Shown: positions 1 through 35,181 of the stretch, in pieces
How the letters are laid out: each line of letters opens with the position of its first letter
Position numbering within the stretch: the first letter of the stretch is position 1
Source: Candidatus Peribacteraceae bacterium
GTDB lineage: Bacteria > Patescibacteriota > Gracilibacteria > Peribacterales > Peribacteraceae
NCBI GenBank assembly: GCA_030750465.1
Contig: JASMHZ010000013.1
Span: 1 to 35,181 of the forward strand
DNA length: 35,181 nt
Direction of reading: 5' to 3'
Notes under the pieces: generated by a model
Databases searched by the model: none
The model's input: only the letters and a program-made list of their open reading frames with translations
Told to the model about the DNA's origin: nothing
Position numbers and translations under genes: made by a program

Positions 1-1569
1 GAGATCGCATTCCTCATTTTTATGAATGATGGCATCACCACAGAACATCTGTTTACAGAGGCATGTCTTCCTGTCGCACTTCATAGAAGTATCTGCGCAT
101 GGCCTGTCACGTTCACATTCTTCTTGGTCTGGGTCAAAGGACCCATCTCCGCATTCTGCTTCAAATGTAAACAGATTAAGTGAGGAGCTCTGAGAGGAAA
201 CGAGTGCAACAATTGTTTGAGAGGTAGAACTTGAAGAGCCTATTGTGGATGGGGCGGGTGGGAGTGTAGGAGTAGAGAACTCAGAAGATGCTGCAACTAT
301 GACAGTAGGTACGCTGCTTGCACTACTGGAAGAGTCATCATCTCCGTCATTATCGCGTCCGTCCTGACATGCGGATTCCGGATCACTTTCATCATCGTCA
401 TCCGGATTGGAACATGAAAAATCATTTGGGTGATCCGTTGCGCCATCATTGTCGTTATCGATTCCATCCCGGCACTCCGGTGTGTGCTCTTCGTCGCTGG
501 GGCTGGAACAGTCGGAGTCATGCTCTATTTCACTGAAGTCATTGGCCGACGCACATCCGCTGTCTCTTGGGTAATCGGTTTGACCATCATTGTCATTATC
601 GGCTCCGTCACTACAATCGGGCAGCCTATCAGCGCAAACAACCGTCTCGATACAGTGTGCATTTACGCTACCATAATCTGATAAAGCTTGAATTTCATAC
701 CACTTGTTTGACGAAGTGCTCCAATGCAACAACGAATTGTCTTCTGGACTCCAGTAGCAACGCTGTTTGTGTCCGGCATGATGCTTGGTTTTTGAAACTA
801 ACCTGCCGTATCCGGAAATTTGGCATACCCTGGTAGCGCTATCGTCATCGAATCGAATAGCGTATGGTTTGGGCCAAATTAAAACGATGTCGTCTCCGGA
901 ATTGTTTACTGTGCTAGTAACAGTACCTGACGGAGTTACTGTAGTTTGCCCTCCCTGATGAGGACCTTCTTCAAGAACGTCAATTTGTCCATCGCCGTCG
1001 TTGTCACGACCGTCACTACATTCTCCTGTTGAAGGATGGAAACCTGATTCATCGTTATCACTTGCGCTTGCACACCCCTGATCATTCGGATAATCGGTAA
1101 ACCCATTTCCATCGTTATCTAAACCGTCGTTGCACTCTGGCGCAGGCGTAAGATCTCGACAATAACACGCTGCTGTTATATCCGTTGCGTCGTAATCCCT
1201 TTTTTGCCCATCGCGATAACAATATCCTCCAACCGGAGTTAAAGGAACTGTTCTTGGAGATGAACCACATGGAACATTCCAGCAACCAGCTAGATAAATC
1301 CCGGCACCTAGCTGTGTATAGGCCTCTTCATTTTGTGCTTCACCAGAAGTGCAGTATGCCCCATACGTTGGAGATGGAGCACTTACCATTCCGGCCGCTG
1401 AACAAACTGAGCTACATGTACCAGCCCAAGTTTGAACCCATCTTCCGTTATAAACTTGCGCTTCGGCTTTCGGAATTGAGTAAAGTAATTCAAAAAGTCC
1501 ACCGGACTGAAATTGAACAGTGAGCATTGCTGTCAGTGTCAGGGCACTCAAGAGGCGTCTTGACGGCAT
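1..1569 (-). CDS. Secreted protein with DGxDNDGDGxxD (calcium-binding-like, Cys-rich) repeats, 3' end cut by window edge
   Basis: Open frame of 523 codons on the minus strand from ATG at 1569 to the window edge (absent from the ORF track, presumably because it has no stop in the window). N-term MPSRRLLSALTLTAMLTVQFQSGGLFELLYSIPKAEAQ resembles a signal peptide. Repeats: PECNDGLDNDGNGFTDYPNDQGCASASDND, GECSDGRDNDGDGQID, DCSDGADNDNDGQTDYPRDSGCASANDFSE, ECRDGIDNDNDGATDHPNDFSCSNPDDDDES. Confidence 0.85.
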   Translation of the reverse strand, partial: MPSRRLLSALTLTAMLTVQFQSGGLFELLYSIPKAEAQVYNGRWVQTWAGTCSSVCSAAGMVSAPSPTYGAYCTSGEAQNEEAYTQLGAGIYLAGCWNVPCGSSPRTVPLTPVGGYCYRDGQKRDYDATDITAACYCRDLTPAPECNDGLDNDGNGFTDYPNDQGCASASDNDESGFHPSTGECSDGRDNDGDGQIDVLEEGPHQGGQTTVTPSGTVTSTVNNSGDDIVLIWPKPYAIRFDDDSATRVCQISGYGRLVSKTKHHAGHKQRCYWSPEDNSLLHWSTSSNKWYEIQALSDYGSVNAHCIETVVCADRLPDCSDGADNDNDGQTDYPRDSGCASANDFSEIEHDSDCSSPSDEEHTPECRDGIDNDNDGATDHPNDFSCSNPDDDDESDPESACQDGRDNDGDDDSSSSASSVPTVIVAASSEFSTPTLPPAPSTIGSSSSTSQTIVALVSSQSSSLNLFTFEAECGDGSFDPDQEECERDRPCADTSMKCDRKTCLCKQMFCGDAIIHKNEECDL

Positions 1570-1795
1570 GGGAAATATGGGGATTTGTAAAAAAGGCGAG
1601 AATTGTACCGCCGCTCCTTATAATGTCAAAGTAATTTTCCCTTGTTTATCCCAAAAAGAACGTTGCAAGACAGTCAAGTTTGTATTTATGGATATTTTGG
1701 CATGAGGAAGGCAAAATATGGCCCTAAACCACTCAGGCTCTTCGTGCCCTCGGATTTAGGGCATGAACCAGAAATAAATATGTTGAGGTTGGCGC

Positions 1796-1829
1796 AGCCA
1801 TGAACCCGAGCAAAGCGAGTGGTTCATGG
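1796..1829. repeat. Hairpin gccatgaacc...ggttcatggc, followed by a copy of the tRNA-Gln 3' end
   Basis: 10-bp inverted repeat; atggctggggaggaggg (1826-1842) is identical to the tRNA 3' region 1903-1919. Confidence 0.7.
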
Positions 1830-1873
1830 CTGGGGAGGAGGGTCTGCTCCGTAAACTTCGCAGACCATGAATT

Positions 1874-1908
1874 CAGCCATTCTGAGAAGCTTGCGAAGCA
1901 GAATGGCT
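1874..1908. repeat. Hairpin cagccattctg...cagaatggctg abutting the tRNA-Gln 3' end (possible terminator)
   Basis: 11-bp inverted repeat that incorporates the encoded CCA end of the tRNA. Confidence 0.6.
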
Positions 1909-1978
1909 GGGGAGGAGGGATTCGAACCCCCGAATGCATGGACCAAAACCATGTGCCTTACCACTTGGCGACTCCCCA
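1904..1978 (-). tRNA. tRNA-Gln(TTG), CCA end encoded
   Basis: Reverse complement TGGGGAGTCGCCAAGTGGTAAGGCACATGGTTTTGGTCCATGCATTCGGGGGTTCGAATCCCTCCTCCCCAGCCA: 7-bp acceptor TGGGGAG/CTCCCCA, anticodon stem CATGG/CCATG with loop TTTTGGT, TTCGAAT T-loop, G discriminator, CCA. Confidence 0.93.
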
Positions 1979-2021
1979 ATAATGAAGATATTAGTCAGAA
2001 AGAACGATACCACACTCCTCC

Positions 2022-2064
2022 CGCCCTCCGAAGCCTTGGCGAAGGAGGGTGGCGACTCCCCAAT
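2022..2064. repeat. CCCTCCGAAGCCTTGGCGAAGGAGGG hairpin fused to a copy of the tRNA-Gln 5' end
   Basis: Self-complementary CCCTCC...GGAGGG next to tggcgactccccaat (2050-2064), identical to 1966-1980 of the tRNA 5' region. Confidence 0.65.
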
Positions 2065-2115
2065 TTTAATTTATTAAACACATTTTATTGTAACAGAAAT
2101 ACTCAGATATCTAAA

Positions 2116-2209
2116 GAAACAGAGGATTCAGAGGAATCAGAAGAACCAGAAGAATAATGCGATTAATCCTCTGAAACCTTTGTCTCTTGTGCTTCCTCTG
2201 TTTCTTCTC
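2116..2209. repeat. 9-mer (GARNCAGAR) inverted-repeat element, site A
   Basis: Left arm gaaacagag-gattcagag-gaatcagaa-gaaccagaa-gaa (2116-2154); opposing pyrimidine arm cctctgaaacc...cttcctctgtttcttctc (2168-2209). Confidence 0.7.
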
Positions 2210-2349
2210 AATTACCAATCCACAACTATCTTCTCCGATCCACCTCCGAGGGAGTATGTTTGGGTCATGGTTTTTGTTGTTATTTACATTCATATATTAC
2301 TCCAAATTTAAGAAATTGTAAAATATGATCTCAAAATAGGACTTTTAGG

Positions 2350-3042
2350 CTATTCGAAGCGATAATCTCGTGATTTTTCGTTGAAGATCAAATGTGAGTG
2401 ATTTGAGGTCAGAAGTTCCAAGATTAAGCCCGCTAAGTGCTCAGGGGAGTGCATGAGCTTTTCCTTTTGCTCCAGGGCTAAACCCGAAATTCCATGCCTT
2501 GCCAAAGCAGTATTTGTGGACCCTGGTAGTATAAATTTGAAGTCAAAATCATGAAGTGTCTCTTTTGCCAATAATCCCATGTGATATTGGGCCATTTTTG
2601 TGAGTCCGTAGAGTGCCGGATCAGATCGTGGTTTTTGGGAATATCGAGAGGCTATTATTGCAATCTGAGCTCCGGGATTTAAATAGGGGACTGAGCTTTT
2701 TATAAGCAGCCAAGAGCCCTTCACATTCACATCGAAAAGTAACTCAAAATCATCTTCAGTTGCGTCCATCAGAGTGCCTCTCCTCATGACTCCTGCATTG
2801 CAAATTAGTACGTCAATCGGTGTTTTTAGCTCATTTAAGGCGCCTTCAATATCGCCTAAATCAGTTATATTCACTTTATGAGTTGTCATCCCATCAAGCC
2901 CTTGGTCAGGCTCGTCAATATCAAAGTTAGTGATGACTGCGCCGGCACCAATAAGCTCCTCGGCAAGTGCTCTGCCAATCCCGTTTGAGGCTCCGGAGAT
3001 TAATACGTGTTTGTTTTTAAAATCCACCTTTATATTATACAT
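2350..3042 (-). CDS. SDR-family NAD(P)-dependent oxidoreductase
   Basis: ISGASNGIGRALAEELIGAGA (TGxxxGxG-like), NAGVMRRG, YGLTK active-site motif. Confidence 0.88.
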   Translation of the reverse strand: MYNIKVDFKNKHVLISGASNGIGRALAEELIGAGAVITNFDIDEPDQGLDGMTTHKVNITDLGDIEGALNELKTPIDVLICNAGVMRRGTLMDATEDDFELLFDVNVKGSWLLIKSSVPYLNPGAQIAIIASRYSQKPRSDPALYGLTKMAQYHMGLLAKETLHDFDFKFILPGSTNTALARHGISGLALEQKEKLMHSPEHLAGLILELLTSNHSHLIFNEKSRDYRFE

Positions 3043-3094
3043 CAGCCATTTTTACTTGTTAATAGGCCATTACTTCCCTAAACTGCCTCGGACA

Positions 3095-3445
3095 ATGTTC
3101 GCAATTGTAGACATAGCAGGCTTTCAGGAGAAGGTCTCGGAAGGTGAAAAAATCAGGGTTCCTTTGCTTAGCGAGGAAGCCGGTAAGAAGGTAACTTTCA
3201 AAAATGTATTTTTGGTTTCAAAAAGCGATAGCGATGTAAATATCGGTACACCATTCGTCTCTGGAGCGACAGTTGAGGCAAAGGTTTTGGAGCATGGAAA
3301 GGCCAAGAAAATCAGAGTTTTTAAGATGAAAAGAAGAAAAAGATATCGTCGAGTAAAAGGACACAGGCAGGATTTTTCTGATATTGAGATTACGGGAATT
3401 AAAGTTGGTGCGGTGAAAAAGGAAGTGAATGCTGGTGAAAAGTAA
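3095..3445 (+). CDS. rplU: 50S ribosomal protein L21 (bL21)
   Basis: MFAIVDIAGFQEKVSEGEKIRVPLL...KIRVFKMKRRKRYRRVKGHRQDFSDIEI; start moved from 2930 to ATG 3095. Confidence 0.93.
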   Translation: MFAIVDIAGFQEKVSEGEKIRVPLLSEEAGKKVTFKNVFLVSKSDSDVNIGTPFVSGATVEAKVLEHGKAKKIRVFKMKRRKRYRRVKGHRQDFSDIEITGIKVGAVKKEVNAGEK

Positions 3446-3454
3446 ATAACAGTG

Positions 3455-3517
3455 TGTAGTGGGTAGTTTGTAGTTGTTTTGAGGTGTTTTTGTGTCTACC
3501 CACTACTCACTACTCAC
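3455..3517. repeat. Heptamer-built hairpin between convergent rplU and tgt
   Basis: TGTAGTG GGTAGTT TGTAGTT (3455-3475) opposed by TACCCAC TACTCAC TACTCAC (3497-3517). Confidence 0.65.
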
Positions 3518-4628
3518 TTAAGAGTTCAATTTCATTCCTGAGTCTTTCCATCTCTTTAAGCGTAACACTAATATTCTGCATCTGAGCATAAGTTTCACCC
3601 AGTCTTTCGTTAGCTTTAACCAAGTGATGTAAGTAGCTCTTATTTAGCTCGCGACTGAACTTAGAAGGAGAGTCAGAATCAATCGGAGTGTGATCATTTT
3701 TAAATTTTGCATTTGTGATTCTCAGATCAGTTCCGTCTGACATCAGAAGTGTCCCGTGCCTTGCTATCCTCATCGGAAGTACGCAGTCGAACATATCGAT
3801 TCCAAATGCTATGCATTTCTTCATTTGGCTGACGACGCCTACTCCCATCAAATATCTCGGCTTATCCTCAGGCAATAGGGGTGCGATGGCCTCTACAATT
3901 CCTAGCATATCCTCCTCAGATTCACCTACAGCAAGTCCTCCGATAGCGTAACCGTCAAAATCAAGAGCTATGAGCTCCTCCGCGCACTTTTTGCGAAGCT
4001 TAAGATCAAGTCCTCCTTGTACAATTCCAAATAAAGAAGAAACAGAGGAAACAGAGGAGTCAGAAGAACCAGAAGAATCGCTCCTCTGTTTCTTCTGTTT
4101 CTTTAATTCGTTGTGGATTTCTTTACATTGAGCAGCCCATTTCAATGTTCTATCAACTGCCTTTTCAATATCAGGTTTGGCAGATTTAGATGGTGGGCAC
4201 TCATCAAAACACATAATCAAGTCAGCCCCAAGTTTATGTTGAATGGTGATCGCTTCTTCCGGACCCATAAAAAGGGGAGCTCCATCTAAATGAGAATTGA
4301 AGTGGACTCCTTCATCTTTGATCTTGTTATTGCATCTGAGTGAATAAACCTGATAACCGCCGGAATCAGTCAGGATTGGCTTATTCCAGCCTACAAATGA
4401 ATGAAGTCCTCCAGCTGACTGGACAATATCTTCACCAGGTTGAATGTGCAGATGGTAGGTGTTGCAAAGTAAGATCTGGGCACCAAGATCAGTTAAGTCG
4501 GTATGAGTGATACCCTTCATAGCACCAGCTGTACCAACGGGCATGAAGAAAGGAGTCTCTATTATTCCGTGAGGCGTTTCGATTTTTCCTCTTCGGCCAA
4601 GGTCAGTGGTTTTTTCTAAAGTAAACAT
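3510..4628 (-). CDS. tgt: Queuine tRNA-ribosyltransferase
   Basis: GIIETPFFMPVGT, LTDSGGYQVYSL, FGIVQGG, GYAIGGLAVGE, RYLMGVG; contains a low-complexity insert KKQKKQRSDSSGSSDSSVSSVSS. Confidence 0.95.
   Translation of the reverse strand: MFTLEKTTDLGRRGKIETPHGIIETPFFMPVGTAGAMKGITHTDLTDLGAQILLCNTYHLHIQPGEDIVQSAGGLHSFVGWNKPILTDSGGYQVYSLRCNNKIKDEGVHFNSHLDGAPLFMGPEEAITIQHKLGADLIMCFDECPPSKSAKPDIEKAVDRTLKWAAQCKEIHNELKKQKKQRSDSSGSSDSSVSSVSSLFGIVQGGLDLKLRKKCAEELIALDFDGYAIGGLAVGESEEDMLGIVEAIAPLLPEDKPRYLMGVGVVSQMKKCIAFGIDMFDCVLPMRIARHGTLLMSDGTDLRITNAKFKNDHTPIDSDSPSKFSRELNKSYLHHLVKANERLGETYAQMQNISVTLKEMERLRNEIELLSE
4033..4104. repeat. 9-mer (GARNCAGAR) inverted-repeat element, site B, in frame inside tgt
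   Basis: Left arm aaagaagaaacagaggaaacagaggagtcagaagaaccagaagaa (4033-4077); right arm cctctgtttcttctgtttcttt (4083-4104). Confidence 0.75.
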
Positions 4629-4747
4629 CTACGGCACTTTACAACATTATTTGCTTAGATGTTCTCTAAATCACATTTTTTGGTTTTTGTCCCTTCTTAA
4701 GTGACAATCTCTCCTTACAATGTAATGGATTTCTTTCCCCTTATTTT

Positions 4748-5188
4748 ATGAAAAATTGTTGTATTTTCTCGTGTTGCCCAAAGACTCCAGTTGGCATCGC
4801 GGGCTTCCTGGTTCGAATTAGCTTCGGGCTATCTCTTCTTTTTGTTGGACTTACTCATTATATGACTTTTGACGGATTCAAGGGTATGGTCGCCGATGGT
4901 CTTGGGCCTTTGGAACCCCTGGGGGTTTTGTGGGCCTTGATATTGCCTGCATTGATGATAGTTGGTGGAGCTCTGCTTGTTGCTAACACGTACAAAGAGC
5001 TTGCAACATGGGCAGGTGGACTTGCGCTTGCATCGATCCCAGCAGGAATGCTTGCAAAGCCTGTTCTCTCCGGAGCATCTCTTGCAGACATGATGCCAGC
5101 CGCTCTAAACGCGATGATATGGCTAATCCTATTCTTGTTTGTCGTAAAATGCTCCTCTTGCTGTTCAGGAGGAAGCTGTGAAAAGTAG
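4748..5188 (+). CDS. DoxX-like integral membrane protein with Cys-rich termini
   Basis: About four hydrophobic segments; FLVRISFGLSLLFVGLTHY resembles DoxX; CCIFSCC at the N-term and CSSCCSGGSC at the C-term. Confidence 0.65.
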   Translation: MKNCCIFSCCPKTPVGIAGFLVRISFGLSLLFVGLTHYMTFDGFKGMVADGLGPLEPLGVLWALILPALMIVGGALLVANTYKELATWAGGLALASIPAGMLAKPVLSGASLADMMPAALNAMIWLILFLFVVKCSSCCSGGSCEK

Positions 5189-5296
5189 AAGAACCAGATG
5201 AACCAGAAGAGTCAGAGGAAACAGAGGACTATGTTTAATCAGAATCTGAAGATAATCTCTTCTGGTTCATCTGAAACCTCTGTTTCTTCTGTTTCC
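5188..5296. repeat. 9-mer (GARNCAGAR) inverted-repeat element, site C
   Basis: gaagaaccagatgaaccagaagagtcagaggaaacagagga (5188-5228) opposed by tcttctggttcatctgaaacctctgtttcttctgtttcc (about 5258-5296), between convergent genes. Confidence 0.75.
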
Positions 5297-5299
5297 TAA

Positions 5300-5944
5300 T
5301 TAAGATTTGGCTTTTACAACATGATCGATTAATCCATACTTAAGCGCTTCTGCCGCGCTCATAAAGTTATCTCTTTCTGTGTCATTGGTAACCTTATCAA
5401 TCTTTTGTCCTGTATGATCTGCAATCATTTTATTAAGAAGGTTCTTAGTTTTGATTATATGGTCAGCGTGAATTGCAATATCAGTTGCTTGTCCTTCAGT
5501 TCCTCCAAGAGGTTGGTGAATCATAACTTCTGAGTGCTCTAATGCATAACGCTTTCCTTTAGCTCCGCCAGTTAGGATGATCGCGCCTCCGCTTGCGGCA
5601 ATACCAAGGCAGACCGTTGAAACATCGGGTTTCACATGCTGCATCGTGTCATACATTGCGAGAGTCGATGTAACCTGTCCGCCGGGTGAGTTTACATACA
5701 TTGTAATATCTTTCTTTGGATCTTGTTTCTCTAGAAAAAGAAGCTGAGCGATTATTGAGTTTGCAATGTCATCATTAATCGGAGTTCCAAGAAAAATAAT
5801 TCGCTCTTCCAAAAGGCGTGAATAAATGTCATATGCCCGTTCGCCGAGCTGAGTTTTTTCTATAACTGTTGGAATAATCGTGTTGCTTGGCAGCATGTGA
5901 CCACGCGGAAGATTCTTAGCTAAAGATATAAGTTGGGAGTGCAT
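5300..5944 (-). CDS. clpP: ATP-dependent Clp protease proteolytic subunit
   Basis: [61 protein letters not shown]. Confidence 0.95.
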
Positions 5945-6069
5945 ATTTTGGAGAAGGGGATTTCGTTTATATCATAGCAAAAAAGGCGTATTCTAGGCAG
6001 TAGGCAGTAATCGTTATTTATTGTTATAATTTATAATGTAATGAATACAGGACATATAGCTTTCAACAT

Positions 6070-6984
6070 ATGAATACCTCAGCCAAAGCAAAAATATCTG
6101 ATCTAATAGTAATATTAGGCCCAACGGCGAGTGGCAAAACAAGGTATTCCATCGAAATGGCCAAAGGCTTTGAGTACCAAGTTGAAGTGATAAATGCTGA
6201 CTCCAGACAGCTATATAAATATTTAGATATCGGAACCGCAAAGGTCAGCCCAAAGGAGATGGATGGCGTGTCTCATCATCTGATCAATGTATTGGATCCA
6301 AAAGAAGAAATCAGCGTTGGTTGGTATCAGACTGAAGCAAAAAGAATAATTGCTGAAGTCAAGGAACGAGGGAATATGCCGATGCTTGTAGGAGGATCAA
6401 TGTTGTATCTGAGTGCAATTACGGATGGGTTGAGCATGGCGCCTACTCCTTCGGCAGAACTCAGGCAAAAATTAATTGATGAGTATGACAAAGATCAGGG
6501 TAAATCTCTTTATAAAAGGCTGAGAGATATTGATCCAGAGACTGCTTCTAAAATTCATGTAAATAATAAACCGAGATTGGTTAGGGCTGTAGAAATCTTT
6601 GAGTTAACAAATGAGAAAAAAGCTGACGTTGTTCCAAATAGTGAACTGAGACCAAGGGATCGAATACTCGAATATTCGAATATTCGAATGGTCGGTATTA
6701 ATGTTGATAGAGTTGAGCTTCATAAAAGAATCAATGAGCGAACTCGAATAATGTTTGAGAATGGATGGGTCGAAGAGGTTAGAGAATTAATGGATAAAGG
6801 ATATGGCCCTGATGATCCGGGAATGAAGAGCTGTGGGTATCGTGAGATTATGGAAGATATTAGGTCAGGCAATCTTGATGAAGAGGAGTTGATCGAAGTA
6901 ATTTCTGCCAAGACACGACAATATGCTCGCCGTCAGTTAACTTGGTGGCGTGGAGATGAAAGAATCAATTGGATTAATGCTTAA
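6070..6984 (+). CDS. miaA: tRNA dimethylallyltransferase
   Basis: ILGPTASGKTRYSIEMAK, INADSRQLYKYLDIGTAK, HHLINVLDP, VGGSMLYLSAITDGL, KSCGYREI, ARRQLTWWRGD. Confidence 0.95.
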   Translation: MNTSAKAKISDLIVILGPTASGKTRYSIEMAKGFEYQVEVINADSRQLYKYLDIGTAKVSPKEMDGVSHHLINVLDPKEEISVGWYQTEAKRIIAEVKERGNMPMLVGGSMLYLSAITDGLSMAPTPSAELRQKLIDEYDKDQGKSLYKRLRDIDPETASKIHVNNKPRLVRAVEIFELTNEKKADVVPNSELRPRDRILEYSNIRMVGINVDRVELHKRINERTRIMFENGWVEEVRELMDKGYGPDDPGMKSCGYREIMEDIRSGNLDEEELIEVISAKTRQYARRQLTWWRGDERINWINA

Positions 6985-7442
6985 GGTTCGGAAGAAACCT
7001 CGGCTGTATCCGAAGATTCGGCAACAGATTCCCTGGTAGCGTCGTCGATCTCTCTTACCATTCCTGTCATTTCTTTTCTAAGTGCTTCCTCATCTTGAGC
7101 CCTAATAGCGTCGTTAATTATTGGGGCATGTACTCCCATAGTTTTTAGTAACTTTGGATCTTTTTCCGCATGGTCTTTTGGCAAAGCAATAATATTTTCT
7201 AGGGCCGCTTCTGCGTCATCGACTTTGCCAACATCCTTCATACATTCAGCCGAAAGCCTACTCGCGTCATCCCATCTTTTTTTATAAGCCATTTCAAATT
7301 CCATTGAAGCCAATTCCTCTCTAGCTTCTTTCTTTTCAGGGCTCTTCTTTTTTGCTTCTACATGAGCCTTCTTGCCATGATCAAGTGCATCTTTATCAGT
7401 CTTCTCTTTTTTTCCGCCTTTGAATACTTCGGGATCTGTCAT
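6981..7442 (-). CDS. Hypothetical charged, helix-rich protein
   Basis: 153-aa ORF, very rich in K/E/A/D; stop overlaps the miaA stop. Confidence 0.55.
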   Translation of the reverse strand: MTDPEVFKGGKKEKTDKDALDHGKKAHVEAKKKSPEKKEAREELASMEFEMAYKKRWDDASRLSAECMKDVGKVDDAEAALENIIALPKDHAEKDPKLLKTMGVHAPIINDAIRAQDEEALRKEMTGMVREIDDATRESVAESSDTAEVSSEP

Positions 7443-7451
7443 GAGAGTAGT

Positions 7452-7850
7452 TTAAAACTTAAATACATCATATTCCACTTCAATCTTCTGCTTCGAGTGC
7501 CATAGCGCCTCTACCATTGTATCTAATTGGGGAGACTCATCGGGAGTTTCGGTAGATTTCCAAAAATCGACAACCATTCGAATTTCGTCAGCCAAGTTAA
7601 CCAGAATCAAATCTGTCTTGTCCTGCCATTCCTCGGGCATCGAATCATAAACCTCCTTTTTAACAAAGGTCTGAGGCACCATCGGGTTAATTTCACCGGA
7701 TTCAATAAGTTTGATTAGATTCAAAATAAACTTCTTGTGCTTATCTTCCATCTTCCCAGAAATCGCTTGGCCAGCTTTCTTCTGATCATCCTCGGTTACG
7801 CTGTCCTGGTGAGCTCCCATGGTTTTTTTATAGTCGTCTGGCATCAACAA
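7452..7850 (-). CDS. Hypothetical protein
   Basis: 132-aa ORF directly upstream of 6981..7442 on the same strand; no recognised motif. Confidence 0.55.
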   Translation of the reverse strand: MLMPDDYKKTMGAHQDSVTEDDQKKAGQAISGKMEDKHKKFILNLIKLIESGEINPMVPQTFVKKEVYDSMPEEWQDKTDLILVNLADEIRMVVDFWKSTETPDESPQLDTMVEALWHSKQKIEVEYDVFKF

Positions 7851-7892
7851 TATTCTATCATTTTTTGCGGCTATATTCTATTTTGCAAGGAA

Positions 7893-7986
7893 AGGAAGCA
7901 GAGGAATCAGAGGAAGCAGAAGAGTCAGAAGATAAAAAACAAGAACCCCTCTGGTTTCTCTGAATCTTCTGTTTCTTCTGCTTCTT
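7893..7986. repeat. 9-mer (GARNCAGAR) inverted-repeat element, site D
   Basis: aggaagcagaggaatcagaggaagcagaagagtcagaagat (7893-7933) opposed by cctctggtttctctgaatcttctgtttcttctgcttctt (7948-7986), between divergent genes. Confidence 0.75.
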
Positions 7987-8042
7987 GCGGCAGTATTTAG
8001 TATATTGAGTAATACTTAGTATGTGGTATAATATACTTAGAA

Positions 8043-8639
8043 ATGCATATATTAAACACACACAAACCACTAAGAGCTTTTGCGCACAGACATGATGATT
8101 TGCCTGCATTCCATGCTGGATTCCTGATTTTAACGCTTCTGGCGGCTGCGATGTTCAGTCTGGGAGCATTCGGGCTCCTGATTTTTACTCATATGTGTTT
8201 GGACTTGGTTAAATATCGTGAATATCACGGGTATAGCTGGGGGCTGACATTTAAGGGAATCGTGAGAGAGAGTCTGATGGATTTGACGCTATTTATGATC
8301 GGTTTGATGTTTGCTGTTTTCCTTCATCATTCCATAGCTTTCCCGGGAATTAGCGGAGTAATGAGAGCTGAGATTGCGGTAGTTAGAATGTTCGGAACCA
8401 TTATTCCAAAAATGAAAATACTGCATAACTTCCTTAAGATTGTTGCACACGTTAGACATTACCTGGATCACGCTCATCCACATCTTAGGAAGCATTGGAG
8501 TTCTGTTGATCGAGTTTGCTTTTGGTCATTGGGTCTAACCACTTTACTTCTCGTATTTTCGGCACCAATTTTGCAGGTGGAATATTCAACGGTTATTGAA
8601 ATTCTAAGAGAAGAATTGGTTCCTAGATTGATTCATTGA
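8043..8639 (+). CDS. Hypothetical His-rich membrane protein
   Basis: 198-aa ORF with several hydrophobic segments and many His; TATAAT at 8027-8032 just upstream. Confidence 0.55.
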   Translation: MHILNTHKPLRAFAHRHDDLPAFHAGFLILTLLAAAMFSLGAFGLLIFTHMCLDLVKYREYHGYSWGLTFKGIVRESLMDLTLFMIGLMFAVFLHHSIAFPGISGVMRAEIAVVRMFGTIIPKMKILHNFLKIVAHVRHYLDHAHPHLRKHWSSVDRVCFWSLGLTTLLLVFSAPILQVEYSTVIEILREELVPRLIH

Positions 8640-8689
8640 CATCAGTGAAATAATATTATTTAAGGTGTGTTCCGCTTCAAGGTGGCCTG

Positions 8690-8785
8690 CCAGCCGAAGT
8701 CGTAGCGACTTCATTCTCTAGTATGGCCCGCCTACGCATTCTGTGCTTCGGCGGACAGCCTACGCTACGCGTAGGCTGGAACGTC
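8690..8785. repeat. Cluster of GC-rich palindromes
   Basis: gaagtcgtagcgacttc; gcctacgctacgcgtaggc; related gcctacgc/gcggac pieces. Confidence 0.6.
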
Positions 8786-8892
8786 TTTTGGAGCTAGCTG
8801 AAGATAATAAGTCTTGGTTGGTAAAAGATTTTTTTGAGATGCTATTGACGAGGGTTTTTTAGCGGTCACCATATATAACTACCGCTCCGCCA

Positions 8893-8955
8893 CCCTGAAG
8901 CTTAACCCACCCCTGCCTACCGCCTGCCTGCCGGCAGGCAGGGCAGGCAGGCCAG
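8893..8955. repeat. Composite repeat: 20-nt module ccctgaagcttaacccaccc plus CCTGCCTGCCGGCAGGCAGG palindrome
   Basis: Perfect 20-nt palindrome at 8923-8942; the 20-nt module at 8893-8912 is repeated inverted at 13356-13375. Confidence 0.75.
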
Positions 8956-8980
8956 GGGGGAGGGTGCATTTTCAGAGATT

Positions 8981-10006
8981 TTAGAAAGGCGCAGGTCCAT
9001 TGAACAACTCCTTCTCCAACTCCTTCGTTTCTTTGTACCACTTTCTGTGGAAGTCAGTTTCTTTTCCATCAGTGTAAATCCTTTTGAAGTATTCAAATCT
9101 TTCATCAACAGTTACCCATTCATTGTCTCGGATTCTTTTATCGGCATAGAAAAGAATTTTTTGCTCTGTTGTCATTTCCGGATGGTTTTCTGTTTTAAGG
9201 CCATGAATTTCTACAATCGAGGCCATATCCGGAAAACCCTGTTCCCTCAAAAACTCAGCACATGCAGATTCATGTGAATGTCCTTCATATTTATTTATCA
9301 GCGTTGCCCAGGTTTCTTCATCTTCCTTGGTAGTAGGAATTGGCGCGTGGTTTCCGTGATGGAATTCAACGAATCTGAACAAGTCATGTAGTTCTGAGCA
9401 TCTTCTAAGGGTAGTAGGTCTAACCAGTTTTCCGATTTTAATAAGTTCCTCACCAACTCTTTGGGCTATATCTGCTACGGCATCACAATGAGCTATAACA
9501 TTTGGAGGCAGATGAACTTCCTTTCTCCATTCCTCAATCTCGGATCGAGAGGGGATTGGGACATCTTTGAAAGTACATTCTAGAATTCTCATATCACGAT
9601 CATCAGGATCTTCCTCTATCTTGATCTCAATATCAGCTTCAAAACCCCCAATGCGATCTGCCCATTCAATGCATCTGATTCCATCATGATCATCGGATGA
9701 TTCGATTACTGATTCGGCTTCAAAAGGCTCAATTCTGTATAAATCTATATGGAGAAGTTCACCGAATCTATTAGGCTGATAATGTTGTTCAAGTGCATAT
9801 GTTGGGCTTGTTAAATGCTCAGAAATACCTAATCCTTGGGCAAATCCTTGTAAAAACGTGGTTTTTCCGGCTCCAAGCTCTCCGATTAGGGAAATTGTTA
9901 GAGGGGTTTGATAGATTGAATAGGCTAACGATCTTCCAGCTGATGCTGTTTTTTTGTCATTAGAAAGCCGAATAGTGACTTGATCAGGGGTTGTACTAGA
10001 CATCAT
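8981..10006 (-). CDS. TsaE-like ATPase fused to C-terminal HD-domain (predicted phosphohydrolase)
   Basis: N-term: LIGELGAGKTTFLQGFAQGLGI...SPTYALEQHY...LLHIDLYR...CIEWADRI (TsaE). C-term: VIAHCDAVADIAQRVGEELI...RRCSELHDLFRF...HSHESACAEFLREQG...IVEIHG (HD-like spacing). Confidence 0.8.
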   Translation of the reverse strand: MMSSTTPDQVTIRLSNDKKTASAGRSLAYSIYQTPLTISLIGELGAGKTTFLQGFAQGLGISEHLTSPTYALEQHYQPNRFGELLHIDLYRIEPFEAESVIESSDDHDGIRCIEWADRIGGFEADIEIKIEEDPDDRDMRILECTFKDVPIPSRSEIEEWRKEVHLPPNVIAHCDAVADIAQRVGEELIKIGKLVRPTTLRRCSELHDLFRFVEFHHGNHAPIPTTKEDEETWATLINKYEGHSHESACAEFLREQGFPDMASIVEIHGLKTENHPEMTTEQKILFYADKRIRDNEWVTVDERFEYFKRIYTDGKETDFHRKWYKETKELEKELFNGPAPF

Positions 10007-10043
10007 ATGATGGTATAATATATATGTAAAACAAACTATACAA

Positions 10044-11537
10044 ATGCATCTTAAACATCGTAAGAAATTCGGGTTTAGAGTTAATCCTTTGCACAGAAAG
10101 CGCGAACCTCACGCCTTTCATTATCTTAGACAGCAAAAATCTTTCTGGATTGCAGCCCTTTCTCTTGTAGCTTTTGTAACAGGGAATATGCTGGGTCAGC
10201 ATGGTTGGTATGCGTTCTGGAAATCGGTACTTGGCGGGGTAGATGATAGCTTGATTGTTTACACTGGCACAGTATCTCCTATAGAAATGGTTCCAGACTA
10301 CAGTAAGTGGTCACAATATGGAGGAAATGTTGATGCTCATACTTATAGGCAAGTTCCACAGGATGTATTTGTATATTTGCCGACTTACAAATCTTCTCTT
10401 CAGCGTGAAGTAAATATTCTTCATGGAAGAGGTAATGATGTTTACTCGGTTGGATATTTGGGATCATACGCAACTGGCGCAGAGAATTCTGGAAGCCATC
10501 CGGGTGCAGATATTAGAGCGCCTGAAGGCACTCCGGTTAAAAACATCATGAATGGAGTCGTATCAGAAATCAAAGAAGGTGGGGGATTTGGAAATCTTAT
10601 CGTAATAAGGCACCCGAATGTTCCTGATCCTTCTAATCCAGCAAAACTTACAACTCTTTACTCCTCATATGCTCACTTGAGCGCAATATATGTTGAGAAG
10701 GGGGCAATAGTTCATAAGGGCGAGCATATTGGAGATTCGGGAAGTACTGGATACGCATCAGGTCCGCACCTTCATTTCCAGATAGATAGAGAAGATGCAC
10801 CATGGCATCCTTATTGGCCGTTTACTGCATCCGAAGCTGAGCGGGAGAATATGAGTTTCGCAGATGCTGTGAACGCAGGTTTGTACAAGGCGAGGGGATA
10901 CCTATATACGGTTAATCCGATGTTGTATGTCCAGGCCAACTATTCGCCTGTTGAAACTACAATTGTCAGGGAAAAGAGAGAAGAAAAACCTGAAATTGCG
11001 AAGAAAAAACCAAATGTATTTCTTTCTGTTGCACAAAGGAAGGCACAACGAATAGCTCAACTGCTTTCAAGAAGAGAAGAAAGGTTGCGATTGCGACTCG
11101 CCAGAAGGGCTGTAAAAGTGGAACCGGATGTGGCTTTAGTTCAAGAACCTAAAGCAAATGATGATGAAATTATTACAAGTACAGAGGAAGTCGCGGCTTC
11201 AACAAACAACCCCGCAATAATTCAAAGAATGACATCCGGAAATGTGGCATCGGTAGAAATTCGACATGATGGTGAATATTCAGGTAGGGGATGGGAGAAG
11301 ATTGTAATCACGGCTTTGGATGCTGACGGGAATCCTGTTGCCAACCCTACCATGAGCTCGGACATCTATCTTCGAACTGCTTACGGAGATGCAGAGTATC
11401 GTCCGTCAATAATTTCACCTCTTGATTTTGAAGAAGGTGAAGTATCTGTAAATATGCTTCCCAGAGGTAGAAGGACTATTGTTATAGAAGTTCAACCGTT
11501 TGGGATATTAAGTCGTCCTATGAGATATAATAAATAG
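10044..11537 (+). CDS. M23-family metallopeptidase (LytM-like), membrane-anchored
   Basis: N-terminal TM; SHPGADIRAPEGTPVKNIMNGVVSEI, YAHLS, GEHIGDSGSTGYASGPHLHFQI. Confidence 0.88.
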   Translation: MHLKHRKKFGFRVNPLHRKREPHAFHYLRQQKSFWIAALSLVAFVTGNMLGQHGWYAFWKSVLGGVDDSLIVYTGTVSPIEMVPDYSKWSQYGGNVDAHTYRQVPQDVFVYLPTYKSSLQREVNILHGRGNDVYSVGYLGSYATGAENSGSHPGADIRAPEGTPVKNIMNGVVSEIKEGGGFGNLIVIRHPNVPDPSNPAKLTTLYSSYAHLSAIYVEKGAIVHKGEHIGDSGSTGYASGPHLHFQIDREDAPWHPYWPFTASEAERENMSFADAVNAGLYKARGYLYTVNPMLYVQANYSPVETTIVREKREEKPEIAKKKPNVFLSVAQRKAQRIAQLLSRREERLRLRLARRAVKVEPDVALVQEPKANDDEIITSTEEVAASTNNPAIIQRMTSGNVASVEIRHDGEYSGRGWEKIVITALDADGNPVANPTMSSDIYLRTAYGDAEYRPSIISPLDFEEGEVSVNMLPRGRRTIVIEVQPFGILSRPMRYNK

Positions 11538-11541
11538 AAGC

Positions 11542-11569
11542 CAGTGATCAGTGGTCAGTGATCAGTTAT
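11542..11569. repeat. Heptamer tandem repeat CAGTGAT/CAGTGGT/CAGTGAT/CAGTTAT
   Basis: Four consecutive 7-nt units. Confidence 0.75.
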
Positions 11570-11579
11570 TAGCTTTAAA

Positions 11580-11915
11580 TTAAATAATAGACTTGTAATC
11601 AAGCATCGGAAGAACATGAATAGCAGGTTCATCATAAGGATGTACTTCTTTAACTGCTTTGAGAACTTCTTTAAGTCTTTCTGCTGTCACAACAACTTCA
11701 ATGCGTTCTTCATCCACTTCTTCAAGTTTGCCTTGTGATCCGATTGCCGGATCTGCACCTTCAAGAGGCCTAAAGCGCCCAGTTCCTCTAGATGAAAACG
11801 AGCAACTATCGTAGTTTCCAATATATCCGGCATCTGCATCGGACAGAGCCTGACGGATATTGTCGGCTGAATCCACAGGGGTGTAGATAATTAGATGATA
11901 ATATTCAGTTTGCAT
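11580..11915 (-). CDS. Standalone NIF3/YqfO insert-domain-like protein
   Basis: IGNYDSCSFSSRGTGRFRPLEGADPAIGSQGKLEEVDEERIEVVVTAERL...VHPYDEPAIHVLPM matches the NIF3-family inserted domain. Confidence 0.7.
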   Translation of the reverse strand: MQTEYYHLIIYTPVDSADNIRQALSDADAGYIGNYDSCSFSSRGTGRFRPLEGADPAIGSQGKLEEVDEERIEVVVTAERLKEVLKAVKEVHPYDEPAIHVLPMLDYKSII

Positions 11916-12975
11916 TAGATCGTGAGTAATACCTTATTCCAATCATTATCATTAGAAGAATAACAGCTGATATAAACTTTTCTCGCGTTGAAAGAAATAG
12001 TGCCGTTATTCCAAATAGGCCACCAAGAACTGCAGTAAGAAGAATAATTTTTCTGGGACTCCATCCTTTATCCAGCAGTCTGTGATGGATGTGTTCACCA
12101 CTGACGCTTCCGCTAAATGGAGATTTGGCCTTAGACACTCTCTTTAGAATAACTAAGCCTGAGTCTATAAGAGGGACTCCTAAAACCAGAAATGCGGTAG
12201 CCACTTTTCCTCCCGAATAAATTGTTAGGACTCCAAGCATCAAACCGAAGAACATCGCTCCGGTATCTCCCATCAAAACTTTTGGTGGAGGGAAATCGAA
12301 GATCAGACAAGCAAAGCTTATTGCACTCAAAACAAAAGCGATCATAGCAAGCTCAGGTTGATTAACTCGCTCACTTAGAGAAAGGAATCCAATAGTAAGA
12401 AACCCAATCGTGCTTAGCGTACTTACTTGTCCCGGTATTCCATCAAACCAATTGAGTGCATTTATTGTTAAAAGGAGCCAAAGAAGTGTGAAGATTCCGC
12501 TCCATAGAGGAAGAGGTCCGAACCCTGTCGTCATAACATCAAATGTATCCAGTTTAATCAGCTCTCCGAAACCAACTAATCCTTCCAGCGGATTTGTAAT
12601 GGTATAAATTCTGGAACCAGTTGCGAAGATTATAAATGCAATTAAGACTTGAACAGCCAGACGCATCCAAGATGGCAGGGGAGTGCGGTCATCTGCAAAA
12701 CTATAAATTCCTAAGATTATTACAGCGAATATCAATCCCAATGATTGCTTGGTTATTGATTCCAAGATTATAAAAAATATCAGAAAAGAAATTATCGCCA
12801 GTATTCCGGTGGGGTAGGGGAGCCTTGGGCGATCATGTCCGTATCGCTCCGGGAAGTCTAAGAGTTTGAATTTTGGAAAAAGTTTTTTGGCAGATAAATG
12901 TAACGCGAAGCACAGAAGAAATGCCAAAGATATTATTAGTGCTCTATTCACAGTTCCATGATACCTTGATGCCAT
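11905..12975 (-). CDS. Glycosyltransferase family 4, WecA/MraY-like phospho-sugar transferase
   Basis: Polytopic; ALNWFDGIPG, MGDTGAMFFGLMLG, HIHHRLLDKGWS; start moved from 13098 to ATG 12975. Confidence 0.85.
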   Translation of the reverse strand: MASRYHGTVNRALIISLAFLLCFALHLSAKKLFPKFKLLDFPERYGHDRPRLPYPTGILAIISFLIFFIILESITKQSLGLIFAVIILGIYSFADDRTPLPSWMRLAVQVLIAFIIFATGSRIYTITNPLEGLVGFGELIKLDTFDVMTTGFGPLPLWSGIFTLLWLLLTINALNWFDGIPGQVSTLSTIGFLTIGFLSLSERVNQPELAMIAFVLSAISFACLIFDFPPPKVLMGDTGAMFFGLMLGVLTIYSGGKVATAFLVLGVPLIDSGLVILKRVSKAKSPFSGSVSGEHIHHRLLDKGWSPRKIILLTAVLGGLFGITALFLSTREKFISAVILLMIMIGIRYYSRSNAN

Positions 12976-13336
12976 GACACGTCCTAGAAAATCTCCCGAG
13001 CGAGAAATATATGGGATTATCGGCAAGCTGAATAACGCTTCCAAAATCCAGAAAGAATGGAATGCACACTTCAAAAAGAAGGGGATTGATGCGTTCATGG
13101 CTAAATATCCGACTAAGCCGGATCAGTTACCCGAGCGGCTTAGTGAGATGTTCCATTTTGACAGGAGGATGTATTTGGTTGGAGAAGATTTGCAGGAATC
13201 AGTCGGTCAATTGCTGGATGAATTGGATGAGTCAACTGATGAAGGAAAAGTAAGCACAATTAAGAACGAAGGGGGTATATTCATAGGCTTTTTCCAGAAC
13301 ATAGATACACTCGCCCCCCAGCCTGTCCTTCCGTAG
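12974..13336 (+). CDS. Truncated, divergent shikimate-dehydrogenase (AroE) N-terminal-domain-like protein
   Basis: EIYGIIGKLNNASKIQKEWNAHFKKKGIDAFMAKYP and LLDELDESTDEGKVSTIKNEGGIFIGFFQNID resemble AroE YGLIGxPixHSxSPxxHNxxF and LDExSxxAxxxGAVNTI; ends where a repeat begins. Confidence 0.45.
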   Translation: MTRPRKSPEREIYGIIGKLNNASKIQKEWNAHFKKKGIDAFMAKYPTKPDQLPERLSEMFHFDRRMYLVGEDLQESVGQLLDELDESTDEGKVSTIKNEGGIFIGFFQNIDTLAPQPVLP

Positions 13337-13376
13337 CGCGAAGCGCGAAGGAGGAGGGTGGGTTAAGCTTCAGGGC
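13315..13376. repeat. Composite repeat: ccttccgtagcgcgaagcgcgaagg hairpin plus 20-nt module gggtgggttaagcttcaggg
   Basis: 13356-13375 is the exact reverse complement of 8893-8912. Confidence 0.75.
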
Positions 13377-13394
13377 GGAACATATAAGGAATAA

Positions 13395-13650
13395 TAAAAA
13401 AGGACGCAGTATCTAAGCGACTACTGTGTCCAGCACGGATGGTTTACAGACATCCGTAAATCGATTTCAGCAACAATCACGCGAAGTAGTTGCAGAAATC
13501 GATATATCCGTTGAAAGCCTCTTTGTGCTTTCCGGACTAGCGCGGTCTGTCCTGTTGGTTGTATCAGAACCAATGGGTACCATACAGGCCGCGCTTGCTT
13601 TACAAATAAAAGAGGCACCAGCGAGAAAAAATAATAGCAGGTGCCAATTA
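13395..13650 (+). ncRNA. Candidate structured RNA, unknown class
   Basis: Stems: 13402-13411/13422-13431 (10 bp); 13435-13441/13451-13457 (7 bp); 13460-13468/13495-13503 plus 13470-13474/13489-13493 (9+5 bp); 13517-13524/13609-13616 (8 bp); 13539-13550/13584-13595 (12 bp); 13555-13560/13568-13573 (6 bp); 13614-13619/13640-13645 (6 bp). Strand assigned only because it precedes pgk. Confidence 0.6.
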
Positions 13651-13784
13651 TGTATCTCCGACCAAACATAAAAAGGTATAGATGTCCCCAAAAAGGGAAC
13701 TGAAAAAGGACGGAAAACCCGGAAAGTTTATTCGCTTAAGTTGTTATGTCAACAAACATCGACTTTTCATTTAATGAAATCGGT

Positions 13785-13790
13785 TATAAT
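13785..13790 (+). promoter_or_regulatory. -10 element TATAAT, 6 nt before the pgk ATG
   Basis: cggttataattcactcATG. Confidence 0.6.
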
Positions 13791-13796
13791 TCACTC

Positions 13797-14999
13797 ATGA
13801 CTTATCCACTACTTAAAGACCAAAATTTATCAGGAAAACGCGTGTTACTCAGGGCTGGTTTTGATGTGCCGATTGAGAACGAAGAGGTGCAGGATACTAC
13901 TCGAATTGAAGCAATTGTGCCGACGATGAAGCATATAATTGATAGGGGAGGGAAATTGATTGTAATGGCGCATCAGGGACGTCCGAAAGCAGAGCGTGTG
14001 CCGGAGATGAGTCAAAAACCACTTGTGCCAGTACTTGATAAGTTGCTTAGTGTTTCAGTCAAATTTTGCAGCCAGTGTAGAGGAGATGAGGCGAAGAAAA
14101 TGGTCGGTGAGCTTTCCGAAGGGGAGGTTTTGCTTCTGGAAAACCTCAGATACGAAAAGGAAGAGAAAAGTAAGGATAAGGCTGAACGCGATTCTTTTGG
14201 AAAAGAACTTGCAGAGTTTGGGGATATATATGTAAATGATGCTTTTACAAATTGTCATCGTGATCATGCCAGCATGACAAGTGTTCCAAAGTTTTTGCCA
14301 GGATACATAGGATTTGCAGTTCAATCGGAGATTGAAGGGCTTTCCAAGGCTATTGAGGAGCCGAAAAGACCAGTGACACTAATAATTTCCGGTGCGAAAA
14401 TTGAAACAAAAGTTCCGATCATAAAAAACTTTATGAATCATGGAGATGATGTGCTTGTCGGTGGATGTATTGCAAATACTTTGATCGTTGCACGCGGTTT
14501 TAATGTAGGAAAGAGCGAGTATGATGATAAATTTGTTGATTTGGCCAAGGATTTGATACTCGAAGGCGAAAGTGAAGATAATGCAGATATTCATATTCCA
14601 TTTGACTCGGTTGTTGCTGCCAAAGCCACTGAGGATGTCGAAAAGATAAATGTTCCCAGCGAGAAAATTGCTGAAGACATGGCCATATTTGATGTAGGTG
14701 AAAAAACAATTGAAGGATACAAGGAGATAATTGCCGCATCAGGAACCATAGTTTGGAACGGGCCTCTTGGCGTGTATGAAATTGACGGATTTTCTAATGC
14801 TACAAAGCGCGTAGCGGATGCAGTAAAGAAGGCTACGGAAAAAGGAGCAGTTTCTATAATCGGAGGAGGGGATACTCTCGATTTTCATGACAGATACGAC
14901 TATCCAATGGATAAATATACCTTTGTAAGCTCCGCAGGTGGTGCAATGCTTGATTTTGTTGCAGGGAAGAAGCTTCCGGCTCTGGAAGCGCTTAAATAG
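13797..14999 (+). CDS. pgk: Phosphoglycerate kinase
   Basis: KRVLLRAGFDVPIE, VMAHQGRP, LLLENLRYEKEEK, NDAFTNCHRDHASM, WNGPLGVYE, SIIGGGDT, FVSSAGGAMLDFVAG; start moved from 13746 to ATG 13797. Confidence 0.95.
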   Translation: MTYPLLKDQNLSGKRVLLRAGFDVPIENEEVQDTTRIEAIVPTMKHIIDRGGKLIVMAHQGRPKAERVPEMSQKPLVPVLDKLLSVSVKFCSQCRGDEAKKMVGELSEGEVLLLENLRYEKEEKSKDKAERDSFGKELAEFGDIYVNDAFTNCHRDHASMTSVPKFLPGYIGFAVQSEIEGLSKAIEEPKRPVTLIISGAKIETKVPIIKNFMNHGDDVLVGGCIANTLIVARGFNVGKSEYDDKFVDLAKDLILEGESEDNADIHIPFDSVVAAKATEDVEKINVPSEKIAEDMAIFDVGEKTIEGYKEIIAASGTIVWNGPLGVYEIDGFSNATKRVADAVKKATEKGAVSIIGGGDTLDFHDRYDYPMDKYTFVSSAGGAMLDFVAGKKLPALEALK

Positions 15000-15042
15000 G
15001 GAAATGGTTTATGGTACACTCTAGAGGATTCCCCATTTTATT

Positions 15043-15546
15043 ATGACACAAAGGCGCAAAAGATTTTACTTGGTTCTATCGTTTACACTTTTCATTATTT
15101 TCGCGATACATGGATCAGTGACATTGCTCAGGAGTGTCAGGTCTTCTGTAACTGATGTTATTGAAAGCTCATCTGATTATTTCGAGATGGATTGTGGTAA
15201 TACTTATGATGATGATGGAGATGGGGATGCAGACTGCGCGGATAGCGATTGTAGTGCATTGCCTGAATGTTTAATTATCTTGTCTTCATCTTCGGAAGAA
15301 TTTCAGGAAGTAGATTGCGCCAATGGAAATGATGATGATGGCGATGGAGATACAGACTGTGCAGATAGCGACTGCTCATCGGATTTGAGTTGCCAGGCTG
15401 GCCCTTCTTCAAGCTCAAGTGAGGAATTCACCGAAGTGAATTGCACAAATGGAAATGATGATGATGGAGATGGGGATGCAGACTGCGCGGATAGCGACTG
15501 CTCATCGGATTTGAGCTGTCAAGCCGGAGGTTCGAGTTCCAGTTAG
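15043..15546 (+). CDS. Secreted/anchored DDGDGDxDCADSDC repeat protein
   Basis: N-terminal hydrophobic segment, then three roughly 40-aa tandem copies of xxCxNGNDDDGDGDADCADSDCSSDLSCQAGxSSSS. Confidence 0.75.
   Translation: MTQRRKRFYLVLSFTLFIIFAIHGSVTLLRSVRSSVTDVIESSSDYFEMDCGNTYDDDGDGDADCADSDCSALPECLIILSSSSEEFQEVDCANGNDDDGDGDTDCADSDCSSDLSCQAGPSSSSSEEFTEVNCTNGNDDDGDGDADCADSDCSSDLSCQAGGSSSS
15180..15546 (+). repeat. Three in-frame tandem repeats of about 126 nt
   Basis: Copies at about 15180-15300, 15301-15426 and 15427-15546; ggatttgagttgccaggctgg vs ggatttgagctgtcaagccgg. Confidence 0.75.
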
Positions 15547-15627
15547 GAATTACTGAATAAGAGCGGTATTAGTGTATAAATTGACATATGCTATGTATTC
15601 TTTATGATGTTAGTCCTCTTGTAATAT

Positions 15628-17390
15628 ATGACTGATAATTTACCAAAATCATGGCATCTAGGTGATACTGAATCTATGATAAGTCTTGCGAGTTCTTATT
15701 GCCCGGTGATGATCCCAGTGAAATGCAAAATGCGTTTGCAAGCTCACTAACTGAAGCAAAGTTAGCAATTAAAGCAGCTTCAGATAGTGAAAGAGAAAAT
15801 GAAGCAGAAATATTAGCGGCCGATGTATTCGAGAGAGTATCCGGTGTAAGTGCAGTATCAAATTATGCCATGCAGCATTTGCTTTTAAATGGAGGATCAA
15901 AGTTTGATGATAACTCTTTTATTATTAAAGCTCTACAACCCGGAGGTGGAGGCAGTCTTTATCTTGTTTATCATCATACACACGGAATTTGCGTCAATTA
16001 GGAACGCTACATGATAAATATGGAATTACTCATAGAGATATAAAACCTTCTAATTTGATGGTAAGTGTGCAGGGAGATACGAGAATTTTAGATCCGGGGT
16101 TAGCTTATCAGGAAGGAATGGCGAGACTTACTCAAACGGGACAGATACTAGGAACACCTGGATATGTAGCACCAGATCAAGCGAGAAGTTCAAAGGATGC
16201 GACAACGGCAAAATCTGATTTGTATAGCCTCGGATGTACTTTGCTGGAATTAGCTACAGGTGATCCAATTATGCGCACTAAAAGAGTTGTTGCCCATTTA
16301 ATTACTATATCTGATAGAAAATCTCTATTGAGACAGTGTAGAAGACAACTTGAACAGGTAGCTGATAGAAATCCACAATTGGCCGAAGCTATCAGGAGCA
16401 TGCTTTTGGGGAGTAAAGATATAAGTGAGTTAATAGAACTTCTTTACTCAGGCAGCGTTTTTGACGATGGTGGCCATTTTGCTAATGCAGACACCTTTAG
16501 AACTGCACCAGCAAGTGATTCTCATCTTAGATTAGAGTTACCAGCAGTAGATGAATCGTCAGCAAATCCAATTGAACCTAATTCGAATAGTCTTCATAGC
16601 CATGTGACATCATCAGAGCTTTATAGAGAAACAAAACAGCGAGCCAGAATAATGGGAATGAGAAAAAGAACAGTGGCGATGATTGTAACTGCTTTGGGTA
16701 TAACAGTAGTTTTTACTTCGCGAATGGCTTAAAGAAGACACAAAACCTACAGATGATCCAAACAGAGCAGTTGCGAAAAAAACTGTAGGAGGAAATGGTA
16801 CGGACATAGTGGATGATCCACCTGATGATACTCCGTTTGTTTTCGATACTGTTGGAGAAGGGGAGTTGCCGACGAGCATTAACGGAATGAGTTATTTCCA
16901 TGACGGTGAAAGAGTAGAAATAGGCAAGAAGGATTTGATCAGATACTTAAATGAAGAGGGCGAACTAATTGGTGCAGCGTATCCCGATGAAAACGGAGAA
17001 CCAGCTTATGTTTTATCTGGAAGGGATGGAAGGAAAGTGATAGTAAGAGGCAAAATTTCGTCTCAGACCGAGCTAGATAACGGCGTCTTTCCTGAGGGAA
17101 TAACACTATACGATTCAGAAGACGGAACTATTGTTTGGTCAAAAGGTGCTGGAGGCGATGAAGCTGATGCAAATGATGTTCATAATGAAGGCTTCGGAAA
17201 ACCTCCTTCAGGAAGATATGATTTTAAAAATGCCCAGCCCCAAGGCAATCCATCATGAGCAAACGAAAGAGTATTGAATCCAAGAGGAGCTTTTGTAAAC
17301 CAAGCTCGTTACTTTAGCGAAATAGACAAGATGCCAGGCAACAGCATGCTCAATAATCTTAATGAAGCCCTTAAAACACCGGCTAAATAG
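15628..17390 (+). pseudogene. Hanks-type Ser/Thr protein kinase with C-terminal TM and extracytoplasmic region, multiply disrupted
   Basis: Pieces in different frames: MTDNLPKSWHLGDTESMISLASSY (frame of 15628); LPGDDPSEMQNAF...SLYLVYHHTHGI (15699-16001); LRQLGTLHDKYGITHRDIKPSNLM...ILDPGLA...GTPGYVAPDQA...VAMIVTALGITVVF (15989-16732); LLREWLKEDTKPTDDPN...QGNPS (to 17258); then after an in-frame TGA, ANERVLNPRGAFVNQARYFSEIDKMPGNSMLNNLNEALKTPAK. Confidence 0.75.
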
Positions 17391-17526
17391 ACTGAAGTTT
17401 AAATAAATGATAGAGTCCTTCGCACTCGATGGATCTTATACCACTTCGTCCCTCGACAAGCTCGGGGCTACGAGGCACAAGAGGAGATAGTTGTTGTTTT
17501 TGTAACCTTTGTGATCACAATATCCA

Positions 17527-19116
17527 ATGGACTTGACTGTACTAATTCCGGAAGAAGGCGAATCTTGGAGCTCTTTCTCTGAGAGAGCTGCTTTAACGGA
17601 TGGTGAGCTGTTTATAATTCTCCCAGATAATTCTGATTATCTGCCTGAACATGACGAAAAAGCTCTTCAGTCTTTCTTTAAGATGTGCGAAGACAATGCA
17701 GGCAGAATAACAATCGCAACTTTAGAAAAGGTCTTTTTATCCATGTCCAGATCTCATGGTATAAAGACTATCGATCGTGTAAGCGATGTTAGATCGGCAC
17801 TGGAAGGACATCCAATCTCTGCAGCTGCTCTTCAATTATTGTCACCAAGCTTGTGGAAACAGCAACTCAGGTCCCGTTTACAGTCGATAGGTCTTTTGTC
17901 TCTTCCTAAACTGCGTGTTTGGGTTCTTATTGCAGTAAGTGCAATTCTTTTGATTTTTGTATTGTTTAAACTCCTTCCATCTGCGGATGTACGAGTTTGG
18001 TCACGATCGGAAACGGTAAGTCAAACTGCAAATATATTCCTGGTTCAGTCTGGAGCATTAATTGAACTTCCTCCCAGAGTAAGGGTTCTTCCTATGATCG
18101 AACTAGAAGTAACAGTCTCCAAAGATATAACGTTTGATCGAATTTCAAAGAATTTCATTGGAACAAGCTCCAGGGTTCCCATGACAATTGTAAATAAATC
18201 AGATGAACCATATTCCATAAGAAAGGGCTCAAGGGTCGTAAATCAAGCAGGGATGGTATTCAGGCTGGATGATCCTGTAATTATTGAAGCGGGGGAGGAA
18301 GTAACTGTACGAAGTATTGCGGATGACACTGATTTGTATGGAGAGATAATAGGGGAGAGGGGTAACGTACCTTCCGGGATTAGATGGGATTTCCCGGGTC
18401 TTGCAAAAAAAGAACAAATACTTGTTTACGGCGAGAATCGCGCACAGGCGACTGGGGGAACAACCGCGTATTCAACCGTTTTGAAAGAGGAAGATCTGAA
18501 TATTGCAAAAAAACAATTGGAGAAAGAACTTTTAACTCTTGCAAACCAAATGTTGGATGAAGAGCTTGAGCTAACAAACTCAACAGCATTATCAAGAAAG
18601 ATCGAAAGGCTTTATTATGACATTTTCACAAGTGCTACGTACTCAGGATTTATTTTACCTACTCAATTCATTGGTCAGGAAGTTGCTTCAATGCCCATAA
18701 AAGGATCAATAACCTATAAAGCCTTGGCATACGACAAACAGAAGGCTCTTGGAATGCTGCTTACAGAGCTTAAATCCCATGTAGGAGAGGGGATGAAACT
18801 ACTTGAAAATACCGTAAGCACGGATCGCTTAATTCATCACGTAATAGATTACGATGATGATAATTCGTGGATAAAGCTGACTGTTGATCTATCGGGCAGG
18901 CAAATATATGTTCTTGATCCTCTCACACCTTTCGGTGCTCACTTTGCTATGAATGTAAGGGAACGGATTGCCGGGAAAAAGAAGGATGAAGCACGTAGGA
19001 TTATCAAGAACATGTTGGAGGTGGAAACGGTAGAGATTGGATTATGGCCTCCATGGTCTAGGAAATTGCCGGAAATACCCTCGCATATAACTGTTACCGA
19101 AATTACTGGCTCATGA
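17527..19116 (+). CDS. Membrane protein with baseplate J-like domain
   Basis: TM VWVLIAVSAILLIFVLFKLL; VPMTIVNKSDEPYSIRKGSRVV...GEIIGERGNVPSGI resembles the baseplate J-like GxxGNVPxG motif. Confidence 0.55.
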   Translation: MDLTVLIPEEGESWSSFSERAALTDGELFIILPDNSDYLPEHDEKALQSFFKMCEDNAGRITIATLEKVFLSMSRSHGIKTIDRVSDVRSALEGHPISAAALQLLSPSLWKQQLRSRLQSIGLLSLPKLRVWVLIAVSAILLIFVLFKLLPSADVRVWSRSETVSQTANIFLVQSGALIELPPRVRVLPMIELEVTVSKDITFDRISKNFIGTSSRVPMTIVNKSDEPYSIRKGSRVVNQAGMVFRLDDPVIIEAGEEVTVRSIADDTDLYGEIIGERGNVPSGIRWDFPGLAKKEQILVYGENRAQATGGTTAYSTVLKEEDLNIAKKQLEKELLTLANQMLDEELELTNSTALSRKIERLYYDIFTSATYSGFILPTQFIGQEVASMPIKGSITYKALAYDKQKALGMLLTELKSHVGEGMKLLENTVSTDRLIHHVIDYDDDNSWIKLTVDLSGRQIYVLDPLTPFGAHFAMNVRERIAGKKKDEARRIIKNMLEVETVEIGLWPPWSRKLPEIPSHITVTEITGS

Positions 19117-19778
19117 TTCCAGAATTCTTTCATATTCGTTTCATATTACGACTTGGTGGTTTAATAACTGCAATATGCGTAATTATCTACTTAAGCGCAG
19201 TTGCAACAGTAATTATGAACTTTGACGGGACTTCACCTAAATATCCGGTGGATTGCGCGATTGTATTTGGTGCGGCTGTGGGGAAGGGGAGTACTCCGGG
19301 ACCTGGTATAACAAGAAGGGTGCAGACTGCTGCGGAACTTTACAAAAAAAAGTTCGTAAAAAAAATAATTATGAGTGGGGGAAAGGGGGGCGAGTGGGTG
19401 AGTAGTGAAGCTGAAGTAATGAGAAAAGTCGGCATGCTTGAAGGGATTAATCCCGAAGATATTGTTCTTGAAGATAAATCGAGATCAACATGGGAGAATT
19501 TAAAATTCACTAAGGCACTAATGGAAGGATTAGATTGTGCAGGAGAGGCTTGCCCTGAGGGAGACGAACGAAGTGAGTCGAGTCGAAGGGTGTACGAATG
19601 CACAGCCATAGTAGGAGTTTCTGATAGGTATCACCTAGCCAGAATATCTCTACTGGCACAAAAGCAGGGGATAGATGGGTTGGATACACATCCTGCAAAT
19701 ATTAAGGCTCCGTTTGCCTTTGAGCTGATGAGTGTCTTAAGAGAGGCGTTGGGTATTATTTATTACATTATTAACTAG
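19113..19778 (+). CDS. YdcF/SanA-like DUF218 protein
   Basis: DCAIVFGAAVGKGSTPGPGITRRVQTAAELYKK, IIMSGG, EDIVLEDKSRSTWENLKFTK, GVSDRYHLAR; overlaps the previous gene by 4 nt. Confidence 0.8.
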   Translation: MIPEFFHIRFILRLGGLITAICVIIYLSAVATVIMNFDGTSPKYPVDCAIVFGAAVGKGSTPGPGITRRVQTAAELYKKKFVKKIIMSGGKGGEWVSSEAEVMRKVGMLEGINPEDIVLEDKSRSTWENLKFTKALMEGLDCAGEACPEGDERSESSRRVYECTAIVGVSDRYHLARISLLAQKQGIDGLDTHPANIKAPFAFELMSVLREALGIIYYIIN

Positions 19779-19873
19779 CTTATAACTTTTAGCTTCATTA
19801 GCTTCTACTTGTAGACACCAAATGTAGTAATGATGAAAAGCTAATGAGGCTAGGAGCTAATAGCTATAAGCTA
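19776..19873. repeat. Heptamer-built hairpin (TAGCTTA.../...TAAGCTA)
   Basis: TAGCTTA TAACTTT TAGCTTC (19776-19796) opposed by GGAGCTA ATAGCTA TAAGCTA (19853-19873). Confidence 0.65.
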
Positions 19874-19876
19874 TAG

Positions 19877-20947
19877 GTGCCTGTTTTATGTCAATTCATT
19901 ATTAACATAAAATGCATTATGTTAACAAGGATAGAGTGTGGAAAACATACAGGAATGTATCCAATTCCATACTCCCCTTACGATTTACTCCCTCGCGACT
20001 GCCCTGTGAATAAGAGTGCAACAATTACCGACACAAAACTTGCGCAAGCAATTGATCGTTATTTGGTGTTTTTACAAGCTGAAGAAAATAAATCGCCTTT
20101 AACGATTTCTACATATCGACAATCATTAAATTTGCTTTTAGAGCTTACAAACGTTACAGATCCACTGCTTTTCGACAAATCATCCATACGTATATATAAG
20201 AGTGCACTGCATTCCTTCCGTACAAAAACAGGCTCGGAACTGGCTATACGCACCAAAAATCACCATTTAACGATTTTAAGGGCCTTCCTAAGGTATTTGG
20301 TCCAGGAAGAAGAACTAGACGTTTATCCGCCAGACAGAGTCACCCGCTTCAAGGAAGAACAGCGACAGGTCAAAGTACTGTTTACCGACGAACTCGAGAG
20401 ACTCCTTAATGCTCCTGACCTTGATACAAAAATAGGAAAACGCGACTCAGCTATCCTTCAACTCTTTTTTTCAACAGGACTCAGACTCGCAGAGCTAAGG
20501 TCTCTAAATCGTGATGATTTAAACTATAAGACACGCGAGATCTCCGTCCGAGGTAAGCGCGGCAAGATAAGAGTCGTATTTGTCTCGGATAAGGCCAAAG
20601 ATGCCCTGGAACATTACGTGGATTCCAGAATGGATAACCTAGATCCCCTATTCATTCGCAATCACGATATGGCACGAAACGCCATGCCGCCGGGTGAAGA
20701 GTTCAGACTCTCGCGCATTTCAATTTATAACGTTGTAAAAAAATACGCGCGACAAGCCGGCATAATGAGCAACCCGTCACCGCACACGCTCCGCCACTCC
20801 TTTGCAACTGACCTTCTACGTAATGGAGCTGACCTAAGGTCAGTACAGGAAATGCTGGGGCACAAAGATCTATCTACAACACAAATTTATACTCATGTCA
20901 CTAATCCCCAATTGAAGGAGGTTCATAAAAAGTTTCATGGGAAATAA
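19877..20947 (+). CDS. Tyrosine recombinase, XerC/XerD-like
   Basis: TGLRLAELRSL, VRGKRGKIRVV, PHTLRHSFATDLL, LGHKDLSTTQIYTHV; probable starts at 19919 or 19955. Confidence 0.88.
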   Translation: MPVLCQFIINIKCIMLTRIECGKHTGMYPIPYSPYDLLPRDCPVNKSATITDTKLAQAIDRYLVFLQAEENKSPLTISTYRQSLNLLLELTNVTDPLLFDKSSIRIYKSALHSFRTKTGSELAIRTKNHHLTILRAFLRYLVQEEELDVYPPDRVTRFKEEQRQVKVLFTDELERLLNAPDLDTKIGKRDSAILQLFFSTGLRLAELRSLNRDDLNYKTREISVRGKRGKIRVVFVSDKAKDALEHYVDSRMDNLDPLFIRNHDMARNAMPPGEEFRLSRISIYNVVKKYARQAGIMSNPSPHTLRHSFATDLLRNGADLRSVQEMLGHKDLSTTQIYTHVTNPQLKEVHKKFHGK

Positions 20948-20966
20948 AACAATGACAACCTCATAG

Positions 20967-21036
20967 AGAGCACGTCTTCGACGTGCGAATATATGCAAAA
21001 CATCGCGGGCCGAAGACCCGCTCTCAATGTGCGATG
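20967..21036. repeat. REP-like hairpin pair, left flank of the RAYT gene
   Basis: gcacgtcttcgacgtgc (20970-20986) preceded by gaga; gcgggccgaagacccgc (21005-21021) followed by tctc. Confidence 0.85.
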
Positions 21037-21038
21037 TA

Positions 21039-21473
21039 TTACCATGACAATGGTGTTATATCCCATTTACCTGATGCTGAGGACCATTTGTATTTATCCT
21101 GGTTTTCACATATTCCAGCTTTAACAGGATTATTGTGAATATAACGCAAAGTTTTTGCCGTATTATTTATAACTTTGTTATAGAACCTTTTTTGCCATAA
21201 AGGAGATATTCCAATTTGAAAACTTAGGCCCATTTTGTACATTCTGATAACGGATGAAACTGATCCAGGCTCAGGAACATTTAGCAAGAAATGGCAGTGA
21301 TCAGGCATAATCACGAATCCATAAAGTATGAATGGCATTCTTTCTTGCACGCGATAAATTTGTTCTATTGCTTCATGTGCATGAGAATCATTCAAGAAAA
21401 ATGGATTACGTTTGTATGTGTTTGTAGTAACAAACATTGTAAATTCGTTCTGGGTTTCATGTCGTTGTGTCAT
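21039..21473 (-). mobile_element. REP-associated tyrosine transposase (RAYT, Y1/IS200-like fold)
   Basis: GFVIMPDHCHFLLNVPEPGS (HxH), KRFYNKVINNTAKTLRYIHNNPVKAGICENQDKYKWSSA. Confidence 0.88.
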
Positions 21474-21503
21474 AAGCAGGACATGGTATCACATCTTGAC
21501 ACC

Positions 21504-21523
21504 GCACGTCGAAGACGTGCTCT
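21504..21523. repeat. REP-like hairpin, right flank of the RAYT gene
   Basis: gcacgtcgaagacgtgc followed by tctc; inverse orientation of 20970-20986. Confidence 0.85.
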
Positions 21524-21546
21524 CATTGTAGATGTCGATCAGGAAC

Positions 21547-22251
21547 TTATTTTAATTCACACTCCATCTTCTCCTTCGTAAGCACCTCAAGCCTCGTTTC
21601 ACACTTACAATACTGCTTAAACATCTCGCTGATCTCAGATAAAGCTTGATCCAAGTCAGTTCGCGTAAATGGTGGGAAACCTTCAATAACAACAATGGCA
21701 TTCTTTGTATTCTCTGTAGTTCTGGTCCTGTCCCCTTCTCGCCAGTTAAGTTTTCTGCAGATGACGCCTACATCATCTTTGTAAACGAGCTCCCCCTCAT
21801 CAGGTGGTTCTTCCTCTTCTCCTCCAATCAATTTAAATGTTTCTGACCCGTCTGCATATGCAAGCTGAACATCGCCTTCGCATGCATCAATATCTTCCGC
21901 GCCTGCGCAGACTATGTAACGCAGGGAGATCACGTTATAAACGTCGACAAGAGGATTAATTTTAGGTAGTTCACCTCCCTTCAGGATTCTTTTAACAAGT
22001 GCCTGCGCGGAAGGTGGAAATTTGTTTGGATTGCTTCCGAATGCTCTGTGTACTTCCTGTAGAGCCGCAAGGTTTGGGTGCTCTTTGAAGGTATCCAGTT
22101 CTATGGAGTTTCTGACGTTTTCTTCCTCATTTCTAAGCATTTGGGCTACTTCCGGGAAGTTTTCTGAGTTATCAATATCAGTTGCGACAATGACGCCAAT
22201 TGCCAGATCAGGATAGTTTTCGAACACCTTTGGAGAAATTGTAAAATTCAT
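21547..22251 (-). CDS. B3/B4 (PheT tRNA-editing-like) domain protein
   Basis: AFGSNPNKFPPSAQALVKRILKGGELPKINPLVDVYNVISLRY; CRKLNWREGDRTRTTENTKNAIVVIEG. Confidence 0.8.
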   Translation of the reverse strand: MNFTISPKVFENYPDLAIGVIVATDIDNSENFPEVAQMLRNEEENVRNSIELDTFKEHPNLAALQEVHRAFGSNPNKFPPSAQALVKRILKGGELPKINPLVDVYNVISLRYIVCAGAEDIDACEGDVQLAYADGSETFKLIGGEEEEPPDEGELVYKDDVGVICRKLNWREGDRTRTTENTKNAIVVIEGFPPFTRTDLDQALSEISEMFKQYCKCETRLEVLTKEKMECELK

Positions 22252-22263
22252 AAGTTGGTGATG

Positions 22264-23007
22264 TTACATCTTCTTCGCCATTCCTTCAATCGCATGCAAT
22301 GATTCGATTGGGATCATCCAGATTGTTGTATTGCTTTGATCTGAGCTTAAGTCATTAATGCTTTGGAGCGTGCGGAGGTGAAGCGCTCCTGCTTGCTTTG
22401 AAAGAGTCTCTGCAGCTGTTGCCATGTTGTCTGCAGCCGCCACTTCTCCTTCAGAATTAATGATGACGGCCTGCTTTTCACGTTCAGCTTCAGCAACCTT
22501 AGCAATTGTCCTTTTGAGTGAGTCAGGCAGAACAATATCTTTGAGCTCAACAGCCTGAACATCAATCCCCCATGCATCGGAAGCCTCATCTACTTGCGTT
22601 CTGATCCTGTCGGAAATCTCTTGCTTGTTTGCAAGCAATTCATCAAGAGTAACTTCTCCAACTGCATTCCTCATAGTTGTCTGAGCCAATTGGCTTACTG
22701 CGAAGAAATAGTTCTCTACTTCAATTACAGCCTTCCTCGCATCCAGAACTTTGTAGTAGATAACGGCATTAATTCTGATGGGGATATTGTCACGCGTAAT
22801 TGCCTCCTGATCCGGGACATCAACTGCTTTTACTCTGATATCCACTTTTATTAGCTTTTGAAACACTGGAACAACGATTTTCCAACCGGGATTCCATGTG
22901 TCTTGGAATTTACCCATTAAAAGAACTACTCCCCTTTCGTATTGATTAATTTGTCTAATGAAAGAGAGGAGGAGAATTACTGCCGGAATGATGTAGAACC
23001 AAGACAT
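22264..23007 (-). CDS. SPFH/stomatin (slipin-like) protein
   Basis: N-terminal TM, INQYERGVVLLMGKFQDTWNPGWKIVVPVFQKLIKVDIRVKAVDVPDQEAITRDNIPIRINAVIYYKV; start moved from 23061 to ATG 23007. Confidence 0.9.
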   Translation of the reverse strand: MSWFYIIPAVILLLSFIRQINQYERGVVLLMGKFQDTWNPGWKIVVPVFQKLIKVDIRVKAVDVPDQEAITRDNIPIRINAVIYYKVLDARKAVIEVENYFFAVSQLAQTTMRNAVGEVTLDELLANKQEISDRIRTQVDEASDAWGIDVQAVELKDIVLPDSLKRTIAKVAEAEREKQAVIINSEGEVAAADNMATAAETLSKQAGALHLRTLQSINDLSSDQSNTTIWMIPIESLHAIEGMAKKM

Positions 23008-23081
23008 AGTTGATTGGGGGAAAGCGATAGAAATACTACATATATTGCATTCAGCAAGCAATTCTATTAACCATTTTATCG

Positions 23082-23087
23082 TATAAT
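23082..23087 (+). promoter_or_regulatory. -10 element TATAAT, 10 nt before ATG 23098
   Basis: gtataatcctttccattATG. Confidence 0.5.
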
Positions 23088-23097
23088 CCTTTCCATT

Positions 23098-23481
23098 ATG
23101 GAACTTACAACTTTTGCTTACATCATCGGCACGCTTATGTTTTTGGTTTGTCTTCCAATGCTTGTGTCTCCTGCCAAGACTGTAGCATTTTTAAAGAAAG
23201 TGATTGAAGACGACACTTCTCTTCGCACCTGGGGCGGAGTTTATGTAATTGTTTCTGTTTTGGTTCTTAAAGAAGGAATCGAGATAGGTACTGATGCTTC
23301 AGGACTTTTCAGGCTTCTTGCTTGGGCAATGTTTGTAAAGGGATTGGTGATCGTATGGTCTCCAAAATCTATTAAGCCTATGCAGATGAAAGTGCTTAAT
23401 AACAAAGGAGCACTCCCCATTCATGCCATTATTGGTATTGTTATCGGTGTGCTTTGTTTTTACGGAGCAGGACTTGTTTAA
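23098..23481 (+). CDS. Hypothetical integral membrane protein
   Basis: 127-aa ORF with about four hydrophobic segments. Confidence 0.65.
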   Translation: MELTTFAYIIGTLMFLVCLPMLVSPAKTVAFLKKVIEDDTSLRTWGGVYVIVSVLVLKEGIEIGTDASGLFRLLAWAMFVKGLVIVWSPKSIKPMQMKVLNNKGALPIHAIIGIVIGVLCFYGAGLV

Positions 23482-23575
23482 CATTCAACTTTCAACAATC
23501 AACAGTCAACTATCAGCATTGCGTTGATGGTTGATTGTTGAGAGTCGGCCTAGGCCGACGTGTTGATTGTTAAAA
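23480..23575. repeat. Heptamer-built hairpin carrying palindrome GTCGGCCTAGGCCGAC
   Basis: AACATTC AACTTTC AACAATC AACAGTC AACTATC opposed by CGTTGAT GGTTGAT TGTTGAG; palindrome at 23544-23559. Confidence 0.8.
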
Positions 23576-23626
23576 GGTAATTGTAAATTTGTGCAATAGC
23601 AAACACTTGAATATGAAGGTGAACGT

Positions 23627-23881
23627 ATGTACACTATGTCTGTGACAACAACAATCATAAAACCCGGCAAAAATAACCCATCCCGCGTTACAGTTGACTG
23701 GTCACAAGAAAAAGAAATAAACATTAATCATCTGGTGGAGTGGTTGAAAGGTTATCCCAGGAAGGGGGATATTCACGTTTACATTCCGCGTCGTTTCAAC
23801 CACTCCCCTACCGCTTCTTTTCGTACTACTCTGCAAGCGCTTGGTTGTACTGTAACCTCAAAAATTGCATGCAGAGCTTAA
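23627..23881 (+). CDS. Hypothetical small protein
   Basis: 84-aa ORF, no recognised motif. Confidence 0.4.
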   Translation: MYTMSVTTTIIKPGKNNPSRVTVDWSQEKEININHLVEWLKGYPRKGDIHVYIPRRFNHSPTASFRTTLQALGCTVTSKIACRA

Positions 23882-23965
23882 TTCAAGGTACTTTAGAATG
23901 TTGAACAAATAAGGTATCCGATTTTGGTAACAAAATGCTTATTTCTTCGTCTTTATATATGAAGC

Positions 23966-24061
23966 ATGTCATCAGAAACTAAAAGCTTAGGGATAGCATT
24001 AATTACGTCACTTGCGATTGTAATTACAGCCGCGAGTGTACCGTCGCTTCTGCTTTTGTGA
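23966..24061 (+). CDS. Putative 31-aa single-TM small protein
   Basis: MSSETKSLGIALITSLAIVITAASVPSLLLL; TATATA at 23954-23959, 6 nt before the ATG. Confidence 0.35.
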   Translation: MSSETKSLGIALITSLAIVITAASVPSLLLL

Positions 24062-24067
24062 TATAAA
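24062..24067 (+). promoter_or_regulatory. Extended -10 element TGaTATAAA, 6 nt before ATG 24074
   Basis: tgtgatataaatacatcATG. Confidence 0.5.
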
Positions 24068-24073
24068 TACATC

Positions 24074-24571
24074 ATGAAGAGGTATTTTTTAACGATTTTC
24101 GCGTCATTATTGCTTGGAAATTGTACATACAATGTACATACAGTCGATAGTGATGAGTTGAATCAGACTGTGGCTTTGGCTCTGTATCCACTTGCCCAGT
24201 GGGATAAGCCGATTGATTCTACAAGAACTTTCATTTGGGAGGGACGGGAGGTAACAATTAAAGGACGTGAGATACAGGGAGTACATGATAAAGATTTGGA
24301 TTCGGATCTACTCAGTGAAGAGACAGATTATGCTGATGATGATTTTTGGCAGTTCATGCTTGGGGGTGAAAAGCTAAAAAACATGGGTTACGAAAAGATT
24401 TTGGTGCAGGAGGAAAAAAAAGACAGACAGTTAGTAGGCCTTAGAAGTAATGACGGATACCTTTTACTCCTATCAAGCATCGTAGATTACGAAGATCCGG
24501 ATAATTTTCTTTGTCCATGCAAATATACGTTTGTAGTTTTTACGGATGATAAACGCGTGATTATGGAATAA
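24074..24571 (+). CDS. Hypothetical secreted protein/possible lipoprotein
   Basis: N-term MKRYFLTIFASLLLGNC resembles a signal with a non-canonical lipobox. Confidence 0.55.
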   Translation: MKRYFLTIFASLLLGNCTYNVHTVDSDELNQTVALALYPLAQWDKPIDSTRTFIWEGREVTIKGREIQGVHDKDLDSDLLSEETDYADDDFWQFMLGGEKLKNMGYEKILVQEEKKDRQLVGLRSNDGYLLLLSSIVDYEDPDNFLCPCKYTFVVFTDDKRVIME

Positions 24572-24592
24572 TTAATCCATATTATATGTTGT

Positions 24593-24667
24593 CCACCGCG
24601 GGTCGAAGACCCGCTCTGGTCTTAACAAAAAATACCTAACTCAGAGCACGTCTTCGACGTGCGGTGG
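24593..24667. repeat. REP pair (BIME-like) unlinked from the RAYT
   Basis: gcgggtcgaagacccgc (24598-24614, followed by tct) and gcacgtcttcgacgtgc (24646-24662, preceded by agag); enclosed by ccaccgc/gcggtgg. Confidence 0.85.
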
Positions 24668-24674
24668 CTAATAA

Positions 24675-26000
24675 TTAAATAATTACTTTCAAAAATTTCC
24701 TCTTCCCAACTTTCAAAGTCACCCCCTTCGCCAAAGCTTCGGGGGTCAGGCCCTCTTCTACTTCAGTATCAATTGAGTCCACAGCTTTATCATTCAACTT
24801 TACTCCACCCTGTTCAATTACCCTTCTGGCTTCGGATTTTGAGGATACGAGCTTATTCTCAACTATTACATCAATAACCTTGGTCCCTTTTTTTACTTTA
24901 ATCTCGGTCATGTCGTCCGGAACCTCTTTATCCGTGAATACTTTATCAAAAGCTTTCGAAGCCTCTTCAGCAGCTTTCTCATCGTGATAAAGCGTCACGA
25001 TTTCTTTCGCTAGTCTGACCTTGGCTGATCTAGGATCTCCTTTAATAATCTTTTTCACTTCATCCATCGGTACATCGGTACAACATTCAAAATAATCACC
25101 CATCAGGTTGTCGTTGACTGTCATAATTTGTCCGAACATATCTTTTGGTTCTGTGTCAAGATATATACAATTACCGTAAGTTTTACTCATTTTTCTACCA
25201 TCTGTGCCAAGAATGATTTTTGTTGTTAATACAGCTTTCTCTCTTTTATTAAATGCTTTCTGTAACTTACGACCACACAGCATATTAAATAGTTGATCGT
25301 TACCACCAATTTCGAAATCAACATCTAGCATTACTGAATCATATCCTTGCATTATTGGGTATAAAAATTCGTTTGGTGATATTGGATCTTCATCAACAAG
25401 CTCATTTTTCTTAGGTTTAAATTTATGATCACATTCACTGCAATTAACTTCATGTATTTCATCGGCTATATCGTCAAATTTAACATCTGTTGATTTAACT
25501 ACTGGGAATATATTTTTGCATTTAGGACATATTGCTTTATATGACATGCGTCTTCTGAACATATCACGTTGCAGCATTTGCTGAAGAGTGAAATTTTTTG
25601 CTAGATCAAATATTTCAACCGTACTTAATTTATCAAGCCACTTGTGGTTATAAACAATTTCAGCATTTTTAAAATCAAGTATCTTTCCTGCTTGTTTTTT
25701 GTATGTTTTAAAGTTTTTTTCCACCTGCTCTCGTGTTAATAGCTGTCGCATTGAATCTTGACCAGTTGGATCTCCAATCATCGCTGTAAAACTACCTACA
25801 AGGAAAATTACGTGGTGTCCTGCGTCTTGGAAAGCCCTGAGTTTTCTGAGTGTTACTGAATGTCCAATATGAAATCTTGAACCAGTAGGATCAAAACCAA
25901 GATAAATCCTCAGTTTCTTACCTGATTTTATCTTATTTATTGCAAGCTTTTCAGGTACAACTGATTCTACGGCTCTTGTGAGAAGTTCATCGGATTTCAT
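24675..26000 (-). CDS. tyrS: Tyrosyl-tRNA synthetase with Cys4 (Zn-ribbon-like) insert and C-terminal S4 domain
   Basis: YLGFDPTGSRFHIGHSVTLRKL, GDPTGQDSMRQLL, EFLYPIMQGYDSVMLDVDFEIGGNDQLFNMLCGR, KMSKTYGNCI, S4-like KVIDVIVENKLVSSKSEARRVIEQGGVKLN; insert CPKC...CSEC. ORF track starts at TTG 26006; ATG at 26000 preferred. Confidence 0.92.
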   Translation of the reverse strand: MKSDELLTRAVESVVPEKLAINKIKSGKKLRIYLGFDPTGSRFHIGHSVTLRKLRAFQDAGHHVIFLVGSFTAMIGDPTGQDSMRQLLTREQVEKNFKTYKKQAGKILDFKNAEIVYNHKWLDKLSTVEIFDLAKNFTLQQMLQRDMFRRRMSYKAICPKCKNIFPVVKSTDVKFDDIADEIHEVNCSECDHKFKPKKNELVDEDPISPNEFLYPIMQGYDSVMLDVDFEIGGNDQLFNMLCGRKLQKAFNKREKAVLTTKIILGTDGRKMSKTYGNCIYLDTEPKDMFGQIMTVNDNLMGDYFECCTDVPMDEVKKIIKGDPRSAKVRLAKEIVTLYHDEKAAEEASKAFDKVFTDKEVPDDMTEIKVKKGTKVIDVIVENKLVSSKSEARRVIEQGGVKLNDKAVDSIDTEVEEGLTPEALAKGVTLKVGKRKFLKVII

Positions 26001-26069
26001 TGACAAAAGGATAGCACATTTTTGGAAATTTAATTTCGTATTTTGGTTTATAGAGGCACAATAGGCGGG

Positions 26070-26966
26070 ATGGGAAAAAGACTTGATGCTGCGTTGGCGG
26101 AAAAAGAGATAGTTCTAAGTCGTTCAAAGGCTCAGAAGCTTATAAAAGGCGGAAAAGTAACTGTGAACGGTAAGGTCGTAAAAAAGCCGGCATATGTGAT
26201 TAAAGAAGGTGATGATATAAATTTCGAAGCGACTGAGGGAAAGGATTTAAATGCACACATCGATCCGGTTGATATGAATCTTGATATTTTATACGAAGAT
26301 GATTCATGTTTGGTTATCAATAAGCCTTCCGGAATTGCTGTCCATCCATCGCAGACTATGGGGAAAGATGAGAGCACTATTCTTAATGGAATCGCTTTCA
26401 TCATAGAATCTAAGGGGTTGCTTGTTCATCGTCTGGACAAAGAAACTACGGGCTGTCTTCTTATTGCGAAGTCTGAGGAGTCTCTTGCATTTCTCCAAAA
26501 GCAATTTGCGGACAGGACTGTTAAAAAAACATATCTGGCTTTGGTTTCAGCAATCCCCTCGCCTGCATCTGCAACTATTGATGCTCCGATTGGAAGAAAT
26601 TTGGTAAACAGAACTTTGATGTCCATTTTTAAAACCAGATCAAGCCGTGAAGCGAAGACAACTTATAGAACTCTTGAAGTCCGTGAAAATTCAGCCCTAC
26701 TCGAGTGCGATTTGCATACGGGAAGGACGCACCAAATCAGAGTTCATCTGAGATCCATAGGGCATCCGATACTCGGAGATCCTTCGTATGGTACTCAAGA
26801 GAGCAAGAAAGTTTCAGCTCAGCTTGGTATTGATGGATTATGTCTTCACGCTCTCAGGCTCTCATTCAATTCTCCTCGAGGTAAGAGAGTGGATGTGGAG
26901 GCACCATTAACAATCAACAATCAACATGCTCACTTCGTTCGCTTTCAACAATCGACTGATTATTGA
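26070..26966 (+). CDS. RluA-family 23S rRNA pseudouridine synthase
   Basis: S4-like N-term KRLDAALAEKEIVLSRSKAQKLIKGGKVTVNGK; NKPSGIAVHPS, LLVHRLDKETTGCLLIAKS, LLECDLHTGRTHQIRVHL; start moved from 26043 to ATG 26070. Confidence 0.92.
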   Translation: MGKRLDAALAEKEIVLSRSKAQKLIKGGKVTVNGKVVKKPAYVIKEGDDINFEATEGKDLNAHIDPVDMNLDILYEDDSCLVINKPSGIAVHPSQTMGKDESTILNGIAFIIESKGLLVHRLDKETTGCLLIAKSEESLAFLQKQFADRTVKKTYLALVSAIPSPASATIDAPIGRNLVNRTLMSIFKTRSSREAKTTYRTLEVRENSALLECDLHTGRTHQIRVHLRSIGHPILGDPSYGTQESKKVSAQLGIDGLCLHALRLSFNSPRGKRVDVEAPLTINNQHAHFVRFQQSTDY

Positions 26967-27017
26967 TAGTTGAATGTTGATTGTCGAGAGTCCGCCAAAG
27001 GCGGACGTGTTGATTGT
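26908..27017. repeat. Heptamer-built hairpin carrying GTCCGCCAAAGGCGGAC; overlaps the rluA-like 3' end
   Basis: TTAACAA TCAACAA TCAACAT opposed by TATTGAT AGTTGAA TGTTGAT; palindrome at 26990-27006; ttgattgtcgagagtccgccaaaggcggacgtgttgattgt matches 23531-23571. Confidence 0.8.
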
Positions 27018-27020
27018 CGC

Positions 27021-28769
27021 TTAATTGGATCTCGGATCGTACTTAACAGTGTACTCAATCTCATCCAATATTCTGCCTTCAGCATTTCTTGAAGTAATTC
27101 TGAATATATTTGTTCCACGATGAAGCGTTCCCATTTTTGTATCGGCTATATAATTCCAGAAGTCCTTTCCGGATTCATATAATCTAAGTTTATAGTCATT
27201 CACATATACACTTTCGGTTTTAGAAACAGTTGTTCCCTCCAAAAGGAATGAGCTGCCGGTAGCATTATGAAATGCACCAGGCGTTGGTCCTGTCACATGC
27301 AGAGTACCGGGCGCCAGAGGAATGTAGTCTATGATGGATGATTCTTCTGTTGTGTCATCGGAAATTAAAGGTTCCTCTGAATCTTCTGATTCTTCTGTTT
27401 CCTCTGTTTCTTCTAGAATCCCATCCTCGCCTTCCCCCAAAATAATGTTGAGTACTGCAGGCTCCGACTTGTATCCTCCTTTATTGATTGCAGTAATGGT
27501 AAATATATTTTCACCAAACTCAAAATTGCCAAGCTTGGTACTTGCCAAGTAGTTCCATGAGTCATCGCCTTGCTCGAAAAGCTGAAGCCTGTAGTCATTT
27601 ACTTCGATACCGACGATGTCCTTCGCAACCTTGCCGACAATTTCTATATCTTCTCTGGAAGTTAAATATGTTTCTCCCCCCTTTGCCGGCGAAGTGAGTA
27701 CTGGCGGAGCCGGCGGTTCTCTGTCCCTGCGGACTGAGCGCCTTTTTTCAGCTAACACCACTCCGTTTGAATCCAGAGCCTCAATTAGGATGCTTACCTG
27801 GTCTTCATCCGGAAGTGAGAGATCTTGTGTAAATGTTCTTTCTCCCTCTTCTAGCACCAAATTGTATCCATTAATTCTAACACTTGATACGTTATGCCCA
27901 ATAGATCCAGAAACTTTGATTGTACTTGTAGATACAGTTATGCCATCTTGGGGCTGGGATACTTCCAATGGTTCCTTAATTTCGGGTTCAGCTACTTTCT
28001 CTCTTTCGTCCGACTTTTTACTGATGATTGAATACTCGCGTTTGCTTTGCTCCAAAAATGGAGACTGAACGACCATAGGATCGAGTGGCGATCTGTATTT
28101 GTACGCGTTCCCAGATATAGCTTCTTTGTCTGGCACTACTATCTTTTGCCCTTCTCCTATTATGATGTTTTCTTTTTTACCTGTAAGCCATACAAGAAGT
28201 CCCAAATCATCCGAAGAAAATACTGCAAGTGAAATTGGGCTAATCATAGCTTCTGTTCCTGATGGTATCTTTATTTTAATATTAGATGTGGTAATTTCTC
28301 TTAAAATACTGCCTGTGAAAGATTCAAGTGTTGGAGAGGCTACCCACAAAGAACCATTAAGCAATTCTAACGAGAATTCAGATGATTTTTCCCCATATGC
28401 ACTTTTATGTATATAGAGTTCAGTCTGCTCATCCATACGTACGATAGTTCCATCGAAAAATGACAGTACAGCATAGGATCTACCACCTGTTTGCACTCGA
28501 TCGCGGGGATAAAGTTTTAATTGGTCCTCTGCTCTTTTTGGGTTTTCACCTTCGATTGATACATTAACAACTCCCTGCCCCTCTACAGATAATCTTACGG
28601 GGTTTTGTTTTACCGTATTCCCAACTCCGAAAGACGAAAGTATTTTTGTTCCAATCCAGATAAGCAAAATTCCTAATACAATTAGTAGAACAATTCTCTT
28701 CATTACAGAAGGCAGTGTAGAAGTCTGAGCCAGCGGGTAGAATCCCCGGCGGTGGCGATGTCTGACCAT
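27021..28769 (-). CDS. FecR-domain protein with tandem Ig-like/glucodextranase-like domains
   Basis: N-terminal TM; LYPRDRVQTGGRSYAVLSFFDGTIVRMDEQTELYI (FecR-like); repeated IxGxVxxxxxVxVNDYRLxLFEQGDDSWNYLASTKLGxxxxGxNxFTI. Confidence 0.75.
   Translation of the reverse strand: MVRHRHRRGFYPLAQTSTLPSVMKRIVLLIVLGILLIWIGTKILSSFGVGNTVKQNPVRLSVEGQGVVNVSIEGENPKRAEDQLKLYPRDRVQTGGRSYAVLSFFDGTIVRMDEQTELYIHKSAYGEKSSEFSLELLNGSLWVASPTLESFTGSILREITTSNIKIKIPSGTEAMISPISLAVFSSDDLGLLVWLTGKKENIIIGEGQKIVVPDKEAISGNAYKYRSPLDPMVVQSPFLEQSKREYSIISKKSDEREKVAEPEIKEPLEVSQPQDGITVSTSTIKVSGSIGHNVSSVRINGYNLVLEEGERTFTQDLSLPDEDQVSILIEALDSNGVVLAEKRRSVRRDREPPAPPVLTSPAKGGETYLTSREDIEIVGKVAKDIVGIEVNDYRLQLFEQGDDSWNYLASTKLGNFEFGENIFTITAINKGGYKSEPAVLNIILGEGEDGILEETEETEESEDSEEPLISDDTTEESSIIDYIPLAPGTLHVTGPTPGAFHNATGSSFLLEGTTVSKTESVYVNDYKLRLYESGKDFWNYIADTKMGTLHRGTNIFRITSRNAEGRILDEIEYTVKYDPRSN
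27366..27416. repeat. Single-arm 9-mer repeat inside a coding region, site E
   Basis: cctctgaat-cttctgatt-cttctgttt-cctctgttt-cttct, encoding EETEETEESEDSEEP on the minus strand. Confidence 0.7.
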
Positions 28770-28813
28770 TAAGGAGGAACATGATATTCGACATGCCCTT
28801 TGTTATGCAAGCC

Positions 28814-29908
28814 TTAAATACTAACCCTCATAACCTCCGATATAGACGTAACCTTATCATTTACAAGCTTCTCACCCCATTGGCTCATTGTCATGTATCC
28901 TTCCTTTTGAGCTTGTTCCTTTATAGTAGAAGCCGTTTCGTTCAATAGAATCAACTCTCTTAATTCAGGAGTAATTATCAGCAATTCAGGCAAAGCCATT
29001 TGACCGCCGTATGTTTCATGGGACATTGGATCGCAGTCGGCCCCATCTTTCTTGCATTCATCAGTTAGAGTCCTTACAAGCCTTTGAGCCAGTATTGCCC
29101 TGAGAGATGGAGCGAATGTGTAGGGGCTCACTCCCATTGAAAGAAGTCTGGGGATTGCTTCGATTGCTGAGTTTGTGTGCAGAGTGGATAAAACTAAGTG
29201 ACCAGTAAGTGCGGAATCAATAGCAGTTTGGGCAGTTTCCAGATCTCGTATCTCACCTACAAGTATCACATCGGGGTCATGACGGAGTATCGACCTAAGT
29301 CCATTTGCAAATGTATAGTCGTGTTCATGATCTATTTGACTTTGAACGATTCCCGGCAATTCATACTCAATCGGATTTTCGAGTGTAATAATATTTCTTT
29401 CCTTCCCTGCCATGCATTTAAGAAGAGCATAAAGAGTAGTGGTTTTACCTGATCCTGTAGGCCCTGTGACAAGTATCAATCCATTTGGCAGTTTTACAAG
29501 AGAATCCAAACTTTCGTGTATTTCTTTTGGAAAACCGAGCTTTTCGAGAGGAACAATACCTTTATTCGGGTCAAGAAGACGAAGTGTAAGTGTTTCTCCG
29601 AACCTGGAGGGAATGGTTGCTACACGAATGTTAACAGTTCTACCAGGAGCTTCGAATGTGTACTGGCCGTCCTGCGGGATATTCGTTATGTTAAGTTTAA
29701 GTTTGGATGCGAATTTTACGCGCCTGACCAGCTCTATGTAATTTTTCATTTCCAACTCATCAAGCTTATTCAATACTCCGTGCAAACGAACTTCCAGCCT
29801 GACAAATGTTTTTTCAGGTGAAAAGTGAAGGTCAGCAATCCCCTCCTCAACACTATATTGCTGAAGCTTGTCCAGTAAGTCAGAGCCGTCCATAGATTTC
29901 CAGTCCAT
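28814..29908 (-). CDS. GspE/PilB/PilT-family secretion ATPase
   Basis: LILVTGPTGSGKTTTLYALLK, TLENPIEYELPGIVQSQID, LRSILRHDPDVILVGEIRDLETAQTAIDSALTGHLVLSTLHTN. Confidence 0.93.
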   Translation of the reverse strand: MDWKSMDGSDLLDKLQQYSVEEGIADLHFSPEKTFVRLEVRLHGVLNKLDELEMKNYIELVRRVKFASKLKLNITNIPQDGQYTFEAPGRTVNIRVATIPSRFGETLTLRLLDPNKGIVPLEKLGFPKEIHESLDSLVKLPNGLILVTGPTGSGKTTTLYALLKCMAGKERNIITLENPIEYELPGIVQSQIDHEHDYTFANGLRSILRHDPDVILVGEIRDLETAQTAIDSALTGHLVLSTLHTNSAIEAIPRLLSMGVSPYTFAPSLRAILAQRLVRTLTDECKKDGADCDPMSHETYGGQMALPELLIITPELRELILLNETASTIKEQAQKEGYMTMSQWGEKLVNDKVTSISEVMRVSI

Positions 29909-29914
29909 CGGGGT

Positions 29915-29920
29915 ATTATA
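29915..29920 (-). promoter_or_regulatory. -10 element TATAAT, 6 nt before ATG 29908
   Basis: Minus strand gcTATAATaccccgATG. Confidence 0.6.
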
Positions 29921-29954
29921 GCATAATATTTGATTCTTTTGAAGCTTATAATGA

Positions 29955-30240
29955 TACTGTGAGGAAAGAACGAAAGACTGAAAGAAGGAAAGAATTAAAA
30001 AAAGAGAGAAAGAGAGAAAGAACGGAAGAAAGACAAAAAGAGAGAAAGAAAGGATAAAAGAACGAAAGGAAGAGGTAAAAGGACGAAAGAAGGAAAGAAT
30101 TAAAGAAAGGAAGGATAAAGGAAAAAGACTTTAAGTTAAAAAGCTTTTACGCTTTCTACTTTTAAAGCTTCCTTTTTGCTCTTTTGGCCTTTCTTCCGTT
30201 CTTTCTCTCTTTTTGTCTTTCTTCCGTTCTTGCAGTCTTT
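29955..30240. repeat. Long purine-rich/pyrimidine-rich inverted repeat
   Basis: aagaacggaagaaagacaaaaagagagaaagaa (30018-30050) is the exact reverse complement of 30199-30231; surrounding tract of gaaagaacgaaag-type units. Confidence 0.85.
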
Positions 30241-30244
30241 TTAT

Positions 30245-32788
30245 ATGATAAGATTCCCCACCGTGTCCCCACATTACAGTCATCCTTCAGAAACCCAGCG
30301 AAAACGTTCCTTATCACAGAGAATGCTTGCTATTCATATATTCCTATTTATATGTGTCCTTATTATAGTAGCAAGACTTGCCGAGCTTCAGATAATCAAA
30401 GGCAGAGAATATCGCGAGGTGGCACAATCCCAACATTTTGGAGGTGTTGTTCTTCCTGCAAAAAGGGGTGAGATACTTTCTAGAAGCAGTAAGACAGGAG
30501 AAACAAGCATACTTGCAACAAATACAACTCTCAATATGGTTTATGTGGATCCGCTGATTACGGACAATCCAACACATGTATCAGAGACGTTATCTGACGT
30601 CTTGATCACAGAGCATATTCATAAAGTTTGTTTAGAGGCAAGCAATGATTGTCCGCGTGCGCTGGTTGACTACTATTCCGCAGTATTCGATCCCATATCT
30701 AGAATCAAAACATCTTTTACAGGAGCACTTCTGGAACCAAACAGACTTCGAATTGCAGGCGGATCTGCCGAAGATCTTCCTGATATTACAGAGATTAGAA
30801 GAAGATTTTCACGAGATACGGAAAGAAGGATAGAAGGAAAAAGAGTAACTTATGTTCCTCTTGTTTATGGGGCAACCAAAATTCAGATGCAAGCAATAGA
30901 AGAAATAGGAATACCCGGCATCGAAGTTATAAGGGATCAAAAACTAATATACGCCAACCCCGAAGAAGTTCCTCAACTAAAAGCATCAAAAATTGCCAAA
31001 CTTTTATCTAATGCTGTTCAAATGGATACGGAACGACTTAAGCGTTCACTTAGAAGCAGGCCTCTGAGATATGTGGCAATCATGCGCAGGCTTTCACCAG
31101 AAGTTTCATCCGCAATAAAAGAAACTAAACTCAACTCTATAAAAGCGACCAGAGAGAGAAAGAAAAATGCTTCAAGTTATGAAGCAGCTCAGCAGATATT
31201 AGATCCGCTAAGGTCGATTGCTTTGATACCTGAACACTGGCGTATGTATCCGGATGGAAGTATCGCATCTCATGTAGTTGGTTTTTTGAATATTAATCAA
31301 GAAGCACAGTACGGAATCGAGAGGACTTTCAATCCACAACTTAGAGGGCAAGAAGGTTTGATAAGTGCAATGAGCGATCCGTCAGGAGGGCAGATTCTTA
31401 CTTCACAACAGACGATAGTGGATCCGGAGGATGGTGACACGATAATTTTGACAATAGACAGAACAATTCAAAAGTTTGCGGAAGAAGCATTACGTAATGG
31501 AGTTGAAAAATATGGAGCGGAAAGCGGACAAGCAATAATTATGGAGCCATTTACCGGAAGAATACTGACGATGGCGAATGCTCCACTCTTTGACAGTAAT
31601 GTGTATGGAAATGTTTATAGAAGAGAGCCTGTGTATTTGGATGAGAGAAAACAAAAAGAAATTGTTGTAGAAATAATTCATCCCGAAACAAATGCGTTCA
31701 TACTAAAGGCTTATATTGGAGATGTATTTACCGAGCAAGGGCGCGAAAGCATATCGGAGGAGAAGCAATATAAACTCAAAATTCTTGAGGAGATGTATGA
31801 TCTGAAAGATGTAACCAGATTCTATATGTATGTTGGTGAAAACCAGAGGGTAGAAATATTCCCCACTGATAACTCCGATATTTGGCTTAAATATGAAAAC
31901 AACATCGGCGTTGGTTCATATCTAAATAGAAATATTCAATCCATCTACGAGCCGGGGTCAGTTCTAAAAGCAATGACTATGTCTATTGCACTAGATCAAG
32001 GTGAAATAACTCCAACTGATATGTATAACGATGATGGGCCGCTAAAAATTGATGAGTATACTATTAGGAACGCACTCAATACATATTATGGTGAAGTCAA
32101 TATGACTAATTGTCTCGAATTTTCCATTAATACTTGCATGACAAGTGTTTCTGATAAGTTAGGAAGAAAACTGTTCCAAAAAATGCTTGATCGATTTGGA
32201 TTTGGCAAAGTAACAGGTATTGCATTGGAAGATGAACAACCCGGTGAAGTTCTTCCCTGGAAAGAATGGAGCTCTGCACTTCTTGCGACTGCCGCTTATG
32301 GCCAGGGAATATCAGCTACTCCTCTTCAGGTCACAACTGCATTTTCAGCAATTGCTAATGGAGGCAAGCTTATGAAACCAATTATCATAGACGGAATAAA
32401 ACATAGTGATGGTTCTATAAATAAAGTTAACCCGCGTGTTATTGATCGTGTAATTACCCAGGAAGCCTCTGCGACTATAACTGCAATGCTTACGAGTGCT
32501 GTTAGCAATGGCTTTGCTAAACCTGCTAAAGTTTCCGGCTATAGAATTGCTGGTAAGACAGGTACAAGCCAGATAGCAGGACCGGGTGGAAAATATGAAA
32601 CCGGAACGGGATCAACGATCACCTCATTTGCCGGATACGCGCCTATCGATCATCCAAAATTCGTAATCTTCGTAAAGTTCGACCGTCCTCATAAGGTTGA
32701 TTACGGATCTGAATCCGCGGCTCCGGTATTCAAAGAAATCGCAGCGTTCCTGTTTAAGTACTATGGGATTCCCCCGGACGAAGAGTAG
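30245..32788 (+). CDS. Penicillin-binding protein 2/FtsI-type transpeptidase
   Basis: N-terminal TM, YEPGSVLKAMT (SxxK), SINTCMTS (SxN), RIAGKTGTSQ (KTG); start moved from 30176 to ATG 30245 because 30176-30240 lies in the pyrimidine arm of the inverted repeat. Confidence 0.92.
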   Translation: MIRFPTVSPHYSHPSETQRKRSLSQRMLAIHIFLFICVLIIVARLAELQIIKGREYREVAQSQHFGGVVLPAKRGEILSRSSKTGETSILATNTTLNMVYVDPLITDNPTHVSETLSDVLITEHIHKVCLEASNDCPRALVDYYSAVFDPISRIKTSFTGALLEPNRLRIAGGSAEDLPDITEIRRRFSRDTERRIEGKRVTYVPLVYGATKIQMQAIEEIGIPGIEVIRDQKLIYANPEEVPQLKASKIAKLLSNAVQMDTERLKRSLRSRPLRYVAIMRRLSPEVSSAIKETKLNSIKATRERKKNASSYEAAQQILDPLRSIALIPEHWRMYPDGSIASHVVGFLNINQEAQYGIERTFNPQLRGQEGLISAMSDPSGGQILTSQQTIVDPEDGDTIILTIDRTIQKFAEEALRNGVEKYGAESGQAIIMEPFTGRILTMANAPLFDSNVYGNVYRREPVYLDERKQKEIVVEIIHPETNAFILKAYIGDVFTEQGRESISEEKQYKLKILEEMYDLKDVTRFYMYVGENQRVEIFPTDNSDIWLKYENNIGVGSYLNRNIQSIYEPGSVLKAMTMSIALDQGEITPTDMYNDDGPLKIDEYTIRNALNTYYGEVNMTNCLEFSINTCMTSVSDKLGRKLFQKMLDRFGFGKVTGIALEDEQPGEVLPWKEWSSALLATAAYGQGISATPLQVTTAFSAIANGGKLMKPIIIDGIKHSDGSINKVNPRVIDRVITQEASATITAMLTSAVSNGFAKPAKVSGYRIAGKTGTSQIAGPGGKYETGTGSTITSFAGYAPIDHPKFVIFVKFDRPHKVDYGSESAAPVFKEIAAFLFKYYGIPPDEE

Positions 32789-33575
32789 ATCTGACTAAAC
32801 GATTTAGAAATTCTTCATCTTTATCCCTCGATTCCTGCCTGGCATTGGCAGGATATTTTGGAACTTGCGTTTCGTCATCAAGTGAAAAAATGTATGGTCC
32901 TCTTCTGGCAATTCTGCCCATCCAAGGTAAAGATGAACCAACTTCGCCTCTATAAGCGATTGGAAGATTCATGTTTATTGGGACCGGCTTTCCTAATTTT
33001 TTTCGTATACCGGGTAATGCTTCTCTACTTTTATCATCAAAAAGAGAAGCTACATCACTTCCTCCACTCAAATCAAAAGTAGTACGATGAACCATCGTGT
33101 GCGCTCTTTCAAAATCAACAATGCTTCTGCAAGGATACATACCAACGAATCTTTCAAATACGTTCGGATATTTTCTGACAGGAGATTCATCCGTATGTTG
33201 ATTGGGCATCCAGATTTCACTATCTCCATTTAATTCACGTTTAATGGCCATCCCATTCACCTCTTCGACCCTTATTGGCAACCGATGCACCCTATACTTA
33301 TCCAGAGGTGTGGAATGCATTCGTTCGTCAATTTTTTGGCAGAACAATACATATTGAACATCCGATTGTGTATATTGCACTACGCTTTCAAGAGGTGTCT
33401 CGTTAGGCTGGAAAACCGGTTGCATGAGAATTCTTACTTCATCGCGGTACAAATCAACCGTCCCATTATCTAGCTCATCATTAATTTCACCAATTCTGGT
33501 TCTGTCGAAGCCCTCAATGAGATCTTCTTTAGCTCTTCTGTCCCTAAGAAATTCGGCACCGAGATCGTTTCTCAT
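32754..33575 (-). CDS. Hypothetical protein
   Basis: 273-aa ORF, convergent with and overlapping the PBP 3' end by 35 nt. Confidence 0.6.
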   Translation of the reverse strand: MRNDLGAEFLRDRRAKEDLIEGFDRTRIGEINDELDNGTVDLYRDEVRILMQPVFQPNETPLESVVQYTQSDVQYVLFCQKIDERMHSTPLDKYRVHRLPIRVEEVNGMAIKRELNGDSEIWMPNQHTDESPVRKYPNVFERFVGMYPCRSIVDFERAHTMVHRTTFDLSGGSDVASLFDDKSREALPGIRKKLGKPVPINMNLPIAYRGEVGSSLPWMGRIARRGPYIFSLDDETQVPKYPANARQESRDKDEEFLNRLVRSTLRPGESHST

Positions 33576-33624
33576 ATGTAAGAATGAAAGGCGGTTAATT
33601 TACATTACTCAATGTCTATGTCAA

Positions 33625-35181
33625 TTATTTAACAGTAACACTCTTCGCTAAATTCCTTGGCATATCAGGGTCTTTTCCTCTCTTAACAGCAAGGAAGTAT
33701 GCAAGAGCCTGAACAGGAATGATGTTTACAAGTGCTTGAGCAGTACCCGATTCCGGAACCTTTATCCATACATCGAATGACTCATTATTCTCGGGAGCTA
33801 TTCCAATAATAAATCCTCCACGTGTCTTCAGTTCAATTGCATTAGAAATAATATCGTTCTTAACTTCATCATCTCCCATGAGTGCAATGCAAGGAGTCCC
33901 CTCTTCTATAAGAGCTATTGGACCGTGCTTAAGCTCTCCTCCAGCAAAACCTTCCGCATGAACATAAGAAACTTCCTGAATTTTGATAGCGCTCTCGAGC
34001 GCCATGGGATAGTTCCAGCTTTTACCTATTATAAAGAGGTCTTTTTGATCTTGAATCCTCTCCGCAACGGACTCCACAAAATCCACGTAACGAGGATTAA
34101 GCATGTCGTTAATTTCTGATGCAGTTTCCAATAAGACTTTCCTGCCTTCTTTCAGCTTTCCATCAAGTGCGTAAGCAATAAGCATAAGAACTGCCATCTG
34201 CCCTGTAAGTGCCTTGGTTGATGCAACTGCGCGTTCCGGTCCTGCATTTATCAGGAGCGAGTAATCGGCTTCACGATCTATGGTTGAGCCTTCCACATTA
34301 ACAATTGCAAGAACCTTGGATCCATTCGACTTTGCAATCTGCATAGCTTCCAAAACGTCAGCAGTTTCACCGCTTTGACTAACAACTATTAGAAGGCTTT
34401 CCGGCTTTAGAAAATGATGATAAAGCTTAAACTCGCTCGCCGGTGCGAAGTTAACATGTTTCTGGGAAATCACAGAGAAGAAGTACTCGGCTGCCATGCA
34501 GGCCTTTGCAGCTGTACCGCATCCAACAAGGAAAGTTCCTTTAGCATTTCTAATTGCATCGGCCAAAGTCTCTATTTGTTCTTCGTTCTGATTTACAGCC
34601 CGGGCAATCGAATCTTTCTGATCCATAATTTCTTTGAGCATAAAGTGCTCATACTCACCCTTCTGGACTTCCTCAACTGACCAAGTGATCTCAATCTCGC
34701 GTTTCTCAATTTCTTCACCTGTCTTGAGGCTCGAAAATAAGATGCTATTTCCGTCAGTCACAACCATCTCTCCATCATCCAGATATTGAACCAAGCGAGA
34801 GTGATTCATGAATGCTGGTATATCAGATGCAATAAAGTAGCCATCTTCTCCAACGCCAATAATAAGAGGTGATCCCCTCCTGGCTGCGACCAAAGTATTT
34901 GACTCAGTATGAAGTGCTAGGAATGCAAATCTGCCTTCGAATGCTTCACATGATTTTTTGATGGCGGACGTGAAGTCTCCTGTTTCCTTCATATACTCTT
35001 CGATCATATGAGGAATAATCTCTGTATCAGTTTCTGACTTAAATTCGTGCCCTTTTGATTCCAAATCTTTTTTGAGCTGCTGATAATTTTCTAGTATTCC
35101 ATTATGAACAACCGCAATAGTTTCGGTACTGTTCGCGTGAGGGTGAGCATTCTGCCGGGTTACTCCTCCATGAGTTGCCCA
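33625..35181 (-). CDS. glmS: Glutamine-fructose-6-phosphate aminotransferase (isomerizing), N-term cut by window edge
   Basis: WATHGGVTRQNAHPHANSTETIAVVHNGILENYQQLKKDLESKGHEFKSETDTEIIPHMI; SQSGETADVLEAM; EVSYVHAEGFAGGELKHGPIALIEEGTP; LAKSVTVK C-term. Confidence 0.95.
   Translation of the reverse strand, partial: WATHGGVTRQNAHPHANSTETIAVVHNGILENYQQLKKDLESKGHEFKSETDTEIIPHMIEEYMKETGDFTSAIKKSCEAFEGRFAFLALHTESNTLVAARRGSPLIIGVGEDGYFIASDIPAFMNHSRLVQYLDDGEMVVTDGNSILFSSLKTGEEIEKREIEITWSVEEVQKGEYEHFMLKEIMDQKDSIARAVNQNEEQIETLADAIRNAKGTFLVGCGTAAKACMAAEYFFSVISQKHVNFAPASEFKLYHHFLKPESLLIVVSQSGETADVLEAMQIAKSNGSKVLAIVNVEGSTIDREADYSLLINAGPERAVASTKALTGQMAVLMLIAYALDGKLKEGRKVLLETASEINDMLNPRYVDFVESVAERIQDQKDLFIIGKSWNYPMALESAIKIQEVSYVHAEGFAGGELKHGPIALIEEGTPCIALMGDDEVKNDIISNAIELKTRGGFIIGIAPENNESFDVWIKVPESGTAQALVNIIPVQALAYFLAVKRGKDPDMPRNLAKSVTVK

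Follow-up and report, generated by a model that had tools for sequence, protein, structure and literature searches.

The window, by which we mean the whole stretch of DNA analysed here (35,181 nt, contig JASMHZ010000013.1, from a Candidatus Peribacteraceae bacterium), comes from a source genome of 1.0 Mb in 64 contigs, denoted G000 below. It carries tgt, the gene for queuine tRNA-ribosyltransferase, with a hairpin built of 9-nt units inside the coding region, several intergenic copies of the same 9-mer family, and a gene for a REP-associated tyrosine transposase (RAYT) flanked by REP palindromes (Table 1). The match to the TIGR00430 equivalog model spans Tgt residues 2–368, which means that the full-length catalytic domain is present; the Tgt alignment has 58 invariant columns. 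In the same protein, residues ∼310–335 (window positions 3510–3720) read SPS..SR in the aligned Peribacteraceae and contain CxCxxC cysteines in several other bacteria. We take these cysteines to be the zinc ligands of Tgt; judged from the sequences, the zinc site may have been lost in Peribacteraceae Tgt.

Table 1. Features of the window discussed in the text (strand ‘.’, none assigned)
Feature	Position	Strand	Evidence or remark
Intergenic 9-mer copy	2114..2208	.	Common to G000 and G003
tgt, queuine tRNA-ribosyltransferase	3510..4628	-	372 aa, intact; TIGR00430 E=1.1e-128; AlphaFold; TM 0.90
Two-armed 9-nt-period hairpin within tgt	~4032..4105	.	Direct/inverted repeats; own-genome copies; fold z -5.7
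Element-encoded peptide KKQKKQRSDSSGSSDSSVSSVSS, codons 176-198	4035..4103	-	Translation; pLDDT < 50 at 187-194
Intergenic 9-mer copy between convergent doxX-like/clpP-like genes	5187..5297	.	Site empty in G003
Intergenic 9-mer copy between divergent genes	7882..7985	.	Common to G000 and G003
REP palindromes, one side of RAYT	20954..21024	.	Repeat families D11, D15, D16
RAYT, REP-flanked	21039..21473	-	NF047646 E=9.8e-29; REP alignment
REP palindrome, other side of RAYT	21500..21536	.	Inverted repeat I16 with 20954-20987
Single-arm stretch EETEETEESEDSEE, in frame in FecR-domain protein	27372..27414	-	Repeat listing, translation

The tgt element consists of AGARGARNC units in one arm and their reverse complement in the other, the arms being unequal (∼5 versus ∼2.5 units). 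Its transcript has a predicted folding energy of −33.6 kcal/mol against a mean of −16.5 for dinucleotide shuffles (0 of 200 as stable), and in comparison with codon-order shuffles the G000 tgt loop has a fold z of −6.5. An earlier note, made from the sequence of the window, had described a complete hairpin lying in frame within tgt directly before the conserved FGIVQGG motif. This description is confirmed: both arms are present, the ORF is intact, and the encoded peptide ends immediately ahead of LFGIVQGG. The accompanying assignment of positions 4033–4104 to 24 codons is right as to the length of 72 nt and wrong as to frame, the start being off the codon boundary; the peptide proper has 23 residues. 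A clean insertion of 24 codons is ruled out by comparison with G003, the closest relative, in which ∼5 residues stand in place of the segment, a net difference of 18 aa.

The element is one of a dispersed family. It yields 143 BLAST matches across the G000 genome, and in the loci sampled, which make up only a part of the 1.0 Mb, we counted 44 clusters of the 9-mer hairpin family, 32 of them two-armed. About 28 of these 32 sampled copies are intergenic, and of the four situated in real genes, two are internal (in tgt and in an SLH-domain protein) and two form tails at the C-termini of ribosomal proteins L4 and L10. One more stretch of the same repeat is held by the C-terminal tail of L22 (L4, L22 and L10 are loci L201, L216 and L025 on contigs C3 and C11), while single acidic arms occur in infB and in a small number of secreted or repeat proteins. 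L5 and IF-2 likewise have acidic stretches, similar in composition. The family members are inverted arrays of roughly 70–130 nt whose internal length varies by units. When the own-genome copies were aligned at their outer ends, conservation set in sharply at either end, starting with (A)ARGAAACAGARGAANC, giving terminal inverted repeats with defined ends; the flanks had no consensus and no conservation outside the first unit. This sharp limit of the conservation identifies a discrete element rather than loose low complexity. The Rfam scan of the window returned one tRNA only and assigned the element to no known family. The 9-nt unit is a multiple of three and is stop-free in all but one of the six frames (TGA is possible there), so that read-through is easy.

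The tgt DNA of G003 is 92% identical to that of G000. At the site of the element, G003 Tgt has a loop of seven residues, KLNSESK, where the G000 loop has 25, and the G003 genome holds the 9-mer family at other sites. Along one syntenic contig two intergenic 9-mer sites are shared, one is found in G000 only (5187–5297) and one in G003 only, in addition to the difference at tgt. The presence of both shared and one-sided sites indicates that the family has been turning over since the two lineages split. The difference at tgt could be a gain in G000 or a loss in G003, the short G003 loop then perhaps being the scar of a deletion; a clear target-site duplication was not seen in the filled and empty pairs of the 9-mer family.

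The AlphaFold model of Tgt has a mean pLDDT of 89.8, is confident except in the loop and superimposes on the Zymomonas mobilis enzyme (1efz) with the TM value listed in Table 1. The insert is placed between helix 151–185 and strand 198–203, with its first residues extending the helix and its core, residues 187–194, predicted to be disordered. In a TIM barrel, loops that precede a strand are expected to lie on the side opposite the active site. The suggestion of the earlier note, that an intergenic element is tolerated in a surface loop of Tgt, is supported by the presence/absence difference from G003, by the own-genome copies and by the position of the segment in a predicted flexible loop between helix and barrel strand.

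We then compared this loop across the family. Tgt matches were found in 65 of 74 Peribacteraceae genomes (MAG assemblies, one genome per species), and 63 loops were usable: 35 are short (7–13 aa) and 28 are long (15–44 aa). Each long loop, with G063 and G066 left out, was searched against its own genome, and 21 of 26 had further copies there; six of six short-loop controls matched only themselves, shorter queries having less power. No second copy was found in the own genome for the long loops of G002, G005 and G034 (the G002 loop, a perfect palindrome, was found instead in G090), and those of G035 and G014 are tied to repeats only through related family members. Equally long segments of non-repeat origin in related Tgt proteins had been named in the earlier note as the observation to speak against insertion. 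Long segments do occur in many relatives, and since most of them are dispersed repeats of the own genome, the idea of insertion survives and is widened. Folding better than in codon-shuffled versions (p ≤ 0.01) was observed for 17 of the 28 long loops vs one of the 35 short ones. Outside this loop, a single internal insertion of ≥8 aa was seen in the 63 sequences. In other phyla 38 of 49 Tgts have one identical loop length (two long values in that set are artefacts, an earlier Trp having been taken); loops are also longer in a few other patescibacterial families. The G064 assembly (L223) has a stretch of Ns in place of the loop region, which accounts for the break in tgt and rules out a frameshifted gene; this stretch might reflect a hairpin repeat that broke the assembly.

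The sequences filling the loop are diverse. CTTCTG-type 9-mers are present in G000, G013, G017, G029 and G087, other 9-mers in G019 (KGT/LVP), G071 (KAV/LPS), G025 and G027, IPSGDEG-type repeats in G016, G020 and G068, LPKGEG-type repeats in G004 and G089, and a REP doublet of the RAYT-linked type in G028; the remaining long loops include still further repeat types.

We consider it highly probable that the tgt element is a dispersed non-coding hairpin, mainly intergenic, that settled in frame in a permissive Tgt loop filled repeatedly by unrelated families. Such hairpins would insert or be copied widely, mostly between genes; most intragenic copies would be lost, and those in frame in a permissive loop would stay. 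With its 9-nt, almost stop-free unit, a 9-mer copy would add a hydrophilic flexible peptide without breaking Tgt, leaving the enzyme whole. The loop between the long helix and the TIM-barrel strand would be a recurrent survival site across Peribacteraceae, occupied independently by many unrelated families because insertions there keep the fold. We infer that the recurrence results from filtering of insertions by tolerance, not from targeting, and that the inserted peptide is neutral or nearly so.

The independence of the insertions is seen on a Tgt tree made without the loop, where short and long states require at least 21 changes. A loop of 44 aa in G016 stands against one of 12 aa in G099 at branch lengths of 0.037 and 0.010; the sisters G071 and G029, of one genus, have different 9-mers in the loop, and the neighbours G089, G090 and G091 have three different repeat families. 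An alternative is vertical inheritance with replacement, in which an ancestral insert was overwritten through recombination by the current repeats of each genome. It would agree with the wide occurrence of long loops and with sister species often being both long with different repeats. Nevertheless we judge it unlikely: REPs, LPKGEG repeats and 9-mers are unrelated and offer no common sequence for recombination, short loops, 35 of the 63, are intermingled with long ones across the tree, and the G016 insert splits what reads as a loop of canonical length (KLAEENQ / HTPL).

ATCA stands on both sides of this G016 insert, a single case and in a family other than the 9-mer one of G000, and is suggestive of a 4-nt target duplication. 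Such flanks, together with the arrival of unrelated families in the same loop in many lineages, are what one would expect of a true insertion hotspot, with a motif or structure of the tgt loop DNA attracting several families via one machinery. If the loop were a docking site of this kind, recognised at the DNA or structure level by unrelated repeat families in Patescibacteria, one locus would log the succession of repeat families sweeping each lineage. We give this reading only a small chance, because the DNA flanking the loop varies between species with no shared motif seen, the repeat families differ in structure, and the flanks of own-genome elements lack a consensus. Moreover, Y1 transposases, found in 53 of the 74 genomes, were absent from G016, G017 and G019 (gaps in the MAGs are possible) though the loops of all three hold elements. 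A Y1/RAYT transposase was accordingly rejected as a general mover of the loop elements. The RAYT of the window, the only Y1 gene whose flanks were compared, is flanked by a palindrome other than the 9-mer element; REPs of the same type as these flanking ones fill the G028 Tgt loop, and the REP-type loops probably arrived through RAYT activity. For the 9-mer family, template switching or slippage between the inverted arms is a possible source. The segment 20954–21536 itself resembles a REPtron, here carried by a Peribacteria genome; more palindromes of the same set lie at 24594–24665.

Apart from tolerated insertion of dispersed hairpins, one may think of selection for a function, either the mRNA hairpin or the disordered peptide being kept as useful for partner binding or for control of the Tgt level. 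The loops do remain hydrophilic and in frame, and the mRNA hairpin is strong; as no peptide is conserved across species and close relatives live without the insert, we regard selection as quite improbable. A native low-complexity run of codons expanded by local slippage, with no connection to dispersed elements, could explain the repetitive, Ser/Lys-rich 9-mer arrays but is very hard to reconcile with both arms and the ends of the tgt segment matching the dispersed element, or with non-tandem families (REP doublets) filling the same loop in relatives.

Insertion of a dispersed hairpin into a tolerant loop has known parallels. Rickettsia palindromic elements (RPEs), of about 150 bp, are dispersed palindromes found between genes and in frame in genes of unrelated function (PMC10969869, a review; PMC3733652). 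The comparison with RPEs drawn in the earlier note fits as an analogy, the Peribacteria element being likewise a dispersed palindrome with intergenic as well as in-frame intragenic copies. RPEs are distributed among unrelated genes, whereas in Peribacteraceae many unrelated families occupy a single site of a single gene; the 9-mer family consists of 9-nt units in inverted arms, and the hosts are Candidatus Peribacter / Peribacteraceae (Patescibacteria), not Rickettsiales. REPs and RAYT-linked REPtrons (GTAG/CGTC palindromes) are small, mostly intergenic near gene ends and sometimes within genes (PMC3733652). The REP-flanked RAYT of the window and the G028 loop resemble them; in contrast to a REP, a single imperfect palindrome of ∼20–40 bp that is often paired, the G000 tgt element is an inverted 9-mer array, and the three genomes mentioned above have loop elements with no Y1 transposase. 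MITEs (ERIC, BOX, Correia and enterobacterial RU) are non-autonomous and dispersed, have inverted ends and can fuse to ORFs (PMC10969869, PMC2759123). The 9-mer element shares with them terminal inverted repeats and defined ends but differs in that neither a parent transposon nor a firm target duplication was found and in that its length varies by units. Coding palindromes, that is inverted repeats inside conserved genes, are described for nematomorph mitochondria (PMC6649704), a likeness limited by the mitochondrial setting.

In-frame palindromic elements are best known from Rickettsia, where it stayed unclear whether they benefit the protein at all. In the literature searched, neither recurrent repeats in Tgt nor the recurrence of unrelated families at one loop had been described, though earlier accounts may exist. 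In Tgt, a conserved enzyme, a single loop has been occupied independently many times by different repeats, and sister species provide empty and filled controls, so that tolerance can be tested against targeting and against benefit. The Tgt loop may be regarded as a natural experiment on the entry of new disordered segments into conserved proteins of small-genome bacteria.

Repeat-bearing proteins are not limited to Tgt and the ribosomal protein tails. In MiaA, which served as a second control, repeat-like peptides occur in one loop in G030 (L334) and G029 (L336), HPRPLPRSGGGG and GNQRNQRNQ, which indicates that the capture of repeats is general and that Tgt, though the strongest case observed, does not stand alone. 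In a control on the ribosomal protein operon (21 genomes), variation was mostly at C-terminal tails, in a table made noisy by antisense ORFs. Outside Peribacteraceae, Tgt loops resembling translated repeats were observed in L318 (G043), KIRNSKFEIRNS, and in L321 (G049), LSPRKRGSK. Finally, the window contains a second type of periodic hairpin at 29957–30240, where a gene for a penicillin-binding protein begins; its two arms, each 67 nt long and built of 8-nt units (AAAGAACG-like), are 81% complementary and 126 nt apart.
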